DNA of 64,000 nucleotides from an uncultured bacterium (GTDB lineage Bacteria > Cyanobacteriota > Vampirovibrionia > Obscuribacterales > Obscuribacteraceae). The notes beneath the pieces were generated by a model, which saw nothing but the letters and a program-made list of their open reading frames with translations, searched no databases and had not been told where the DNA came from. Shown here in pieces: positions 1 through 64,000 of this stretch. The first letter of the stretch is position 1; each line of letters begins with the position of its first letter. The stretch lies in assembly GCA_903835185.1 (NCBI GenBank), contig CAILLX010000070.1, positions 1 through 64,000 on the forward strand, written 5' to 3'. The translations under genes were made by a program, and so were the position numbers.

Positions 1-193
1 CCCTACGAAGCATTGGACCATCGCTGCCGCACTATTTTAGAATCTTACTACTAGTTCTAGACTAAAAACTGCTTTATTTAGTACTAAAAAGAGAAAAAGG
101 AATGAAGAACAGTTGTTAGGGGCACTAATTGCCTTGAAATTATGTAAACTGGAGGGGAGGTTGACGAGTAATCTCAAATGGTAATACCCAAAA

Positions 194-216
194 GGGTGAG
201 TCAAAACAGCTCACCC
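194..216 (+). promoter_or_regulatory. leader hairpin upstream of the sigma-like gene
   Basis: A perfect 7-bp inverted repeat (GGGTGAG at 194-200, CTCACCC at 210-216) with a 9-nt loop lies 26 bases before the start codon at 243. It is not followed by a T-tract, so it looks like a 5' leader structure or protein-binding dyad rather than a terminator. The rest of 1-242 shows no convincing gene. A purine-rich GGAGGGGAGG lies at 152-161 but has no start codon at usable spacing. Confidence 0.3.
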
Positions 217-242
217 TGTAGTAAGAGTATGTTTGGTTAACA

Positions 243-815
243 ATGGCACTTCTTCCACAGCGCAACGCTACAGCTTCGAACTCGTCCAATATCCTTCTTG
301 ATGTAAAAAAAGGTAACCAGCAGGCGCGGAACGAGTTTATTTGGCAGAACCAGGAGCGTTTTTATGCGATTGCCTTTTTAGCAACGGGAGACCCTGATGT
401 TGCTACACAGTTGACTATTATGGCGTTCAAGAATGTTTTTGCTGCGCTACATCAGTCCAATCCGAAACAGCTGAGCAGCGCTGGAGCGGAGTGGCTTTCT
501 CAGTTTATTGTTGATGCATGTGCAGAGTTTCACATGCAGTATTCTGCTCCTCCACCGGCCAATCCGACGACAGATCCCAGCGCTGACGGTTCGGCTCAGA
601 TGGATTGGGAGACTACAGTAATTTTAGGACCACAGCGAGTCAAGCGTTGTTTGGCAGGACTTCCTGAAGAACAGCGAAATGCTTATGTTTTGCGCCATCA
701 GCTAGGACTTACTTATGACCAGGTAGCTGCTGTATTGAATCAAAACCCGGACAACATTTTAGCCTGGTTGTTTCGGGCGCGGGTCCAGATAGTAAAGGGT
801 TTGGGGCGCGGTTAA
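243..815 (+). CDS. sigma-70 (ECF-like) RNA polymerase sigma factor, divergent
   Basis: A 190-residue protein with the two-domain layout of ECF sigma factors. An N-terminal helical region (about 18-75, region 2-like, weakly conserved) is followed by a polar linker (about 100-120). A C-terminal region 4 helix-turn-helix (about 133-185) contains LPEEQRNAYVLRHQLGLTYDQVA, broken by family convention at the turn, then a recognition helix with AWLFRAR in place of the usual VKSRLxRAR. The likely role is promoter recognition by core RNA polymerase. The gene directly precedes, by about 26 nt, a protein with an anti-sigma-type zinc finger, so the pair probably forms a regulatory unit. Region 2 is poorly conserved, so promoter-melting competence is uncertain. 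The ATG at 243 has no strong ribosome binding site. Confidence 0.75.
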   Translation: MALLPQRNATASNSSNILLDVKKGNQQARNEFIWQNQERFYAIAFLATGDPDVATQLTIMAFKNVFAALHQSNPKQLSSAGAEWLSQFIVDACAEFHMQYSAPPPANPTTDPSADGSAQMDWETTVILGPQRVKRCLAGLPEEQRNAYVLRHQLGLTYDQVAAVLNQNPDNILAWLFRARVQIVKGLGRG

Positions 816-841
816 ATCAAAGTGCTTAGTTGGTAATTTAT

Positions 842-3800
842 ATGAACTGCAATCGCTTTCGCTTTCTTATACAACAACGGTTCGAGTTTGAGCTGCCTAG
901 CCAGGATGAGCGGCTGTTGGCGGCACATCTGGACTCTTGTGAATCTTGCCTCCGATTTGAACACCAGATTGATCAGGTTATTCAAGCAGCCCAAGAGTTG
1001 CCGTTCCCGGAAGAAGCTGTACCGATCAACCTTGAGTCGGTTGCACGCATGATTATGCAGCAGTTGCCGCAACCAAAATCATCGCCGATGGAGATCTTTG
1101 CTAGGATTTTTGGTGGCGGCAAAGATAAGGCTCCTAAGAAGGAGGCTCCAGCTCAAACTGCGACCGGCAGCCATTTCCCTCATGTGAAGAGGCAGCAAAG
1201 TGCATCAGAGCAGAGCCAGACAGCTTCGCGGGCTAAAAAGCTAAGCATCTCTGAATCCGAGGAACAGCAAGCAACCTCCATGCGCCTCAATCGCATGTCA
1301 AAGAGGACTATCCAGCATGGTGAATCGGGCGACCAGACTCAAAGCGGAATACAGTCTCTTGGTGCAAAGTTTGGAAAGGCTGTGCCAGCGCAAGGACAGT
1401 TGCGGAAAGAGCAACCGCTTACTTTAGCAGATACGATTCGTAAGAAAGTTTCTGAAGATATGCATTCCAAGGAGAAGCAGAGTGCAGACGACGCTGGCGA
1501 GGCTTCACAACCTCCAGCAGCGCAGTGGATTGCTGGGGACAGCGGAGCGAATGCACCGGATAAGGCAGGGTGGGGCGCACCACCTGATCTGTCGGTAGCT
1601 GGGCAGGGAGCTCCAGTCTCAGGTGATGTAAGTTCTGGGGGGGGCAATTTGGGAGCACCAGCAGGTGGGAGTTGGGACCAACCGCCAGAGAGCTGGGAAC
1701 AATCAGTAGCACCTGCAGCACCAACAGCCAGGGATCAAGGCTGGGGTCAGCCAGCGTCTGCACCAGCAGGTGGGAGTTGGGACCAACCGGCCGAGAGCTG
1801 GGTGCAACCAGCAGCAACAGCTGTGCCTGCTGATCAAGGCTGGGGAATGTCAGTGGTGCCTGTGGCACCAACTGTGCCTGCTGATCAAGGTTGGGCAACA
1901 CCGGCAGCACCTGCCGGTGGCTCCTGGAGCGAATCAGGCACTAGTTGGCATCAGTCCGGAACGACGTCTGAAACGCCAGCCCGGAGCTGGGATGAGCCGG
2001 CTACACCCGAGCAAACATTTGGCGGTAACATAGCTGAAGCAGGACAAGCGCCTGGTGCAGCCAATGCAGCGCCGCCGACTCCTGCCGGCTGGGGTTCTCA
2101 ACCTGGCTGGCAGCAACCAGATTCTCAGTCTGGCAACCTCTGGAGTGAACTGCCGACTCCGCAAGCTTCAAGTGGCGGCAGCTGGTCGTTTGATGCAGAG
2201 CAAGTTCAGACCGGCACCTGGGAAGCATTTCAAGAAAGCGGACCGGAGCTTCTTGGTGCACCGAGCTCACAAGCAGCACCCAATGTGCAACCACCCAATC
2301 CACGGGCTGCTGCCGATGGGGCAGGTGCTGGAGCTGAGAGGTGGGATGTTCCGATTCAAGAGAGGATGCAGCAGCTTCAATCTGCTGCTGGTCAAGGCGG
2401 CGGTACTACCGATAACCGGTGGGACATTCCGATTCAGGAAAGGATGAAGTCCCAGTCCCAAGCACAGACCGGCCCGGTCCCAGCTGTACCACAACAACCT
2501 GTGCCTGTCGCAGGAACATCTGGGGTTCCAGCCGATTCAATCATGGATCGCTTAAGCAACATCCTCGGCGATGTGCCACTTGATTCACAAGAGCCACAGT
2601 CGCCGGTGCTGCAAACGCCTGTGCAAGAAACAACAACCTCTTCTGACAGATGGGATTTGCCAATTCAAGAGAGAATGAAACAGTCTCAGACAGTGCAAAA
2701 TCCAGCATCGGTTCCCTTACAAACTGCTGCTGCAACGCCTCCACCGCCGCCGCTTGCACCGGCACAGCAGGACCGGTGGGATGTGCCGATTCAGGAGCGG
2801 ATGAAGCAATCTCAGTTGCAACCTGCTGCGAACATTCAGGGAGCGCCAGCTGCTCCAGCTGCGCCAGTTGCCGCCGGAGGAATATTTAATTTAGATGATG
2901 GGGCTATTGATCGTTTGTTTAGCCAAAATCTGGGAGTTGCTGAAGAAGCAGGAGCAGCTGCAACGCCGGCTCCAAAACAGGTGAACAATGTGCCACCACC
3001 GCCTGTTGTTCAGCCAGTTGCTGCCAGACCAGCTCAAGCTCCTGCTACCGGACAGTACCAGTTGCCGCCTGCACAAGTGCCGCCAGCACCAACTATATCT
3101 CCGGTGACTGCTGCGCCGAGAAGCGACTTTTCAGCGCTGCCAGCGCCACCAGCTCCTGTCCAGGGTCCTGCTGGGGCAGGTTTGTTGAAAAACCTGGATG
3201 ATAATGCCATAGACCGCTTATTCTCCGATAATCTTGGAGTTAGCGAACCGGCTCAAGCTGTCAACGTTCCCGCGCCGACCGTACCACAGGTGTCTTCATC
3301 GCCGGTGGCACAGGCGGTGCCGGCTGCTCCAGTGCCCATGCCGACTTTACAATCTTCATCGTCTCAACAGACCTCACCCACGATACCACCGGCGCCACCG
3401 ATACCACAGGCAAGTCAGCCTAAAGGTGGTGGGTTGTTTAGTATTGATGATTCAGACATGGATAAGCTCTTTGCCAATAACTTAGGTATCAAGGATACTG
3501 CAGCTCCAGCTCCTGTGGAAGTCAATGAGGCTATTCAGTCAATCAGGACCGCAGCTGAAGTGTTTGGTGTGGTGCCTGCTCCTGTGACGCTACCACCTGC
3601 GCCTCAAGCGCCCCAACCAGCTCAGAGTCAGCTTAGTGCAGCTCCGCCAGAGCGTGTTGAGGGGTTGGGACGGCTAGCCAGTGGTGCTGATCCGTCTGCT
3701 GAGACAGGTAGTGGCAAGATTGCCAGCATCGGCAAGTTCCTTCTCGACCAGCAAGACCTGGCCAAGATAGGAAATATTGCCGGAGCTGATCTCTCCGACT

Positions 3801-4171
3801 CTAAGATGCGAATACTAACGCTTGAAGCAGCACAAGAGTTGCAGACTTTGCTTGTGCATATTCAGAAGCAACCTGGTGTGGTCGGCTCTGTTATTGTCGG
3901 ACACGACGGTATATTGATTGCTAACAACATTCCTCCAGAGTATGAAGCCGAGTCAATAGGTGTCTTGGCTTTAGGTGTGTACTTGAATACTGATACAGCG
4001 CTAAAGAAACTGGGGCACAATCATGTGCATCAAGCGGTATGTCGCACTTCTCGTGGGTATCTCATCATTGCTGATTTTGGTGGCGGGATATTGGTGACAC
4101 TATCTGACCAGCCTGAAACCGAACGGCTAATCCCGCTCATGCGAAGCATCACCCAGTTGGTCAGTCAGTAG
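842..4171 (+). CDS. zinc-finger (anti-sigma-type) / repeat linker / Roadblock-LC7 protein
   Basis: About 1109 residues from ATG 842; a TTG at 830 would add four. Residues near 1-50 carry a ZAS-like zinc motif (an early Cys, then HLDSCESC, i.e. H-x3-C-x2-C), as in anti-sigma factors. The C-terminal ~120 residues (from about nt 3806) read as a Roadblock/LC7 domain, the family of MglB and other small-GTPase regulators: VVGSVIVGHDGILIANNIP and later GYLIIADFGGGILVTLS. Between them lie ~850 residues rich in Pro, Ala, Gln, Ser and Gly. These hold three repeat families: GGSW(D/S)..ESW near 1655-1960, four RWD(V/I/L)PIQERM motifs, and four DD..(I/M)DRLF motifs. No membrane segment or signal peptide is visible. 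The gene follows the sigma-like gene at 243. The architecture is inferred to link sigma control to a Roadblock scaffold; the partners are unknown. Confidence 0.75.
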   Translation: MNCNRFRFLIQQRFEFELPSQDERLLAAHLDSCESCLRFEHQIDQVIQAAQELPFPEEAVPINLESVARMIMQQLPQPKSSPMEIFARIFGGGKDKAPKKEAPAQTATGSHFPHVKRQQSASEQSQTASRAKKLSISESEEQQATSMRLNRMSKRTIQHGESGDQTQSGIQSLGAKFGKAVPAQGQLRKEQPLTLADTIRKKVSEDMHSKEKQSADDAGEASQPPAAQWIAGDSGANAPDKAGWGAPPDLSVAGQGAPVSGDVSSGGGNLGAPAGGSWDQPPESWEQSVAPAAPTARDQGWGQPASAPAGGSWDQPAESWVQPAATAVPADQGWGMSVVPVAPTVPADQGWATPAAPAGGSWSESGTSWHQSGTTSETPARSWDEPATPEQTFGGNIAEAGQAPGAANAAPPTPAGWGSQPGWQQPDSQSGNLWSELPTPQASSGGSWSFDAEQVQTGTWEAFQESGPELLGAPSSQAAPNVQPPNPRAAADGAGAGAERWDVPIQERMQQLQSAAGQGGGTTDNRWDIPIQERMKSQSQAQTGPVPAVPQQPVPVAGTSGVPADSIMDRLSNILGDVPLDSQEPQSPVLQTPVQETTTSSDRWDLPIQERMKQSQTVQNPASVPLQTAAATPPPPPLAPAQQDRWDVPIQERMKQSQLQPAANIQGAPAAPAAPVAAGGIFNLDDGAIDRLFSQNLGVAEEAGAAATPAPKQVNNVPPPPVVQPVAARPAQAPATGQYQLPPAQVPPAPTISPVTAAPRSDFSALPAPPAPVQGPAGAGLLKNLDDNAIDRLFSDNLGVSEPAQAVNVPAPTVPQVSSSPVAQAVPAAPVPMPTLQSSSSQQTSPTIPPAPPIPQASQPKGGGLFSIDDSDMDKLFANNLGIKDTAAPAPVEVNEAIQSIRTAAEVFGVVPAPVTLPPAPQAPQPAQSQLSAAPPERVEGLGRLASGADPSAETGSGKIASIGKFLLDQQDLAKIGNIAGADLSDSKMRILTLEAAQELQTLLVHIQKQPGVVGSVIVGHDGILIANNIPPEYEAESIGVLALGVYLNTDTALKKLGHNHVHQAVCRTSRGYLIIADFGGGILVTLSDQPETERLIPLMRSITQLVSQ
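1655..1789 (+). repeat. direct nucleotide repeat inside the Roadblock-protein linker
   Basis: A 30-bp segment at 1655-1684 recurs identically at 1760-1789, offset by 105 bp (35 codons). It encodes the APAGGSWDQP type repeat. Shorter repeats encoding VPADQGW follow near 1823-1890. The near identity at DNA level points to recent in-frame duplication. Confidence 0.8.
2339..2803 (+). repeat. four RWD(V/I/L)PIQERM peptide repeats
   Basis: In-frame copies of a ten-residue motif lie at 2339-2368, 2417-2446, 2648-2677 and 2774-2803. The motif core RWD-x-PIQERM is nearly invariant, while the linkers between copies are unrelated low-complexity sequence. The copies differ in codons, so selection on the peptide rather than recent duplication probably keeps them. 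They look like short linear binding motifs. Confidence 0.85.
2531..3490 (+). repeat. four DD-x2-(I/M)DRLF-x2-NLG(V/I) peptide repeats
   Basis: Copies lie at 2531-2575 (divergent: MDRLSNILGDV), 2879-2938, 3179-3241 and 3431-3490. The consensus is a hydrophobic pair, then DD, two to three residues, (I/M)D(R/K)LF, two residues, NLG(V/I). The acidic-amphipathic pattern suggests short helices spaced 50-110 residues apart in a disordered linker, probably a second class of docking motif. Confidence 0.8.
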
Positions 4172-4182
4172 CCCCTTGGTGC

Positions 4183-5682
4183 TCATGCATGCCAAGATAA
4201 TAGAAACCGGCAGAGGCTGCGCACACCGAAAGCCGTGCCGCCCTTATTAATCTCATCTTTCTCTTTGTCTGCCCAACCTGGTCCAGCAATGTCGAGATGA
4301 GCCCATTTATGGCCGTCAACAAACTCTTTGAGAAACATGCCGCCGGCAGAGCTTGATGCCTCGCCTTTTGAACCAGCGTTTTTCAGATCGGCAATATCGC
4401 TCTTGAGATACTCCTTGTATTCGTCAAAGAGAGGCAGTTGCCAGAGAGATTCACCAGCTGCGGTTGCGCTTTCAATGAGCTGGTCGATCAGCTTTTGGTC
4501 GTTGCCCATGATGCCGGCTGCGGCTCGTCCGAGAGCAGTGACGACTCCACCTGTGAGCGTAGCTATATCGATAATTGCATCAGGATGCAGTTTTAGCGCA
4601 TAACAAAGTGCGTCGGCCAGGATAAGGCGGCCTTCGGCGTCTGTGTTGTTGACTTCAACTGTCTTGCCGTTCATTGTGGTCAGTACATCACCGGGGCGCA
4701 ATGCTGTGCCGCCAGGCATATTCTCGGTGGCAGCAATGAGACCGACTACATTTATGCTTGGCTTGAGAAGCCCTACCATTCTCATTGTTGCCATCACGCA
4801 AGCAGCGCCGGACATATCGTACTTCATGTGCTCCATGCTGGCTGCAGGCTTGATTGACAGACCGCCTGAATCAAATGTAATTCCTTTGCCTACCAGAGCC
4901 ACAGTTTTCTTTGCTCGGGCGCAAGCATATTTAAGGACAATGAATTTAGCAGGTTCAGCGCTGCCTTTAGCAACACCAAGGATAGCCCCCATCCCTTCTT
5001 TGTCCATTTCCTTCTCGCTCATGACTGTGCAAGCAAGTCCTGTCTCTTTGGCAACCTGTGCTGCCTGCCTAGCCAGCTGAGTTGGTGTCATATAGCTTGC
5101 CGGCTCAGCAATTAAATCTCTGGCATAATTAGTGGAGTCGGCAATGACAGCTGCTCTGTGGACGACGTCCTTAAAGGTGCGCGCAGGCAGTGTGATACCG
5201 CCAATGGTGATCTTCTGTGTTGCCTTTGTGTCGGTGCTGTCGTTGCGATTCGATTTGTATTTCTTAAACGAGTATGATCCGAGAATCCAGCCTTCTACGG
5301 CTGCTTGAAGATGCTCTTCCTCCCCTTGCCCGCTTGGCAGGAACAGGCAAACAGAGGAAGCGTGGTTCGTTTTGCCTCTGGCTATGTTGGCAGTCAGCTT
5401 TCTTGTCTGGCTTGGTTTGTAATCACTTTTCGCACCTAATCCGCATATGATTAGCTTGCTGTACGGCATGGCTCCGTAAGTCGGCAGGCTCAAAAATTGC
5501 CCGTAGTTTCCGTCAAACCGCTCAGCAGTGCATGCTGCAGCTATAGCTTTGAGGAACTTGGCAGGGAGCGATTTATCTAGCTTGGACAGCAGTCTGTCTG
5601 GAGCTTCATCTTTGAAGACATGGATGACAACAGCATCAGCTGCAATCTCTGCTAATGAGCTTCTCTGCCTGGCAAATTCCAT
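4183..5682 (-). CDS. pepA: leucyl aminopeptidase (M17 family)
   Basis: A cytosolic di-metal exopeptidase that removes N-terminal residues from peptides. About 499 residues, the usual length. The M17 signature NNTDAEGRL is present in the C-terminal catalytic domain. Upstream, KGITFDSGGLSIKP and the following MKYDMSGAA supply the metal-binding Lys and Asp residues. The N-terminal ~170 residues form the typical macro-like domain. I chose the ATG at 5682 because an AGGAG-type ribosome binding site sits just upstream (complement of 5688-5693); an upstream in-frame extension to 5730 has no such support. It is convergent with the Roadblock gene (11-bp gap) and downstream of the DUF4388 gene on the same strand, possibly as the last gene of that operon. 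Confidence 0.95.
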   Translation of the reverse strand: MEFARQRSSLAEIAADAVVIHVFKDEAPDRLLSKLDKSLPAKFLKAIAAACTAERFDGNYGQFLSLPTYGAMPYSKLIICGLGAKSDYKPSQTRKLTANIARGKTNHASSVCLFLPSGQGEEEHLQAAVEGWILGSYSFKKYKSNRNDSTDTKATQKITIGGITLPARTFKDVVHRAAVIADSTNYARDLIAEPASYMTPTQLARQAAQVAKETGLACTVMSEKEMDKEGMGAILGVAKGSAEPAKFIVLKYACARAKKTVALVGKGITFDSGGLSIKPAASMEHMKYDMSGAACVMATMRMVGLLKPSINVVGLIAATENMPGGTALRPGDVLTTMNGKTVEVNNTDAEGRLILADALCYALKLHPDAIIDIATLTGGVVTALGRAAAGIMGNDQKLIDQLIESATAAGESLWQLPLFDEYKEYLKSDIADLKNAGSKGEASSSAGGMFLKEFVDGHKWAHLDIAGPGWADKEKDEINKGGTAFGVRSLCRFLLSWHA

Positions 5683-5788
5683 ACTTTCTCCTGTTTGAGC
5701 TGTGTTTGGCTGGCGATACCGGTCTGGCAATATGCTGACTTCTTCTCGCTGCCGTGGCGTGGACTCCTTGCTTAGTGCATACCGACTC

Positions 5789-7624
5789 TTAGTGCAGGCA
5801 GCCGTGTATCACTTCAGCGACTATAGCGTTAACTGTATCAGGATCTATCTCGCGCCTGCAGTGTCCGAGATAAGCTTCCATCCATCGTCTCAACTCTAAA
5901 AGGACCTCTGAAAGTTTAACTCCTGATCTTTTGACAAGAGCTAAATTTATGCTGATGCGTCCGTCTGGATCTACCTGGAAGCGGTAAGAAGCATCAGACG
6001 ATCCATGAACATAGCGCAGACTTGCCTCGAGAATATCTTTGCTTTGCTGTGGACCGCATATCTGTTCAAGCCGGGAGGCGATCTTTTGAAATACTGTCAG
6101 CGGACGGAATAAGCTTGATTCTTGGATCTGAATCCAGTTGTGATCCAGAAGTAGCTGCAGCGACTTTATTACCATGTAACCAGGCCAGCGATCATAACGT
6201 TTCACAATCTCTGCCACTGTGCTCCAGCCGTCAATAATCTGAGCTAACTCTGCCACTGCTGTTCTGTCGCAGCTAGTAAGCATAGAGCCGTCGGCAAACC
6301 GTAACTCATTGTCAGCACGCTGCTGCCAGAGCTGATCAAAGTTCCAAATGCGCTCGACAACTGCATTCTTGCCCCCAGGCAGTCTGGAGAGAGCATCTTT
6401 CATCTGATCTTGATAAAGAGCCGAATCAAGGAGTATCCTCTCGAGAGACTGTGACAATGCACTGCCAGCATCCAGATCTTGCGCAGTTCCTCTGTCGCGG
6501 AAGACGAAAATACCCTCTTCCCAGGAGACAAGAAACTCAGTAAGGGCGTTATACCCTTTCAGCAAGCCTGCGGCTGCATCCGTTGGCTTGCCATCTGTGA
6601 AGGAGACAACAACTGTCTTATCCTGATTCTCAACTGTCAGGACTCCAGTCTTATTGCCAGTTGCTAGAGATTGCAACAGACCGGCAGCATCAATGGCTCC
6701 TAAAGAGCCTATCATGGCATCTTTCACTGTCTCCATATTGCCGCTGCCGGCACCATAGGAGATATCACCGCCGGTGACCTTATGGTAGCCGCCATAAAGA
6801 TATTGATCGTGAAGGAGTATCTCTAATTCACGTTCATTGATATAGCCGCTACGCACAGCAAGCAATCCTAGAGCAGTGCGCTCTTTGCGTCCCCAACCCT
6901 CCTCCTGCTGTGCTTCAAGCAGCTCTTCAAGTTGGGATGGTGTGATTAAGCCGGCAGCAACTAAATAATGACCTAAGCGGAACGGCTTGTGGTTGTGATA
7001 GCAGTTGGACAAGAATTGAATGCGAGGGAAAATCGGGAAAATAATACCGGCAGACTCCAGCTCTTGCAGGATGCGCAAAGTCTCATCGCAGGCAAGGTGA
7101 TACTGTTCTTCGGCTGATCTTGAGATTAGTTCGACAGCAGAGTAATTGTCGATGAGCTGCAACACCCAGTTTTGTGGTGCAGGGAGCTCAAACTGGCTCT
7201 TCTGTTGCAGACCTGTTTTAGTCAGTATAGGTGTTGAAGTGGATAAAATATGATTGGCCAGGGTGCTGCCAGCGCCTCGCAACCGGCGCCTGTCAACCCC
7301 GGCAATGGTCGCACAGACATAATCGGACAGAAGCGGATAACGGGCGAAGATGGAGGAGACGTTGTCGTATACGTTAAGTGTCAGTCCACCGGATGGATCG
7401 TCTCGTGTCAGGGTAATGGCGCCATCTGACTTAATAAATAGAAGCACCCCTTTAGGAGTTAATAGCCGCCTGGCCTGGGCATGAAACTTGACGAATGTGT
7501 CGAGCGGTAAGGAATAGCCGGTGTGAGTCAGGTCTATTACCAGCCCATCAAAGATCTTCCCTTCGTCAACCAGACGATCAAATTCAGCAAAAAGACTCTC
7601 TCTGAATGCATAAGTGCGAAACAT
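5789..7624 (-). CDS. MshEN-like / DUF4388 (PATAN) regulatory protein
   Basis: 611 residues. Around residues 215-275 there are two copies of the LGxxLVxxGLITxxQLxxxLxxQ pattern (RLGHYLVAAGLITPSQLEELLEAQ, split here by the second copy LGLLAVRSGYINERELEILL), typical of MshEN/GspE N-terminal domains. Residues about 305-378 match DUF4388: GSLGAIDAAGLLQSL, TGVLTV, DGKPTDA and FLVSWEEGIFVF. The first ~100 residues contain ARRLLTPKGVLLFI, reminiscent of a Rossmann methyltransferase or receiver-like fold, without a clear cofactor motif. It starts 4 nt after the stop of the secreted-protein gene, so the two are almost certainly cotranscribed. DUF4388 proteins usually belong to gliding or two-component-type signalling; the exact function is unknown. 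Confidence 0.7.
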   Translation of the reverse strand: MFRTYAFRESLFAEFDRLVDEGKIFDGLVIDLTHTGYSLPLDTFVKFHAQARRLLTPKGVLLFIKSDGAITLTRDDPSGGLTLNVYDNVSSIFARYPLLSDYVCATIAGVDRRRLRGAGSTLANHILSTSTPILTKTGLQQKSQFELPAPQNWVLQLIDNYSAVELISRSAEEQYHLACDETLRILQELESAGIIFPIFPRIQFLSNCYHNHKPFRLGHYLVAAGLITPSQLEELLEAQQEEGWGRKERTALGLLAVRSGYINERELEILLHDQYLYGGYHKVTGGDISYGAGSGNMETVKDAMIGSLGAIDAAGLLQSLATGNKTGVLTVENQDKTVVVSFTDGKPTDAAAGLLKGYNALTEFLVSWEEGIFVFRDRGTAQDLDAGSALSQSLERILLDSALYQDQMKDALSRLPGGKNAVVERIWNFDQLWQQRADNELRFADGSMLTSCDRTAVAELAQIIDGWSTVAEIVKRYDRWPGYMVIKSLQLLLDHNWIQIQESSLFRPLTVFQKIASRLEQICGPQQSKDILEASLRYVHGSSDASYRFQVDPDGRISINLALVKRSGVKLSEVLLELRRWMEAYLGHCRREIDPDTVNAIVAEVIHGCLH

Positions 7625-7628
7625 CTGT

Positions 7629-9035
7629 TCAGCGCTCCCCTGTAGGCGGTGCTTGTGCGTCGGTGGTGTCAGAGCGATTTTCGCTGTTGCCCGGCGCTGC
7701 TGTGGCGCTACTTGTCTTGCCTTTATTTTTGGGAGCTGCTTCAGTTGATGAATCGCCTTCGCTGCTGCGGGCAGTTGGAGACTGTTGTCCTTGAGCAGGC
7801 TGTAAGTTACGAGCAATCTTCTGCAGCACAGGATCGGCAGCAGCAATAAACAGTGCTTTTATTGCCCACTGACGCTTGGTTTTGATTACATCGCAAATCA
7901 GGTCGTAACGGCCAAATGTGACCAGGCGGTAACGATAACTGGTGGCGGCCGGACTCACCATGCGTATGATTCTTGATGGTGTTGCTGCCGGTTTGGTGCC
8001 CAGCCCTATATATTTTGGGATGCTGACAAGGCTGCTGTCGATCAGCCAGGCTTTGGCCAGGTCGGTACGCCCTTGATCAATGGCGTGAACGAAGGAGAGG
8101 ATTGCATGATAAGGGGTGTCTTCACAGGCGCTCCCTTCCAGGATATATCTACCGGCAATCAGCTTAAAAGGCATCTTGTAACTAATTGATGGCGCTTGTG
8201 CAGAGGCTGTTCTGGTGTTCAAACCTGCTGTGTTGTTTGCTGGAGATACTGAGGGAGTTATGGTGACTATAAGATCTGGTCCGCTGAATCCTGCCACTCC
8301 TGAGACATTGTCTACCAGAAACGGTGGTATAGCTGACAGAGGCTCGTTGTTCTCTCGCCAACCATCAGCAGTCAGTCTATAACTTGCCAACCAGATACCG
8401 CCATCAGTGCGCTGACCTGTTGTCACCAGAAAGCGGGCATGTTCAACCCGGCTACCTTTATCAACCGGGGTAGCAACTCCGAGCAGGCGCGCATCCTTCA
8501 AGATTACCCTGCCGGGCAATGTGAGCTCGTCTACTCTATATAAGTTAACCGAGACTGCCTTTGTGCGGCGCCTGCTTATGCGAACAACTGATGTTCTGGT
8601 TTCGTTCCACTCAATAAGAGCCACCTGCCCTTGCTCAACTTTTGGGAAACTCCAGATATGTGCTGACCCGGCGGAAATGATCTGTACTCCTAGCTCAGAC
8701 AGGCAAGGATGGCTCTTAATAATTATGGCTGGCTCTTGATGGTCTGTATGAAGAAGCTGTTTGAGCAACTTTATTACAGCAGACCAGCTGATCTGCCCTG
8801 GATCTGTTGTGAAGTTGTGCACAGCTGTTGTAAGTGCAGTTGATGTTGCTGCCTGGTTTGCAGCTGCCTCTCCTGGTTCTGGGCTTGCAGCAGCCGCTGC
8901 CGCAACCCTGTCCTTGGAAAGAGTAACCGAAGAAGGCTTGCCTTTGCTGGACAGGCTATGCGCCTGTTTGGGGCTGCCCGGGGTATTAACTGAGAGTCCC
9001 AGAGTAAGAAGAAGAGCAATTGCATTTATTTTCAT
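7629..9035 (-). CDS. secreted protein of unknown function
   Basis: 468 residues with an N-terminal signal-peptide-like segment (short basic start MKIN, hydrophobic ALLLTLGLSV, then polar). The mature N-terminus is Ala/Ser-rich and the C-terminal ~60 residues are low complexity (Ser/Thr/Ala/Pro). In between lies a ~300-residue globular part with alternating beta-like stretches, for example RFLVTTGQRTDGGIWLASYRLTADG (cut by me for description). I recognise no family. A -10-like TATAAT lies about 30 nt upstream on the minus strand. The next gene starts 4 nt downstream, so export and the DUF4388 regulator appear functionally tied. Confidence 0.65.
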   Translation of the reverse strand: MKINAIALLLTLGLSVNTPGSPKQAHSLSSKGKPSSVTLSKDRVAAAAAASPEPGEAAANQAATSTALTTAVHNFTTDPGQISWSAVIKLLKQLLHTDHQEPAIIIKSHPCLSELGVQIISAGSAHIWSFPKVEQGQVALIEWNETRTSVVRISRRRTKAVSVNLYRVDELTLPGRVILKDARLLGVATPVDKGSRVEHARFLVTTGQRTDGGIWLASYRLTADGWRENNEPLSAIPPFLVDNVSGVAGFSGPDLIVTITPSVSPANNTAGLNTRTASAQAPSISYKMPFKLIAGRYILEGSACEDTPYHAILSFVHAIDQGRTDLAKAWLIDSSLVSIPKYIGLGTKPAATPSRIIRMVSPAATSYRYRLVTFGRYDLICDVIKTKRQWAIKALFIAAADPVLQKIARNLQPAQGQQSPTARSSEGDSSTEAAPKNKGKTSSATAAPGNSENRSDTTDAQAPPTGER

Positions 9036-9066
9036 GAAACCCGCACCGGTTGAGCCCGACAGGTTA

Positions 9067-9072
9067 ATTATA
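9067..9072 (-). promoter_or_regulatory. possible -10 box for the 9035 operon
   Basis: On the minus strand the hexamer is a perfect TATAAT, 32-37 nt ahead of the ATG at 9035. No good -35 hexamer is visible at 16-18 nt, so support comes from the -10 and its position only. Confidence 0.35.
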
Positions 9073-9130
9073 TGCTGCCAGCCGGTGTGTGATGGTTGCT
9101 GTCCTGATTTTATCTGCCTGCCTGTTTGGC

Positions 9131-9172
9131 GGGAATCCCCACAGGTAGTGGGACTATTCCCATTTTTTGTTT
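9131..9172 (+). terminator. plus-strand rho-independent terminator with no upstream gene
   Basis: A nested stem: GGGAAT (9131-9136) pairs with ATTCCC (9156-9161), enclosing CCCAC (9138-9142) pairing with GTGGG (9148-9152) around a 5-nt loop. It is followed by ATTTTTTGTTT. The T-tract lies on the plus-strand side only. It sits in a divergent intergenic region, so no annotated plus-strand gene ends here. It may end a small RNA or antisense transcript, or insulate the promoter that begins at its 3' edge. Confidence 0.6.
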
Positions 9173-9199
9173 GACTTGTTTGCTCAGCAAAGGTAGATT
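9171..9199 (+). promoter_or_regulatory. sigma-70-type promoter for the LysM gene
   Basis: TTGACT at 9171-9176, a 17-nt spacer, and TAGATT at 9194-9199. This is a good match to the housekeeping consensus with ideal spacing, 33 nt before the ATG at 9232. The -35 box overlaps the end of the T-tract of the terminator at 9131-9172. Confidence 0.65.
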
Positions 9200-9231
9200 A
9201 TTAGCGGCTTATCAAGTGGATTTAGGTTTTT

Positions 9232-11241
9232 ATGCCGATGTTCGACCGACCCTCCAGCTTTTCACCAGGACCAGGCAGCGATCTGCCGACCGCCGCTGGC
9301 GGATTAACGTCACACGCAGGCATTGAGAGTCAGTTGACAGCGCCGGCAGATATTGCCAAAGCACACAGTTTTTTCCAGGCTCCAGTGCTCGATGCTAGTG
9401 CTGTTCCTGGGCTTACTCCTGGTCTGGAACATCTTGCGGCAGTTCCGCCACTACCGGGTGTAAATGAGCCGATCTCGCCTATTATCCAGCTTATTATGCG
9501 CCTGCCTGGTCACCTGGGGATCATGAGCTCATTCTTTGAAGCTTTGAGCAAATTCTTTACCCCTGACATGAGCTTGTTAGGTGCCTTGGATCCAACCTTC
9601 TTGGCTCACCAGGCTCAAGAGGCTTTCCACTCTCTTTCCAGTGCGCTCAGCGAGCATATTCCTATTGATCCTTCCCTCCTGCCGGCAGACGCTCCTATCT
9701 TTCATACAACAGGTGCTGAGCTGTTAGCTGGCGGACATGGGCAGGTAGCTGCAGATGCAGCTGGCCGTCAGCTTGCTCTGTCGGGCGGTGAGCATCTGGC
9801 TGGCAACCCGCTTAACTGCTCTGGACAGTATGATCTGGCTAAGCCGCACTTTGAATCGGCTTCTGGCGGATTGCACGCCTTTGAGGCCGGAAGTGGCGGG
9901 CTGGTCTCAGGACCGCAGCTTTCCGGGGCAACTCCAGGCAACTATCTGGCAGGAGAGCACAGACTATTTTCAGATAAGATTGCTGGTGCACAGGCAAACA
10001 GCCTAACCGCCAGCAGTTCCGGGACCTTACAATCGCTGCCCAGCTCACTTAATGTGGGCTCAACTGTCTTCGGACAGCAGGTAGGCAGTCTGCCGGCTCG
10101 TGCTGCTGATCTATCGTCGCGAATTGGCAGCGGCGCAGCTCAACAAAGCAGCCTGGCAGGTGACGGTGCTTCGGCAGTCGGACCGTCCGGGGCGGTCTCC
10201 AGCCGTCTGGGTGGGCAACAGCTTCTGGCGTCAGATTCAGGCGCCACAGCGGTTTCTAGAGTTGACACAGTAAGTAACACTCAGGCGTCAGCAGAATGTG
10301 TAGGGTTGAAAGCCAGACCGCTGTCTTTGTCTGGATTAAACAGTCAGCACTCAGTTGCCGAGCAGTTGAGCCACAAGAGTGGAGTTGTTTCACCGGCTGC
10401 TCGTGTCGATAGTATGCGTCATACAGTTCAACTCAAGACTGTTCCAACTCACAGCAGTTCTTCTCTTAACCATGCTGGGTCCAGTCATAATTTGCCGGAG
10501 CACTCAAAGGTTGCCGAAACAGCTGCTGGCTCGTCTAATGCTCCTGGTGCTGATAGTGCTGCCCACACCTACACAATCCGTCAGGGTGACTGTCTGTGGA
10601 ACATCGCTCGCAATCATGGGATGCGCTGGCAGGATATTTATCAAACAAATACTGATATTCTAGGCAACAACCCTAACTTGATTCACCAGGGAGTCGAGAT
10701 TAAGCTGCCTGGTTCTGACCTGTCCAGTCAAACAGCTGGGGCCGTACAGCATGTCGTTAAACCTGGTGACAGCTTATATAAGATAGCCCAGACCTATTTA
10801 GGTGATGGCAACAAGTGGGGGCAGATTTATCATCTCAACCAAGGTGTAGTGGGCGCAGATCCTCGTCTTCTCCATCCTGGGCAGGAACTTTCTCTATCAG
10901 GGCAGTGTAGTCAGGTAGCTGTCCCGGTGTCGTCGTCGCTACCGGTGTCTTCAGTGCATTCTGCTGTGCCTGCGCAAATACCGGCAGTACACCACCAGGC
11001 TGCTCTGCCAACAACTAATGTATCTTCTCTGCCAGCCACTCAGGCTCCTTCCTTTGCGACAGCTCAGCAGGCTACCAGCCCAGCTGGTACAGAGAAGATA
11101 GCAAGCAGCTTGACAGGTTCCAGCGGTGCTTCACTGCCGACTGCAGAGACACTTGCTAGCGCACGTCTTCCTAAAGCTGGCTCACTGGTCTCATCGTCGC
11201 TGCGAGCAGATCTCACGTCCTTCCTTAAGGGACGCCGCTGA
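9232..11241 (+). CDS. LysM-repeat protein with long Ser/Ala/Gly-rich N-terminal part
   Basis: 669 residues. Two LysM domains lie near residues 445-494 (HTYTIRQGDCLWNIARNHG, then HQGVEIKLPG) and 506-557 (QHVVKPGDSLYKIAQTYLG, then HPGQELSLSG). LysM binds N-acetylglucosamine-containing glycans such as peptidoglycan. The first ~440 and last ~110 residues are Ser/Ala/Gly/Gln-rich with no recognised domain. No signal peptide or transmembrane helix is visible at the N-terminus (MPMFDRPSSFSPGPG), so how it would reach the wall is unclear. The promoter at 9171-9199 fits the ATG at 9232. There is no catalytic domain, so it is more likely a wall-binding scaffold than a lysin. Confidence 0.85.
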   Translation: MPMFDRPSSFSPGPGSDLPTAAGGLTSHAGIESQLTAPADIAKAHSFFQAPVLDASAVPGLTPGLEHLAAVPPLPGVNEPISPIIQLIMRLPGHLGIMSSFFEALSKFFTPDMSLLGALDPTFLAHQAQEAFHSLSSALSEHIPIDPSLLPADAPIFHTTGAELLAGGHGQVAADAAGRQLALSGGEHLAGNPLNCSGQYDLAKPHFESASGGLHAFEAGSGGLVSGPQLSGATPGNYLAGEHRLFSDKIAGAQANSLTASSSGTLQSLPSSLNVGSTVFGQQVGSLPARAADLSSRIGSGAAQQSSLAGDGASAVGPSGAVSSRLGGQQLLASDSGATAVSRVDTVSNTQASAECVGLKARPLSLSGLNSQHSVAEQLSHKSGVVSPAARVDSMRHTVQLKTVPTHSSSSLNHAGSSHNLPEHSKVAETAAGSSNAPGADSAAHTYTIRQGDCLWNIARNHGMRWQDIYQTNTDILGNNPNLIHQGVEIKLPGSDLSSQTAGAVQHVVKPGDSLYKIAQTYLGDGNKWGQIYHLNQGVVGADPRLLHPGQELSLSGQCSQVAVPVSSSLPVSSVHSAVPAQIPAVHHQAALPTTNVSSLPATQAPSFATAQQATSPAGTEKIASSLTGSSGASLPTAETLASARLPKAGSLVSSSLRADLTSFLKGRR

Positions 11242-11265
11242 GACTCATGGCGCCAAGCCAGGTTG

Positions 11266-12363
11266 TTATAAAGAGTTGAAGGCAGCCTCTGTTGCTTCTG
11301 CTATCTGTTCGGAACCGATTATTTCGTCTGGGCGAGCTACTGTGATTACTCGCTCAATGCCAAAGTCGACCCAATCAAGATCTTCTTGGCTACGAGCAGC
11401 TACAATCCAGAGAGGTCGTTTTGCCTCGGCACATAACTTGGCCAACTGACCTACACCTTTGCCCATGGCCGACTGTCTGTCCAGGTGACCTTCGCCAGAG
11501 ACAACAAGGTCGGCTTTTCCTATCTCCTCGCTAAGGTTAATCTGACTGGACAGCCAATGAAAGCCGGAAATGATCTCAGCTTTTAGGGTGCAGGCAAGTC
11601 CAAAAGCTGTCCCACCGCCAGAGCCAGATCCAGGTCTATTTCTAAAGATGTCTCCAGTTTGAAGCTCTAGAATATCTGCCAGTTTGGAGAGAGCAGAATC
11701 AAGAAGCAGGCACTGTGAACTTGTAGCGCCTTTTTGCGGAGCAAAAATTAAGGCAGCTCCAGTCACTCCGAGAAGCTGATTGGTTACATCAGTGGCAATC
11801 TGGATGGAGATGTTATCTGCTATCTGCTCCAAAGCTTTCAGATTGCAGCTTGCCAGGTTGGTAAGCGAACCACCGCCTAAAGGCAGCTCTGCGCCGCCGC
11901 TGTCCAGAAAAGTTGCACCAAGAGCACGTAGCGCCCCTGTGCCACCATCAGTAGAGGCGCTCCCGCCTACAGCTACCACAATGTGTCTCTCTCCTTGTTC
12001 AATGCAGGCTGCCAGCACCTCGCCTAATCCGAAAGTGTGGGCTGACAATGGCTGGAGCTGTTTGCCTGCCAATAAGGCGATACCGCTGGACGATGCCAGC
12101 TCAACTACTGCTTTCCCAGGCAACTTCAGCCAGGTGGCAAGTGCAGGGTGTCCGAGCGGTCCTGCGACAGTGACCTGGTGAATCTCCCCACCAATTGCCA
12201 TGTTTAGGCTCTCTATTGTGCCGTCGCCGCCGTCTGCTAGAGGCAAGAGGGTTAAATCCAACTGCCTGCCGGAGCGTCTGGCTCCTTTGGCAATGGCAAC
12301 GGACACCTGTGCAGGAGAAAGTGTTCCTTTATAAGCAGAAGGAGCGATAAGAATTCTGGGCAT
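11266..12363 (-). CDS. glxK: glycerate kinase
   Basis: 365 residues of the glycerate kinase type-2 family (GlxK/GarK), which phosphorylates D-glycerate with ATP. Diagnostic stretches include ILIAPSAYKGTLSP at the start, LPLADGGDGT, GGSASTDGGTGAL and, near the C-terminus, LVVSGEGHLDRQSAMGKG (broken for length). I chose the ATG at 12363 because AAGGAAG lies 8 nt upstream; an in-frame extension to 12447 lacks family similarity. Convergent with the LysM gene (24-bp gap) and divergent from the small gene at 12477. The symbol glxK is used by family resemblance; garK would be equally valid. Confidence 0.93.
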   Translation of the reverse strand: MPRILIAPSAYKGTLSPAQVSVAIAKGARRSGRQLDLTLLPLADGGDGTIESLNMAIGGEIHQVTVAGPLGHPALATWLKLPGKAVVELASSSGIALLAGKQLQPLSAHTFGLGEVLAACIEQGERHIVVAVGGSASTDGGTGALRALGATFLDSGGAELPLGGGSLTNLASCNLKALEQIADNISIQIATDVTNQLLGVTGAALIFAPQKGATSSQCLLLDSALSKLADILELQTGDIFRNRPGSGSGGGTAFGLACTLKAEIISGFHWLSSQINLSEEIGKADLVVSGEGHLDRQSAMGKGVGQLAKLCAEAKRPLWIVAARSQEDLDWVDFGIERVITVARPDEIIGSEQIAEATEAAFNSL

Positions 12364-12476
12364 AGAACAAACTTCCTTGAGTGGCAGCGGCAATAAATTG
12401 AAACCTTTACAGCTTTCCAGTTTAAATCCTCGACTGCGGGGGCACATGAGCTGTGGAAGAGTTGGGGAGGAGATTA

Positions 12477-12953
12477 ATGATGGCAGCTAAAGAGGAAGTT
12501 GGAGTCTTGATTGACAAGCTTGGCGCTTACATCAGCAAAGAAGCAAGAGAAGCGCAACCTGAGCCTCTATTCCCTGTAGGTGAGAATGTCTATAAGAGGC
12601 ATGGGGCTTGCCCTGGTGGTGCGTTCACACTAATGGGCAACTCTATTAATACTGAGTGCCGGCTGGTTGGTACTGAAGCCGAGATGCGGCGAACCTGTTG
12701 CATTACGCTCCTTCTGGAGCGCAAAGGAGGGCGCAACAACTATGTCTCTCTGTGTGAGGCTTTTGAATTTGAAGGTTTTTCAGAGGTGCTTAGCTCCGGA
12801 GAACATACATGGCTGACGCAGATGCCTGATGATACAGTCATAGGTCCTGCTTATGATCAGCATGGATGCCGGTTGTACTCCACTTTTTCAGTGTGGCGGT
12901 TGACCAGGCACGAGCAAATTAATCCACAACAGTTAATGCTGAGCAGAGGCTGA
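12477..12953 (+). CDS. conserved-looking small protein of unknown function
   Basis: 158 residues from ATG 12477. A strong GGGGAGGAG ribosome binding site precedes two consecutive ATG codons at 12477 and 12480. The body looks like a compact soluble alpha/beta fold: a Lys/Glu-rich N-terminal helix, then GENVYKRHGACPGGAFTLMG, a Cys-Cys pair (RRTCCITLLLE) and CEAFEFEGFSEVL. There is no signal peptide or membrane segment. I do not recognise the family. It is divergently oriented to glxK, with its start 113 bp away. Confidence 0.6.
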   Translation: MMAAKEEVGVLIDKLGAYISKEAREAQPEPLFPVGENVYKRHGACPGGAFTLMGNSINTECRLVGTEAEMRRTCCITLLLERKGGRNNYVSLCEAFEFEGFSEVLSSGEHTWLTQMPDDTVIGPAYDQHGCRLYSTFSVWRLTRHEQINPQQLMLSRG

Positions 12954-13093
12954 AGAGGCTAGGGCGCCAGTTCTTACCAACTGTTTATCCTGTGTGCGCT
13001 GACAAAACATGACTTGCCAACTGGGCTGCTCATAGCATGTCAGCTGCTCAGTGCAGCCGTACGGTACTAATTCCTGCTGGCGCTGTTTGCAGC

Positions 13094-13708
13094 TCAACTG
13101 GCAAAAGGCAGCTGCCTGCGCGGGTTGAAATCAGTAGGTACTTCAAAAAACCTGGTTGTCTCTACTAGCTCTTTGATCCTGTCGACGCGGAAAATCATGA
13201 CTTCTTTGCGTTCGTGGCAGAAGGCGACCATTTTCCAGAGAGCATCTTCTTTAATGAGGGCGAGCGGGTTCAGTGTGATCTCATCGACAGACTCGCGGGC
13301 AAAGCTGTAGTAGTGTGCCCTCACTATCCTGTGGTTGATAATTGCTTGTTCGAGAAGGGGTAAAGTTCGATCAACTGCATACATTGGGTAGTTGCATGGA
13401 GATTGTTCAGCTTCCATCTCAACCATATCGAGACAGGCTGCTTGGCGTGCCAGTTCGTCATTTTCATCTGGCTCCACTGAACTAAAGACTGATTCGACGA
13501 TAGCTTCGGCAATTTCATCAGAGAGTCCAGCCAGTGGCGGCGGAATGTGCCCGGACAGCTTGGCTATGATGTCGCGTATTAGTTCATCACGATCTCTGGC
13601 ATGGATACTTATTCCTGCCACTAGCTTATCGAGCAACCTAGCACCAGTGAGAAGCAAGATTCCTTCCTCTGGTGTCAGGTCCAAGGAGAACTTTTGTTCC
13701 ATGTACAT
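13094..13708 (-). CDS. WYL-domain protein without a DNA-binding domain
   Basis: 204 residues. The C-terminal half matches a WYL domain: INHRIVRAHYYSFARESVDEI, LNPLALIKEDALWKMVAFC and a terminal IFRVDRIKELV with PTDFNP. The N-terminal half (LTPEEGILLLTGARLLDKL) corresponds to the region between HTH and WYL in DeoR/YobV-type regulators. The winged-helix DNA-binding domain normally found first is absent, and a ribosome binding site (AGAAGG) in front of the ATG at 13708 supports this as the true start. WYL domains sense nucleic-acid-related ligands. It may act through a partner regulator. Codon use looks like that of its neighbours. Confidence 0.8.
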   Translation of the reverse strand: MYMEQKFSLDLTPEEGILLLTGARLLDKLVAGISIHARDRDELIRDIIAKLSGHIPPPLAGLSDEIAEAIVESVFSSVEPDENDELARQAACLDMVEMEAEQSPCNYPMYAVDRTLPLLEQAIINHRIVRAHYYSFARESVDEITLNPLALIKEDALWKMVAFCHERKEVMIFRVDRIKELVETTRFFEVPTDFNPRRQLPFAS

Positions 13709-13869
13709 GCTCGTTACCTTCTTTGAGCAGCAGCAAACCTGTTTGGTGGCAACAGACAGAAATGCAAGCTACTCCTTGACTACCCTTATTCAGTCTACAC
13801 CGTCTTCGGGACAGCGGGTAGTTACCCGCACCGAGATCTCTTGGCAGCCGGATCGTTAAATAAGTGCTC

Positions 13870-15231
13870 CTACATCTTCTCCGGAGCTGCCATCCCTATT
13901 ATTCCCAGTACATTGGCTAATACTTGCCTCGTGGCAACTATCAAACCTAATTTTGCCTTTGAGACATCTTGACTGGTTGAGAGCTGCTGGCAGGACTCAT
14001 GAAATCGCTGTAGATTGGTGGCAACTTGGCAAGCGTAATGGGCCAATCTACCTGGATTACGTAGCAAAGCTGCTTCTTCGACTTCGGCAGGCAGATCTTG
14101 CAGGTGCATGACTAAAGCTTTCAGATGCACTAATACATTTAGAGTGCTTGCGAACAAAGGGGTGAAAGTTGCTGCCGAGCTTCTGTATGAGTCCATATAA
14201 TCCTGCCACTGATCCTGCGAAATAGCCGGTGCTTTCTCGATGCCTGATTCTATGTTCAGAGCAGGCTCTAGCGCGTTGCGCAGGATGGCACAGCAGCGTG
14301 CATGTGCATACTGAATATAAAAAGAACTGTTTTTTCGGCTGGACTGTTTGGCTAATTCAAGGTCAAAATTAATTGCATTGTTTGGGTTGGACGCGCAGAG
14401 AAAGTAACGTACTGCGTCGACACCCACTTCATCCAACACTGCAGCCAGAGTGACCTCAGCACCTAGGCTGTCAGACATGCGAAAAAACTGTCCATCTCGT
14501 TGCAGATGGACAGTTTGTGTGGAAATGACCTCTAATTCCGGAGTGTAGCTCTCGGGAAAAGCAGATTTCCATCCAGGCACCGGACTTTGGTTTCCGGCAA
14601 CCTGGACTGTAATCAGATGGTCGTAGCTGCTCAGATCTTCCTCGAGCGCTCCAGATTGGTGCAAGGGGCTGCCGCAGTGCCCGAGATCAAGATCAATCCT
14701 GAGTTTAGACAGGAGCTCGCGGCTGTCTGTAATGTGGAGGTGCTGCTCTACCTGGTGACCGGTAAAAGAGAGCAGATTGGATAGACAGCTGCTATAGACA
14801 GCGCCCCGTCCCTGCTCGATGCCGAGGTTGCCGGCAGGATTAGCTGATACATATTCTATTAAGACCTTTCTGCTGGCGCCAATATTTGATTTTCCAAAAG
14901 CTGGACCAGCCTGGAGGATCTCTTGTAAAGCCTCTTGTAACCAGCCGTGCCCTAAATAGAAGTTGATAAATCCAGGCGCTGCCACAGTGATATGGCAGAC
15001 ATAATTTGGCGAAACATCAATGGCAGATGCGATCTCTTCTGCAAGATTAATTGGTGATTTGTGCAGACGGGCAGCTAGCTTGAGAGCTATGCCGCATGTC
15101 AGGTCGCCATTTTCTGCGCAGCCGGTCTTTCCAATTACTACAGGTAATGACTCTGATACACCTGGATTGCCTGCGGTGATTGCTCTTTTGAGAGCTTGTT
15201 CTACGACTGTTCTGAGTTTGTCTTTAATCAC
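13870..15231 (-). CDS. arginyl-tRNA synthetase-like protein lacking catalytic signatures
   Basis: 453 residues from a GTG. The N-terminal ~110 residues match the ArgRS additional domain (ending APGFINFYL). The core then begins KVLIEYVSANPAGNLGIEQGRG, where active ArgRS has ANPTGPLHVGHGRG: the HIGH motif reads GIEQ. About 100 residues of the catalytic domain are missing between LHITD (near 165-169) and SYDHLITVQ (near 202). The KMSK-like segment is RMSDSLG instead of MSKRAG. The following LLDEVGVDAVRYF-type region and the anticodon-binding DALR domain (YIQYAHAR to the C-terminal APEKM) are well kept. Normal ArgRS has about 550-590 residues. The frame is open and conserved, so this looks like a maintained, non-catalytic tRNA-binding paralogue rather than decay. 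A true argS should lie elsewhere. Confidence 0.8.
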   Translation of the reverse strand: MIKDKLRTVVEQALKRAITAGNPGVSESLPVVIGKTGCAENGDLTCGIALKLAARLHKSPINLAEEIASAIDVSPNYVCHITVAAPGFINFYLGHGWLQEALQEILQAGPAFGKSNIGASRKVLIEYVSANPAGNLGIEQGRGAVYSSCLSNLLSFTGHQVEQHLHITDSRELLSKLRIDLDLGHCGSPLHQSGALEEDLSSYDHLITVQVAGNQSPVPGWKSAFPESYTPELEVISTQTVHLQRDGQFFRMSDSLGAEVTLAAVLDEVGVDAVRYFLCASNPNNAINFDLELAKQSSRKNSSFYIQYAHARCCAILRNALEPALNIESGIEKAPAISQDQWQDYMDSYRSSAATFTPLFASTLNVLVHLKALVMHLQDLPAEVEEAALLRNPGRLAHYACQVATNLQRFHESCQQLSTSQDVSKAKLGLIVATRQVLANVLGIIGMAAPEKM

Positions 15232-15299
15232 TGCTAATCAAGATTCAGCCCCCAGCTGGTGACTGAGCGGCAGCATTGCTGGCGCTCAGTCGGTCCAAG

Positions 15300-15857
15300 C
15301 TATTTTGTTCGTGTGAGCTTTGTGGCTAACTTTTCCACTATTGTTTGACCAAAGTCATGGGCTGCTTCCGGACCTACAGCAGTTACAGTTCTGCCGTCGA
15401 ACACCACCGGCTTCTTTAAATAACGAGCTTCACCTTCTGCCAGTGCTGCCAGCGATTCGGTGCACGGCCAGACAGTCGCTTCTTTGTTTTTCAGGACACC
15501 GGCTTTAGCCAAAACCGCTCCAGAAAGGCAGATTCCAGCGACCACCTTCTCATCCTTATCCATTTGCTGTAACAAGCGATGTACGGTTGTATTCTCCCAG
15601 AGATAAGTTGGAGAGCCCATGCCGCCTACAATGACTATAGCGTCGTAGTGTGCCGGATTGACATCGCAAACTTGCGCGTCGGGTTGGCAGCGGGCACCGA
15701 GCATCCCTTTAGCAACACCAGCAGCAGTGCTGGCTACAACTACCTCTGCTCCTTCGTCAAGAAAGATCTTGCGGGGCTCGGCAAGCTCTTCATCTCTGAA
15801 TTGATCCTGAGCAATGACCATGAGAATCTTGGTGCCTAGCAATCTCTTTTCAGCCAT
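15300..15857 (-). CDS. DJ-1/PfpI family protein
   Basis: 185 residues from ATG 15857, chosen because GGAGG lies 7 nt upstream. Class I glutamine amidotransferase-like fold: KILMVIAQDQFRDEEL at the start (with the conserved acidic residue), IVIVGGMGSPTYLWEN in the middle, and the nucleophile elbow AGICLSGAVLAKAG with the reactive Cys. The family includes glyoxalase/deglycase-type stress proteins and intracellular proteases; the substrate cannot be told from sequence. It lies 68 nt upstream of the ArgRS-like gene on the same strand. Confidence 0.88.
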   Translation of the reverse strand: MAEKRLLGTKILMVIAQDQFRDEELAEPRKIFLDEGAEVVVASTAAGVAKGMLGARCQPDAQVCDVNPAHYDAIVIVGGMGSPTYLWENTTVHRLLQQMDKDEKVVAGICLSGAVLAKAGVLKNKEATVWPCTESLAALAEGEARYLKKPVVFDGRTVTAVGPEAAHDFGQTIVEKLATKLTRTK

Positions 15858-16029
15858 TTTTGATCCTCCAGAAAGATTTTTCATGCGTTATCTTACACCA
15901 GCGAGCTGTGTTGCAGGACCGCATTGTGTCAATTTATATAAACCATCTTTGCCAAGCAGCTTCCAGTTGACTGATACTAAATACAGTACCAAAACGTCAA
16001 GTGTGGTCCAACGTCAGGTACCGAATTTC

Positions 16030-16536
16030 CTACTGGTCGCCAGGGCGGGTCCACATATGGCGCACTCTTTGTATTAGATACTGAACATGGTCTGGCATGA
16101 CGTCCGCCGCTGCACCAGGGTGTATAGATCGTTGCCTTTCAGCTACCACCTGGTGGATCATGTCTTCCAGATTGTGCTGCTGCTCTTCATTCAAGAGCTG
16201 GCGCTTGCGTAGATAGTTGGTTGTGGCAGTTGCTCTTAGCAGCTCCTTCTTGCGGGCAATTGACTGTTGCAAGGCAATAATCTCAAGCGGATCAGATCGC
16301 GGGTCTGAAAGCAGCCTGGCAAGTTTGTGCTGCTCATCGACAATAGCAGGCTGGATCTGCATGTAATCATGGTTCCACTGAGATTCAAGAGTCTGAATCT
16401 GCTGTGTTTGTTGCTGGTTCAGATTTAACCTTTGCCAGTTGATGCCGCACTGACTTTCATCTGCCCGCGCTGCAGTGTTGGCGCCAATGACAATGGACGC
16501 AAGAGAAGACAAGAGATAGCTGTTATTGATTTTCAT
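16030..16536 (-). CDS. Spy/CpxP-like periplasmic protein
   Basis: 168 residues from ATG 16536. A signal peptide (MKINNSYLLSSLASIVIGANTAARA) is followed by an all-helical, Gln/Glu/Arg-rich body: RLNLNQQQTQQIQTLESQW matches the LTxxQ pattern of Spy/CpxP and heavy-metal-resistance proteins, and LNEEQQHNLEDMI is a second copy. Such proteins are periplasmic chaperones or sensors of envelope stress. The start overlaps the stop of the anti-sigma gene by 14 nt, so the three genes (sigma, anti-sigma, Spy-like) form one operon. It is inferred to sense misfolded envelope proteins for the pathway. Confidence 0.72.
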   Translation of the reverse strand: MKINNSYLLSSLASIVIGANTAARADESQCGINWQRLNLNQQQTQQIQTLESQWNHDYMQIQPAIVDEQHKLARLLSDPRSDPLEIIALQQSIARKKELLRATATTNYLRKRQLLNEEQQHNLEDMIHQVVAERQRSIHPGAAADVMPDHVQYLIQRVRHMWTRPGDQ

Positions 16537-17428
16537 AAACGACTGCTTCTGCAATGTCTGCAGGTTCGGCCATGGCGGACTCTAAAAGATAAGATTCGGC
16601 GCTGACCGGTCGAACCGCCTGGTTGCCGACTGTATTTGTCACAAAAGTGAGAGTACCTACCAGACCTACCGCCACGGCTGCTGCTGTTAGTAAAACAAGA
16701 TACTTACGAGCATGTGTGGTACCAAGGTTTTGTTTGCTTCTTTCGCCTGTTGTAATGGGGATGACGTTTATGGCACGTTTAATCCCTGTCCAAAGATCGA
16801 AATCTTCAGGCAAGACAGGCTGATAGTGGGTGCGAATTAGGTCGCCCATCTGGGAAAGTCCGTTAAACTCCTCCTGGCACTCCTGACACTCAAGAAGATG
16901 TCTTGTTATAGTTCTGTGCCGCAGGGTGGCAACTTCCTGATCGACAAAGACTGAGAGCTCGCTGCGGATTAAGGTGCAGTCGGCGTTAAGTCTTGACTTG
17001 ACACCGCCCCACAGATCGACAATCAAGGTTTGAGGAAGCTCTAATGCTTTTGAAATCAGCTGATTGGTGGCGTTCAACTTCTTGAATTTGTCACGGCAGT
17101 TAAAACATTCCTTCAAATGTGAATTGATCCCTTCTTGGGCAGAAAGTGGCAACTCCCCGTCAAGATAAGCTGAAAGGTCATCATTAATGACCTCACACAT
17201 ATTTGGCAGATGAGCGCTTACTTGACCCCAGATGTCAGGTATAGGCAGCTCCTCCCCAGGCAACTTCTTTGAAAGGAGTTGGCTTACCGCGCGCAACCCT
17301 TCACACTCCTGGCGGCAACATTCACATTCAAGAAGGTGGTCGGCAATTTCGGAGCGGACCATGCTACTCGTTTCGTTGTCAAGATAGCTTGAAAGCTCTT
17401 CTTTTATACGAGTGCAAGTTGTATTCAT
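16523..17428 (-). CDS. membrane anti-sigma factor with three tandem zinc-finger domains
   Basis: 301 residues. Three ZAS-type zinc fingers repeat with an exact 73-residue period: C5/H31/C35/C38, C78/H104/C108/C111 and C151/H177/C181/C184 (each an early Cys, then H-x3-C-x2-C). Each unit ends in a (D)(I/L)WGxV-like helix (DIWGQV, DLWGGV, DLWTGI). A single transmembrane helix spans about 243-265 (LVLLTAAAVAVGLVGTL), leaving ~35 residues outside. Its ATG overlaps the sigma stop codon by 4 nt (ATGA), a classic translationally coupled sigma/anti-sigma pair. Ordinary anti-sigma factors have one such domain. Confidence 0.88.
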   Translation of the reverse strand: MNTTCTRIKEELSSYLDNETSSMVRSEIADHLLECECCRQECEGLRAVSQLLSKKLPGEELPIPDIWGQVSAHLPNMCEVINDDLSAYLDGELPLSAQEGINSHLKECFNCRDKFKKLNATNQLISKALELPQTLIVDLWGGVKSRLNADCTLIRSELSVFVDQEVATLRHRTITRHLLECQECQEEFNGLSQMGDLIRTHYQPVLPEDFDLWTGIKRAINVIPITTGERSKQNLGTTHARKYLVLLTAAAVAVGLVGTLTFVTNTVGNQAVRPVSAESYLLESAMAEPADIAEAVVYENQ

Positions 17429-18054
17429 GAGGTTGGCACCTCGCTTGGCGGTGTGGCGCTTTCTAGATAAGGCTTAAGCATCTCCTGAAGCTTGGACCGT
17501 GCACGCGCTATGCGCGACTTGACCGTTCCCATCTCTGTTTTGGTCAATATCGCTATCTCCTCGTAACTTAAGCCTTCCACTTCTCGCAAGACGATGGCTG
17601 TGCGAAACTGTTCCGGCAAGCGTGTCATGGATTCGCGAATTACTTCAGAAACTTCGCGGTTAAGAACAATATCATCAGGGCGCAAAGATTTGTCTGGGAT
17701 GTCCCGGGTGGCTCCTTCGCCAGAGTCGTCTGAGTCAAATGAGTCGTCCATGGACACTGTCGGCAGTCTTCGCGGACGGCGGCGTAACTCATCGTAGAAA
17801 AGATTGGTGACAATCTGTGTGAGCCAAGATCTGAAAGAGGAAGGATTCCTTAGATTGTTAATGGAGCGCCAAATGCGGATAAATACTTCCTGGGACAGAT
17901 CAGAGGTGTCGGTCCAGTCTGGTGCCAGCTGATAGAGCAGCGCATAGACGGTACGCTGATGGCGCTTGACCAGCTCTTCAAAGGCTGCTGGTTCGCGACG
18001 CTGGCAGGCAAGCACCAGATCTCTGTCGCTCTTTTGACTGTAGGGTGTGGCCAT
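17425..18054 (-). CDS. ECF RNA polymerase sigma factor (RpoE/SigW-like)
   Basis: 209 residues. Region 2 lies at about 12-80 (LVLACQRREPAAFEELVKRHQ, then DLSQEVFIRIWRSI and SFRSWLTQIVTNLFYDELRRR), with a charged linker DDSFDSDDSGEGA. Region 4 lies at about 140-195 (RLPEQFRTAIVLREVEGLSYEEIA, then MGTVKSRIARARSKLQ). It directs RNA polymerase to stress promoters and is probably held inactive by the membrane anti-sigma encoded next. The start is supported by GAGGAG just before the ATG at 18054. It heads an operon with the anti-sigma and the Spy-like gene, fitting an envelope-stress circuit. Confidence 0.95.
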   Translation of the reverse strand: MATPYSQKSDRDLVLACQRREPAAFEELVKRHQRTVYALLYQLAPDWTDTSDLSQEVFIRIWRSINNLRNPSSFRSWLTQIVTNLFYDELRRRPRRLPTVSMDDSFDSDDSGEGATRDIPDKSLRPDDIVLNREVSEVIRESMTRLPEQFRTAIVLREVEGLSYEEIAILTKTEMGTVKSRIARARSKLQEMLKPYLESATPPSEVPTS

Positions 18055-18424
18055 TATCTCCTCTTCTCATATTAGGCGGTAGAACGCTCCATGGGGCAGA
18101 TTGTCGACGATGCCGCTGCAATATCTTGGCTGTTGCTGCCACAGTGGGGCTGAACCGATTGAGCGATACCATTATAAGCTTTTTGAGTGACAACTTATGA
18201 AGCGCCTGCAAAAGCCGCCCGGTTGCCTCTGCAGCCTTTGAGCCAAGCTGTTATACCGGCTTAATTTCGGATTGGTAAAAGGTGATAGCATAAATTTGGA
18301 TTTGATCCAAGGAGTGCATTGTTCGTCGCGTTTCAGAAAGTCACCTGCGCAGTATGGTGTTGGGTGTTGCTAGCTGATCTTGCAGGCAGTCTGCCTGCAA
18401 TTCTAATTTCCTGGAGGGAAGATT
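18055..18424. other. divergent intergenic region, sigma operon / metK
   Basis: 370 bp without a convincing gene. On the minus strand a TATAAT (18171-18176) could serve the sigma operon, but no -35 fits. Toward metK there are a small dyad (TTGGAT at 18296-18301 with ATCCAA at 18305-18310), an AAGGAG followed by a possible TTG start at 18319, and the palindrome at 18380-18400. No known SAM riboswitch core was recognised. Confidence 0.6.
18380..18400 (+). promoter_or_regulatory. perfect palindrome in the metK leader
   Basis: TTGCAGGCAG (18380-18389) and CTGCCTGCAA (18391-18400) are exact reverse complements around one base. The palindrome lies 11 nt before the GGAGGG ribosome binding site (18413-18418) of metK. 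As RNA it could form a hairpin of about 8 bp next to the site; as DNA it is a plausible operator. It is placed to influence metK expression. Confidence 0.55.
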
Positions 18425-19702
18425 TTGTCACATCGTTACCTGTTCACCTCTGAATCTGTTACTGAAGGGCATCCGGATAAAGTTTGTGATCAAATATCCG
18501 ACGCCATTTTAGATGCCATCCTTATGGAAGACCCAAAGGCGCGAGTTGCTGCAGAATGTTCAGCAACAACAGGACTGGTGCTTGTAGCCGGCGAGATTAC
18601 AACTGCTGCCAATGTTGACATAGTTGAGATAGTAAGGCGCAAGATCCGTGAGATTGGCTATGTGGGTGAGCACGGAGGTGGGTTTGACGGCAACACCTGT
18701 GCAGTCCTGCTGGCAATAGACAAACAGTCGCCAGATATTTCATCTGGTGTAACCAAAGCTCTTGAGCACCGTTTAGATCAGTCACGTGATGCTCACGATG
18801 AAATTGGGGCAGGAGATCAAGGGCTCATGTTTGGCTATGCTTGCACCGAGACTCCAGAGCTAATGCCGCTGCCGATCTCAGTTGCGCACAGAATTGCCAG
18901 GCGGCTGGCTGAGGTTCGCAAAGCAGGTATCCTCAAGTACTTGCGTCCTGATGGTAAGACTCAAGTTACTATTGAATATGAGGGTGACCGTCCGGTTCGA
19001 GTCGATTCAATAGTGGTATCTACACAGCATGATCCAGTAATTGACGGAATAGATGATAACAGTCGCCTCCAGGAGAGGATTGCTTCCGACCTGAAGAAGC
19101 ATGTCATTGCTCCTGAATTTGCTGATCTTCCTATTAAACCGGACGAGCAAACTCGCTATCTTATCAACCCCTCGGGAAGGTTTGTTGTTGGCGGACCGCA
19201 AGGCGACACAGGCTTGACCGGACGAAAGATTATTGTGGACACTTATGGTGGCTATGCTCGCAACGGTGGCGGTGCGCTTTCTGGCAAGGATCCAACAAAA
19301 GTGGATCGTAGCGCTGCTTATGCAGCACGGCATGTAGCCAAGAATATAGTTGCTGCCGAACTGGCAACACACTGTGAAGTGCAGATTGCTTATGCCATTG
19401 GAGTGGCTCGTCCTGTCTCAGTGCACGTTACCACGTTTGGTACAGGCAAGATTGCAGATGATGACATCACTGATCTGGTGCTGGCTAACTTTGACCTGCG
19501 CCCGCTGGCAATAATATCTCGCTTTGATCTTGCCACTCTGCCTAGAGCGTGCAACGGCAGGTTCTACCAGAACGTGGCAGCTTATGGACATTTCGGACGT
19601 AACGACCTGGATCTTCCATGGGAACGTCTCGATAAAGTGGATACCCTCAAGCAGGCGCTCGCACAGATGTCAAAATACTCAGCGCAAACGATGAAGGTCT
19701 AA
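18425..19702 (+). CDS. metK: S-adenosylmethionine synthetase
   Basis: Makes S-adenosylmethionine from methionine and ATP in the cytosol. 425 residues, somewhat longer than the usual 380-400. Signatures: [19 protein letters not shown] at the N-terminus, [12 protein letters not shown] in the middle, [19 protein letters not shown] and [15 protein letters not shown] toward the C-terminus. Translation starts at a TTG (18425) with a strong GGAGGG site 7 nt upstream; the product then begins [10 protein letters not shown] as in the family. It is followed by a strong terminator at 19712-19754, so metK is probably monocistronic. Confidence 0.97.
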
Positions 19703-19711
19703 GGTTCATAA

Positions 19712-19754
19712 CGTCTGGATAAGGTGGGGCGTTTCGTCCCACCTTATCCAGACG
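19712..19754 (+). terminator. terminator-like hairpin after metK
   Basis: A perfect 17-bp stem (19712-19728 with 19738-19754) closes a 9-nt loop, starting 9 nt after the metK stop codon. The downstream sequence has only short T runs (GGTTTTCGGTTT), so it may act as a terminator or as an mRNA-stabilising hairpin. Its length and perfection make it one of the strongest structures in the window. Confidence 0.8.
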
Positions 19755-19902
19755 GATGCTGGTTTTCGGTTTAATGCGCTTTTAGCAATCTGCCAGGCAG
19801 GCGTTAGCCCCCGACAACATCGGACAGACGATTAAGGTGTAAGGTGCTCATAAGAGTTATGCTCCTTATGTCTTGCCAGGTTAAGGTTGGCTTGTCTTTG
19901 AT

Positions 19903-20844
19903 ATGACAGATGGGAGTATCACTGTATTTCCAGACTCTCCGGATAGCTATGAAGTTGTCCTGGAGGCAGGCGAGGTGCTTGAAGTCGGGCGCAAGCCTAC
20001 GACAACAGGTAACAGGAAATTGATCATTTCTGTTCCTGAGGTGTCGGCAGAGCATGCTGTCATTCGCCCGCAGGCTGGCAGCTGGGTTGTTTGCGACTTA
20101 GGCAGTACTAACGGAACTCGCCTTAATGGACGTCAACTTGTCGCGAGGCAAGAGTATCTAATCTGTTCAGGAGATCTCATTCAAGTTGCCGAGATTAAGC
20201 TTCTGGTCAAACTGCCTGAAGATGACTGCCAAGCTTCCGGGTCTGCTGAAGAGCCTGCCAAATTAGAGCTTGCTGAGGCAAGTGTTCTTGCTGGCACTAT
20301 TGGGACTTTCAGCAAGCTGAGTGAGCTGTTTGCTCACCAGCACGAGGTTGCCGAACAGGCAGCTCAACTTATAATCATGTGTGTTTGTGAGGAGGTTGAG
20401 AGACACCACGGCAAACTGTTGCATATAGGCAGCGATACGATTTTGTGTTCGTGGGAAAGTGACAATACCAGCCCGGTACACGTCTTTCAGGCTTGTTATA
20501 CAGCTCTACGCTTGCGTACCCTAGTGAGGATGCTTGGTGAGAACAGTGCTTACTGGCCTTTTCCAGACTGCCCGCTCGCCATGGAGATGGCAGTGTCCAC
20601 CAGATTGATTGCCAGAACAATATTAATCGGTTGCGGAGTCGATCCAAAGCGTACAGTAGAGTTGCTCGGCTTGCCGCTTGATAGGCTGTTTGGACACGCA
20701 GCTGCAATTGTTGTGGATGAAGCTACTTTTAAGCATACTAGTGATCACTTCAATTTCCAGAGGCAAGGATCGTTTAGCATAGAAGAGAGTTTTGGTCCTG
20801 GTGAAGAAATTTATCGACTTGTGGGGCAGAAAAGACTGGAGTAG
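19903..20844 (+). CDS. FHA domain fused to a degenerate class III cyclase-like domain
   Basis: 313 residues. The N-terminal ~95 residues form a forkhead-associated domain with the phosphothreonine-binding landmarks: GRK, then SAEHAVI, then DLGSTNGTRLNG. The region from about 127 onward follows class III nucleotide cyclases in layout (ASVLAGTIGTFSKLSEL, then LIIMCVCEEVERHHGKLLHIGSDTILCSW). However, the metal-binding Asp expected in the first segment (FADIxGFT-type) is replaced by Gly/Thr. Catalysis is therefore unlikely, and a binding role for phosphoproteins or nucleotides is inferred. It ends 2 nt before the GTG of the GH3 gene, so the two are cotranscribed. Confidence 0.75.
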   Translation: MTDGSITVFPDSPDSYEVVLEAGEVLEVGRKPTTTGNRKLIISVPEVSAEHAVIRPQAGSWVVCDLGSTNGTRLNGRQLVARQEYLICSGDLIQVAEIKLLVKLPEDDCQASGSAEEPAKLELAEASVLAGTIGTFSKLSELFAHQHEVAEQAAQLIIMCVCEEVERHHGKLLHIGSDTILCSWESDNTSPVHVFQACYTALRLRTLVRMLGENSAYWPFPDCPLAMEMAVSTRLIARTILIGCGVDPKRTVELLGLPLDRLFGHAAAIVVDEATFKHTSDHFNFQRQGSFSIEESFGPGEEIYRLVGQKRLE

Positions 20845-20846
20845 CT

Positions 20847-22415
20847 GTGAGTAGAAATGGACTAACAGATCTGGAGAGGTCGGTGGGTAAGCTGCTTATT
20901 GGCAGATTATCCGGCGCTGATCTTGATGACGATATGGCAGACGCACTTGAATCTGGTATCGTATCTGGTATTACCCTGTTTAAGGAGAATGCTCAATCAG
21001 TTGAACAACTTCTGAGCTTGTGTGCCTCCATCTATAGGCACTACGAAGGCATTCCTCTGATAGCGGTCGACCAGGAAGGAGGAGCTGTTCAACGATTTGA
21101 TCATATCCTGACCGCTGTGCCGTCACCGATGTCGCTGGCGGCTTCTCCTAAGTTTAACGCAGTGAGAGAAGTTGTGGCTCTCAGCTGCCGTCAACTTCAA
21201 TTGCTTGGAATCAACTGCCTTCTGGCGCCCACTCTCGATATCGCCAGTAATCCACACAATCCTGTGATAGGTACGCGCTCATTTGGATCTAATCCTGAGA
21301 CTGTCATTCGTTTCGGGTCGCTGGTGGCCACCACTGCAGCACGTTTTGGCTTGATGGCTGTCGGCAAGCATTTCCCTGGGCATGGTGCCACAGACGAGGA
21401 TTCGCATACAGCGCTGGCTGTCAATAGATCTGATGGCCGTTTGCTCTGGGCTCGAGATCTTCTCCCTTTTCGTGGCTGTAAAGATCTCTTGCCGGCTATC
21501 ATGGTCGGACATATCTGGCTGCCAGGTGTGGATTCTGAAGCTATTCCAGCCACAATGTCCTCCAATGTAATTACAGCGCTGTTAAGGGAATACCTTCAGT
21601 TTGATCGTCTGGTCATGACTGATGATCTGTTTATGAATGCGATTACTGCAAAATGGGGGGTGGAGGAGGCGGCAATTCGCTCAGTTGCTGCCGGGGCTCA
21701 ACAGCTCTTGCCACTAGGATCCCCAGCGCAGGTCAGAGCAGTCCACGCTGCTCTTATGGCAGCTGTAACTAGTGGGCGTATCTCTGAACAACAGGTGGCG
21801 GATGCTGCTGCTGCTGTGGAGCGCTCGCGAGCTGAGCTGTCTCCACCTTGCGTCCTGGACAGATTGGAGGAGGCAGCGGCCGAGCTGAAAAGACTATCAA
21901 GTGCAGACAGGCAGCTGTGCCTGGAGGTAGCTACATCATCCATCTGTGTGTTGAGGGGTGCTGCCCCGGTAATCAGTGAGGGTAAATGGCTGCTATTAGT
22001 GCCAGAGCACCCGCGCTACTGTCTTCCTCTGCCAGCTGCTCTGGGTCAAGCAGTTGAGAAGCTTGGTCTGGTTGGAAAAGTTGAACTGTTGATCAAGCGT
22101 TATCCGCTTGATCCAACAGATGATGAGTGTGCCACCATTGCTGCGGAGGCAGGACAGAACAACTGTCTCTTCTTGACATTTCGCACCCTCAATAACCCGG
22201 GACAGAGCCGCCTGGGAGCAGCACTGGCTCAAAGTGACAAGGAACGCGTGACTGTAGCCTGCGATGTTCCGTACGATCTCATCGGTCTGGCTGCCTGGGA
22301 TAACTGCCTGGCAACTTTTGATCCCTCGGATCTGTCTATGGAAGCTTTAGCGAATGTCCTGACTGGAAGCAATCAAGCTCAAGGCATCTGTCCGGTCAGT
22401 CTTACTGCCCGATAG
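20847..22415 (+). CDS. nagZ: beta-N-acetylhexosaminidase (GH3, NagZ-like)
   Basis: 522 residues from GTG 20847 (GGAG upstream). Glycoside hydrolase family 3: IPLIAVDQEGGAVQRF, APTLDIASNPHNPVIGTRSFG, the NagZ-type catalytic loop KHFPGHGATDEDSH, and the nucleophile Asp in VMTDDLFMNAI. It releases N-acetylglucosamine from peptidoglycan fragments during wall recycling. Compact NagZ enzymes have about 340 residues; here ~180 extra C-terminal residues may correspond to the second GH3 domain found in Gram-positive NagZ. No signal peptide is visible, so a cytosolic recycling role is likely. Operonic with the FHA gene; convergent with miaB (2-bp gap). Confidence 0.9.
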   Translation: MSRNGLTDLERSVGKLLIGRLSGADLDDDMADALESGIVSGITLFKENAQSVEQLLSLCASIYRHYEGIPLIAVDQEGGAVQRFDHILTAVPSPMSLAASPKFNAVREVVALSCRQLQLLGINCLLAPTLDIASNPHNPVIGTRSFGSNPETVIRFGSLVATTAARFGLMAVGKHFPGHGATDEDSHTALAVNRSDGRLLWARDLLPFRGCKDLLPAIMVGHIWLPGVDSEAIPATMSSNVITALLREYLQFDRLVMTDDLFMNAITAKWGVEEAAIRSVAAGAQQLLPLGSPAQVRAVHAALMAAVTSGRISEQQVADAAAAVERSRAELSPPCVLDRLEEAAAELKRLSSADRQLCLEVATSSICVLRGAAPVISEGKWLLLVPEHPRYCLPLPAALGQAVEKLGLVGKVELLIKRYPLDPTDDECATIAAEAGQNNCLFLTFRTLNNPGQSRLGAALAQSDKERVTVACDVPYDLIGLAAWDNCLATFDPSDLSMEALANVLTGSNQAQGICPVSLTAR

Positions 22416-22417
22416 CG

Positions 22418-23737
22418 TTAAATTAAGTCCCCTCTTAAAGCCCAGGCATTTGCAGCTTCTATTCTGACATCGACGATTGATCCTACCAGCTGTTCTGGTC
22501 CTGGGAAATTGACTACTTTGTTAGTGCGGGTTCTTCCTGTGAGGCGGTCCGGGTTGCGTACGCTGCGCCCTTCGACAAGCACTTCAGCTGTTCTGCCGAC
22601 AAGCTCTTTATTACGGCGATGCGCTACTTCAGTGACGACTGAGTTTAAGTAGCGCAGTCGCTCACTTGATACTGCTGCTGGAACTTGTTGGTCCCAATTG
22701 GAGGCAGGTGTATGAGGACGTGGGGAGTAAGCTGCTGTGTTGCAGGAATCAAAGCCAATCTCTTCCACGAAAGAGACTGTATCCATGAACTCAGCATCTG
22801 TCTCTCCAGGAAAACCTACTATAAGGTCAGTGGTGATTGCTGCCTGAGGAATTCTCTGGCGTATCTCATCGACAAGGCGGCGGTAAAAATCCACGCTGTA
22901 GCCTCTTGCCATTCGGCGCAAGATGTTGTCAGCACCAGATTGAATCGGCAGGTGGAAGTATTCGCAAGCAGTGGCGGTGGTGGCAACAGTATCGATAATC
23001 TCTGTGCTGAGATCACGTGGATGACTTGTGATAAAACGAAGTCGTTTGATCTTGTCTTGCACTCCCAATTGCATGAGGAGATGACCAAGGTGAATGCGTG
23101 GTTCTAAATCGTGCCCATAAGCTGTCACATTCTGTCCGAGCAGAGTCACATCTTTGAATCCAGCTTCTGCTAACTTTTCCACCTCTTGAATTATTGATTG
23201 CGGTTGTCTGCTCCGCTCACGCCCACGTACATAAGGGACGATGCAGTATGTGCAGTTGTAGTTGCAGCCCAAAATAATGGAGACCCAGGCACTGACACTG
23301 TTCAATCTCAAGACAGGAGTTTCTGGCAGATCGTCTACTGGCTCTTGCATAACTTCTACAACAGCCGCGCCAGTCTCTTTTGTGAGGGCGATAAGCTCGG
23401 GCAGCCGGTGGAGGTTGTGGGTGCCAAAAACAATATCGACACCAGGGGCACGCTTGACCAGGGCTGCTGCTGTGTCCTGGGCCACACATCCACCCACAGC
23501 GATAAGAGTCCCGGGACGTTTTGACTTAACTTTTTGCCAGGCGCCCAGATAACTGTATACTTTGTCTTCAGCACCGCCCCTGATGGCGCAGGTGTTGAGA
23601 ATCATGAGATCTGCTGCTTTGATATCAGAGGTTGGTTGATAACCGATCTCTTCGAGCAAACCGAGCAGGTGCTCGCTGTCAGATCTGTTCATCTGACAGC
23701 CAAATGTCTCAATATAAACGTGCTGTACCACCGACAT
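22418..23737 (-). CDS. miaB: tRNA-2-methylthio-N6-dimethylallyladenosine synthase
   Basis: 439 residues. A radical-SAM methylthiotransferase that modifies A37 of tRNAs reading UNN codons. The N-terminal UPF0004 domain has three cluster cysteines (ETFGCQMNRSDSE, LNTCAIRGGAEDKVY, VGGCVAQ). The radical-SAM motif is GCNYNCTYCIVPYVRGRE. The TRAM domain closes the protein (VLVEGRS, LTGRTRTNKVVNF). GAEDKVYSYLG and the exact CNYNCTYCIVP form are characteristic of MiaB rather than RimO or MtaB. I chose ATG 23737; an in-frame extension to 23773 is not family-like. Confidence 0.96.
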   Translation of the reverse strand: MSVVQHVYIETFGCQMNRSDSEHLLGLLEEIGYQPTSDIKAADLMILNTCAIRGGAEDKVYSYLGAWQKVKSKRPGTLIAVGGCVAQDTAAALVKRAPGVDIVFGTHNLHRLPELIALTKETGAAVVEVMQEPVDDLPETPVLRLNSVSAWVSIILGCNYNCTYCIVPYVRGRERSRQPQSIIQEVEKLAEAGFKDVTLLGQNVTAYGHDLEPRIHLGHLLMQLGVQDKIKRLRFITSHPRDLSTEIIDTVATTATACEYFHLPIQSGADNILRRMARGYSVDFYRRLVDEIRQRIPQAAITTDLIVGFPGETDAEFMDTVSFVEEIGFDSCNTAAYSPRPHTPASNWDQQVPAAVSSERLRYLNSVVTEVAHRRNKELVGRTAEVLVEGRSVRNPDRLTGRTRTNKVVNFPGPEQLVGSIVDVRIEAANAWALRGDLI

Positions 23738-23815
23738 AGTATGCCTTGCCGCTTTCTCTCGTTCAGGTAACAAGTATTGTAACAGCCGCCCAGACGAGCC
23801 TGCTGGCAGCTAGCT

Positions 23816-24925
23816 TTAGCGATCAAATGTACCTTGAATGAGAATATCTTGTCCGAGCTGGCTCACTGCAACTGACTTTAGTTTAAGAGCGTTGCCTAAG
23901 GTGACCTCTCCCAGCGGTGCTATGGCAGGCACTGCTTGCTCATCCGGGAGGAGGCTAGGGCTGGCAATCCAGTGCAGTTCATCTACCAGCCCTGCGGCAA
24001 TCAAGGCGGCGGCAAGCTTACCGCCGCCTTCACAAAGGACTGTGAGATTGCCGTCTGCCGACAGATAGCGGAGAACTGTCTCAAGATGAAGATTTCCGGC
24101 TAAAGCTTGATCATTATCAATGGGCACAATACGGACATGTTCAGGAAACAGGTCAGCTCTAAGCTTGTGCGCTGTGCTTAAGCAAAATATAGTAGTCTGC
24201 CCGCCTGAACCGCTCTGGCAAAGTCTGGATTGAGGCGATAGCTCCAGGTTGGGGTCCAATACTGCTCGGCAAGGGTTGCGTCCGCCAGCTGTGTTGCGGA
24301 CATTGAGCTCCGGATCATCTCGCCGGGCAGTAGTTCCACCCACAAGCACGCAGTCCATAATGTTTCTGAGCTGGTGCACATGTGCTCGGGCTTCAGGACC
24401 GGAGATCCAGCGGCTTGACCCTTCTCTGTCGGCAATTTTGCCGTCGAGTGTGGCAGCAAGCTTCAAACAGAGCCAGGGCAAACCGGTGTTTATCCGCTTG
24501 ACAAAACCGCGATTGAGCCAGCGGCATTCTTTTTCAAGAACACCGACTACCACTTCAATACCAGAATCTTGCAAAGCTGACAGTCCTGCTCCGCAGACAA
24601 GCGGATTTGGATCTACCATTCCGGCTACCACTTTGCTGACGCCTGAGGCTACTATTCGTTGGACGCAAGGTGGAGTCTTGCCGAAGTGAGAGCACGGCTC
24701 AAGAGAGACGTAAAGAGTGCCGCCAAGAGCGTTGTCGCCGGCAGAGTCTAGGGCTAATATCTCAGCATGGTCGCCTCCGGCGCGTTCGTGAAAACCCATG
24801 CCGACAACCTGCCCGTTGGCAGCAAGAACTACAGCGCCTACCATCGGGTTAGGAGAAGTCCTCCCTGTTGCCCGGGAAGCAAGCTTGATGCAGGTTGCCA
24901 TGTGCTGCCTGTCAATGTCTGACAT
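23816..24925 (-). CDS. ribD: bifunctional riboflavin biosynthesis deaminase/reductase
   Basis: 369 residues. The N-terminal deaminase has the zinc site GDHAEILAL (His-Ala-Glu) and SLEPCSHFGKTPPC, with TSPNPMVGAVV near the start. The C-terminal reductase has LKLAATLDGKIADREGSSRWISG (shortened here), VGGTTARRDDPELNVR and LCEGGGKLAAAL. The two activities convert the pyrimidine intermediate of riboflavin synthesis. No other rib gene and no FMN riboswitch pattern were found in the 94-bp upstream region, so the gene appears to stand alone. The ATG at 24925 gives the normal family length. Confidence 0.96.
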   Translation of the reverse strand: MSDIDRQHMATCIKLASRATGRTSPNPMVGAVVLAANGQVVGMGFHERAGGDHAEILALDSAGDNALGGTLYVSLEPCSHFGKTPPCVQRIVASGVSKVVAGMVDPNPLVCGAGLSALQDSGIEVVVGVLEKECRWLNRGFVKRINTGLPWLCLKLAATLDGKIADREGSSRWISGPEARAHVHQLRNIMDCVLVGGTTARRDDPELNVRNTAGGRNPCRAVLDPNLELSPQSRLCQSGSGGQTTIFCLSTAHKLRADLFPEHVRIVPIDNDQALAGNLHLETVLRYLSADGNLTVLCEGGGKLAAALIAAGLVDELHWIASPSLLPDEQAVPAIAPLGEVTLGNALKLKSVAVSQLGQDILIQGTFDR

Positions 24926-25019
24926 CTACCAGCCCTCCGCAGCTGTGCTGTCAGTATAAGCTAACAGCCAGCTCCCTTTGCCTGCTTCTGCTATGTTAGA
25001 CTGACACACGGTTACCATC

Positions 25020-25949
25020 GTGATTAAGTGTATGTTTGCCTACCGTTTAGTTCGCAACATTGTCGTTTCCTTGTTCCTCTTGGCTACTACGGCTCCGAGT
25101 GCATTTTGTGCTGAACTGCAAGCAACGCTGCAACCAACAGCACTTAGATCGATTAAGGTTGTTACAAGTATCTCGCCGCTGGCTGACATTGTGAAGAATA
25201 TAGGCGGTGACTTTGTAACTGTCACATTTTTTGTTCCGTTAGACGTCGATCCGCACAGCTACGAACCGACTTTTTCTTCGCTTAAGTCTATTAGCGCTGC
25301 TGAAATAATCTTTCTTAATGGAGATGGACTTGATCGTGCCGCCAGGGAGAATCTGATGGCAGTCAAGGGTAGGCGCTCCCGGGTGGTTGATCTCTCACAA
25401 TACATTCCTGCTGCAGAGAAGAATGGAATCGACCCGCATTACTGGCTCGACTTAAGACTGGTCGAGTACTACGTGCAGGCCATTACTGCCAATCTTTCTG
25501 CTCTGGCGCCTGAAGAAGTTAGCTATTTTCAAGCCAATGCCAAGCGCTACACTGAGCAGATAAGGGTGCTCGACCAGCGTTATCGCAAAGCCTGCTCCCG
25601 GCTGCCTGCTGACTGCAGGGAAGTGATTCTTTATCACAACGCCTGGACCTATACTATAAATAGATATGGTCTGTCACTCGTGGGCATAATTGAGTCGGCA
25701 GGTACTCACGAAGAATCAGCACGACAACTGGTTATCCTGATCAAAAAAGCTCGCCTGATTGGTGTGCGTGCTATTATTTCCGAGCCAAGCCATGGGGCGA
25801 GGATGCTTGCCACTGTGAAAGAAGAGGCGAACATACCTGTTGTGTTGACATTGGCTGAAGATTCGCTGCGCGAGCCACCTTGCGACACTTATCTCGGCAT
25901 GATGGATGCTGACCTCAATCAGTTAAGTATCAAGATCTGTCATAAATAG
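25020..25949 (+). CDS. zinc/manganese-type ABC transporter substrate-binding protein
   Basis: 309 residues with a signal peptide (VRNIVVSLFLLATTAPSAFCA). Cluster A-I metal-binding protein (ZnuA/TroA/PsaA family, PF01297). The expected metal ligands are present: His in DVDPHSYEP, His in GIDPHYWLD, His in LYHNAWTYT and Glu in ISEPSHGAR. The His-rich loop of zinc-specific ZnuA is missing. Neither the ATPase nor the permease gene is adjacent, so this is an orphan component. GTG 25020 and ATG 25032 are alternative starts, neither with a clear ribosome binding site. Confidence 0.88.
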   Translation: MIKCMFAYRLVRNIVVSLFLLATTAPSAFCAELQATLQPTALRSIKVVTSISPLADIVKNIGGDFVTVTFFVPLDVDPHSYEPTFSSLKSISAAEIIFLNGDGLDRAARENLMAVKGRRSRVVDLSQYIPAAEKNGIDPHYWLDLRLVEYYVQAITANLSALAPEEVSYFQANAKRYTEQIRVLDQRYRKACSRLPADCREVILYHNAWTYTINRYGLSLVGIIESAGTHEESARQLVILIKKARLIGVRAIISEPSHGARMLATVKEEANIPVVLTLAEDSLREPPCDTYLGMMDADLNQLSIKICHK

Positions 25950-26086
25950 ATGTTGCTATTGCCAAAAGTCCCGACGCCAGACAGCTGCTCTGGTGATGTT
26001 ATAAACACTATTAAACACTCAGCCTCAGTCAGATCCAAGACTGTCTGCAATGTTTGCAGCCAAGTTGTGCAAGTTGGAAAGTTTCT

Positions 26087-27292
26087 TTAATAGACTCGAT
26101 TAGGTTTGCCTGTCACTTTTGCTGTTTGTGCTTCGCAAATAGCAGGAATGCGACCGAATGAAACTCCCAAACGCTCATAAAGAGCGACGTCAGCTACGTC
26201 CACAAGGCGTTGCACAATGGCATCTTTGACTTCCATGTACTCGATCTTACCAGCGTGAAAGGAGACTACTGTGACTCCAAATAGCCCTTTTGAAACCAGC
26301 TCAACAGCAGCTGAACCGACTTCCAGCCCGAAGTTGGAGTCTACTGCAGAAGAGCTGCCGCAACGCACCAGGTGACTGGGGCGGATCTCTCGCACCTCAG
26401 GAATTTCGTAAACAGAAGAGACAAACTGACCGGTTCGCTTCATGAACTCTTTGATTTCAGGGTCAGCCTTGATGCGATCTTCAATCTGTTTAACTACATA
26501 TTTGCCTGCTCCGATTAACTTGCGGTGCCCGAATGAATCAGGAGTTGAGCTCATATCAACAAGTTCTGCACCAGAGGCATCTTTTAGTCCTTCTGCCACC
26601 ACAATCACAGCGGTGCCAGCATGGACATCGCTGTTTTCTATTCTGTTCATGTAGGATTTCTTGATGTGCTTGTAAAGAACATCAAAATCGACCGGTACTT
26701 CCGGAATTAGGACGGCATCGGCATCAGCTGCCACTCCGCCGCGCAGTGCTGTGTGCCCGGCATAGCGTCCGAAAACCTCAAGAACGATAATTCGGTTGTG
26801 AGTGCGTCCTGTTGTTTTTAAATCGCGAATCTCTTCAGCGATACGGTTGATGGTTGAATCGCCACCGACGCTGTAAGGCATAAGATCCAGGTCCATCGTC
26901 TTTGGTGCATGTACACAAGGAATGCCCTGCCCGCTAAGATCGACCACGACTGAGCCGGTATCGTCACCACCGGCGATGACCAGGGCATCAAGGTCAAATT
27001 TTTTCAGTCCTGCTTTGATCCGGTCGTACTTCTTTTCGTCTTTAATGCTGGAGATTTTAACTCTGGAGTTGCCAGCTTCGCTTCCCGCGGCTATGACATC
27101 AATCTGGTCTATGCGATCTGCTGTGAGCTTGGTGAGGCGAGGTAGATCAATTAGGTTGTAAAGTCCGGCGTAGCCGTTAGGAATAATCCAGGCGTTCATC
27201 TCTTTGCTAAGTGCTGTTAATGCTGCTCCCTTGATGACCCCATTAAGTCCGCCGCAGTCGCCGCCTGAAGTAATAATGCCTATATTCTTCAC
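26087..27292 (-). CDS. 6-phosphofructokinase, PPi-type active site
   Basis: 401 residues from GTG 27292 (GAGGGA upstream). Phosphofructokinase family: IGIITSGGDCGGLNGVIKG at the start, VIAGGDDTGSVVV, APKTMDLDLMPYSVGGDST, and FGRYAGHTALRGG. In E. coli PfkA, the residues at the positions equivalent to 104 and 124 are both Gly in ATP enzymes. Here they read Asp (GGDD) and Lys (PKTxD), the combination established for pyrophosphate-dependent enzymes. The protein would thus interconvert fructose 6-phosphate and fructose 1,6-bisphosphate with PPi, reversibly. Convergent with the metal-binding protein gene. Confidence 0.92.
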   Translation of the reverse strand: MKNIGIITSGGDCGGLNGVIKGAALTALSKEMNAWIIPNGYAGLYNLIDLPRLTKLTADRIDQIDVIAAGSEAGNSRVKISSIKDEKKYDRIKAGLKKFDLDALVIAGGDDTGSVVVDLSGQGIPCVHAPKTMDLDLMPYSVGGDSTINRIAEEIRDLKTTGRTHNRIIVLEVFGRYAGHTALRGGVAADADAVLIPEVPVDFDVLYKHIKKSYMNRIENSDVHAGTAVIVVAEGLKDASGAELVDMSSTPDSFGHRKLIGAGKYVVKQIEDRIKADPEIKEFMKRTGQFVSSVYEIPEVREIRPSHLVRCGSSSAVDSNFGLEVGSAAVELVSKGLFGVTVVSFHAGKIEYMEVKDAIVQRLVDVADVALYERLGVSFGRIPAICEAQTAKVTGKPNRVY

Positions 27293-27406
27293 TTTTCATC
27301 CCTCGTCTCTAATACCATATGAGCCTATGCATTTTGTATCACGCTTTCACCTGGCAGCGATCTATCATTGCCAAATCGTGAACAGCTTGATTAGGAAAGG
27401 CTGAGT

Positions 27407-28507
27407 GTGGTGAGTGTCAGTGTTGGTATATTTAAGTACTCCTTATTCAGGGTGAGTGGTGTGGCTGTTCTAGCAATCCTTATTCTTGTTCTCATCCTTT
27501 GCCTGACGTTTACTTATACAAACGGCTTTCAGGACGGAAGCTCCGTAGCTGCCAGTGCTATTGGATCAAGAGCTCTGACTGCGGTGCAGACCGCATGCCT
27601 GGTGTGCACCTTCGAATTCCTTGGTGCCTTGTTCGGTGGCTCGGCAGTGGCCGACGCTATTCATTCGATAACCAGCTGGCCGTCAAGAGCTGATCTGTTG
27701 CCGGTGTTAGCCGCCGGTCTGGCGGCTGCAGTTTTGTGGAACTTTATTACCAAGTTGCTACAGGTGCCCTCCAGTTCCACTCATGCTCTGGTTGGCGGTG
27801 TGCTGGGGGCTGTATGTGCTGCAAGCGGTGGGACTCAATATGTTGTCTGGGGCGCTCCCAACTCTATTGTTGATGCGACAGGGGTCTGGAAAGTTGTATT
27901 GAGTCTTTTCATCTCACCGTTGTTAGGCTTTGTCGGCGGCGCCGCAGTGCTGTGTGTTGCCACAACCCTGTTAATGCGTGCAAGCGTCCGGGTAAACAGT
28001 GTGCTCAAACTGTTGCAGTGGCTGACAACGGCAGCCATGGCTTTTGGTCATGGAGCCAACGATACTCAAAAGGCCATGGGAATCATCACTCTTGCTCTCA
28101 CTGCATTAGGGCTGTCACACAGCTACACAATTCCGCTCTGGGTGAGGGTCGTGACCGGCGCAGTAATGGCTTTTGGAGTGGCATCAATGGTGCCGGGCAT
28201 AGTGAGGCGGGTAGGATCCGGTATTTACAACCTCCGTCCGCTGCACGGTCTGGCTACACAGATAGCTTCAGCAAGCATACTTGTTACAGGCTCATCTGTA
28301 GGCGGACCGGTCTCAGCTACTCAGGTCATCTCTTCTTGTGTCATGGGCGTGGGCTTCGCCTCCAGACGCAAAGGGGTGCACTGGTTAATTGCAAGGGATA
28401 TGTTTGCAGCCTGGTTCTTGACTATCCCATGTGCAGCTGTTCTGGCCTGGGCTCTTTACTTCATCGGCTTTCGTTTTCTCCAGCAGTTTACAGTTGCTTG
28501 TCTTTGA
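27407..28507 (+). CDS. pit: inorganic phosphate transporter, PiT family
   Basis: 366 residues, mostly hydrophobic, with about ten transmembrane helices. The two inverted PHO4 signature repeats are present: TNGFQDGSSVAASAIGSRAL (cf. GxNDxxxA) and AMAFGHGANDTQKAMGI, plus VPSSSTHALVGG in the middle and SASILVTGSSVGGPVSATQ near the end. It carries low-affinity metal-phosphate in symport with protons. The first signature has FQD in place of the usual AND/ND. The GTG at 27407 and a second GTG at 27410 follow AGGAAAGG. It lies ~90 nt before sucC. A pho regulatory cluster occurs at 56.6-58.7 kb. Confidence 0.93.
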   Translation: MVSVSVGIFKYSLFRVSGVAVLAILILVLILCLTFTYTNGFQDGSSVAASAIGSRALTAVQTACLVCTFEFLGALFGGSAVADAIHSITSWPSRADLLPVLAAGLAAAVLWNFITKLLQVPSSSTHALVGGVLGAVCAASGGTQYVVWGAPNSIVDATGVWKVVLSLFISPLLGFVGGAAVLCVATTLLMRASVRVNSVLKLLQWLTTAAMAFGHGANDTQKAMGIITLALTALGLSHSYTIPLWVRVVTGAVMAFGVASMVPGIVRRVGSGIYNLRPLHGLATQIASASILVTGSSVGGPVSATQVISSCVMGVGFASRRKGVHWLIARDMFAAWFLTIPCAAVLAWALYFIGFRFLQQFTVACL

Positions 28508-28597
28508 ACTATTAAGTTTCGTTTATTTATCTTAAGGAATTGCAACGCATGGTGCTAAAAAGTTCTAGTTGTTGGCGAAAACAAAAGGGGGCAAAAA

Positions 28598-29725
28598 TTG
28601 AACCTGTACGAACATGAAGCCAAGAGCATTTTTGCCCAGTTCGGCATCACAATTCCGCCGGGCGTGAGGATAACCAAACCGGAAGATCTGCGCAAGATTC
28701 ACTTCGGTTTTCCTCTTACATTGAAGTGTCAGGTTCTGTCCGGTGGTCGCGGCAAGGCTGGCGGCATCAAGTTTGCCCCTAACCTGAAGGAAGGCGAAGA
28801 GATTGCCAGGACATTGCTGGACATGACCATCGGTGGCTCCCGCACAGAGAGCATACTGGTAGAGCCGAAAGTGTCTATTGCCAGAGAGCTTTATCTGTCT
28901 GTGACGCTGGATCGCACTCGTGGCTGCCCAATCTTTATCGGCAGTGCCGAAGGTGGTGTTGAAATTGAGTCATCAGGCAAAGTTGTAACTGTCCCTATCC
29001 CTTATCCGTTCCAGCCGTATGTGGCGCGCGATTTAGCTCAACGGCTCGGTCTTACCGGTAGCCTGGCAGTTAAAGTTGCGGCCCTCGCTTGCAAGCTCTA
29101 TAAGGCTTTTGAAACTTTAGATCTTGATCTCGCTGAGATAAACCCACTTGTTGTCACCACTGGCGAGGACGTCTTAGCGCTCGATGGCAAGATTATAGTG
29201 AACGATGATGCTTTAGGACGGCAGGAACAGTTTAAGGGCTGGCAATCCAAGCATCTGGGAGATCTTACTGAGCGTGAGAGTCGCTCTCGCTTGATGGGGC
29301 TCAACCTGGTCGAACTCCCAGGTGACATTGGCATTCTCTGCAACGGTGCCGGCTTGACCATGGCCACTATGGACATGGTCAAAAAATTTGGTGGCAACCC
29401 GGCTACATTTCTTGATGTAGGTGGCGGCTCAGATCAGGAGAAGACAATGTTTGCACTTGAGATTGTTGCTGAAAATCCTCAGGTGAAAGTAATCCTTCTC
29501 AATATCTTAGGAGGTATTACTGCCTGCGATGATGTGGCTGAAGCTCTGGTTGGCTTTATGAAGAAGAATCCGGAGGCTAAGCTGGTTGTGCGCTTGCGCG
29601 GTAACAACCAGGAGGTGGCTGAGGAGATGCTGTCGCAGTCCGGTCTTAAGCTCATACCTGATCTGCAAACTGCAGTGGGCGAGGCGATTGCCAAATCAAA
29701 AGTTCCTACCTGTGCTGCCAGGTGA
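28598..29725 (+). CDS. sucC: succinate-CoA ligase, beta subunit
   Basis: 375 residues from TTG 28598 (GGGGG purine-rich site upstream). ATP-grasp subunit of succinyl-CoA synthetase: MNLYEHEAKSIFAQFGI, LKCQVLSGGRGKAGGIKFA, DLAEINPLVVT and GGGSDQEKTMFALEIV. It works with SucD in the citric acid cycle to make ATP or GTP from succinyl-CoA. The C-terminal GGITACDDVAEALV and VRLRGNNQEVAEEML are standard. sucD follows after 92 nt on the same strand. Confidence 0.96.
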   Translation: MNLYEHEAKSIFAQFGITIPPGVRITKPEDLRKIHFGFPLTLKCQVLSGGRGKAGGIKFAPNLKEGEEIARTLLDMTIGGSRTESILVEPKVSIARELYLSVTLDRTRGCPIFIGSAEGGVEIESSGKVVTVPIPYPFQPYVARDLAQRLGLTGSLAVKVAALACKLYKAFETLDLDLAEINPLVVTTGEDVLALDGKIIVNDDALGRQEQFKGWQSKHLGDLTERESRSRLMGLNLVELPGDIGILCNGAGLTMATMDMVKKFGGNPATFLDVGGGSDQEKTMFALEIVAENPQVKVILLNILGGITACDDVAEALVGFMKKNPEAKLVVRLRGNNQEVAEEMLSQSGLKLIPDLQTAVGEAIAKSKVPTCAAR

Positions 29726-29817
29726 GAGCTTCTAGGCAGTCCGCGCTGCCGCTAGCTAGGTTCGCAGGGTATGACCATTTGTCGGCAGGCACGCCGGTGG
29801 ATTGAGGAGAATAAAAA

Positions 29818-30699
29818 GTGATTCTGGTCAATAAAAACACCAAAGTAATTGTTCAAGGTATAACAGGGAAGATGGGTGCCAGTCATACGAAACGTATGTT
29901 GTCTTACGGCACTAAAATTGTTGGCGGTGTGACGCCTGGAAAAGGTGGTGAAACTGTCCATGGGGTGCCAGTGTATGACACAATGCGCCAGGCGCTGGCA
30001 GCCAGCGGAGCAACCTGTTCGGTCATCTTTGTACCGCCTTATACAACTCTGGATGCAGCCTGTGAAGCTGTTGATGCCGGGGTCGAACTGGCAGTGGTTA
30101 TCACAGAAGGGATACCACCGCAAGACACTGCTAAGTTGGTTGCTGTTGCACGTGCTAAATGTGTCAATATAATCGGACCTAACTGTCCAGGTGTAATTAG
30201 TCCTGGTGAGACTCTCATTGGTATCCTACCTGGTGTCATTTTTAAGCCTGGTCCGGTAGGGATGATAAGCCGCAGTGGCACGCTCACTTATGAGATTGCA
30301 CTTGTGCTCTCTGATGCCGGTCATGGACAGTCCACTTGCGTAGGTGTAGGTGGCGACCCAATTAAGGGCATGGGTTATGAAGAGTTGCTCTCTGCTTTTA
30401 ACGAGGACCCGGCTACTGACGTCATAGTTCTTATTGGTGAGATTGGTGGCAGTGCTGAGGAGGAGGCGGCTCGTCATATTAAGGAGCATATTAGAAAGCC
30501 GGTTGTGGCTTACATTGCCGGACAAACGGCGCCTCCAGGCAAACGCATGGGTCATGCCGGCGCCATTATTTCTGGTGGCAAGGGTACTGCCGAGTCTAAG
30601 ATGAAAGCGTTCACTGCGGTTGGTGTTAAGGTTGCTACAACTCCTGGCGAGGTCGTTGAGATGGTTGCTGCCGCGCGAGCTCAAAGTGTCGGCAGATAG
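29818..30699 (+). CDS. sucD: succinate-CoA ligase, alpha subunit
   Basis: 293 residues from GTG 29818, preceded by GAGGAG. N-terminal CoA-binding Rossmann domain: VIVQGITGKMGASHTKRML, GGVTPGKGGETVHGVPVYD, and IGPNCPGVISPGE. The active-site histidine, phosphorylated during turnover, is in RMGHAGAIISGGKGTAESK. Full-length and intact. It pairs with sucC upstream. Confidence 0.97.
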   Translation: MILVNKNTKVIVQGITGKMGASHTKRMLSYGTKIVGGVTPGKGGETVHGVPVYDTMRQALAASGATCSVIFVPPYTTLDAACEAVDAGVELAVVITEGIPPQDTAKLVAVARAKCVNIIGPNCPGVISPGETLIGILPGVIFKPGPVGMISRSGTLTYEIALVLSDAGHGQSTCVGVGGDPIKGMGYEELLSAFNEDPATDVIVLIGEIGGSAEEEAARHIKEHIRKPVVAYIAGQTAPPGKRMGHAGAIISGGKGTAESKMKAFTAVGVKVATTPGEVVEMVAAARAQSVGR

Positions 30700-30854
30700 A
30701 TTGAGTTCGTCTTAAGTCATTGATAAGTGGCAGCTTGGAATTGAGCAGGCAGTCCGGCAATCACGGTGCGGCTGGCTAGTTGGCAAATCTTGGCTCAGGC
30801 TGATTTATCTGTCTTCCATTAACAAAGTTTAGGCGTCCAACTGAGTGCGGCTTC

Positions 30855-30878
30855 GGCAAGATTAAGCGGTATCTTGCC
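30855..30878 (+). promoter_or_regulatory. hairpin upstream of the patatin gene
   Basis: A perfect 8-bp stem (GGCAAGAT at 30855-30862, ATCTTGCC at 30871-30878) with an 8-nt loop. It has no T-tract, so it is more likely an operator or leader structure than a terminator for sucD. A TAGAAT at 30911-30916, with a poor -35 18 nt upstream, could be the promoter of the next gene. Confidence 0.35.
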
Positions 30879-30943
30879 AATAACTCATGCCAAGTTCACA
30901 ACGACGTGGTTAGAATGAACTTTGTGGAGCCTTTTTATCAGAC

Positions 30944-32014
30944 ATGCTCCAGCAAGATTTTTTCGCGGCATTCACTTATGGTATCTGGTACCGAGAAATG
31001 GAAAGTATTGGTAGCAAATGGCAACCCCGCAGTCCTTCCAACCCGCCTGTTAGGGCTCTTGTCTTACCTGGCGGAGGCGGGCGAGGGGCTTATCAGGTAG
31101 GCGTTGTCAAAGCTCTCAAAGAGCATGGCATAGAGTTCGATATGGCCTTCGGCACCAGCATCGGCGGGCTCAATGCCACTCTTTATGCCCAGGGAAGCAT
31201 AGCTCGTATGGAGGAGCTGTGGTGCAACACACGGGCAAGAGATATTTATAGACTGCCTTCGGCGCAACAGTTGGGCAATATGCTGCTCGGGCACAAATTG
31301 GGCTTGTTGGATACGTCACCTTTCGAGGAGTTGATCCAGCGCGAAGCTGATCTAAAGAAACTGAAGGCGAGCAGAACAAAAGTAGGATTATTCACTACTG
31401 ATTTGTGCAGCCTGGAGACAAGGCTCATCACTACCGACGATATCATGTCAACAAGCGAGCTGGTCGATGTACTTATGGCCACAACAGCTGTACCTATGGC
31501 GTTCCCGCCCCGACAGCTTCAAGGCAAAGGGCTTTGGGTAGACGGTGGGTTGGTGCGCAACACGCCGATGCAAGCAGCTGTTAATCGTGGAGCTGAAGAG
31601 ATTTATACAGTACTGCTGCATCCAGACAGAGTTGAATCTTGTCCTGTCAATATGTGGCAGTTGATTGCACGCTGTCTGGACATCGTTCTTGATGCATCAG
31701 CAAAAAGAGAAGTTGATCAACTCGAGTTTTATAATCGTCTGATTGCTGAAGGAGCTGACGAGGCCTCAGGGCGGAGAAAGGTTGACATACACGTTTTCCA
31801 ACCACACGGTCCGGTGGATACTACTTTGTTGGAGATTGACGGAGAGAGAGCCAGACGGCTCATTCGCCACGGCTACAATGACGCTGCGCGACAGCTGGAG
31901 GATGATAGACAGCACCGGTTGCAGGTCCTGTCCCAGCTCAACATGCCGGAGCAAGGCTCTAGTATTGGAAGCCATTCTTCCTTAAGTGCACCATCGGCTT
32001 TGCAACTGAGTTGA
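30944..32014 (+). CDS. patatin-like phospholipase
   Basis: 356 residues. The patatin Ser-Asp dyad is intact: oxyanion loop [14 protein letters not shown], nucleophile elbow GTSIGG, and catalytic Asp in [11 protein letters not shown]. The domain spans roughly residues 36-230. The rest is helical and ends in a Ser-rich tail. It is expected to hydrolyse acyl esters of lipids. No signal peptide is visible; bacterial members may be cytosolic or exported as effectors. ATG 30944 is used; an internal Met at residue 19 (MESIG) is a possible alternative. Confidence 0.9.
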
Positions 32015-32243
32015 GAAGTTCACCGCCAGTTACTGCGGCTAATATCAGCAGATGATCGCCTGCCTCCAAAATGGCTCTGACTGAGCAGTCCAGATAAGCA
32101 ACTTTTTTGCAGCAACGCTTATGCTGGTTGCCAGATCTGTACTGTGCATCTCTTCTTCCTTTACGCTACTGTTTTTTATCTGTGGCAATTATAGACCACT
32201 GCAAAGTTGTGGAAATCAAATGTTTGTGCTGGCAAGGACGCTG

Positions 32244-33593
32244 CTAAGCATGAATGCGAGGTCGTCTGTCGTCAGATCTCGCTCTCGTTTTGCGGCGGTT
32301 CTGGCGGAGATACCAGAAGATGACAGCCCGGGAGAGGTGGACAGCATCATGATGCCCTACTAGAGTCTCATGGCTTACAAGCGGGCGGTGCATTGCTCGT
32401 ACACCTAGCTCGCGCAGACGCTCAGGGTCGTAGATTACAGGTGCAACTGGTGAACCGGTTTGTACCGTCGGCTCCTCATCATTGACCAGGACAGCGTCGA
32501 TAAATTTGTATCCGGCTCCTGGAGGGCAGCCCGCATGCGCAAGTAGAGCGCGCACATGATCTGAAACTGTGTAATTGGTGGTCTCGCCCACCTGGGTCAT
32601 AACGTTGCAAATGTAAAGCCGTCTGGCTGTCGTCTGTCTGATGGCGTCTGCAATCCCTTTCACCAGAAGGTTGGGGATTACTGAGGTGTAGAGACTCCCG
32701 GGTCCCAGGACTACAAGATCGGCGTTCAAAATAGCGGCAATCGCCTCAGGCGTAGCGTTGGGCATGACTGGCTCGCAGTGCATTCTCTTAATGCGACCGT
32801 GTGCATGAGGAATTTGTGACTCGCCTTTTATTGTGCGCCCGTCTTCCAGTTCGGCAACCAGTGTTACATGACTCAAACTTGACGGTAATACCTGACCACA
32901 ACTGTTGAGTACGCGGCTGGCCACGCGAACGGCCTCTAACATATCCCCTTTTGTTAAAGAACAAAGAGCAGTGAGAAAGAGATTGCCAAAACTATGCCCT
33001 TCCAGCCCTTCACCAGATTCAAATCGGTAGCTGAAGAGCTCTGTTACTAGCTTGTCTTCATCTGCCAGAGCTGTGATGCAATTTCTTATGTCTCCGGGCG
33101 GTAATACGCCAAGTTCCTGCCTGAGTCGGCCAGAGCTGCCGCCGTCATCAGCCACTGTAACGACTGCTGTTATGTTATTGGTGAAACTCTTGAGCCCGCG
33201 CAACAGGTTGGACAGCCCTGTTCCGCCGCCGACGACAACTACGCGAGGACCTTGATCAAGGTGGCGTCTGCGGTAGAGAACATCAGGAATTGATTCTCGA
33301 TCAGTGGGAAGATAGGCACCCAGGACAGACATGGTCATTCGCACTACTGCCATGCAGACAACCACTCCACCGGCACTGATGATTATAATGCCGCTTATTC
33401 TGTGCGGGAGAACATGAACGGCATCTTCCATCATGTCACGCAGAAAAGCTCCCGATACTGTAATCGGGTGGAAACCGAGGAGAAGCAACACTCCCAGAAC
33501 AATGGCAAAGATGCCGCAAAGGATGATGAGAATCCAGCGTTTCAATCCAGGAAGCATGAGGCGGCGAATGCGATAAAGCCAGCTGCCTTTCAT
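32244..33593 (-). CDS. yvcK: YvcK/CofD-like gluconeogenesis factor with N-terminal membrane anchor
   Basis: 449 residues. The first ~110 residues hold two transmembrane helices (WILIILCGIFAIVLGVLLLL and ISGIIIISAGGVVVCMAVV). The cytosolic part is the YvcK/UPF0052 domain: VVVVGGGTGLSNLLRGLK, TVADDGGSSGRLRQELGVLPPGD (shortened) and GPGSLYTSVIPNLLV. YvcK binds UDP-N-acetylglucosamine and affects cell shape and carbon metabolism in Bacillus. The start codon overlaps the RapZ-like stop by 4 nt (ATGA), so the pair is translationally coupled. The membrane anchor is not found in Bacillus YvcK but occurs in some cyanobacterial homologues. Confidence 0.92.
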   Translation of the reverse strand: MKGSWLYRIRRLMLPGLKRWILIILCGIFAIVLGVLLLLGFHPITVSGAFLRDMMEDAVHVLPHRISGIIIISAGGVVVCMAVVRMTMSVLGAYLPTDRESIPDVLYRRRHLDQGPRVVVVGGGTGLSNLLRGLKSFTNNITAVVTVADDGGSSGRLRQELGVLPPGDIRNCITALADEDKLVTELFSYRFESGEGLEGHSFGNLFLTALCSLTKGDMLEAVRVASRVLNSCGQVLPSSLSHVTLVAELEDGRTIKGESQIPHAHGRIKRMHCEPVMPNATPEAIAAILNADLVVLGPGSLYTSVIPNLLVKGIADAIRQTTARRLYICNVMTQVGETTNYTVSDHVRALLAHAGCPPGAGYKFIDAVLVNDEEPTVQTGSPVAPVIYDPERLRELGVRAMHRPLVSHETLVGHHDAVHLSRAVIFWYLRQNRRKTRARSDDRRPRIHA

Positions 33594-34054
33594 TGCTGCA
33601 CCTCTCCAAGTTCACGATGGTGCCGGCTCACCGCAAATTTTGGATAAATCTTCTCCAGCCGCTCGGCTAGTGCTTCAGCCAGAGCTGCCGAGCGATGTTG
33701 TCCACCGGTGCACCCGAAAGCAATAGAGAATTCGAAAATACCTAGATCAGCTACCCGAGGCAGGATTTTAGAAAGCAGCTCAGTGAGGGAATCGAGAAGC
33801 TCTAGAGCTCCACTTTGAGTGAGCACATACTCTCGTACTGGTGAATCTAGCCCGGTGAGCGGGCGGAGCTCTGGAACCCAATAAGGGTTTTGCAAGAAAC
33901 GAACGTCCAGAACTATATTAGCTACAGGTGGTGTTCCTGCTTTATAGCCAAATGAGCATACAGTAATAGAAAGTTGTCTTCCTTCAGTATCAGCTGAGTT
34001 GTTTAGGCAGCGTGAGGAGTTTTCCCTTGCGGTTTTAGAGTCCTCCCGTATCAT
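33590..34054 (-). CDS. stand-alone RapZ C-terminal domain protein
   Basis: 154 residues. Matches the C-terminal half of RapZ/YvcJ: VCSFGYKAGTPPVANIVLDVRFLQNPYWVPELRPLTG (broken for length; landmarks SFGYK, DVRFL, NPYW, LRPLTG), then PVREYVL and the terminal FGCTGGQHRSAALAEALA. RapZ normally has ~285 residues with a P-loop ATPase first; here that half is absent. The start at ATG 34054 is set by a perfect AGGAGG (complement of 34063-34068) 8 nt away, not by the TTG at 34099. The C-terminal domain of RapZ is the RNA- and metabolite-binding part, so it may sense aminosugar metabolites with YvcK, encoded directly downstream. Confidence 0.88.
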   Translation of the reverse strand: MIREDSKTARENSSRCLNNSADTEGRQLSITVCSFGYKAGTPPVANIVLDVRFLQNPYWVPELRPLTGLDSPVREYVLTQSGALELLDSLTELLSKILPRVADLGIFEFSIAFGCTGGQHRSAALAEALAERLEKIYPKFAVSRHHRELGEVQQ

Positions 34055-34095
34055 CTCAATCGCCTCCTGCTTGTCATTGTGTGAAGAGTATATGG

Positions 34096-34458
34096 TCAAT
34101 TGCCTGGGCCCGGCAATGTCGGCTGCCTGGTTTGCTCCATGTGTGTCGGAGTATTTACGGCAGTGGGCAGGTTGGTTAACCAGTGGGGTAAAGTGGTGCT
34201 TTTCAATAGCTCCCGGATACTGGTGGCTGAGCAGGTCTCAAGTAGCCAGCCTCCGGAAACCTCTAGGCGAGTCAAAGTGTAACCACAGATTAAACAGACA
34301 GTGTTGTTAGAGGGCAGTATCCTGACTGACCCTGCCAGGGCGGGAGGTAGAACAAGGTGGTCTATGAAGTAATCAGGGGACCGGGCAAACAGCAGCCGCT
34401 CCCATTTAAAGCGGAGATGGTTAATTCCACCTATAGTCTCTCGTAAGTTAAAAGGCAT
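34096..34458 (-). CDS. small protein of unknown function
   Basis: 120 residues from ATG 34458, 14 nt after the def stop, and 41 nt before the RapZ-like start. It contains a Cys pair (TVCLICGYTL) and an Arg/Leu-rich first half (INHLRFKWERLLFARSPDYFIDH), then a Pro/Thr-rich tail. No ribosome binding site is obvious and I recognise no family. Placement inside a tight same-strand cluster is the main support for it being real. Confidence 0.45.
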   Translation of the reverse strand: MPFNLRETIGGINHLRFKWERLLFARSPDYFIDHLVLPPALAGSVRILPSNNTVCLICGYTLTRLEVSGGWLLETCSATSIRELLKSTTLPHWLTNLPTAVNTPTHMEQTRQPTLPGPGN

Positions 34459-34471
34459 TTGTCAAAAGTTG

Positions 34472-35041
34472 TTATCCGACCAGGGATGTTGGTGCTTGAG
34501 CCTGTTCGGCAGTGGCATGTTCAAGCGTCTGGGTGTCGTTGTCGGCAAATCCGTGCTTAGTCAGTTCCAGATCGGCAGCCAGTTTTGATACAGCCTTGTC
34601 GATAAACAGCTGCCCGTCCAGATGATCAAGTTCATGTTGAATTGCCCGGCAAAGAAGGTTGCCGCCAGCTTCGAGTTTGACCTCTTTACCCGATAAATTT
34701 TGAAAACGGACGATGATGCGGGAAAACCTGCGCACTTCGAAGTAAACGTCAGGAAAGCTCAGGCAACCTTCCAATCCGACCAGCTCTCCTTCAGCCTCCA
34801 GGATCACTGGATTGATAAATACCAGTGGCTTTTTGGGTTCATCCTCTGGTGCTACGTCTATAACCATGAGCTTGCTGCTAATTCCGACCTGTGGCGCAGC
34901 CAACCCTACTCCGCTGTTGGCATACATTGTGTCCAGCATATCCTGGGCCAACTTGCGGATGGATGCGTCAAAACGTGTGACCTTTTTGGTCTTCTTCTTG
35001 AGAATGGGATCAGGGTAATACTTTAGCTTAAGTTTAGCCAT
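34472..35041 (-). CDS. def: peptide deformylase
   Basis: 189 residues. A metalloenzyme that removes the formyl group from nascent proteins. All three signatures are intact: GVGLAAPQVG, EGCLSFPDVY (metal Cys) and QHELDHLDGQLFID (HExxH). The C-terminal ~25 residues beyond the domain are variable. It appears to head a minus-strand cluster def - small unknown - RapZ C-terminal protein - yvcK. Confidence 0.96.
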   Translation of the reverse strand: MAKLKLKYYPDPILKKKTKKVTRFDASIRKLAQDMLDTMYANSGVGLAAPQVGISSKLMVIDVAPEDEPKKPLVFINPVILEAEGELVGLEGCLSFPDVYFEVRRFSRIIVRFQNLSGKEVKLEAGGNLLCRAIQHELDHLDGQLFIDKAVSKLAADLELTKHGFADNDTQTLEHATAEQAQAPTSLVG

Positions 35042-35349
35042 TGTGGTTGCGGTCCCCCTGGAATCAAGCCCGCAAGGGCTTCTCAGCCGATATTAGCATA
35101 CTCTTGGCATGATTTTCACTAATAGAACTGAAGCAAACTTTGTCTGTATAAGAGACGATCTGTCAACTCTTCTAGCTGTGGGCGGCAAGAGTGACTTGAA
35201 CTCAAGCTCACTCTGTGACAAAGCGTATAGACTATATTGGACTTTGGCTTCTTTACTTGTCAAATTTGGGGCGACTGATTGGGGCAGTCGGATAAATAAC
35301 TCTTCCGTTTTGTTCAGATTCTCTAGAATGTTGCAAAAAGATTGAGCAA
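35042..35349. other. intergenic region, no gene seen
   Basis: 308 bp between the divergent def and the secreted-protein gene. A 78-residue plus-strand reading frame (35109-35345) has no recognisable features and no ribosome binding site, so I do not call it. A TAGAAT at 35324-35329 might be a -10 element for the downstream gene, without a fitting -35. Confidence 0.5.
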
Positions 35350-36426
35350 GTGAAAATCATGATCAAAAGTATCAACATCGTTTCCAGTCTGGCAATCGCG
35401 TTTTGCGGCAACTTGCACTTGCAAGCTGTCGCAGTGGAGGATTGGGGTTATGACAATATCGATCCTCCTCCTGTTGGTTTGTCTGCAGGTCAAGCAAGGT
35501 CGTTGTGTACTACGTCCCACCCTGGTGAGGCGCAGGCAATCAAACCGAGCGAGGCAACGGCGGCGTTGAGCCGTCGGCAGGTGAGCGAGTTGACGCGCGG
35601 AGCGAACGAGGGACGAAGTGAGCGGAGCGCTTATAAAAGTTCCGTTGCCGACCAATCTGTGCGAGATTGGCTGAAGCTCTATTCCCTTGCTGGTGGGCAT
35701 GACCTGGTGGCTGACGAAAAGAAGTTAGCCCAGGAGGAACTGCAAGCAAGATTAGGCAGTCCGCAGCGAGCTGAGGTGCTTGGTGTCTTGGAGTTCTGGC
35801 CCAGACTGGAAAGTGCATTTGCGGCAAACCAGGAACAGAAAGAGAATTACCGCAGCTTGTTGCGAGCTCTGTTACGTATTGAAGCAGCAAGAGTTTTGCA
35901 GTCCAATCAGAAAGAGTCAGAATTTATCTCATCACTGTTAGGACCGATAAGAATTGCAGCAGCTGGTACCCCTCCCCTTACAGAAGACGCAGTGGAAGCT
36001 TATGCAGACATGGCATGTTTCTTGTATGAGCAGAGTCATCCAGGTAAGACTGTCAATGCTCTCGACAATAGGATGGTTTTTGCTAGCGTCATTCGGGGTA
36101 AGTTCATAGAGGCGCCTGAAGGAAGAGATCGCTATGCTATGGCCAACTTTGATCTAAGCTGGTCTAAGTTCAGGATCCTCTGGGCAAGCGCAGATGAGCA
36201 TGGACGCCAGAAAATTCTTTCTGCCTGGACACATTGGAATGCCACCGCTGGTGGAGCTAAGTTGACTGATCCCACCTTGGATTTGGTATTGCATAAGGGA
36301 CCCTGGTCTGATGCGCAGCCGAACGCTGTGGGTGCAAAGGCGTCCTACGTCGGACGCCTCGATGCCACAAGCGGAGGCAAAAGAGTTGAACAGGCACTAT
36401 CAGCAGATACAAGCAGAGAAAGGTGA
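35350..36426 (+). CDS. secreted protein of unknown function, 5' part of a disrupted-looking locus
   Basis: 358 residues from GTG 35350 (or ATG 35359). The N-terminus is a signal peptide (IMIKSINIVSSLAIAFCG, cleavage near LQAVAVE). A 97-bp palindrome-bounded insertion (35553-35649) encodes an Arg/Ser/Glu-rich patch (SRRQVSELTRGANEGRSERS) unlike the rest. The middle is helical and globular (QSVRDWLKLYSLAGG, AYADMACFLYEQSHPGKTVNALD). Coding quality appears to pass to the +1 frame near 36340-36365, where a hairpin lies. The last ~30 residues in this frame are therefore suspect, and the next two frames may be its continuation. No family recognised. Confidence 0.6.
   Translation: MKIMIKSINIVSSLAIAFCGNLHLQAVAVEDWGYDNIDPPPVGLSAGQARSLCTTSHPGEAQAIKPSEATAALSRRQVSELTRGANEGRSERSAYKSSVADQSVRDWLKLYSLAGGHDLVADEKKLAQEELQARLGSPQRAEVLGVLEFWPRLESAFAANQEQKENYRSLLRALLRIEAARVLQSNQKESEFISSLLGPIRIAAAGTPPLTEDAVEAYADMACFLYEQSHPGKTVNALDNRMVFASVIRGKFIEAPEGRDRYAMANFDLSWSKFRILWASADEHGRQKILSAWTHWNATAGGAKLTDPTLDLVLHKGPWSDAQPNAVGAKASYVGRLDATSGGKRVEQALSADTSRER
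35553..35649. repeat. small palindrome-bounded insertion (MITE/RPE-like) inside a gene
   Basis: GGCAACGG (35553-35560) and CCGTTGCC (35642-35649) are exact inverted ends. Between them the DNA is built of GAGCGA/GGAGCG-type words (GAGCGAG, GGAGCGAACGAG, GTGAGCGGAGCG), very different from the flanks and richer in CpG. It keeps the reading frame open and adds a basic, Arg-rich peptide. Looks like a short repeated palindromic element; other copies should exist in the genome. Confidence 0.45.
36338..36359. repeat. hairpin at the probable frame change
   Basis: AGGCGTCC (36338-36345) and GGACGCCT (36352-36359) form an 8-bp stem with a 6-nt loop. It coincides with the position where plausible coding sequence changes from the frame of 35350 to the +1 frame. 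It could mark a small indel or insertion scar. Confidence 0.5.
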
Positions 36427-36670
36427 TCTCGGTGGTCATTATAACCAGTTGGAAAGTGAGTCCCAAGCTATCAAGCAGCAAGAGCAAGCTGATGCTAAGC
36501 GCAATGGTGGCGTTATCATGGAAGGTGAACAACGTCAGCTCAACAAAGAAGAAGATCGTCTAGAGCACCAGATCAAACGTGCCTGCGGATGGAGGAGGCA
36601 TGCCTGGATCCAGTTCGGGTGTAGGCTCAGACATGCCCCGGGATACTGGCGATATGCGCTCAAGTGGTGA
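36362..36670 (+). pseudogene. coiled-coil segment, probable frameshifted continuation of the 35350 gene
   Basis: Reading from ATG 36362, this frame gives a convincing helical, Gln/Glu-rich protein: AKELNRHYQQIQAEKGDLGG, then QADAKRNGGVIMEGEQRQLN and DRLEHQIKR. The pattern (helix, NGG turn, x-EGEQxQLN, helix) is a repeated helical hairpin type. It overlaps the end of the 35350 frame by 65 nt and lacks a ribosome binding site, so a separate gene is unlikely. After about 36575 this frame becomes Trp/Arg/His-rich and implausible, suggesting a second +1 shift into the frame at 36579. Confidence 0.45.
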
Positions 36671-36764
36671 CCCTGGCTATGGCAGCAATCAGCCGGCTTC
36701 AGCCGAACCCATGACAGCTGATCCTGATCCTCGCAATGACGATCCGGCGCTGCTGCAACGGTAA
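36579..36764 (+). pseudogene. Gly/Ser/Asp/Pro-rich tail, probable 3' end of the same disrupted gene
   Basis: A 61-residue frame (ADGGGMPGSSSGVGSDMPRD, then GDPGYGSNQPASAEPM) that reads like a disordered secreted-protein tail. It follows the coiled-coil frame with a +1 shift near 36575 and ends 43 bp before the cobU stop. Joined with the two preceding frames it would give one secreted protein of about 470 residues. Sequencing or assembly error is an alternative to true decay. Confidence 0.4.
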
Positions 36765-36807
36765 GAGCGACTGTCATAGTGCGCTGAGAAAGTAAGATCA
36801 GGAGGAC

Positions 36808-37386
36808 TTACTTAATGCGCAACTTCTGACCGCAAACTGTCAGCCATACGGTGGATGCTTGCCTGGCGAATGCCTGATTGGCTGTCCCAAGGAGGTCGCG
36901 ATAGGCACGCCCGAGGTTGGCAACAGGTACCACACCAGAGCCGGTTTCATTAGTGACAACAACAAACCTTAAGTCGTCTCTATGTCCAATGGACATGAGA
37001 AGCTGCTCAATTGCTTGTGCTATGCAAGTCTCTTTTTGATATGGATTGGTTCCTTCTTCATAGCCGTCGAGAAGTAAGTTTGAGACATATAGTGAGAGAC
37101 AATCGATTATGACAATTCCTGGTCCGGGTGGCAAAGACTGAACAGTCTCCTCCAGGTGGTGGGAAGATTCGATAGTAGTCCAGTTAGCAGGTCTACGCTG
37201 CCTGTGTTTCTCAATCCGTGCTGTACACTCCAGATCAGTGTCAAACCTTTGCATGGTTGCCAGGTAATAAACCTGGCAATCTGCCTCAAGAGCAATTGAT
37301 TCAGCCAGCTCAGACTTCCCAGACCGCGCTCCGCCTGTTATGAGGATGAGGTTTTGTGGATCAAGTTGGTGCGTCATTCTATTCAT
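36808..37386 (-). CDS. cobU: adenosylcobinamide kinase / adenosylcobinamide-phosphate guanylyltransferase
   Basis: 192 residues. P-loop ITGGARSGKSELAE at the N-terminus, the guanylylation region RIEKHRQRRPANWTTIE containing the His, IIDCLSLYVSNLLL, and the family motif VTNETGSGVVPV. It phosphorylates adenosylcobinamide and then transfers GMP in assembly of the cobalamin nucleotide loop. No other cobalamin gene or cobalamin riboswitch was seen nearby, so the gene may serve corrinoid salvage. ATG 37386 or 37377 could start it. Confidence 0.95.
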   Translation of the reverse strand: MNRMTHQLDPQNLILITGGARSGKSELAESIALEADCQVYYLATMQRFDTDLECTARIEKHRQRRPANWTTIESSHHLEETVQSLPPGPGIVIIDCLSLYVSNLLLDGYEEGTNPYQKETCIAQAIEQLLMSIGHRDDLRFVVVTNETGSGVVPVANLGRAYRDLLGTANQAFARQASTVWLTVCGQKLRIK

Positions 37387-37441
37387 TGTCGAGAATCATG
37401 TGTTGATCTTGTCGGAGAGGCAGATTGGTGCTAGTGGTTCC

Positions 37442-38164
37442 ATGGACTTCTATGGAGAGGATGCTGTTAGATGCCTTGCGGAAGCAGAAGAGACAACATA
37501 TCCTAAGGGCATCGCCAACAATTCTTCAACTGTGGGCGCAGTTAAGGAGCCGTATTTGAATCACAGGGGAGCCCAGGAATATCAGCATGCCCAGAGCACA
37601 AGAGAAGCTCTGGAAGTTTACCAGGCTTTTATGACTGGTTATGTCCGTCGTATTAACGATGCTACCTTGAAGGTGGTAATAGGCGGCGTCCGCATCGGCT
37701 CGGCTAAATATTCCCGACTGGCGCAAATCAATTTAACAACAAGAATCATCACCTTCTCGCGCTATGCCATTGAAGGCGTCCCGGAAAGGGGCAGGCGTTA
37801 TCTTGTCATTCACGAACTGGCGCATGTCAAGGAGTCTGGACATAGCAAACAATTTTGGGAACTGGTCGGACGTTATGAACCCGATTATAAGAAGATTGGG
37901 TATGCACTGGATCTGGCATTCAAAGAGAATGTCCGCTGCCGCGCGCTAGTTTCAAAAAAAGCTCATGAATGGAAGCGCCTGTCCGGACAGATAGAGGTGC
38001 CACAACTTATTTTGAGCACACCTGTTAGCTGTGCAACAGGATCGACCCAGACACGCCTGCAGGATTGTGATAGTGATGACATGCTGTCTGAAGAGGAGTG
38101 GGGTATATGGTGCGACAGCAGCTCGGGGATACTGCACGGCGGCTCTGAGCTAGATCTGCTTTAA
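37442..38164 (+). CDS. YgjP/SprT-like (M48-type) zinc metallopeptidase
   Basis: 240 residues from ATG 37442. The zinc site is HELAHVKESGHSKQFWELVG (HExxH, third His nine residues on), typical of the YgjP/DUF45 and SprT groups. It is preceded by a beta-rich part with GGVRIGSAKYSRLAQINLTTRIITFS (broken for length; landmarks GSAKYSRL and NLTTRIITFSRYA). The ~80 C-terminal residues are polar and acidic without known domain. No signal peptide. The start is uncertain: an upstream in-frame extension overlaps cobU on the other strand and is not needed. Substrate unknown. Confidence 0.75.
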   Translation: MDFYGEDAVRCLAEAEETTYPKGIANNSSTVGAVKEPYLNHRGAQEYQHAQSTREALEVYQAFMTGYVRRINDATLKVVIGGVRIGSAKYSRLAQINLTTRIITFSRYAIEGVPERGRRYLVIHELAHVKESGHSKQFWELVGRYEPDYKKIGYALDLAFKENVRCRALVSKKAHEWKRLSGQIEVPQLILSTPVSCATGSTQTRLQDCDSDDMLSEEEWGIWCDSSSGILHGGSELDLL

Positions 38165-38285
38165 ACAGGTGCCAGTCATTATTATCAGGTTCTAACAGTG
38201 GAGTCCGGTTTTGCCTATATTCACAGGTTAGAATTGGTTTGAGTATACGGAAAACTTTGTGCGGATGCACATTTAGGACTTCTGA

Positions 38286-39551
38286 ATGAATAAGCGGCGA
38301 GTTGTAATAACCGGTATTGGCGTAGTTAGCCCGATCGGCATCGGTAGGCATGAGCTGTGGAAAAACCTTCTCGAGGGGCGCTCTGGAGTCGACATGATTC
38401 AGTGTTTCAATCCTGACGAGATTGGGCTAGATGTCAAGATTGCCGCGGAAGTCAAGAATTTTGATATTGCCCAGTTCTTTCCTGACAAACGGAAAGTGGG
38501 GTCCTTCATGAAAGAGATGGATCGTGTCACCCTGTTTGCCATGGTCGCTGCCAAGCTGGCTTTGGAAGATGCCTGCCTGGAGATTCGCAATACAGTGCCG
38601 GAGAGAGTCGGCACTTTTATCGGTACCGGCGTGGGCGGACTTATTACTACTACTTCGGATCACATCAAGCTCATGCAAGGCGGTCCGAAGAAGATTGGAC
38701 TGCGCTCCATTATCCGTTTGATGCCTAATGCTGCATCTGGGCAGGTTGCCATTGAATATGGCGCTAAAGGACGAGCCAAGAGTGATGCTACAGCCTGCGC
38801 CAGTGGGCTCGATTCACTGTTTGATGCTTTTATGTACATAAAGGATAATCGGGCCGATGTCATGATCTCCGGTGGCACTGAAGCTTCAGTTAATCCGTTT
38901 AGCATGGCCTCGTTTGGCAATATGATGGCCCTTTCCAGGCGTAATGACGAGCCGCAAAAAGCAAGCCGTCCATTTTCAGCGGATAGAGACGGTTTTGTCA
39001 TGGGAGAGGGTGCAGTTATCCTTATTCTTGAAGAGCTTGAGCATGCACTTAAAAGAAATGCGCCGATTGTTGCTGAGATTGTCGGTGGTGGAGCCACCTG
39101 CGATGCTACTCACATTGTTGCTCCGGATGAAACAGGTAGCGGTGCGGCTCGCGCCATGAGAGAAGCAATTGCTGATGCGGGGCTGAATCCTGAAGATATC
39201 GATTATATAAATGCCCACGGGACATCGACACCGCTTAATGACGAGCGAGAGACTCTAGCTATCAAAAAGGTTTTTGGCAAACATTCTTATAAACTGCAGA
39301 TATCGAGTACCAAGTCAATGGTCGGGCATCTACTCGGTGCTTCTGGTGCCATAGGTGCTGCTGCTGCAGCGATGTCTCTGCAGCACCAGAAGATACATCC
39401 CACTATTAATCTCGACAAGCCAGATCCTAAATGTGATCTAGATTATGTCCCTAACATTGCACGCCAAGCCAATATCAAACATGCTCTTGTTGAAGCGCTC
39501 GGATTTGGCGGACACAACACTGTTCTGGTAATGAGCCGTTACGTAGCCTGA
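38286..39551 (+). CDS. fabF: beta-ketoacyl-ACP synthase II
   Basis: 421 residues. Condensing enzyme of type II fatty acid synthesis. The Cys-His-His triad is intact: nucleophile in SDATACASGLDSL, His in INAHGTSTPLND and His in KSMVGHLLGASGA. RVVITGIGVVSPIG at the start and LVEALGFGGHNTVLVM at the end match FabF. No other fab genes are adjacent, so it may be an extra or solitary copy. Confidence 0.95.
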   Translation: MNKRRVVITGIGVVSPIGIGRHELWKNLLEGRSGVDMIQCFNPDEIGLDVKIAAEVKNFDIAQFFPDKRKVGSFMKEMDRVTLFAMVAAKLALEDACLEIRNTVPERVGTFIGTGVGGLITTTSDHIKLMQGGPKKIGLRSIIRLMPNAASGQVAIEYGAKGRAKSDATACASGLDSLFDAFMYIKDNRADVMISGGTEASVNPFSMASFGNMMALSRRNDEPQKASRPFSADRDGFVMGEGAVILILEELEHALKRNAPIVAEIVGGGATCDATHIVAPDETGSGAARAMREAIADAGLNPEDIDYINAHGTSTPLNDERETLAIKKVFGKHSYKLQISSTKSMVGHLLGASGAIGAAAAAMSLQHQKIHPTINLDKPDPKCDLDYVPNIARQANIKHALVEALGFGGHNTVLVMSRYVA

Positions 39552-39623
39552 GCTGTTGGTTCAGTCGCTTGGTGATAAATCGACTGGTTAGAGAAAGTGA
39601 AAAGAGCTACACCTGCTGTCAGC

Positions 39624-42600
39624 TCAGTCTGAGCTCTGGCGCTCTTGGACTGGACTTGTGGACGCCTGGTGCTGTGCCATGGCAACGGATGGTGGTGTGA
39701 TTCCAGCTGCTTGAGTGGTTCCGCTACTGCCTGACACTTTACCGGCGTTCTTGTGCTCTTGATCTTCAGCTCTAGAAGCTATGTTAGTGCCTGTTGTGTG
39801 TATCCCAGATTCCCCGGACGTAGTTGATGAGATCAGGAAAGGGAACAGCCTGATAAGCTTATCCTTCTCTTTAGATCCACTTGTGCCGGTTCTGTCTCTG
39901 CGTTCGGATGAGCCGGTTGCTGCAATCTGTTTGACAGCCTGCTGGCGTGGTTCGACTGTGCCTAATAGCTCTGATTGCCGTCTGATGAAAGTTGGGCTGA
40001 ATGTCGGTGTTACTACCCTTTGTGAATTACCGTCGACGCTACCGAAACGCCTTGGTGGCGCGATTACCGGAGCTTCTTTAGTCTCCTCGGTTGGTTGAGA
40101 GATATCAGCTTTTAGCAGTGGGCGGTGTCCGCTGTTATCACCATAGACAGTTGTCCACCATGACGGTTTCTTCTTCTGGTCGAGCACGGCTGTTTCTCTG
40201 GCAAATACCTGAGCGTCCGGCCTTGGCATTGTCAGAGCCTGGACAATAGGTGATAACGCTGGACCTTGTGGCGAGGCTATTGCTTGAGTGGAACTTGAGT
40301 CCTGGGCTGCCGGCTGACTATTGCGCTTGTAACTTTCTGCAGATTCAGTAATTCCTGGGATACCGGCAAGTCCAGCAACCGCAGCACCTGCTGGTCCTGC
40401 TTGTGTGCTCGCTCTTTGTGCGTCGGAGATGCTAACTGTCTGGTTGTACGGTTGAGAACCACCTGTAGTATCACCACCGGGTGTGGTACCAGACATAACT
40501 GCTCTGCTGCCATCTGCGGACGATGCACCACTTGATGAGATTTGCTGTTGGGACTGGACTGGACCGCCCTGTATATCGATAGATTGAGCACGAGCAAGTT
40601 GGGTGGCGTCAAAGATACGATTAAGTGTTAGTTTGCCCAATAGTTCGGCATCATTTGCAACAACGTAGCCTTTCAACCACGGAGCAGCCGTCCTGTATGC
40701 AGATTCCAGATAACTGAGTGCCGAATCCGGTATCAATCCGAGAACGAGCCCGCCGCCTCTGAAAATGGAATCGACTGCTCCGGAGAGGGCATTGGTGAGC
40801 ACCTGGTTCTTCGCGGTTCCTTCCAGCAAGCCTGCCATTGGCAGTCCATCAAAATCAACTCTTGTAGAAGCTGGCTTGTGCGCCAGGAAGGATCCGGGCT
40901 GGGTATCGGTAAGAGCCGCTGCCAGATACTTGCGAGAACCGTCGCCTGCGTACGAAACTGGATTGATATTAGCCAGGCGGTCGGAGCCAGGGCTGGTGAT
41001 CTTACTGATAGTTGATTCGTCAACTTTTAACCCGGCTGAGAGCTCGCTTGCGCTACTGCTCGAGAGAGCTTCGTTATAAGCGCGGATACTGGCACGGGCA
41101 GTGACTGCAGCGGCGTCTGTCGCTACTCCTGATGTAGTACCAGCTGAGTTTCTGTAGCCGAGCAGAGCCTCGTCGATCACAGTGAGATCGACTCCTGCAG
41201 TGCGGGCGATACTGCCTTCCTTACTCACCAGCTTGTTCCAGGCTTGTACCTGAGATTCAAAGTCGGCGGCAGCCTGGTCACGTGCAATGACAGCTTTCTC
41301 TGCGAGAGCTGTGTTTGCTAAAGCTGCATCCTGTCTGGCAGTTAGAGCGAATTCTTGCTCGACTCGCTGCAAATTGCCGATTGACCTTTCGAGTTTCTCA
41401 GCTTCATTCCGGAGTGCTGTTGCCTCAATGCTGGTTGCGCCTTCAGTCAAGTTACGTGCTTCGCGCACTTGTAGCCCGACTTTCTCTTGTGTGACAGCGA
41501 GAGGTTCAGAGCGGTTGAGATTGGCAGCCAGAGTGGTGCGTCCGGTTGCCCCAGCAGGCAGATCAAGCGTTGTTCTGGCGGCAGTGCGAAGATCGGCAGC
41601 CAGATTGTCTGTGGCAGCGAGTTCCAGCTTACTCGATAGAGAGCTCTCTTTAGCAGCTCTGCTATAAGAATCATAGGCTTTCGTAAACTGAGTGAATGCT
41701 TCCTGGCGAGCAGGGGCGTCAGTATGTGAAAGGTTGCGTAAACTTGTTTCGATCTCGCGGGATCGTTGCAGCGCCAGCACATCAGAAGGTTTGCTGGAAG
41801 TAGCTAGCTCTTTTTGCGCTTTGCCAAGTTGCAGGGAAAAAGCTTCCTGCTTACTCTCCAGTTGTCTTGTTAGAGCTTGCGGGCTCACCTTTCCGCTCAG
41901 AGCTAACCTGGCGTGTTGATCTGTTGCCAGTCTTGTTTCAAAGGAGGACAAGCTGTGATCTAATAAAGTGGCAGTATCAGGATGCTGGGTTAAGGTCTGT
42001 TTGAGTCCGGCATACTTTGCACGCAGCTCACGCAAAGCCACCTGCCCAGCCTGACTTTCTGGACCGTGCTCTGCTGCTGCCCGGGCTAATTGTTTAATGT
42101 CGCTTTCTGTTGCCTGCCAGTTTGTAGCTGCTCTGCCGCCTTGCTTGCCCAACAGGTCGCGCGCAACCTTTAGGTCGCTTGTTAGTTGCTCGGCACCTGC
42201 TACAATTTCCGGACTTAGAGCGCTTACTGACCCGTTTGTCGCTCTTGTAAGGAATTTGGTGGCTGCTCCAGGTCTGCCAGCTCTTGCCGGCAATACGAGG
42301 CGTCCGCTAGCTGCTTTCTCAGCTAAGTTAGCAGCATTGATATCACTGGTTAAGGAGGTCAATCCTTTTCCCAGTTTGAGTCCGCGTCCGACTCTGGAGA
42401 ATGCGCTTACTTCTGCCAGCCCTTCTTCGATCCGTCCAAAGCGTGCCAATTTGGCGGCTTTGCTGCCCAATCCAGTGCCCCACAGCATTGTGCCAACTAC
42501 AGCTACGGTCTGACCGACCATTACCCCTTTCTTTTCGGATGAGGCGTTGTAGTAGCTTCCGTAAGCACCACTTACCACCTGTCTGTGGTTCTCAGCCAGG

Positions 42601-43019
42601 TAAGACAAACCTGTTCCCAGATTGCTGAGAGTCATTCTTGCAGTAGCTGCCAGCCCGAACTGATCAGCCAACCTGCCTGATTGTCCTTTTGTGACCATCT
42701 CAGTGGCACGACTGACATCCGGGTTGACGATAGAGCGGCAAATGTCCAGCGGCATGCTTGCTAAAGCCCAGCCTGCACCTTTTATAGTTCCTGCTACACC
42801 GGCTAAAGAAAAAAGAGAGCCTTGTTCTTCCTTCTTCTCAGGCGCTCTGGTTGCCTCTTTGGGGGCTGGTGCTGCTTTGTTCTTGCTTGTGCCAACGTTT
42901 AAGAGATTTAGAGTCCCTGAACTATCACTGCTGGCAAATTTGTTCGCCTGATGCTTCTCGAGGGGTGGCTCTCGCTTGCTGACTATTTCTGATTTTAGTT
43001 TCTCTTGCCAATCAACCAT
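39624..43019 (-). CDS. giant Ala-rich coiled-coil protein of unknown function
   Basis: 1131 residues. The N-terminus is soluble and charged. Around residues 70-200 are moderately hydrophobic Gly/Ala stretches (LFSLAGVAGTIKGAGWALAS, VGQTVAVVGTMLWGTGLG). Residues ~250-700 are Ala/Leu/Glu/Arg/Gln-rich and predicted helical or coiled coil (LARAAAEHGPESQAGQVALR, LRNEAEKLERSIGNLQRVEQ). The last ~350 residues are Ser/Thr/Gln/Pro-rich and disordered-looking. No signal peptide and no enzymatic motif. The Gly-rich part followed by GLGSKAAKLARFGRIEEGL weakly recalls pre-toxin linkers of polymorphic toxins, but no toxin domain or immunity gene is evident. Function unknown; a structural or secreted scaffold is possible. 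Confidence 0.65.
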   Translation of the reverse strand: MVDWQEKLKSEIVSKREPPLEKHQANKFASSDSSGTLNLLNVGTSKNKAAPAPKEATRAPEKKEEQGSLFSLAGVAGTIKGAGWALASMPLDICRSIVNPDVSRATEMVTKGQSGRLADQFGLAATARMTLSNLGTGLSYLAENHRQVVSGAYGSYYNASSEKKGVMVGQTVAVVGTMLWGTGLGSKAAKLARFGRIEEGLAEVSAFSRVGRGLKLGKGLTSLTSDINAANLAEKAASGRLVLPARAGRPGAATKFLTRATNGSVSALSPEIVAGAEQLTSDLKVARDLLGKQGGRAATNWQATESDIKQLARAAAEHGPESQAGQVALRELRAKYAGLKQTLTQHPDTATLLDHSLSSFETRLATDQHARLALSGKVSPQALTRQLESKQEAFSLQLGKAQKELATSSKPSDVLALQRSREIETSLRNLSHTDAPARQEAFTQFTKAYDSYSRAAKESSLSSKLELAATDNLAADLRTAARTTLDLPAGATGRTTLAANLNRSEPLAVTQEKVGLQVREARNLTEGATSIEATALRNEAEKLERSIGNLQRVEQEFALTARQDAALANTALAEKAVIARDQAAADFESQVQAWNKLVSKEGSIARTAGVDLTVIDEALLGYRNSAGTTSGVATDAAAVTARASIRAYNEALSSSSASELSAGLKVDESTISKITSPGSDRLANINPVSYAGDGSRKYLAAALTDTQPGSFLAHKPASTRVDFDGLPMAGLLEGTAKNQVLTNALSGAVDSIFRGGGLVLGLIPDSALSYLESAYRTAAPWLKGYVVANDAELLGKLTLNRIFDATQLARAQSIDIQGGPVQSQQQISSSGASSADGSRAVMSGTTPGGDTTGGSQPYNQTVSISDAQRASTQAGPAGAAVAGLAGIPGITESAESYKRNSQPAAQDSSSTQAIASPQGPALSPIVQALTMPRPDAQVFARETAVLDQKKKPSWWTTVYGDNSGHRPLLKADISQPTEETKEAPVIAPPRRFGSVDGNSQRVVTPTFSPTFIRRQSELLGTVEPRQQAVKQIAATGSSERRDRTGTSGSKEKDKLIRLFPFLISSTTSGESGIHTTGTNIASRAEDQEHKNAGKVSGSSGTTQAAGITPPSVAMAQHQASTSPVQERQSSD

Positions 43020-43295
43020 TGGGACTCTCAGGAATGTTTGTGCTTGGTGTCCGGCTCGATAGTCAGTCTATTTGTGGGTGCAGGTAGCCTGTTGGTATCT
43101 ATCCAGCGATGGTAGGAATTGGACAGATAGTTTTACGATTCCCACCAGCATATATCGGAATATTGAGGGTGAAATGGGGAAAATACGCAAACTGCTGGCG
43201 GTAGAGTATTTTTAAAGCTAATTTATAACTGAGTCTCACTTTACAAACCAAACATAATTTAAATAGTGCATACATGTTACTAAACAGGTGTCAGT

Positions 43296-44063
43296 ATGAG
43301 TATTCCAGAAGAGATTAGTAACATTCTCAATACAGATCCAGCAGCACGAAGCTGGCTGGAGGTAGTGCTCTGTTACCCTGGCTTTCATGCCATAGTGACC
43401 CATAGATTGGCACACAGGCTGTGGCAGTTGCATTTTTATACAGCCGCTCGCTTCCTCTCCCACATAGCCCGTGTGTTCACCGGTATAGAGATTCATCCGG
43501 GAGCCACTATCGGGCGGAGATTCTTTATCGATCATGGTATGGGAGTAGTGATTGGCGAAACAGCAGTAATTGGTGATGATGTAGTTCTTTATCAAGGTGT
43601 GACATTAGGAGGAGGGTCTGCAGCACGGCAAGGCTCTTTGACTAGAGGCACCAAACGCCATCCTACTCTAGGTAACGGTGTGGTGGTTGGCAGCAACGCT
43701 GAAGTTCAAGGGGACATAACTATTGGCGACAATGTGATGGTGGCTTCAGGATCAATTGTTTTGAAAGACGTACCGCCTAATTCAGTGGTAGTCGGCGTGC
43801 CCGGTCGGGTTATTTATCACGAAGGAAAGCGTGTGGACGACAAAGTGCGCGACATTGAAGCTGAAGCTATTAAGACTTTAAAAGATCATCTTGTCAGAGT
43901 GGAAAAACAGGTTTTGCAGCTGGTCAAGTCGTCAAGCCAGTTTGGAGCAGGTCATGTTAGCAGTTCTGAGCAGGAAGCAGCAACAGGTGGAGCAGAAAGC
44001 AACCAGGACAGTGAAGAAGGGATGGAGGCGGTGGACGTTTTCCTCCATGGAGCAGAGTCATAG
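43296..44063 (+). CDS. cysE: serine O-acetyltransferase
   Basis: 255 residues. Transfers acetyl from acetyl-CoA to serine, the first step of cysteine synthesis. The left-handed beta-helix hexapeptide region is clear: [25 protein letters not shown] (broken for length; landmarks [13 protein letters not shown] and IGETAVIG), VTLGGGSA and [21 protein letters not shown] short N-terminal helical part ([20 protein letters not shown]) matches the EpsC/NifP-type shorter CysE. The C-terminal ~60 residues are acidic and low complexity, beyond the usual end. Stands alone, divergent from the giant protein gene. Confidence 0.95.
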
Positions 44064-44385
44064 ACCTTAACCAGGGCTGTTAGGGAGCTGCCTTAACGAA
44101 CAGAGCAAATGTCAGATTAGGGAGGGGCATTAACGCCTTCTAAGGCCAAAGCGGACTAAAAAGATCATACTGTGTGGTTATTACCTCATGCACCGCCGGT
44201 AGTAGCATGCTCGCCTTGCGCAAATTGGGAGGCTTGTGAAAAGTCATTTTGAACGCTGCTTGATTTCCCAAAGTCCAGTAACCTATGAGACTTTTCGTAC
44301 CTTTGTTTAAAAACACCCAACGTTCGTTTGTGGAATATCGCTGGTGAACAATTTGACTCAATTTTGGTCGAGTTGAGATTGATAT
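44064..44385. other. intergenic region between cysE and the AAA ATPase
   Basis: 322 bp between convergent genes. A 73-residue minus-strand frame (44140-44361, TTG start, 24 nt after the ATPase stop) ends LLPAVHEVITTQYDLFSPLW. It has no ribosome binding site or known family, so I leave it uncalled but possible. No terminator hairpin with a T-tract was found. Confidence 0.5.
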
Positions 44386-45570
44386 CTATTGGGGTTCCAG
44401 GGTGTCTGGGAGTGGCGTTCGATGTCCCATCGTCCCGGACATAAGATTAACAATCCACAGCTTGAAAAATCTATCCAAAATAAAGTAACGCCCGCCTTCC
44501 TGATCAATGACATCTTTGGGCAACAAGGACTCGATTGCGCGCTGGACATTTGAGGCAGTGCGCAGCCCGTATGTATGGACGAATGCCGACGAAAACGGCT
44601 CTGTTGCACCAGAGCCTTCCCAGGCGAGTCCCTGAAGCATCCGGCGCTGATTTAGTCCTAAAGATTGCCAGAGCACAGAATACGCATAATCTTCCTGCTT
44701 GAGCAGAAGTTCCAATGCGGCACGGAGAAGATCTTCACTCATGGGGTGTCCTGGCTCAGCAAGTTCCCAGAGTGCATGGCACAGATGCTGAGTATAGAAT
44801 GGGTGCCCTTCGCTGAGCTGACAGATCCAGTTAATCTGCGGCTGGCTTATCAGCTTACCGAACCTCTCAAAGCGCGCTTTTATAAAAGGCTCCCAGTGTT
44901 CAGTACCGATCGGACCCAGCGGGAAATGTGGTCCACTGCGATAAAACGGCCTGGTCTTATCAATTACCATCTTCTGGATCAGATGTTTGCGACTGCCTAG
45001 GAAGATATAAGCGACATTCCGCTGATGTTGAATAGAAGAGCGCAACTGCCGCTCAACCAGGTCGTTCTCATACTCAAGAATTTGTTGAAACTCATCTAGC
45101 ACCATTACAACAGTTTTTTGGGTGCGTTCGGCTAAGCGTTGCGGGGCTTCCAAAACTTGTGCGAGATTCGGCTTGGACACATCTCTTGCGCTCAGCGTGA
45201 AACTGATCTTGGGCCTGCCCGAGTCATCTAGACCGGCGGTCGGCACCAGATATGGAAACCGCTCTTTGGCGAACAGCAGCATCTTCTCCACTGTATGGGT
45301 GGAGGCTTCAGTAAGCCCACGGGCAAACGACAGTGCAAAGGACTCTGCTGAATCTGTAGACCATAGATCGACATAAGCAGGGACAAACAGGTGCTTGTCT
45401 AAATTGGACAGGACCTGCTTAACCAGCGAACTCTTGCCCATGCGGCGTTCGGAGTACATGAACACCGTTTGGACGTTCTCGATAGCGCGCGTCAAGAATT
45501 TGAGTTCGTCCGAACGATTGCAAAATGCATCGGCACCTACGACACCACCATACTCAAAAGGATTTCTCAT
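44386..45570 (-). CDS. AAA ATPase (archaeal-type ATPase_2 family)
   Basis: 394 residues from ATG 45570. The N-terminal part carries FCNRSDELKFLTRAI and the P-loop YSERRMGKSSLVKQ, then Walker B VVMVLDEFQQI and a sensor-like IFLGSRKHLI. The C-terminal ~170 residues are helical with a winged-helix-like end (GSGATEPFSSAFVHTYGL, then YFILDRFFKLWIV). This is the ATPase_2/MJ-type STAND-like group common in archaea and mobile bacterial loci. Its upstream region holds a strong palindrome at 45569-45601. It lies in the most gene-poor part of the window, suggesting horizontal acquisition. Role unknown; a selfish or defence-related function is possible. Confidence 0.85.
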   Translation of the reverse strand: MRNPFEYGGVVGADAFCNRSDELKFLTRAIENVQTVFMYSERRMGKSSLVKQVLSNLDKHLFVPAYVDLWSTDSAESFALSFARGLTEASTHTVEKMLLFAKERFPYLVPTAGLDDSGRPKISFTLSARDVSKPNLAQVLEAPQRLAERTQKTVVMVLDEFQQILEYENDLVERQLRSSIQHQRNVAYIFLGSRKHLIQKMVIDKTRPFYRSGPHFPLGPIGTEHWEPFIKARFERFGKLISQPQINWICQLSEGHPFYTQHLCHALWELAEPGHPMSEDLLRAALELLLKQEDYAYSVLWQSLGLNQRRMLQGLAWEGSGATEPFSSAFVHTYGLRTASNVQRAIESLLPKDVIDQEGGRYFILDRFFKLWIVNLMSGTMGHRTPLPDTLEPQ

Positions 45571-45601
45571 TACGCATCTAGCGTAACGCACAATGCGTAA
45601 T
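45569..45601 (-). promoter_or_regulatory. nested palindrome at the start of the AAA ATPase gene
   Basis: ATTACGCAT (45569-45577) and ATGCGTAAT (45593-45601) are exact 9-bp inverted arms around 15 nt. The spacer itself contains GCGT-A-ACGC, a second near-palindrome of the same words. The left arm overlaps the ATG at 45570, so a repressor bound here would block initiation, or the RNA could fold over the start. Probably an autoregulatory operator. Confidence 0.55.
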
Positions 45602-46293
45602 CCGTCAAGGCTGACATATCAATAGATACAACCAACCTGATGGACGTATATGGTGGCATAGATCATCGGTCCTGTGGGAGGGATTTTTTTGCGACTATGC
45701 CGAAAATGATGCTCGGGGTTCGTCAGGAGCCAATGTGACCGGCTGCCAACGCTGGACCACGATGACCGAGAGATCGTCTTAAATGGACTACCAAGCCGTT
45801 GCTGACATTTAATGATGCTTGCAAAGCTTATCGCGCTGCCGTTGAATATTTGGCTGTTCAGTTCGCAGCGGCGTTTCCAAAGGTTATGTCCGCCCATAGA
45901 TCCAGGCTGGGCTTGGTTTGGGCATAGGACTTGTTAAAGTCCCGTTAGCCATGAAATAGGCAGTGGCGACAATCAAGAGGCAACTGCTTATTCCGGTCGT
46001 TTGTGTAAGGGCAACAAAGGACATCGGACCGAGTCCGTTAGCGATTGAGCTCTGGTGGCAACCATGCTTCTTTAACTATCAATGTTGCTGCTGATATTGT
46101 GTACAATCAGAGTATTGAACCGAGGTTTTCTATTTGCCATTCTTACATTTATCGTCTACCTGATGACTTTGGCACAATTGACTACTGAGTCAATGTAGAG
46201 GTGATAAAATTTCAGCGTGTTGTGTGGTTGAGTTTTGGTGCCTGGCCAATTGGCGAAACAGCAGCGATTAGCCGCGCCTGAAAGGGGAGCGCT
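45602..46293. other. gene-poor stretch, possible decayed sequence
   Basis: About 690 bp with stops in all frames and no convincing start or ribosome binding site until 46294. A plus-strand fragment around 45785-45900 (LTFNDACKAYRAAVEYLAVQ) looks coding-like but is short and has no start, so it may be a remnant of a lost gene. No terminal inverted repeats or transposase motif were recognised. A GAGGTGATAA near 46198 precedes no start. Confidence 0.4.
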
Positions 46294-46530
46294 ATGGCAG
46301 AAACAGATATTGAAAAAGCGTTTGCGACTCTTGCTGAGGCGTTAACAGTAACTGAAAGTGAGATCAACGAAGAGATATCTGTTATTGGACAGCAGATTGA
46401 AGAATTGAAGGGGAGGATTATCGAGCTCCAGGGTAAGCAAGAGACACTGACAGTGGACCGGTCGACTATTGAAGAGATGTACAGCAAATACTGCGGCGCT
46501 CCTGCAGATGCTGACATGGTTGAGTTTTAG
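46294..46530 (+). CDS. small coiled-coil protein
   Basis: 78 residues, preceded by AGGGGAG 6 nt before the ATG. Residues 1-60 are an uninterrupted Glu/Ile/Leu-rich heptad-like helix (ITVIGQQIEELKG type: ISVIGQQIEELKGRIIELQG). The end carries YCGAPADADMVEF. Likely an oligomeric coiled coil; family unknown. Confidence 0.65.
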   Translation: MAETDIEKAFATLAEALTVTESEINEEISVIGQQIEELKGRIIELQGKQETLTVDRSTIEEMYSKYCGAPADADMVEF

Positions 46531-46674
46531 CTTGGCATTACACTTTGTAACAAAAGGGGCTGTGAGCCAGCAGAAAGAGCTCGCCGGAGCTCAAGTAAAC
46601 AGTTACCATACAGGGTGGCTGGGCAAACAGCCAAGTGTATTCGTCGGATTCCGGTATTTATTTCTGCCAGTTTT

Positions 46675-47145
46675 ATGACTGCTATTTCCTGTCCATATTG
46701 TGGAGCGGCCATGAACCTTCCACTAAGATTTTGTGTTTCCTGCGGGAGAGCTCTCTCCGGCAAGGAATCGACAAAACTAGGTGGGCTAAAGCAGATTATT
46801 CGAGCAGGCATTACAAAGAGGCTGGATCACGCCAATGCCGGTGGGCATTTTGACCGCTCCCGCCGGTCTTATGGATTTGAGCGAGCATTAAGGCAGTTTG
46901 TGCTTGCTGCTGGATATGTCGCTGGTATTGTTATGCTCTACGTTTTGGCCATGGTCTATTGCATGAGAGATCCTCAGGTCTCAGCAATCATTCACGGGCT
47001 CTTTCTGCCGAAAAGAGATGAGGCAGCTGTCAGGTCGTCAGGCAGTCTGCAGTCAGGAAATGTATATAAGGCAAAAAGTAACGAACAGGAAGGAGCAAAG
47101 GGCAGTTCAGGGATAAAAAAGCACTTACATAAGGTTAAACAGTAG
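46675..47145 (+). CDS. zinc-ribbon membrane protein
   Basis: 156 residues from ATG 46675. The N-terminus is a zinc ribbon (CPYCGAAMNLPLRFCVSCG, two CxxC pairs). A basic stretch follows, then one transmembrane helix (FVLAAGYVAGIVMLYVLAMV) and a Lys/Gly/Ser-rich tail. The layout resembles the protein encoded at 62513 (zinc ribbon first, membrane later). An in-frame GTG at 46615 would add 20 residues. Function unknown; such proteins may sense redox or metals at the membrane. Confidence 0.6.
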   Translation: MTAISCPYCGAAMNLPLRFCVSCGRALSGKESTKLGGLKQIIRAGITKRLDHANAGGHFDRSRRSYGFERALRQFVLAAGYVAGIVMLYVLAMVYCMRDPQVSAIIHGLFLPKRDEAAVRSSGSLQSGNVYKAKSNEQEGAKGSSGIKKHLHKVKQ

Positions 47146-47452
47146 TCTGGTCGTCGGAGAGCTTCTTGGCTGGTGTTGCTGGGACCTCATCTTTGTGGAC
47201 GAGCCGGATGACACCAATTTCGAGCAGTAGAACAAACTCTTCGTGCTTCCAGGACTTGCGAACAGTAGGCGAATGGTAAAGGGTGGCACGCACCATCTTG
47301 TCACCCGCGCTTGTGACTTCGTAAAAGTACTCTTTGTTGTAATAAGGAGGAGCTTTGACAGCTAGCAGCTGTCCTTTGTTGAGCTCTTCGGGAGAGGGGC
47401 GTGCTTTTTTAATAGTGACCTGTCTAAGTTTTCTCTCTGAACCAGGTTCCAT
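47135..47452 (-). CDS. small soluble protein of unknown function
   Basis: 105 residues from ATG 47452, with AAGGGAG 7 nt upstream. Beta-rich appearance: KGQLLAVKAPPYYNKEYFYE, MVRATLYHSP, FVLLLEIGVIRLVHKDEV. It overlaps the 3' end of the convergent zinc-ribbon gene by 11 bp. No family recognised; the good ribosome binding site and compact fold support it as real. Confidence 0.6.
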   Translation of the reverse strand: MEPGSERKLRQVTIKKARPSPEELNKGQLLAVKAPPYYNKEYFYEVTSAGDKMVRATLYHSPTVRKSWKHEEFVLLLEIGVIRLVHKDEVPATPAKKLSDDQTTV

Positions 47453-47718
47453 ATAACTGCTCCCTTCTGCGGTAAATTATGAATACCCTGCTACTTGAAA
47501 ACCAGGTTCAAAAATTCTAAGTCTAGATACTATCAGCAGCTGTGATTTGTCAAACCAGTAAAGAGCCTGTCTTTGAGTCTACTTAAATAAAAACAGCTGA
47601 AATAAATTTCATCCAGAACGGGGCAATCCGTCAATGTTCCACTTGACCACGGGCAGTCAGGCTAGTCATCATACCGACTAGGAACCTAGAGTCTATTGGT
47701 GTCTAGTCAAGGCAGGCG

Positions 47719-48399
47719 ATGGGAGTATTAGTTGCGCCATCAGTTCTCTCGGCGGATTTCGCCAATATCTCTTTAGAGCTTCAGCGGGCTGAAGCTGCTG
47801 GAGCCGATTGGATTCATGTTGATGTTATGGACGGGCAGTTTGTCCCTAATATCACTGTCGGGCTGCCAGTAGTGCGAGCTATCGGCAGTGCCACTAAGCT
47901 GCCTATAGATTGCCACCTGATGATAGTCCAACCAGATCGTTATATTGCAGACTTTGCTAGTGCCGGGGCTAGCCATCTAATTGTGCATGCTGAAGCCTGC
48001 ACCCACTTGCAGCGAAGTTTAACCCAGATAAGAGCGGCAGGGATGAAGTCCGGAGTGGCTCTCAACCCGGCTACTGATGAAAGCTGCCTGACTTATGTGC
48101 TGAACGACCTTGATTCTGTGCTGGTGATGTCTGTCAATCCAGGCTTCGGAGGACAACAGTTTCTTCCTGCAGTCCTGCCCAAGATAGCCAGAATACGCAG
48201 GATGCTTGATGAAGCTGGGAGGCAAGATGTTCTTATTTCTGTAGACGGCGGTATCGATCCTGCCACTGCACCACAGGTGGTTGCTTCTGGTGCTCGAGTC
48301 CTTGTGGCAGGTAAAAGTATTTATGGTACTTCTGATGTAACTGCAGCGGTGGCAAAGCTTAGGGAGAGCTGTGAAGGCAGCATCCAGAGGCGAGAGTAA
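47719..48399 (+). CDS. rpe: ribulose-phosphate 3-epimerase
   Basis: 226 residues. Interconverts ribulose 5-phosphate and xylulose 5-phosphate in the pentose phosphate pathway. TIM-barrel motifs: VAPSVLSADFANI, HVDVMDGQFVPNIT (catalytic Asp, metal His), DCHLMIVQPDRYI, MSVNPGFGGQQF and ISVDGGIDP. A TTGACC at 47643 with a loose -10 lies upstream. The next gene starts 43 nt downstream. Confidence 0.97.
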   Translation: MGVLVAPSVLSADFANISLELQRAEAAGADWIHVDVMDGQFVPNITVGLPVVRAIGSATKLPIDCHLMIVQPDRYIADFASAGASHLIVHAEACTHLQRSLTQIRAAGMKSGVALNPATDESCLTYVLNDLDSVLVMSVNPGFGGQQFLPAVLPKIARIRRMLDEAGRQDVLISVDGGIDPATAPQVVASGARVLVAGKSIYGTSDVTAAVAKLRESCEGSIQRRE

Positions 48400-48441
48400 A
48401 AGGTATTGATTGAGAGATTGAATCTGGACAAGGAGCTCAAA

Positions 48442-48987
48442 ATGGCAAAGAAAGCGCTCATAATTTTGGCGATAAGCGCCCTGGTGATACCAGCGGCGAT
48501 AGCAAAAGAAGATTACATTATGGACACCTCGGGAATTGGTAAGAGCCACAATGGGGTTATTAGCTCAGATCAGTTTCTTGAGTTGGGTACAAATACACCT
48601 AACGCCCTGCGTCTGGAAGGCGAGCAGTCGATGAGAATGGGACATCTGGACAGGGCCGTAATGGTGTTGCAACGTTCTGTCGAGATGGCTCCTGGGGATA
48701 TAGACGGACGCATTATGTATGCCACTGCCCTGGAACAGAAACTGGTTGGACAGAAAGAGCGAGATCCAGCGCTTTTCAACTTTTGCATTAAGCAATGGCT
48801 TTTTGTCGCCAAGAAAGCTGAGTTTCCTGATCAACAGATGCAAGGACGTTCTCACATCTACAATCTGACTGGTAGCCTGCCTAAAATGTGGGAGCAAGAT
48901 AGAAAGTTCTTGGTGCGAGTGATGCTTCCTGAAGATGGCTCAGTTAAGGTTGCTTTAGGCAAAGGTAAGAAGCGGGCAGCTGAATAA
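48442..48987 (+). CDS. exported TPR-like protein
   Basis: 181 residues from ATG 48442, with AGGAG 6 nt upstream. Signal peptide MAKKALIILAISALVIPAAIA. The mature part contains a TPR-like helix pair (LRLEGEQSMRMGHLDRAVMV, then LQRSVEMAPGDIDGRIMYA) and a C-terminal basic end. Likely a periplasmic adaptor. It is downstream of rpe and possibly cotranscribed. Confidence 0.65.
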   Translation: MAKKALIILAISALVIPAAIAKEDYIMDTSGIGKSHNGVISSDQFLELGTNTPNALRLEGEQSMRMGHLDRAVMVLQRSVEMAPGDIDGRIMYATALEQKLVGQKERDPALFNFCIKQWLFVAKKAEFPDQQMQGRSHIYNLTGSLPKMWEQDRKFLVRVMLPEDGSVKVALGKGKKRAAE

Positions 48988-49000
48988 GATTTAGCCGGGG

Positions 49001-49465
49001 TCAACTACAGTCAGGGCGATTAGACGGCGAGCAGCGGCGATGTTTGCGCAGATGCCGACAGCAATTTTTTATAAGGCGGACGCTACCGTAAATAATGGCG
49101 ATCAAGCCGACAAAGAGCCAGACGACAGGGCAGTGATAGTCTGCCATATGTGCGCGGACAAGCCTGAGCTCAACTGGAAAGCTCTGGTCAGGAAGAAACT
49201 TAGCTAGTTCGAGGACTGCGCCGATAAACAGATTGCAGACACCAAATAGCAGCCAGGTCCATGCCGGACGCCAGGCTAACAAAATTGGGAAGAAACCTAT
49301 CAAAAGAAGGAGATCGGACAACCAGATTAAAGGAGAGCTGACCGGGATAATGAAAAGTAAGAGAAAGCCGGCTATCCAGAATAAAGTTGATAAGAATGTT
49401 GCAGCTCTTGTTGCTGGCTGACCTGGGCTATCTTTGCCTGTCTGGCTGTCACATTTTGTTGCCAT
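49001..49465 (-). CDS. membrane protein of unknown function
   Basis: 154 residues from ATG 49465, with AAGGAG upstream. About four transmembrane helices: FLSTLFWIAGFLLLFIIPV, PLIWLSDLLLLIGFFPILLA, WTWLLFGVCNLFIGAVLELA and CPVVWLFVGLIAIIYGSVRL. The C-terminus is Arg/Cys/His-rich (CCRHLRKHRRC). No family recognised. Its stop lies 13 bp from the stop of the TPR-like gene (convergent), with the TOPRIM gene stop 25 bp upstream on the same strand. Confidence 0.65.
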   Translation of the reverse strand: MATKCDSQTGKDSPGQPATRAATFLSTLFWIAGFLLLFIIPVSSPLIWLSDLLLLIGFFPILLAWRPAWTWLLFGVCNLFIGAVLELAKFLPDQSFPVELRLVRAHMADYHCPVVWLFVGLIAIIYGSVRLIKNCCRHLRKHRRCSPSNRPDCS

Positions 49466-49490
49466 AGCTCTCCTTGCTAAAATGCTGTCG

Positions 49491-50759
49491 TCATGTCATA
49501 TTCGGTTGGCTGCCCTCAGGAGGAGCCGCTCCGGCGACAAGCTGCTTTATTGCTTGGAGGAACCCTCTTATTTCTGAGGGCACCTGCGATGGCTGGCAGA
49601 CTGTCTCCACAATAGTATGTGCAAAGCCGACCTTGTCAAAAGTACCCAGCCCTGCCTCCCGCCAGACACGATTGAGAACGGCGGTGCGTCTACTGCCAGA
49701 GGACAGATCACCAAGTGTAATTTGCTGCGGCAGACCGTGGCTGCTGAGATGCTCATTAATTAGTTCTACGAGCAATTCGCAAGCAAAGACGTCTTCTATC
49801 TCTCCGGCGCCCAGAACATGGAGTCGATCTTTGTCTCGTAATGAATCAGATAGCAGGCATGCTTGTGATTGAGCATCTCTGTCAAGAAGGCAAACTATCG
49901 GCAGGAGAGTCAGATCGCGCAGTTCGAGAAAACGACGCACCACTTGATTGGCCCCTCCGGCAGGCAGTATGTGTATGCCAAGAGCAGCAAAACTGATCGA
50001 TAAACACTGCGCCAGGTGCGGAAGAAGAAGAGCTTCAGTAGGACCTTCAACAAGGATGATCAAGTGTGGGAGAAAGCTGCCTGGCAAGAGTGGGCGCCAC
50101 TTAACCAGGAGTTGGCGAAATGCCTGCTGGCAGCTCTGGAGTCCAGAGGCTGTCAACTTAGCTGGCGCAGAGTGCTCTGCCAACTCCAGAGCTGCCACCA
50201 AGAACTGAGCCCGACTGTCTTGCGACCATGGTCCGGTTTCGCGCAACCTTTGCCAGTCAACAACATGAGTTAATGCTCTGCACAGCCACAGTTGTTGAGG
50301 CGAACCAGCAGGATAAACTGTCAGCCAGTCGGCTGCCTTTGAGATTCCCATTTGCTTGGTTCCTGCACAAGCAACTTGAAAGCTTATCGGTGTGAAGCGG
50401 TCGAGATCTTCAAGGGCCAAAAGTAGATTAAGTAAGAGACTAGCACGGCAGGATGAGATTGTAAGAGAGCCCAAAAGGCGTGCCGACAGTTCATCGTCTG
50501 CCGGTGGAGGCAATTCTGTCTGTAATCCAGAGCTGCCTGGCTGCTTGACTGACAGCTCGCCCAAACGCTTTATCCTGGTGTCCGGATCGTCAAAAGAGAT
50601 AGTTCTGTTAATGTAACTCCAGAACAGTCCTGCCGCCCCTGGATTGAGCGCCGGTCCATCCAGAGCGCACACTGAAGCGGCTGCGGAGTCGGAATTTTGC
50701 TTGTGACAGTTCTTCTTGTTATGCACGCTGACGCAGGTGTTAAGACTTCGTTCGATCAT
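49491..50759 (-). CDS. OLD-type TOPRIM nuclease-like protein
   Basis: About 422 residues if started at ATG 50759 (AGGATGG upstream); in-frame extension reaches 50951 but overlaps the divergent gene. A TOPRIM domain occupies about 235-350: LIILVEGPTEALLLPHLA (catalytic Glu), HILPAGGANQVVRRFLEL and the DxD of VCLLDRDAQS, followed by GEIEDVFACELL. This is the nuclease half of OLD-family proteins, but the SMC-like ATPase half is missing; the first ~230 residues are Leu/Ser-rich with no P-loop. Function may be DNA cleavage in repair or defence. It is divergent from a RadC-like gene (185-bp gap). Confidence 0.72.
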   Translation of the reverse strand: MIERSLNTCVSVHNKKNCHKQNSDSAAASVCALDGPALNPGAAGLFWSYINRTISFDDPDTRIKRLGELSVKQPGSSGLQTELPPPADDELSARLLGSLTISSCRASLLLNLLLALEDLDRFTPISFQVACAGTKQMGISKAADWLTVYPAGSPQQLWLCRALTHVVDWQRLRETGPWSQDSRAQFLVAALELAEHSAPAKLTASGLQSCQQAFRQLLVKWRPLLPGSFLPHLIILVEGPTEALLLPHLAQCLSISFAALGIHILPAGGANQVVRRFLELRDLTLLPIVCLLDRDAQSQACLLSDSLRDKDRLHVLGAGEIEDVFACELLVELINEHLSSHGLPQQITLGDLSSGSRRTAVLNRVWREAGLGTFDKVGFAHTIVETVCQPSQVPSEIRGFLQAIKQLVAGAAPPEGSQPNMT

Positions 50760-50944
50760 GACCATCCTAGCACGGTGGAGAGTAGGAACTGCCGGGGCTG
50801 TCTGCCTTGAACTTTTGGCAGAGGAATTACGTATAGAGAAGTGAAGCATGACGCAACTGCCAATGACAGTTCTCAGCAACTTTTTGTTCGCTGGCTGCTT
50901 GCGGCAGGTGATCCTTGTCTTACTTATTGCCGGGGGAGATGATG

Positions 50945-51433
50945 ATGCCAAACAAGAAGAATAATCTGGTCAGACAGCTCCAATACAGGCTGCCTCAAAT
51001 CAAACTGGCCCTTGTACATGAAGGGATGGCAGCAGATAAGCTTTGTCCTATTGCCAGCCCCGGTGACGCAGAGAAGCTGTTGCAGCCGCTGCGACATGCT
51101 CCGGAAGAGCACTTTGTCACCCTTCACCTCAATACTAAACACGAAGTAATAGGACTCCACGAGGTGTCGCACGGAACGCTAGCTGCCGCTCTGGTCCACC
51201 CACGCGAAGTGTTTAAAGCTGCTCTAATGGCCAACAGCTTTGCCATTCTTCTCTGTCACAACCATCCTTCCTGCTCGCGTGTAGAGCCTTCCAGTGAAGA
51301 TCTGAGCATAACAAGGCAGCTTTTGAAAGCAGGCACCATCCTTGGAATAAATGTGGTTGATCACTTGATCATAAGCCCCAATCAGAGCGTCTACAGCTTG
51401 CGTGAAAACTACCCGACACTCTGGGGGCAGTAA
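50945..51433 (+). CDS. RadC-like JAB-domain protein
   Basis: 162 residues. Matches the RadC/DUF2466 JAMM domain: FVTLHLNTKHEVIGLHEVSHGTL, HPREVFKAALMANSFAILLC and the metal site HNHPSCSRVEPSSEDL (H-x-H, later D). The usual Gly after HNHPS is Cys here. RadC's N-terminal helix-hairpin-helix part is lacking. Three successive ATG codons (50939, 50942, 50945) follow GGGGGAG; the last has the best spacing. RadC-like genes often travel with mobile or defence loci; activity is not established. Confidence 0.85.
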   Translation: MPNKKNNLVRQLQYRLPQIKLALVHEGMAADKLCPIASPGDAEKLLQPLRHAPEEHFVTLHLNTKHEVIGLHEVSHGTLAAALVHPREVFKAALMANSFAILLCHNHPSCSRVEPSSEDLSITRQLLKAGTILGINVVDHLIISPNQSVYSLRENYPTLWGQ

Positions 51434-51556
51434 AGAGTTTGCAACTTATTTATTGGAGCGACTTTACCTGACTGTGAGACCTATTCATGTATGTTAGATT
51501 AGACAAGGTGAAATTGGACTTCACAGTCAAAGTGGCAGCATTCCTGGGAAGCGGAG

Positions 51557-52807
51557 ATGAATAAAGTCACACGTAGAGCATCCACCTGTGTACGGGTTGG
51601 TGACAGGTTAATTGGCGGGGCAGCTCCAGTGCTGGTTCAGTCAATGACTAACACTCCTACTGAGGATGTTCACTCAACGGCCAGTCAGATTAAAGAGCTC
51701 TGGGAGTCCGGGGCAGAGGCAGTCCGTATTACTGTCAACACGCGACAGGCGGCAGAGGCTGTGCCGGAGATTGTTTCAGGACTTGATGAGAGTGGTGTGA
51801 GAGTCCCGTTGATTGGTGATTTTCATTACAACGGACACATTCTTCTCTCTGAATATCCTGACTGTGCAAAACTTTTAGCAAAATACAGGATTAATCCCGG
51901 CAATGTTGGTTCTGGTGACAGGCAGGACCAGAATTTTAGAGCTATGGTAGAGATTGCCTTGCTGTGGGATAAGCCGGTGCGCATCGGCGTCAACTGGGGC
52001 TCGTTAGATCAAGAGCTTTTTGCGCGGGCGGTTGAGGACAACTCCCGGTTGCAAGAGCCGCTTGATGTGCATTCTGTTCTTATTGAAGCTATTGTCACCA
52101 GCGCTCTTGCATCTGCCAGAGTAGCTGAAAGTTATGGTCTGCCACATGATCACATAGTTCTTTCTGCCAAAGTCTCAGATGTTCCAGATTTAGTTGCTGT
52201 TTACAGAGCTCTGGCGGCGCGCTGTGGCTATGCGCTCCATCTTGGACTGACAGAAGCAGGTATGTCCACCAAGGGGATTGTTTCTTCAACTGCTGCCTTA
52301 GCTATCCTGCTTGCCGAAGGTATAGGAGATACTATTAGGGTGAGCCTGACACCAAGCCCTGGCTCCAGTCGCATTCAAGAAGTCACTGTTTGCCAGCAAA
52401 TTCTTCAGTCTCTAGGCTTAAGAGCTTTCAGTCCTCAGGTGACTGCTTGCCCTGGATGTGGCCGTACAACCAGCACAGTATTTCATGAGCTGGCACAACA
52501 GATACAATCTTATCTCGATTCGCAGCGCCCGTTCTGGCAGCTGCGCTATCCAGGTGTCGAAGAGTTTCGTGTAGCTGTTATGGGTTGCATAGTCAACGGG
52601 CCAGGCGAATCTAAACATGCCGATATCGGTATCTCGCTTCCTGGCTCTGGCGAAGATCCTAAAGCACCAGTTTATGTAGACGGCAAGCATATAACCACTT
52701 TGTCCGGACCGGCGCTGTCAACTGAATTTATTCAGTTGATCAACAATTATGTCGAGCAGCGCTGGGGTAAGAAGTCCAACAGAGCAACAGATCCACCGAT
52801 CTACTGA
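51557..52807 (+). CDS. ispG: (E)-4-hydroxy-3-methylbut-2-enyl-diphosphate synthase
   Basis: 416 residues. Iron-sulfur enzyme of the MEP isoprenoid pathway. Features: [16 protein letters not shown] at the start, [32 protein letters not shown] and the cluster cysteines in [11 protein letters not shown] and [19 protein letters not shown]. Intact two-domain bacterial type. It stands alone, followed by the convergent etf genes. Confidence 0.97.
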
Positions 52808-52829
52808 TCTACCGTCTGGACTCTCAATG

Positions 52830-53813
52830 CTAGCTTTCGGACAGTAAGGTGCGGCATGCGGAAGTAAGTTTTGGGACAATCTCTAAGCAGTCACCGACGA
52901 TACCATAAGTGGCTGACTGGAATATCAAAGCGTCCGGATTATTGTTTATGGCAACAATCACTTTGGATGACGACATTCCTGCCAGGTGTTGAACAGCTCC
53001 TGAGATGCCCACTGCAATATAAAGCTTAGGACTGACTGTCTTGCCGCTTTGACCTACCTGGTGCTGATGATCAATCCAGCCTGCATCGACTACTGCTCGG
53101 GAAGCGCCCAGTGCTGCTCCCAGTACATCGCAAAGCTCTTGAAGCATCGGCCAGTGCTCCGGTCCCTTTATTCCGCGACCGCCAGAGACAATAATTGGTG
53201 CCTCACTTAGTTCCACTTTGACACCAGTTGATGCAACAGTTGCCACCACCTGGGCCCGCACAGGCGCAGGGTTGAAAGCGAGCTGTTCCATCTCGCTTTC
53301 GTGTATCTCATCCGGCAGGTCTGGCGGGAAGACATTGGGGCGTAAGGTAAGAAAGGACAGCGGTGACGTTAGTTCAAAGACTCCCAGCACTTTACCGGAG
53401 TACATGGGATGAACTGCTCTCAACACGTCGTTCTCTTCACGCAGCTCAGTGATATCGGTGACGCAAGCGCTATCTGTTCGGGCTGCTGCGCGTGGTATCA
53501 AATCTTGTGACATTGCCGTATGAGCCGCCATGACATAGCGAGGATTCTCCTTCTTTACAGCGCAGACAAGAGCCTCCGTATACCGTTCGGTGGAGTAGGA
53601 CTCTAAGCTCGGGTCGTCTGCTACAAGTATCTTGTCAGTCCGATAGCGTGCCAGGGTTGCAGCAAGCTGAGCAACGTTCCCTCCGGCTAAAAATGCGACT
53701 AGCTTGCCACCGCTGCCGGTGCACAACCGACGGGCTTCAAAAAGAACTTCGCCAGCAGCTTTGCGTATCTGACCGTTGCGTTGCTCCACCCAAACTAGAA
53801 TATTTTCAGTCAT
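52830..53813 (-). CDS. etfA: electron transfer flavoprotein, alpha subunit
   Basis: 327 residues. The FAD-binding C-terminal domain is clear: VSGGRGIKGPEHWPMLQEL, SRAVVDAGWIDHQHQVGQSGK (shortened) with VSPKLYIAVGISGAVQHLAG, then SKVIVAINNNPDALIFQSATYGIVGD (broken for length). With EtfB it shuttles electrons from acyl-CoA or other dehydrogenases. The ATG at 53813 has AGGAGA 9 nt upstream; etfB ends 12 nt before it, so the genes are cotranscribed. No ETF dehydrogenase or acyl-CoA dehydrogenase gene is in the window. Confidence 0.96.
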   Translation of the reverse strand: MTENILVWVEQRNGQIRKAAGEVLFEARRLCTGSGGKLVAFLAGGNVAQLAATLARYRTDKILVADDPSLESYSTERYTEALVCAVKKENPRYVMAAHTAMSQDLIPRAAARTDSACVTDITELREENDVLRAVHPMYSGKVLGVFELTSPLSFLTLRPNVFPPDLPDEIHESEMEQLAFNPAPVRAQVVATVASTGVKVELSEAPIIVSGGRGIKGPEHWPMLQELCDVLGAALGASRAVVDAGWIDHQHQVGQSGKTVSPKLYIAVGISGAVQHLAGMSSSKVIVAINNNPDALIFQSATYGIVGDCLEIVPKLTSACRTLLSES

Positions 53814-53825
53814 GAATGCAGTCTC

Positions 53826-54608
53826 CTAAATAACTTTTGCTTCTTCCCGGAGCAGCCGTGCCAGCTGGTGAGCCTGGGTCGCAGGGTCACCAGCAATCAT
53901 CTTTCCAGATGGCCTGGCCGGCGGCGCATTTAAGGCAATCAGCTTTACTTTGCGTTGAGAGGCAGTCAGTTGTCCTGACAGTCCCAGCGCTGCAGCATCT
54001 TTAATTACTATCTCTTTGCGGCGAGCGGCCATGACGCCTTTAATTGACGGGTAGCGCGGTTCGTTGAGCCCTTTGCCTGTGCTAATCACTGCCGGCAGTG
54101 TTCCTTGTACAATCTGATGAGCTCCTTCAATCTCACAGTGAGCCTTGAATTTATCTGCCTCAATTTCAAGAGCTACTACAAGTGTCGCCTGCGGAAGATC
54201 CAGCAGCTCGGCTAACATGGCTGGGACCTGGCTGTTGTCTCCACCTACCCCCTGTTGTCCGCATAAGATAAGCTGGAAGTCACCGCCATCTATTGCGGCT
54301 GCCAGGATTTTAGCTGCAGTCAGCGGATCGGCGCCTGCGAACTCAGGATCTTTAATGTGCACTCCATTGTCAACGCCGCGAGCAAGAGTGTTGCGCAATA
54401 CTTCAACGACCTCTTCGCCGCCGAGAGAAAATGCCGTAATTTCACCCCCGTATCTTTCCTTGAGCTGTAGAGCCGCTTCAATTGCGTACTCGTCAAACGG
54501 GCTGGTGATAAACTTGATTCCTGCATGGTCGAACGTCAACTGGTCAGCCAGTATGCTTATCTTGGCTTCGGTATCCGGCACTGATTTGACACAAACTGCA
54601 ATCTTCAA
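53826..54608 (-). CDS. etfB: electron transfer flavoprotein, beta subunit
   Basis: 260 residues from a TTG (54608) with a strong GAGGAGG upstream. Matches EtfB: KIAVCVKSVPDTEAKISI, KFITSPFDEYAIEAALQLKE, LILCGQQGVGGDNSQVPAMLAELL (broken for length) and EGAHQIVQGTLPAVI. Forms the heterodimer with EtfA, which follows after 12 nt. Confidence 0.96.
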   Translation of the reverse strand: MKIAVCVKSVPDTEAKISILADQLTFDHAGIKFITSPFDEYAIEAALQLKERYGGEITAFSLGGEEVVEVLRNTLARGVDNGVHIKDPEFAGADPLTAAKILAAAIDGGDFQLILCGQQGVGGDNSQVPAMLAELLDLPQATLVVALEIEADKFKAHCEIEGAHQIVQGTLPAVISTGKGLNEPRYPSIKGVMAARRKEIVIKDAAALGLSGQLTASQRKVKLIALNAPPARPSGKMIAGDPATQAHQLARLLREEAKVI

Positions 54609-54719
54609 GGAAATACCTCCTCAACTCCTGCAAGAACAGGTTGCTTAACTGCACCATTATAGGGAAATAGCTGCCTAAAGCTAAGCCATGCCAAGTGCCG
54701 ATCTCAGCTTTGCCTGGAA

Positions 54720-55454
54720 TCAGGGCTGCTGAGCATCCTCATCACGCAAGGTCTTCGGACTGATGAGCCAGCGGGGATCGTCCTCCGAAAAATCGTAGCA
54801 CTTCTCCTTTTCGCACCAGCAGATGTGCTCAATCAGGTGATCAGGGTCATCCACTAGAGAGAACAGCTTCAGATCTTTTTCAGCAATAAGCTCCCGGGCT
54901 ACTAGTGTGTCTTTCATCCAGCCGAGCAGTGGCGCCCAGAACTTTGAATCGACAAGGTAGACAGGGAAGCGTTTGATCCGCATTGTCTGAATAAGTGTTA
55001 GCGCTTCAAACAGCTCGTCCAGAGTACCAAAACCTCCTGGCATGAGGATGAAAGCCATGGCATATTTTATGAACATCAGCTTGCGCACGAAAAAATAACG
55101 AAAATCGACTGAGATAGTTTGGTAAGGATTAGATTCTTGTTCGTGCGGCAGATGAATGTTTAACCCGACTGACGTTCCACCAGCACGTTTGGCTCCTCTA
55201 TTGCCTGCCTCCATTATTCCTGGTCCACCGCCAGTAATAATGGTAAATCCGCGCTCTGCCAGTTTGAAGGCGATCTCTTCAGCCATCTTGTAATGCGAGT
55301 CACCTGGCTTGGAGCGAGCTGAACCAAAGATGGAGACGGCTGGACCGACTTTAGACATAGTGTCAAAGCCTTCGACCAGCTCAGACATGATCCTGAATAT
55401 GCGCCAGGTGTCTATGGTCGAAATCTCATCAATGACATATTGCGTCTCGTTCAT
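54720..55454 (-). CDS. LOG family protein (TIGR00730-type)
   Basis: 244 residues from ATG 55454 (GAGGAAT upstream). Rossmann-fold nucleotide-binding family, also known from lysine-decarboxylase-like and cytokinin-riboside phosphohydrolases. Motifs: VSIFGSARSKPGDSHY, TGGGPGIMEAGNRGA and the signature MPGGFGTLDELFE. The family hydrolyses nucleoside 5'-monophosphates; the substrate is not clear here. It lies 57 nt upstream of nothing functional and directly downstream of... holA on the opposite order: holA ends at 55512 on the same strand, 57 nt before its start. Confidence 0.9.
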   Translation of the reverse strand: MNETQYVIDEISTIDTWRIFRIMSELVEGFDTMSKVGPAVSIFGSARSKPGDSHYKMAEEIAFKLAERGFTIITGGGPGIMEAGNRGAKRAGGTSVGLNIHLPHEQESNPYQTISVDFRYFFVRKLMFIKYAMAFILMPGGFGTLDELFEALTLIQTMRIKRFPVYLVDSKFWAPLLGWMKDTLVARELIAEKDLKLFSLVDDPDHLIEHICWCEKEKCYDFSEDDPRWLISPKTLRDEDAQQP

Positions 55455-55511
55455 GCTTATTCCTCGAAAGTGTCGCTTTTGTCGGCGCTTCACCAGATGC
55501 GGTGGCAGGTG

Positions 55512-56558
55512 TCAGCTGGTAATAAAGATTGTCAGCGCCTGGACGTCTGAAAGTTGTCCGGTCTTGACTGAATATTCGAGCTGGCACAACCGGCTCCTGA
55601 TATCAGCCAGTTTTGCTGTTGTAAATCGTCCGGCTCGCTTTAAATCCATTTCAACTGCATAAGGCTTTAGTCCAAGCTCGCCTGCTATCTTTCTTGCAAG
55701 CTCTGCCGGCGGCAGAGCCCGCCTGCTGAGACCAGGACCGGTCGGCAGTGCAGATATGGCTCTGTCGGCAGCAGCCTTTAAATTCAACCATTTGCTCAGT
55801 GTTGTACTGATGGCAGCAATAATCGGAATGCCGCTTGTGCGCGACAAAAGCTCTGTCAGTGATTGAAGAGCTTCCTTCTGTTTGCCGAAAGCCCAGGCAT
55901 CTAATAACAAAAAAACGTGAGAGTGGTAAGCACTTAATAGTGTGATTGTTTCAAGCGTTATATGTTTGCCTGGCAGGATATAGACTGAAGCTTTCTCCAG
56001 CTCAACTGACACCTGCCTGAGATCAGCTTCGGTGCTGTCGAGAAGATAAGATATGGCGTTATCATCGACTGTTGCAGCAAAGCGATGAGCTTCCTTGCGG
56101 CACCATGTTTCGAGCTTGGGGTTTGCTGAGCCGGGGGAAAATCTTTCTTTGCTGAAAGTCTCAATTTTTGCGTGCTTCTCTACAATTTTTGCTGCTCTCA
56201 AAGTTGAATCGAAGTTGTATGGACAGGCAAAGACCAGATGTGTCTGGGGCGCAACCGCCGATAGTGCTTCATCAAAACCAGCCAGGAGCGCCTTGAGTGC
56301 CTTATCAGAGATCTTGTCCACATCGGCAGCTTTGCCTTTCTTCTTTGTGAACAGGTCGCAACGGTCGAGCAGGACCATGCGGTTGCCAGGACCAAACGGC
56401 AAGGTAGCTGCAGCATCGCAGGACTCGCTGAGGTCAGGAGACGCTATACGCTGGAAGTTGAATGAGCTCCAGTTTGGATCGACCAGCTCTGCTTTGAGCT
56501 CGTTTACCCGCCGATCCAGGAGGAAATCCTCATCACCTGCAAGAACTAATACCGGCAC
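55512..56558 (-). CDS. holA: DNA polymerase III subunit delta
   Basis: 348 residues from GTG 56558, with AAGGAG upstream. Clamp-loader delta subunit: VLVLAGDEDFLLDRRVNELK at the start, a helical middle with ATLPFGPGNRMVLLDRCDLF, LTEADL-like STEADLRQVSVELEKAS, and the collar domain (LLLDAWAFGKQKEAL, LSRTSGIPIIAAISTTLSKW). Delta has low primary conservation, but length and order fit. It lies directly downstream of phoU on the same strand (16 nt gap). Confidence 0.9.
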   Translation of the reverse strand: MPVLVLAGDEDFLLDRRVNELKAELVDPNWSSFNFQRIASPDLSESCDAAATLPFGPGNRMVLLDRCDLFTKKKGKAADVDKISDKALKALLAGFDEALSAVAPQTHLVFACPYNFDSTLRAAKIVEKHAKIETFSKERFSPGSANPKLETWCRKEAHRFAATVDDNAISYLLDSTEADLRQVSVELEKASVYILPGKHITLETITLLSAYHSHVFLLLDAWAFGKQKEALQSLTELLSRTSGIPIIAAISTTLSKWLNLKAAADRAISALPTGPGLSRRALPPAELARKIAGELGLKPYAVEMDLKRAGRFTTAKLADIRSRLCQLEYSVKTGQLSDVQALTIFITS

Positions 56559-56574
56559 AGCTGCTCCTTGCCAA

Positions 56575-57219
56575 TTATTGCGGTTTGTAGCGCCTACCTG
56601 TACTGATAAAATAAACGCGTTTAGCTACAGACGTAGCAGCGTCTCCCATCCGCTCCAGAAATCGTGCTGAAAAGAGAAACTGTGTACGCATCTGTGCTTG
56701 AGCATCATCCTGCCCGCCCATGTCGGAGAGAAGCTGCTTGGAGAGGAAATCATGCAGGTAATCAACGCGGTTGTCACTTTGAATTATGACAGGAACTTTT
56801 TCGGCATTGTCAGTGACAAAGCAGTAAAGCACATCTTCTACCATCCTGTGGACGCAGCGGGCCATTTCGGCTAATGCGGGCGGAATAATGATCTTGTCTT
56901 CTGCCGCCCACTGAGCCATTTTGGCTACACGCTGAACATGATCAGCCATGCGCTCGAACTTGCCAGCTATTATTGTTGAGGCGAAAAGTGTTCGTATCTG
57001 AAGGTCAGTCAGTACCTGCCGTTCCATGAGTAGATCGAGACAGCGTTCTTCTATCTCCTGGTATGAGCTGTTAATCTGTTCTTCTTGCTCTTCTACAAAG
57101 GCCAGCCCGGCTCCGGACTGGTTCTCGAGCAGTGCGGTCACTTCGGCAATTGATCTGTTGACCATCTGCCCGAGCGCCAGCACCTCACCTTTGATCATCA
57201 GCACTGCTTCTGTCTTCAC
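56575..57219 (-). CDS. phoU: phosphate signalling protein PhoU
   Basis: 214 residues, GTG 57219, overlapping the phoB stop by 4 nt. Two PhoU helical-bundle repeats: EEQINSSYQEIEERCLDLLM with RTLFASTIIAGKFERMADHVQRVAKMA (broken for length), and the second copy near DNRVDYLHDFL with FSARFLERMGDAATSVAKRV. The ERMADH/ERMGDA motifs are the metal-binding signatures. It restrains the PhoR kinase when phosphate is plentiful. No pst genes are in the window. Confidence 0.95.
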   Translation of the reverse strand: MKTEAVLMIKGEVLALGQMVNRSIAEVTALLENQSGAGLAFVEEQEEQINSSYQEIEERCLDLLMERQVLTDLQIRTLFASTIIAGKFERMADHVQRVAKMAQWAAEDKIIIPPALAEMARCVHRMVEDVLYCFVTDNAEKVPVIIQSDNRVDYLHDFLSKQLLSDMGGQDDAQAQMRTQFLFSARFLERMGDAATSVAKRVYFISTGRRYKPQ

Positions 57220-57953
57220 GTCACCTCTCCGCAGCTGTGTGGTGTTTCTTCTGAGTGTATTTCCGGGCGGTTCAATCTGTACCCGGCGCGATGGATAGTC
57301 TCGAGTAGTTTTGGATGCTTTGGATCATCCTCCAGCTTCTGTCTGAGCCAGCGCATATGTACTGCCACTGTCTTTGTGTCTCCAGTAAAATCCAGTCCCC
57401 AGACTTGATTGAGCAGCGTCTCAATCGAGAGAGTACGACCAGCATTCTCCATCAAGACTTTGAGAAGATTGAACTCTTTGGGTGAAAGCTCCACCTCGAC
57501 ACCCCGCAAGGTGACCCTTACTGCATCAGCATCGAGAATAAGGTCACCGACAACGAGGCGGCTGACAAAGCCTGACTGTTTAGCGCGGCGCAACAGTGCA
57601 GCAATGCGGGCCATAAGCTCAATGATTGAAAACGGTTTGGATAGATAATCGTCGGCACCACAGCTTAACCCATGAGCAATATCTGTTGGAGCAGATCTAC
57701 CGGTTAGCATGAGAATGGGAGAATCGACAGAGCGTTCACGTAAAAGCCGGCAAATTTCCGGACCCTGCATATCTGGAAGCATCCAATCAAGTATGATCAA
57801 GTCAGGATCTGTCTGCTCCAACCGGGCGATGGCTCCGCTTCCAGTGCCGAATGAGACAGGATTGAAGCCGTGTCTTTTCAGGTTGTACTCAAGAGTCTCG
57901 ATCACAGTAGTGTCATCATCGACCAGCATAATACATTTAGCAGATTTACTCAT
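57216..57953 (-). CDS. phoB: PhoB-type response regulator
   Basis: 245 residues. Receiver domain with the acidic pocket (MLVDDD), phospho-acceptor Asp56 (LIILDWMLPDMQGPE), Thr (MLTGRSAP) and Lys (YLSKPFS). A C-terminal OmpR-type winged helix follows (LSPKEFNLLKVLMENAGR, VAVHMRWLRQKLEDDP, RAGYRL). It overlaps phoR by 8 nt upstream and phoU by 4 nt downstream, forming a coupled phoR-phoB-phoU operon. The target genes probably include phosphate-starvation genes. Confidence 0.95.
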   Translation of the reverse strand: MSKSAKCIMLVDDDTTVIETLEYNLKRHGFNPVSFGTGSGAIARLEQTDPDLIILDWMLPDMQGPEICRLLRERSVDSPILMLTGRSAPTDIAHGLSCGADDYLSKPFSIIELMARIAALLRRAKQSGFVSRLVVGDLILDADAVRVTLRGVEVELSPKEFNLLKVLMENAGRTLSIETLLNQVWGLDFTGDTKTVAVHMRWLRQKLEDDPKHPKLLETIHRAGYRLNRPEIHSEETPHSCGEVT

Positions 57954-58704
57954 GGCCGCTTACTTCAAAAGATCTGTGTGATACCGGAAATTCGAGCAGG
58001 AAGGTTGATCCGCATCCTTCTTCGGAAGACACGCTTATCTTAGCACCGTGCAGGTCGGCAATGTGTTTGACAATTGACAGTCCAAGCCCGGTGCTTCCTC
58101 GGAAGGCGGCACGGTCGATCCTGTAAAAACGTTGAAAAATTTTGGGTATTTCGTTCGCAGGCATACCGATTCCGGTGTCGCTGACCGAAAAAGAACCTGC
58201 TGTCTGTCCTGATTTTATAGTGACAACGCCGCCGGCTGGGGTGAATTTGACTGCATTTTCAATCAGGTTGAGAAGTACTTGATCTAACTGTTCCGGATTG
58301 GCATAAATAGAGAAATTTGGTGCGACCTCCATTTCGAGAGCGATTTGCGCTGAGGATGCTTTGTTTTTCAAAGTCTCAATGCAGTAGCTGGCACGCTCTG
58401 CAAATAAGACCTGCTCGCATCTGAGATCATGCAGAGATGAAGAGACCTGCTCAACTGAGAGGAGGTCGACTACCAGGTGCTGCAGCCGTTCCACCTCCTG
58501 CGCTGATCGTAAGAGCATCCTCTTTAACATAGCGGGATCTTCGCAGGCTCCTTCGAGAAGTGTTTCAATGAGGAGTTTCAAGTTGGCAATCGGCAAGCGC
58601 AGCTCATGAGACACTTCAGCAATCCAGCTTGATGCGTCTTCACCTTGAGCTGACGGTCGTGCCGGTAACTCTTTTTTGCTTGACTGTCTGCTCACTGCGC
58701 ACAC
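57946..58704 (-). CDS. soluble PhoR-like sensor histidine kinase
   Basis: 252 residues from GTG 58704. The HisKA box is SSWIAEVSHELRLPIANLK with His33. HATPase motifs follow: N box LLNLIENAVKFTPAGG, G1 VSDTGIGMP, F box IFQRFYRID and G2 GSTGLGLSIVKHI. Typical PhoR proteins have 400+ residues with a membrane anchor and PAS domain before HisKA. Here only ~25 residues precede it, and no membrane helix exists. Sensing must come from a partner, plausibly PhoU, encoded in the same operon. Confidence 0.92.
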   Translation of the reverse strand: MCAVSRQSSKKELPARPSAQGEDASSWIAEVSHELRLPIANLKLLIETLLEGACEDPAMLKRMLLRSAQEVERLQHLVVDLLSVEQVSSSLHDLRCEQVLFAERASYCIETLKNKASSAQIALEMEVAPNFSIYANPEQLDQVLLNLIENAVKFTPAGGVVTIKSGQTAGSFSVSDTGIGMPANEIPKIFQRFYRIDRAAFRGSTGLGLSIVKHIADLHGAKISVSSEEGCGSTFLLEFPVSHRSFEVSGHE

Positions 58705-59200
58705 CTAAAGTCGATACTGTTCACTTTAGCCGCTGGGATCATTGCGGCTTGCGAGCCTGCGAGGTGGTCCCGACATGCTCTTACACTTTACCTCAACGGC
58801 ATTGCCTCTCAACTCTTTGAGCAGCAGATAGAGACACGATGCTAGAACCAGCTATTGGCATCTGTCGGCGTGGCAAGAGTTAATGTCCGTAACAACAGCG
58901 GCATTAGAGCCGATTAAAGTCACAAGCTGTTAAGACAATCTGTTCTTCTGCGTTCAAGTAAAGTGATGTTGAACGAAGATTCGCTTGCTGAGCGGGCAGC
59001 AGCAATATCAGAGCAGATAAAACATGTATCGAATTTTTGCGTTGATTTTCAAGTGGTTTGCTCCTGCTCCTTTTCCTGTTAGAATTGCGGCGGCCTCAGG
59101 TTGGTAACTGTTACTAACTAGCTAGCCTGTGAGACAAAAATCGGACCGTGATAACCAGGGTCAATTCGTACCCGGTCAAAAGAAGGAGAAGTCAAAGTTT
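58705..59200. other. intergenic region between the pho operon and the lipoprotein gene
   Basis: 496 bp, divergent. No gene or tRNA was recognised. Toward the plus strand a TTGCTC (59058-59063), 16-nt spacer, TAGAAT (59080-59085) could be the lipoprotein promoter. I saw no convincing Pho-box repeats. Part of it may be a long 5' leader of either transcript. Confidence 0.5.
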
Positions 59201-59476
59201 ATGATGGCTAAAATTCAAACAATCGCTCTTACCGCGGCTAGCTTCGCGCTCGTGGCGTCCCTGACGGCATGCGGTGGTGGCACTACTGAAACCCCAACAA
59301 CCCCATCGACTGGTACGGGAGCTGGCACACCGCCAACAACCCCACCAACAACACCGCAAGCTACGGATACCGGTGCTAATCCAGCCGCTACCCCAGCTCC
59401 TGGAACACCAGCACCAACAGCTACCCCAGCTCCTGGAACTCCAGCTCCTGGCGGAACAACAGGCACCACCCCGTAG
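59201..59476 (+). CDS. small Pro/Thr/Gly-rich lipoprotein
   Basis: 91 residues from ATG 59201 (AAGGAG at 59184-59189, 11 nt away). A signal peptide with lipobox (FALVASLTAC, Cys acylation site) is followed by CGGG and ~65 residues of Thr, Pro, Ala and Gly. The tail repeats PAPGTPAP and TATPAPGT units. There is no globular domain. A terminator follows. Probably an abundant surface or periplasmic spacer lipoprotein; similar short lipoproteins are common in this kind of genome. Confidence 0.75.
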   Translation: MMAKIQTIALTAASFALVASLTACGGGTTETPTTPSTGTGAGTPPTTPPTTPQATDTGANPAATPAPGTPAPTATPAPGTPAPGGTTGTTP

Positions 59477-59558
59477 GGGCTGTCAATAAGTCCGATTAGT
59501 CAACGGGCACTAGTTTCTCGAGTCGTCTCAACAGACGGCACGAGGTTGCAAAAAAGAG

Positions 59559-59605
59559 AAGCCGTTCTTTGTGATTAACTCCGAAGAGCGGCTTTTCACA
59601 TTTTG
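59559..59605 (+). terminator. terminator of the lipoprotein gene
   Basis: AAGCCGTTCTT (59559-59569) pairs with AAGAGCGGCTT (59584-59594) with one G-T wobble, around a 14-nt loop. The right arm runs into TTCACATTTTG. It lies 83 nt after the lipoprotein stop codon. Confidence 0.65.
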
Positions 59606-59747
59606 TTATCTGGGAACAGAAATCTTCCTGGCAGCCGATCTAGCCTGAGTTGGACCGCCTGAGGCGCTGGAGCTGCTTCAATTAAACTTATGCTGATAAA
59701 AAGGAAAGCACAGCACAGCCAGGACAAAACATAGGTTGCCAAATATG

Positions 59748-59775
59748 CTTACAATTAGGCGATTGCGGGTATACT
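59748..59775 (+). promoter_or_regulatory. probable promoter of rph
   Basis: A -35-like CTTACA (59748-59753), 16-nt spacer and a strong -10 TATACT (59770-59775), ending 52 nt before the rph ATG. Confidence 0.5.
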
Positions 59776-59827
59776 GCGTCTTGGATTCACTGTTATGGGA
59801 GCCGAATCCCTAGAAAGAGAGCTTTGA

Positions 59828-60553
59828 ATGTACCGTCGGCGCGACAATCGGCAATGGGATCAACTGCGTCCGATAAAGTTTACAAGGAATTTCACCAAGA
59901 ATGCTGACGGCTCGGTGCTGGTCGAGTTTGGTGATACTAAGGTTTTAACTACAGCCAAGATTGAAGAGCGCGTGCCTGCTTTTTTAATGGGACGTGGTGA
60001 AGGGTGGATTACTTCTGAATACTCCCTTCTGCCAGGCTCTACTCTTGTTCGTACTGTGCGAGAAGTGACACGTGGGCAAGCATCAGGACGTACCAGCGAG
60101 ATCCAGCGCATAATAGGGCGTTGCTTGCGAGCTGTCGTTGACAGGCGAGCTTTAGGCGAGCGCACGATTACGATTGACTGTGATGTGCTGCAGGCTGACG
60201 GAGGCACAAGAGTTGCTAGCATCTGTGGTGGCTTTCTGGCACTTTATGACGCTATGCTCAAGCTACGTAAAGAAGGGGTTTTCGATGAACTGCCAATTGC
60301 TGAACACATGGCAGCTGTAAGTATCTGCCAGGTGAACGGGCAGATACTGCTTGACCCTAACTATAATGAAGATTCTCAAGCTGAGATGGACAGTAATGTT
60401 GTTCTTACTGAGTCAGGCATGATCCTTGAGCTGCAGATTACATCTGAAGCAAAGCCGTATGATTCAGCAAAGCTTCCTGAACTTATGGAGCTGGCCGGCA
60501 AGGGGATCAAAGAGATAATAGAGATGCAGCTCAAAGTGCATGGGGGGCGGTAA
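59828..60553 (+). CDS. rph: ribonuclease PH
   Basis: 241 residues. 3'-5' phosphorolytic exonuclease that trims tRNA 3' ends. Matches: RPIKFTRNFTKNADGSVLVEFGDTKVL (broken for length), VPAFLMGRGEGWITSEYSLLP, RTSEIQRIIGRCLRAVVD, TIDCDVLQADGGTRVASICG and LDPNYNEDSQAEMD. Complete and of standard length. The ABC1 kinase gene follows after 111 nt. Confidence 0.97.
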   Translation: MYRRRDNRQWDQLRPIKFTRNFTKNADGSVLVEFGDTKVLTTAKIEERVPAFLMGRGEGWITSEYSLLPGSTLVRTVREVTRGQASGRTSEIQRIIGRCLRAVVDRRALGERTITIDCDVLQADGGTRVASICGGFLALYDAMLKLRKEGVFDELPIAEHMAAVSICQVNGQILLDPNYNEDSQAEMDSNVVLTESGMILELQITSEAKPYDSAKLPELMELAGKGIKEIIEMQLKVHGGR

Positions 60554-60664
60554 GTCAGCGCTCTTGGCTAGGTTGCAGAATTTAAATTTATCTTTACATC
60601 TACTGACAACAGTTTGATTTGCCTTAATATAGTGGTCAAGAGTAGTTCTTAGCGTGCAGTTGCC

Positions 60665-62269
60665 TTGAAAAGTCCGGAAAGTCACAGTGAGTTTAACCCG
60701 GTCCTTGAGACTTTCAAGAATGTCACGGCAGCAGCGTTGTTTTTGTCCAGCTGGCGAGTATTCTGGCGCATCTATGCTCTCCAGGGACTAGGCGGCGCTT
60801 TACGCGTCGCCCCTATTGTTTGGACAATCATAGCTGCTGTGCGCGGGTTTGCTCGCTATCATGCTGACGAGCACAGTCGCCTTGAGGCGCAGAGGGTCAG
60901 CGGTGGCGATCTTGAGGAGGCGGTTCTAAGCGGGAAGGAATATGCGGAGTACCGTGCTCTTGGAGGCTGGTTGCGTGACAGGTTATATCGCTTCGGACCA
61001 ACTTTTATCAAGATTGGCCAGACTCTTTCTACAAGAGCTGATCTACTGCCTTTGCCGGCCATGTTGGAGCTCTCCTCGCTCCAAGAAGATGTTGAGCCGT
61101 ACCCTACTGAGATTGCCAGGGAGACTATTGTCAAAGCTCTAGGGGCTGAACCGGAGAGTCTTTACGCTTACTTCAATTCGATCCCGATTGCTGCTGCAAG
61201 TCTGTGTCAGGCATACAGGGCTGTCCTTCATGATGGGCGTGATGTGGTGGTTAAGGTGCAGCGTCCCAATCTAGCTATCACGATTGCTCGTGATGTGCAG
61301 ATTCTCGAAGCGATAGCTGATGAGGTGATGCGATATCCCAGCCTTTGCCGTCACACTAACTGGCCTGGTGTAGTGGAAGAGTTTGCCAGGACGACTTTTG
61401 AGGAGATTGACTATATAAGAGAAGGGCGTAATGCTGACCGCTTTCGCCACAATTTCCGTCATAACACCAAGATCTACATACCGCGGATAATCTGGCGCCT
61501 TACAGGCAGACGCGTACTGACCATTGAGTATGTAGCCGGGGTCAAGGTGACCGATACTAAGACGATGGAAGCAATGGGCATTAATCGCAGGCAAGTCACC
61601 GCATCCGGTGCAAATTTTTACTTAAGGCAGCTGCTTGAGGATGGCTTCTTCCATGCTGATCCTCATCCTGGCAACATCCGCATAATGCCTGACGGTCGAG
61701 TAGGATTGTTTGACTTCGGTATGGTAGGTATTGTCTCTCCAGAATTAAAACGTAGCCTGGTCTCAGCACTTCTGCATGTTGTGCAGAGACAATATGACGA
61801 GATTGTCGGTGATTTTATAGATATGGGCTTTTTGCCGGAAGATGTGGACAGGGTAGCTTTGAGCGCCGAGCTGACTCCTGTTATTGAGGCTCGCTTTGCC
61901 GAAGGGTTGAATCGGGTGCGCTTCCGTAAGATGCTTTTTGACTTCTCCGAAATCATCTGGCGTTACCCGTTCAAACTGCCGAGCGAGTTTACCTACATAA
62001 TGCGTGCTCTCCTTACTTTAGAAGGGGTGGCGCTTACTATTGATCCTGAATTTAACTTTATTGACAGCGCACTGCCTTTTGCGCAGCGGTTGATGTTAAA
62101 GGCTAGCGGGCAGGTGTTCAGACAGGCGCTCATGCGTGAGGTATTTTCCTCCGGACGGTTCAACCCCCGGGTGGCAATCAACCTGCTTAAGGCAGCCGCC
62201 CGCCTTCCTGGTAGCACCGCTGCCCTGTCCCGCATTGCTGGCGAATTGGAAGTCGCACCAGGCTCCTGA
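60665..62269 (+). CDS. ABC1/UbiB family atypical kinase
   Basis: 534 residues from TTG 60665. Hallmarks: the KxGQ-type motif FIKIGQTLSTRADLLP, the Ala-rich loop substitute PIAAASLCQAYRAVL, VVVKVQRPN (ATP Lys), and the catalytic FFHADPHPGNIRIM with DFG in LFDFGMVG. The family supports coenzyme Q and related lipid biosynthesis in many bacteria and plastids. Residues near 20-45 (AALFLSSWRVFWRIYA) and the C-terminus may touch the membrane. The substrate here is unknown. Confidence 0.93.
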   Translation: MKSPESHSEFNPVLETFKNVTAAALFLSSWRVFWRIYALQGLGGALRVAPIVWTIIAAVRGFARYHADEHSRLEAQRVSGGDLEEAVLSGKEYAEYRALGGWLRDRLYRFGPTFIKIGQTLSTRADLLPLPAMLELSSLQEDVEPYPTEIARETIVKALGAEPESLYAYFNSIPIAAASLCQAYRAVLHDGRDVVVKVQRPNLAITIARDVQILEAIADEVMRYPSLCRHTNWPGVVEEFARTTFEEIDYIREGRNADRFRHNFRHNTKIYIPRIIWRLTGRRVLTIEYVAGVKVTDTKTMEAMGINRRQVTASGANFYLRQLLEDGFFHADPHPGNIRIMPDGRVGLFDFGMVGIVSPELKRSLVSALLHVVQRQYDEIVGDFIDMGFLPEDVDRVALSAELTPVIEARFAEGLNRVRFRKMLFDFSEIIWRYPFKLPSEFTYIMRALLTLEGVALTIDPEFNFIDSALPFAQRLMLKASGQVFRQALMREVFSSGRFNPRVAINLLKAAARLPGSTAALSRIAGELEVAPGS

Positions 62270-62512
62270 GCCTGGCAATGTTTGATGAGCGTTCCTCCTT
62301 GCAAAGTCAACCGCCTGGAAGTAACCTTAAATCTACTCAGGTGTCCTTTATTCCAAGCTATGGGAGATTCCCCACTGCAAGCAGCTTTGCTTCTCCAGAT
62401 TTCTCAGCCAAAGTGACTACTTTCCATTAAGATGGTTTTCAAGCACTTGGGGTGGTAATAGCTTGACACATAGGTAAGCTATACCCCGGCGATGCAAGGA
62501 ACGTGAAAGCGC

Positions 62513-63043
62513 ATGTTGGTCCCACTCTCGCACAAAAGCAAAAATGATTCTGCAGTGATTCCTCTGTGTCCGAGTTGTGCGCAGGTATGCGAGCTCAAGT
62601 CCAAATTTTGTTCCAACTGCGGCTCAACTGTCGACAGACAGATGCTCCAGCGCCAACAGATGGCGTCAGACTCTCCGCCGCCAACAGTTCCTTTCTTTGC
62701 GCCAGTTGCGCCACGTCACGTTCGTGCTCCTAATAGTGAGATGCTTGCTGAAGCAGGCAAACTTATGATCTTGCTTGCTAGAGAACGCTTGTTCCTTTAT
62801 TTCCACTGGATCTGGTTTCTCTTTCTCAATTTTATAGGCGTCTGGCTAGCTTTCAAATGTTATAACGAATATGTGGGAGATGAGTTCACTAGAATTATGA
62901 TGGGCTCAACGCCGCTGCTGTATATCAATACCTGTGCTCTTTTGTGCATATGCACGATAAGAGGCACAAGAAAAGAGATCAAGCGGCTGAAAGAGAAGCT
63001 GAGTTATCTCAAGTTCCAAATTGAGTATGATCACTTAGTGTAA
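62513..63043 (+). CDS. zinc-ribbon membrane protein, two helices
   Basis: 176 residues from ATG 62513. N-terminal zinc ribbon (CPSCAQVCELKSKFCSNCG), Gln/Pro-rich linker, then two transmembrane helices (LYFHWIWFLFLNFIGVWLAF, LLYINTCALLCICTI) and a charged helical tail (KEIKRLKEKLSYLKFQ). It shares the ribbon-then-membrane layout of the gene at 46675. Function unknown. Confidence 0.65.
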   Translation: MLVPLSHKSKNDSAVIPLCPSCAQVCELKSKFCSNCGSTVDRQMLQRQQMASDSPPPTVPFFAPVAPRHVRAPNSEMLAEAGKLMILLARERLFLYFHWIWFLFLNFIGVWLAFKCYNEYVGDEFTRIMMGSTPLLYINTCALLCICTIRGTRKEIKRLKEKLSYLKFQIEYDHLV

Positions 63044-63064
63044 GCAGAAGATGTGCGTCGGCGT

Positions 63065-64000
63065 TTATGCCGTTGCTGCCTTAGTGTCATCCCATCTAAG
63101 ATTCGGCTTCCGGGCAGCGAGAGTCTCGTCAAGCCTGCCTACAGGTGTGCTGTGTGGCGCATTATGCACAACATCCGGCGATTCTTTAGTTTCGTGATCA
63201 ATCTGGAGCATGATGCCCACAAATTCATCGAGTGTCTGTTTTGACTCTGTCTCTGTCGGCTCAATCATGAGCGCCTCAGAGACTACGAGCGGGAAGTAGA
63301 CAGTAGGGGCGTGGGCGCCAAAATCGAGTATGCGCTTGGCTATGTTTGTGGCAGTTATTCCTCTCTCTTTCTGATAGATGCCGGAGAGAACGAACTCATG
63401 CATGCATGGTCTGTCATATGGGAGATGGAAATTCTTTTTCAGTCGCTCTTTTAAATAGTTGGCGTTGAGAATTGCATCTCGTGAAACCTGAGTCAGTCCG
63501 GATCTTCCATGAGTGAGTATATAAGCGTAGGCTCTTACTAGAATACCGAAATTGCCGTAAAAACCTTTCACTTTGCCAATTGATTCTGGACGGTTGTAGT
63601 CAAAGGAAAATCGGTCGCCAGAGCGTACTACAACCGGTACAGGCAGGAACTGCTCAAGCTTGCTGGCAACAGCTACAGCACAGCCGCCAGGACCTCCTCC
63701 GCCATGAGGAGTAGAAAAAGTCTTGTGCAGATTAAGATGGCAGACGTCAAAGCCTGTATCGCCAGGACGCACCAGCCCCATAATAGCGTTCAGATTAGCG
63801 CCATCGTAATAAAGAAGTCCACCTGCTTCGTGGACAAGCTGCTGTACCTGCGAGATCTTCTCCTCGAAGAGTCCTAACGTGTTCGGGTTGGTCAACATAA
63901 TTGCTGCCACATCTGGTCCAAGCACAGCTTTTAGTGCTTCCGGATCGACAAGCCCTTCTGCATTAGATTTGATCTCAACTACTGTAAACCCGGCGACCGC
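63065..64000 (-). CDS. gcvPB: glycine dehydrogenase (decarboxylating) subunit 2, 3' part
   Basis: 312 codons to the window edge, with the 5' end outside. P-protein of the glycine cleavage system. The PLP lysine lies in [19 protein letters not shown], with [20 protein letters not shown] upstream of it (edge of window) and [22 protein letters not shown] downstream (broken for length). The C-terminal arrangement ([33 protein letters not shown]) matches the split-subunit GcvPB or the C-terminal half of one-piece GcvP; the 5' end would decide. The start is not in the window. Confidence 0.93.

Follow-up and report, generated by a model that had tools for sequence, protein, structure and literature searches.

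Contig C70 of a Candidatus Obscuribacterales genome carries, near its start, a sigma-like gene followed by a gene whose product joins an anti-sigma (ZAS) domain to a Roadblock/LC7 domain, and we consider it somewhat more probable than not that the first product is a sigma mimic and that a soluble anti-sigma/Roadblock scaffold bearing multivalent docking motifs holds it. The sequence analyzed, a stretch of 64,000 nucleotides, is referred to below as the window, and the Obscuribacterales are a little-known order of nonphotosynthetic relatives of cyanobacteria. Sigma/anti-sigma pairs are generally regarded as switches of gene expression; in the present pair, the switch function of the sigma half appears to be lost across the whole order, and the anti-sigma half seems to have gained a Roadblock end and conserved, putative docking motifs.

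Layout and conservation of the gene pair

The two genes have the same orientation and occupy the following positions in the window:

243 to 815, plus strand: sigma-like protein of 190 residues (degenerate ECF-type sigma), based on Pfam (Sigma70_r4_2, 1.5e-11), an alignment of 30 orthologs and an AF2 model with SigW as its best PDB match
842 to 4171, plus strand: ZAS/disordered repeat/Roadblock protein of 1109 residues, predicted to be soluble

The sigma-like gene and the ZAS-Roadblock gene are separated by 26 nucleotides; the latter starts at the ATG at 842 (an in-frame alternative, TTG, lies at 830) and ends at 4171. An earlier note on this DNA had described a sigma-like gene followed, after some 26 nucleotides, by a protein of about 1.1 kiloresidues, and its coordinates were borne out. 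The larger protein consists of three parts, namely, an N-terminal ZAS domain, a low-complexity middle rich in A, P, Q, S, and G, and a C-terminal Roadblock/LC7 domain.

Besides the window's own genome, 38 related genomes of the order were searched; 37 yielded an ortholog of the sigma-like protein, and most yielded one of the Roadblock end. At every assembled Obscuribacterales locus examined, the two genes adjoin and share an orientation. Counting the window, 26 pairs are complete; in 4 further pairs, the partner is truncated by a contig end. The comparison of neighborhoods in relatives that the earlier note had proposed was thereby passed. Since the neighboring carboxylase gene lies 145 nucleotides from a contig end in the only genome without a match (G008), with the contig break at the expected place, the absence is explained by an assembly gap, and we dropped co-loss of both genes in that genome as unsupported. 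The setting of the pair is stable across relatives as well, with the carboxylase gene on one side and an aminopeptidase gene on the other. Moreover, the protein distances correlate beyond those of the carboxylase, the one neighbor gene used as reference for the partial correlation (partial r of 0.52 for the sigma-like protein versus the ZAS domain and of 0.59 for the sigma-like protein versus the Roadblock domain). Judged from sequence comparison, the pair is an old, conserved, inherited two-protein module. It also appears to be previously undescribed: in agreement with the earlier note, which knew of no system with this layout, a search of the main texts of freely accessible papers for an anti-sigma/Roadblock system returned no matching description.

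The sequences upstream of the operon could not be aligned across the family, which led us to reject an ECF-type autoregulated promoter; no conserved ECF-type promoter was visible there, and a shared sequence, AAATTAxGTAAACTG, was common to a subset of loci only. Two other features of the surroundings were observed in relatives. At L075 (G014) and L068 (G005), extra Roadblock copies, about 52 to 57% identical to the Roadblock end of the fusion, are located directly downstream of the pair, and in about 18 loci (e.g., L065), a gene for an rpoD-like primary sigma factor is found approximately 5 kb upstream.

Fold and lost residues of the sigma-like protein

The sigma-like protein can be divided into three segments:

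273 to 545, plus strand: region-2-like helical domain (residues 11 to 101), based on AF2 helices, comparison with 21 paralogous ECFs, charges, and Pfam
573 to 629, plus strand: family-specific linker motif DPxxDGSxxMDWETTxxLG (residues 111 to 129), based on nearly invariant alignment columns and absent from paralogous ECFs
630 to 803, plus strand: region 4 (residues 130 to 187), conserved except that its recognition helix lacks the K/R-S, based on Pfam and residue comparison

Region 4, on which the earlier note had based its assignment, was confirmed by Pfam at the E value given above and is clear in all 30 family members. Region 2, on the other hand, was matched by Sigma70_r2 in a single member of the 30, at E=0.15, compared with 1.8e-19 for an ECF sigma encoded in the same window (17425 to 18054), which served as a positive control. 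The AF2 model of the sigma-like protein (pLDDT 80.7) retains the two-domain ECF fold; its Foldseek matches were SigW, AlgU, and sigma-E, with E values of 5e-6 to 1e-4, and the closest solved structure was that of SigW bound to RsiW. Neither Pfam nor the model revealed a receiver domain in the 190 residues, which hold sigma-like domains only.

The 30 orthologs were compared, residue by residue, with 21 ordinary ECFs of the window's genome and related genomes. Within the D-x2-Q-E motif of region 2.2, whose residues we take to be the coiled-coil contacts of sigma factors, D56 is found in 2/30 orthologs versus 20/21 ECF paralogs and Q59 in 0/30 versus 21/21, and the acidic residue that follows is gone in most orthologs. 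Similar losses affect N91 (2/30 versus 21/21) and R98 (0/30 versus 20/21), and the K/R at position 173, in the recognition helix, has disappeared from nearly all orthologs. W84 of region 2 is kept in the family, and N91 is retained by, for one, the f2-family ortholog L084. Structures of ECF complexes show region 2 docking via conserved residues onto the coiled coil of beta', with the -10 element contacted by the tryptophan and asparagine that correspond to W84 and N91 (PMC6411747). The charges differ as well: the mean net charge of region 2 is -3.8 in the sigma-like family versus +5.5 in the ECF paralogs, and that of region 4, which is more basic, is +6.0 versus +1.9.

Thus, of the features that define an ECF sigma, region 4 and the two-domain fold were found, and a sequence-recognizable region 2 and the D-x2-Q-E/basic promoter contacts were not. 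Since the protein fails these two of the defining features tested, it should not be filed as an ECF sigma without experiment; by its residues, it is not an ordinary ECF sigma. With the positions for docking on the beta' coiled coil and for reading or melting the -10 element lost, it is most likely not an initiator of transcription in the normal sense. The earlier note had spoken of sigma activity; as the output of the system, such activity is left unsupported by the family-wide loss of core-binding and promoter-contact residues (kept by 20 to 21 of the 21 ECF paralogs) and by the unmatched Pfam region 2.

The canonical ECF sigma used as a control (17425 to 18054, minus strand) belongs to a second sigma/anti-sigma pair in the window. 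Its gene overlaps an anti-sigma gene (16523 to 17428, minus strand) encoding 301 residues, in which three finger-like segments stand in tandem and one stretch appears to be transmembrane; Pfam matched zf-HC2 at 5.6e-16, counting two stretches. It seems unusual for a single anti-sigma to have ZAS domains in tandem.

The ZAS-Roadblock protein

The following features were assigned to the ZAS-Roadblock protein:

842 to 1081, plus strand: RsiW-like class I anti-sigma domain with C3, H29, C33, and C36, based on a profile match to PDB 5wuq, zf-HC2 in 29/30 members, and alignment
1097 to 3706, plus strand: low-complexity linker rich in A, P, Q, S, and G, about 870 residues, probably disordered, based on composition and length variation among orthologs
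2339 to 2368, plus strand: motif A, copy 1, RWDVPIQERM
2417 to 2446, plus strand: motif A, copy 2, RWDIPIQERM
2648 to 2677, plus strand: motif A, copy 3, RWDLPIQERM
2774 to 2803, plus strand: motif A, copy 4, RWDVPIQERM
2876 to 2944, plus strand: motif B, copy 1, GGIFNLDDGAIDRLFSQNLGVAE
3179 to 3247, plus strand: motif B, copy 2
3428 to 3496, plus strand: motif B, copy 3
3710 to 3766, plus strand: conserved segment ahead of the Roadblock domain, GSGKIASIGKFLLDQQDL, based on invariant alignment columns and common to related Roadblock proteins
3821 to 4162, plus strand: Roadblock/LC7 domain, based on Pfam, a PDB profile, an AF2 model, and Foldseek

On its own, the window protein scored 14.8 bits against zf-HC2, below the Pfam cutoff of 22.2, but a profile built from 30 orthologous N termini matched the anti-sigma RsiW (PDB 5wuq) over residues 2 to 80 at E=6.3e-7, and 29 of the 30 members matched zf-HC2. 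The anti-sigma-type H-x3-C-x2-C finger that the earlier note had read from the letters is indeed present, and the domain withstood the model search suggested there. Two independent searches, one leading from the ZAS profile to RsiW and the other from the sigma-like structure to SigW/RsiW, arrived at the same known complex. The zinc motif was found in 24/30 orthologs, the window included; because the pair persists in the remaining 6/30, from which the ligands have been lost in two distinct patterns, zinc is dispensable rather than an essential input, and we rejected the idea that the core function of the finger is to sense redox state or zinc. Among class I anti-sigmas in general, about 56% carry Hx3Cx2C (PMC7406223). 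No transmembrane-like stretch was detected before the Roadblock domain in any ortholog, and the protein is, accordingly, predicted to be soluble, as had been proposed. The contrast drawn at the time with the usual membrane anchoring of anti-sigma fingers is weakened: the soluble partner stands, and its rarity does not, with about 35% of class I anti-sigmas predicted to be soluble (PMC7406223).

Across orthologs, motif A (RWDxPIQERM) was matched 81 times, in 25/33 orthologs, compared with 2.15 matches expected in shuffled sequences. The core of motif B, whose 23-residue form reads GGLFNLDDsAmDkiFSdNLGVsE, was matched 63 times, in 26/33 orthologs and often in three copies, with 0 matches in shuffles; no match to motif B was found in other genes of six genomes, where it was restricted to the ZAS-Roadblock gene. 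Since both motifs are conserved while the total length of the protein varies from 744 to 1843 residues among orthologs, they are best read as candidate docking peptides.

The C-terminal Roadblock/LC7 domain, also claimed in the earlier note, held up in each of the searches: Pfam matched the window protein at 8.6e-9, a profile search against PDB matched an archaeal Roadblock at 2e-8, and the AF2 model has the expected order of helices and strands, with Foldseek matches to Roadblock structures of Asgard archaea, Streptomyces, Ragulator, and MglB at E values of about 1e-7. The qualifier "MglB-like," however, had to be given up, as the Roadblocks of archaea, conservons, and Ragulator resemble the domain no less closely than MglB does.

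In other families of the phylum, outside the window's class, Roadblock proteins (L153-L165) have the SIGKxLxDQ segment of the window protein and a repeated GGGLFDxGGLDsALDDLF element. Several of these have many copies of GGG[LM]FDxGGLDSALDDLFGD, a repeat that resembles motif B of the window protein, and one transmembrane helix. For some related Roadblock proteins, as well as for a double-Roadblock membrane protein of the window's own genome, the gene follows pheT. The latter protein (L100:2622-5789, minus strand, on contig C67), of 1055 residues, is encoded directly after pheT, shows homology to the window protein in a region that includes the SIGKxLxD segment, and might dock with the Roadblock domain encoded in the window. 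The Roadblock domains of the ZAS-Roadblock proteins form a clade of their own, with a support of 99/98, outside of which the related Roadblock proteins fall. The simplest history would be that a ZAS domain was fused to a duplicated Roadblock protein in the ancestor of the order. When an ortholog of the sigma-like protein was sought in the relatives with related Roadblock proteins, the best match was L166, which we rejected; this is an ordinary ECF with core motif DVTQDAF and its own short anti-sigma.

Readings of the pair and comparison with known systems

In the mechanism that we favor, the sigma-like protein would retain the ECF fold and be held by the RsiW-like domain of its neighbor, a partnership that is strongly suggested by the two converging searches and in which binding is predicted, and its role would be that of a sigma mimic or a docking subunit. 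The ZAS-Roadblock protein would act as a soluble scaffold, with the Roadblock end expected to form dimers, whether homodimers or heterodimers that include the membrane double-Roadblock protein, and with the flexible middle displaying several copies of both motifs that may recruit one or two partners multivalently. The likely output would be control over the place or time at which the sigma-like protein becomes available, or else a true sigma that competes with it for the ZAS domain; the data do not call for a GTPase input. Counting against a sigma mimic, region 4 is conserved and basic and W84 is kept, so some contact with DNA or polymerase may remain. More tentatively, and with the balance tipping against it, we propose that a sigma whose function has been permanently lost was kept throughout the order as the protein-protein docking subunit of a soluble Roadblock scaffold bearing multivalent short motifs, the two together forming a cytoplasmic hub that is made of parts of transcription regulators and is independent of a small GTPase.

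The main rival to a sigma mimic is a genuine, strongly diverged ECF sigma that is kept inactive by the soluble ZAS domain, with the Roadblock domain sensing or localizing and a signal releasing the sigma to an unusual promoter. The full-length ECF fold (AF2, Foldseek), the conserved and basic region 4, the classical gene order of sigma and then anti-sigma, and the retention of W84 and, in L084, of N91 would all fit; with the D-x2-Q-E motif and the R/K DNA contacts gone across the 30 orthologs, an acidic region 2, and no conserved ECF-type promoter visible upstream of the operon, we nevertheless regard a working sigma as unlikely, if a serious contender. A partner switch resembling that of PhyR, in which the sigma-like protein would titrate the ZAS domain off a true ECF sigma encoded elsewhere, seems improbable to us. 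PhyR also has a degenerate sigma-like domain that binds an anti-sigma (PMC8103513), and the genome contains several other region-4 genes, canonical ECFs among them, but the sigma-like protein is without a receiver domain or other on/off switch, the nearest true ECF (17425 to 18054) has its own membrane anti-sigma, and, because the sigma-like protein is co-encoded with the ZAS protein, the two would be expected to be bound constitutively.

A small-GTPase or polarity output of the MglA/MglB kind, suggested in the earlier note, we consider very improbable. Roadblock domains do often partner MglA-type GTPases, and the window encodes, at 5789 to 7846 (minus strand), a protein with DUF4388, a PATAN-type domain, and with a match to an MshE-type c-di-GMP-binding domain that stays below the threshold (36 bits versus 38); in 19 loci, its gene is found downstream of the pair as a conserved neighbor. 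MglB homologs have been reported near PATAN proteins (PMC4316618). However, Arf and Ras profiles gave only weak matches in 40 and 36 family genomes, respectively, and from the open-frame lengths we infer that these are the housekeeping GTPases EngB, Der, LepA, and IF2; the window's own genome is about 85% complete, so this absence is one of the family as a whole. Nor was a GTPase gene found beside the pair or among its conserved neighbors. As the searches of the family yielded no MglA/Ras-type GTPase, we rejected such a partner and regard the link to GTPases or polarity as unsupported.

If a sigma mimic on a Roadblock scaffold is indeed what the pair encodes, it would show that sigma mimicry has arisen by another route than that of PhyR and would represent a Roadblock system without a recognizable GTPase, and "sigma-70 family" labels in the phylum could mislead on function.

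Among known systems, MglB and the conservon protein CvnB share the Roadblock/LC7 fold with the window protein but are single-domain partners of small GTPases, none of which were found here. The Roadblock proteins of related lineages and the C67 protein are similar in having a long low-complexity middle and a Roadblock end after the SIGKxLxDQ segment; they differ in having a membrane or lysine-rich N terminus without ZAS and in not being encoded beside a sigma-like gene. SigW-RsiW of Bacillus provides both the top structural match of the sigma-like model (SigW) and the top profile match of the ZAS domain (RsiW). RsiW is membrane anchored and SigW is a working sigma, whereas the partner described here is predicted to be soluble, with a Roadblock end, and the sigma-like protein is without the core and promoter residues. 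Finally, PhyR of Alphaproteobacteria has, like the sigma-like protein, an ECF fold whose core- and promoter-binding regions are degenerate, in a sigma-like domain that binds an anti-sigma (PMC8103513). PhyR, however, has a phospho-receiver switch and a partner, NepR, that is not a ZAS protein, whereas the sigma-like protein is without a receiver and has a ZAS-Roadblock fusion as its putative partner.

What the first reader, a model, noticed from the sequence alone, without database searches (positions are those of the whole stretch)
13870..15231. Arginyl-tRNA synthetase paralogue with both class I signatures erased
HIGH is replaced by GIEQ, KMSK by MSDS, and ~100 residues of the catalytic domain are gone. 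The additional N-terminal domain, the region after KMSK and the DALR anticodon-binding domain remain well formed in a long open frame. This is the pattern of a synthetase repurposed as a regulatory or tRNA-binding factor (as with HisZ or GCN2-type modules), which has not to my knowledge been described for ArgRS in this lineage.
Basis: partly seen in the sequence, partly recalled or inferred. Interest (0 to 1): 0.76.

Follow-up and report, generated by a model that had tools for sequence, protein, structure and literature searches.

The report
Decapitated arginyl-tRNA synthetase, repeatedly retained
In this bacterial family (relatives of cyanobacteria) the original gene for loading arginine onto tRNA was replaced by a foreign copy at least several separate times, and the old gene was nearly always kept as an intact protein that has lost its enzyme part but still has the two parts that grip tRNA-Arg, which suggests the grip itself does something useful.

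Summary
Window 15231-13870(-) is an open 453-aa frame built on ArgRS: Add1/N domain and DALR domain present, HIGH changed to GIEQ, RMSKR to RMSDS, and 127 catalytic residues gone in two in-frame blocks. The genome (Ca. Obscuribacterales) has a second, complete argS. History is the reverse of 'paralogue': this gene is the original argS of the family (type A), still at its ancestral locus, and the complete argS is a cyanobacterial-type newcomer (type B). Ten more genomes of the family carry a type-A relic at the same locus. All are open, all keep the N and DALR modules, and their junctions differ. A tree of flanking genes needs at least seven separate conversions. One close relic pair shows purifying selection (pN/pS 0.23), and in the window relic the DALR core is better kept than the catalytic remnant. 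The D-loop pocket that reads A20 is retained. Photosynthetic cyanobacteria also pair type-B argS with a type-A-like N+DALR protein. I infer a non-catalytic tRNA-Arg-binding protein kept after displacement; its partner is unknown. One genus lost the whole block, so it is not universally required. Closest annotated kind: 'ArgS-related anticodon-binding protein NrtL' (below cut-off here).

The parts
13870..15231 (-). argS-A relic, 453 aa, catalytically dead ArgRS derivative
   Evidence: open frame; TIGR00456 204 bits (below the 261.65 cut-off); type-A profile 504.6 bits, type-B profile 100.5
14953..15219 (-). N-terminal (Add1) D-loop-binding domain, residues 5-93
   Evidence: PF03485 1.1e-15; pLDDT mostly about 90
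14962..14970 (-). F88-I89-N90, equivalent to E. coli ArgRS F82/N84 of the A20 pocket
   Evidence: alignment; pocket residues from PMC8975779
14812..14823 (-). former HIGH motif, now GIEQ (residues 137-140)
   Evidence: alignment to active type A
14721..14722 (-). junction of first in-frame deletion (74 residues, G020 177-250)
14628..14629 (-). junction of second in-frame deletion (53 residues, G020 282-334)
14467..14481 (-). former RMSKR (KMSK loop), now RMSDS (residues 251-255)
13873..14316 (-). DALR anticodon-binding domain, residues 306-453
   Evidence: PF05746 9.2e-20; 38 of 42 type-A invariants kept; pLDDT mostly 82-98
15300..15884 (-). DJ-1/PfpI gene, conserved upstream neighbour of argS-A
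13094..13708 (-). WYL-domain gene, conserved downstream neighbour
11266..12447 (-). glycerate kinase, conserved neighbour
16030..18054 (-). sigma factor / anti-sigma / Spy-like block, conserved neighbours
18425..19702 (+). metK, conserved outer flank of the locus

Best explanation
The protein is what remains of the family's own ArgRS (type A) after a foreign, cyanobacterial-type ArgRS (type B) took over charging of tRNA-Arg. Catalysis was lost (shown by sequence). The two tRNA-contacting modules, the N domain that reads A20 in the D-loop and the DALR domain that reads the anticodon stem-loop, are kept in one open frame (shown). I infer that it works as a free-standing, non-catalytic tRNA-Arg-binding protein. 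Most likely it presents, holds or protects tRNA-Arg for another enzyme (the foreign ArgRS itself or a tRNA-modifying enzyme), in the manner of Arc1p (my own knowledge) or DALRD3. The partner and the physiological effect are inferred, not shown.
For: Complete argS elsewhere in the genome. Eleven relics in the family, all open and all at the ancestral argS-A locus. All keep profile positions from about 4 (33-34 in G021/G073) to about 114-134 in the N half, and from about 415-452 to near the C-terminus in the DALR half; the window relic and G034 keep more. At least seven conversions on the flanking-gene tree; one clade rejected, p-AU 5e-31. Type-A invariants kept: DALR 38/42 versus catalytic remnant 31/54, Fisher p 4.6e-4. 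Relic pair G021/G073: pN/pS 0.23, p 3e-15, in both halves. A20-pocket F82 aromatic in 11/11 relics and N84 in 10/11; all four tRNA-Arg found in the genome carry A20. AlphaFold model pLDDT 85, best PDB match the P. horikoshii ArgRS-tRNA-Arg complex 2zue, with the E. coli ArgRS-tRNA-Arg complex 5b63 third. Photosynthetic cyanobacteria, also type B, keep a type-A-like N+DALR protein.
Against: G002 lost the whole block and lives with one ArgRS. Relics evolve fast (end branches 2-3.8 for six of them), and G021 has lost the last 7 residues seen in its sister G073. For the window gene itself dS is saturated, so selection there rests on region-wise constraint and on about 101 replacements without a stop (expected 5.8 nonsense, P about 0.003). 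No binding data. In photosynthetic cyanobacteria N84 has changed to H, D or others, so A20 reading need not be the shared function.
Confidence: 0.62

Rival explanations
1. Slowly decaying former gene: after displacement the protein has no role and the open frames are snapshots on the way to loss.
For: Fast evolution, very variable lengths (249-453 aa), loss of C-terminal residues in G021, complete loss of the block in G002.
Against: 11 of 11 relics open at end branches up to 2-3.8 changes per site; purifying selection in the one measurable pair; the same two domains kept after differing deletions; DALR better kept than the catalytic remnant.
Confidence: 0.18
2. Regulatory partner of the foreign ArgRS: the relic binds tRNA-Arg or type-B ArgRS and competes or modulates charging, linking arginine or tRNA-Arg supply to expression.
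For: Relic found only where B/B' is present or could not be tested (G019, 65% complete); adjacent and divergent to argS-B in G006; type B and N+DALR co-occur in photosynthetic cyanobacteria, where the gene faces a Crp/Fnr regulator.
Against: The association with B follows automatically because A can only die once B exists; B lies on another contig in the other relic genomes where both were found; no interaction data.
Confidence: 0.12
3. Retention for the locus: the frame is kept to avoid polarity on downstream WYL or to keep a promoter in the 3' end of argS, not for the protein.
For: Conserved co-directional order PfpI-argS-WYL in several genomes.
Against: WYL was not detected in G006 or as an orthologue in G034, yet their relics are open; protein-level constraint; an in-frame deletion of everything would do as well.
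Confidence: 0.05
4. One conversion only, spread sideways among genomes by replacement at the same locus.
For: Eight short relics group weakly in the gene tree (77/82), and a single origin for all relics is only borderline rejected by the gene itself, p-AU 0.05.
Against: Window relic is sister to active G020 argS (99/93), as its flanking genes are (100/100); junctions differ between lineages; flanking-gene tree rejects one clade.
Confidence: 0.07

Closest known systems
NCBIfam NF045898, ArgS-related anticodon-binding protein NrtL
   Same: ArgS-related protein, 327-position model; the window protein aligns over its whole length (6-453 to 6-327, 1e-34)
   Different: 120 bits against a cut-off of 340; the relics of the family score lower still; no paper on NrtL found
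Human DALRD3 (PMC7237682)
   Same: DALR domain without a synthetase catalytic motif; binds tRNA-Arg as cofactor of METTL2 for m3C; suggested there to come from an ArgRS
   Different: N-terminal part of DALRD3 has no recognizable domain; vertebrate-specific; no METTL2-like partner looked for here
Cyanobacterial N+DALR protein family (found here)
   Same: About 250-340 aa, N + DALR, scores higher with type-A than type-B ArgRS profile, in genomes whose argS is type B
   Different: One old orthologous family at another locus (next to a Crp/Fnr gene); A20-pocket Asn mostly replaced; independent of the window relic
HisZ (PMC9437257)
   Same: Synthetase-derived protein without charging activity
   Different: Class II HisRS relative, subunit of HisG; no such partner here
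Type-A ArgRS of Obscuribacteraceae (e.g. G020, L056)
   Same: 58-60% identity, same locus and neighbours
   Different: Active motifs HIGH and RMSKR intact, 588 aa

Membership tests
Arginine--tRNA ligase (TIGR00456 equivalog) | score over curated cut-off 261.65 | tested here: not met
   204 bits in three stretches
Arginine--tRNA ligase (TIGR00456 equivalog) | HIGH signature and intact catalytic domain | tested here: not met
   GIEQ at 137-140, 127 core residues missing
Arginine--tRNA ligase (TIGR00456 equivalog) | Add1/N domain and DALR domain | tested here: met
   PF03485 and PF05746 over cut-off
NrtL (NF045898) | score over curated cut-off 340 | tested here: not met
   120.5 bits; other relics at most 67
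NrtL (NF045898) | ArgS-related, alignable over the whole 327-position model with the catalytic domain absent | tested here: inconclusive
DALRD3 | DALR domain, no catalytic motif | tested here: met
DALRD3 | complex with METTL2, binding of tRNA-Arg | not testable with these tools
   needs biochemistry
Cyanobacterial N+DALR family | orthology (same gene by tree and locus) | tested here: not met
   window relic is sister to active argS-A of G020 and lies in the argS-A locus; cyanobacterial genes lie elsewhere
Pseudogene | broken frame or neutral substitution pattern | tested here: not met
   11 of 11 open; pN/pS 0.23 in G021/G073

The most novel reading that the evidence does not exclude
After an arginyl-tRNA synthetase is displaced by the cyanobacterial type, cells repeatedly keep the tRNA-gripping halves of the old enzyme as a dedicated tRNA-Arg-binding protein, so ArgRS has a second role that does not need catalysis and that the newcomer does not perform. 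At least seven natural replicates in one bacterial family, plus an ancient one in photosynthetic cyanobacteria, test it.
Probability: 0.45. Interest if true: 0.85.

Novelty: new variant of a known kind. Interest (0 to 1): 0.7.

Why it matters
Synthetase displacement by horizontal transfer is usually pictured as clean replacement. Here the displaced enzyme is retained, decapitated, in 10 of the 13 genomes where type B or B' is the only active argS, with the same two domains left after different deletions. That is a natural experiment suggesting that tRNA binding by ArgRS can be worth keeping apart from charging. It gives a defined set of genomes at successive stages (both enzymes active; partial remnant; minimal two-domain form; clean loss) in which to ask what the second role is, and it offers a lead to the unnamed function of the N+DALR proteins of photosynthetic cyanobacteria.

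Tried and rejected
HisZ-like role: no support from neighbours (WYL, PfpI, sigma/anti-sigma, glycerate kinase). Single conversion inherited vertically: rejected by flanking genes. Missing relic in G015: undecided, because its contigs end in the gap on both sides. Missing relic in G002: real, the whole sigma-to-WYL block is gone and metK adjoins glycerate kinase. dN/dS between G000 and G020: saturated, not usable. Literature: no paper on bacterial ArgRS derivatives of this kind found in the open library; a 2022 review of duplicated synthetases does not mention ArgRS by that name. A short relic was not modelled because its loci are outside the stated rule of the folding tool.

Full report
What is there. 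The minus-strand frame 15231-13870 encodes 453 aa with no stop. Pfam finds the ArgRS N-terminal domain at 5-93 and the DALR anticodon-binding domain at 306-453, and no catalytic-domain family between them. TIGR00456 (argS) gives 204 bits, below its cut-off of 261.65, and NF045898 (ArgS-related anticodon-binding protein NrtL) 120 bits, cut-off 340. Alignment with the closest active relative shows HIGH replaced by GIEQ, RMSKR by RMSDS, and two in-frame losses of 74 and 53 residues.

The genome has another argS. A complete 586-aa ArgRS lies on contig C212. It is of a different type: 27% identical to the window protein over the N-terminal 168 residues, with HVGH, and with the KMSK-less loop of its class. 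A named-genome scan places the relatives in Candidatus Obscuribacterales, of the Cyanobacteriota/Melainabacteria group.

Which copy is the original. In 50 genomes of the family, 32 have only a roughly 590-aa ArgRS closely related to the window protein (type A). Twelve have the C212 type (type B), and three a further type (B'). Two of these fifteen, G016 and G018, have an active type A as well. Thirteen have B or B' as the only active enzyme. Ten of those thirteen, plus one incomplete genome without a recovered B (G019), carry a shortened type-A protein of 249-453 aa. The other three are G015 (contigs end in the gap on both sides), G002 (whole block deleted, metK adjoining glycerate kinase) and its genus-mate G024. 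Relics and active type-A genes occupy the same locus: metK, sigma factor, anti-sigma factor, Spy-like, PfpI, argS-A, WYL, a 166-aa protein, glycerate kinase, LysM protein, with losses of single genes in some genomes. So the window gene is the family's own argS in place, and the complete gene is the newcomer. Type B forms one clade nested among ArgRS of photosynthetic cyanobacteria (96/87). Its internal tree does not follow the locus tree, so it has probably moved within the family by transfer.

How many times. A tree of seven flanking genes (1,864 columns) needs at least seven changes between active and relic on well-supported branches, and holding all relic genomes together is rejected (p-AU 5e-31). 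G000 groups with active G020 both by flanking genes (100/100) and by the gene itself (99/93). The gene tree alone is weaker for the very short relics (one clade for all relics p-AU 0.05), so lateral replacement of some short relics at the locus is not formally excluded. Differing junctions argue against it: relics keep type-A positions up to about 114-134 (185 in the window relic) and resume at about 415-452, with more retained in G000 and G034.

Is it maintained. All 11 frames are open at large divergence. In the only close pair (G021/G073) pN/pS is 0.23 over the whole gene (Fisher p 3e-15), 0.17 in the N part and 0.25 in the C part; neighbours are more constrained. In the window protein, residues invariant in 16 active type-A enzymes are kept at 38/42 in DALR, 10/14 in the N domain, 19/27 in the linker and HIGH region, and 31/54 in the catalytic remnant (DALR versus remnant p 4.6e-4). 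About 101 relic-branch replacements without a stop would have come with 5.8 nonsense changes if neutral (P about 0.003), though some replacements may predate the loss. Against this, relics evolve several times faster than active enzymes, and G021 has lost the last seven residues present in G073.

What it could bind. In E. coli ArgRS, A20 of tRNA-Arg is held by F36, Q40, A78 and N84 and stacked by F82 (PMC8975779). The window relic keeps A84, F88 and N90, the equivalents of A78, F82 and N84. Across Obscuribacteraceae relics the aromatic is kept in 11/11 and the Asn in 10/11. The four tRNA-Arg genes recovered from the genome all carry A20. The AlphaFold model (pLDDT 85.4, pTM 0.88; N and DALR domains mostly about 90, catalytic remnant lowest) matches the ArgRS-tRNA-Arg complex 2zue best. 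Binding itself is untested.

Wider pattern. The fetched ones score higher with the type-A than with the type-B profile, while nearly every argS classified from these genomes is type B. Most belong to one orthologous family beside a divergent Crp/Fnr regulator and a HAD hydrolase. Their A20 pocket has changed, so their tRNA preference may differ.

Judgement. The anatomy, the displaced-ArgRS history, multiple conversions and retention of the reading frame are shown. Binding of tRNA-Arg is strongly suggested by homology. Acting as a free-standing tRNA-Arg presenter or protector is inferred. Non-catalytic synthetase derivatives are a known kind (HisZ in PMC9437257; DALRD3 in PMC7237682; NrtL as an NCBI family name). 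The recurrent, in-place, post-displacement origin is, as far as the searched library shows, undescribed.

Noticed in passing
L177-L193 (photosynthetic cyanobacteria), e.g. L177 4973-5857 (-): A widespread N+DALR protein family in (apparently photosynthetic) cyanobacteria with no published function found, usually divergent from a Crp/Fnr-type regulator.
   Followed up: partly
L061 5290-8196 (-) (G016): Active type-A argS lies at the end of a 968-codon open frame, with about 380 extra residues in front; possible fusion. The genome also has type B.
   Followed up: no
L041 4929-7546 (G006): Foreign type-B argS sits immediately beside and divergent from the type-A relic, inside the ancestral locus.
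   Followed up: partly
L166 6831-9363 (G002): Sigma factor through WYL block, argS included, cleanly missing; metK adjoins glycerate kinase.
   Followed up: yes
window 16523-17428 (-): Anti-sigma-like protein looks like three tandem copies of a zinc-finger anti-sigma domain.
   Followed up: no
L070 5096-6889, L071 4938-6773, L072 5335-7158: A third ArgRS type (B') in G018, G024 and G002, about 35% identical to type B, of unknown source.
   Followed up: no
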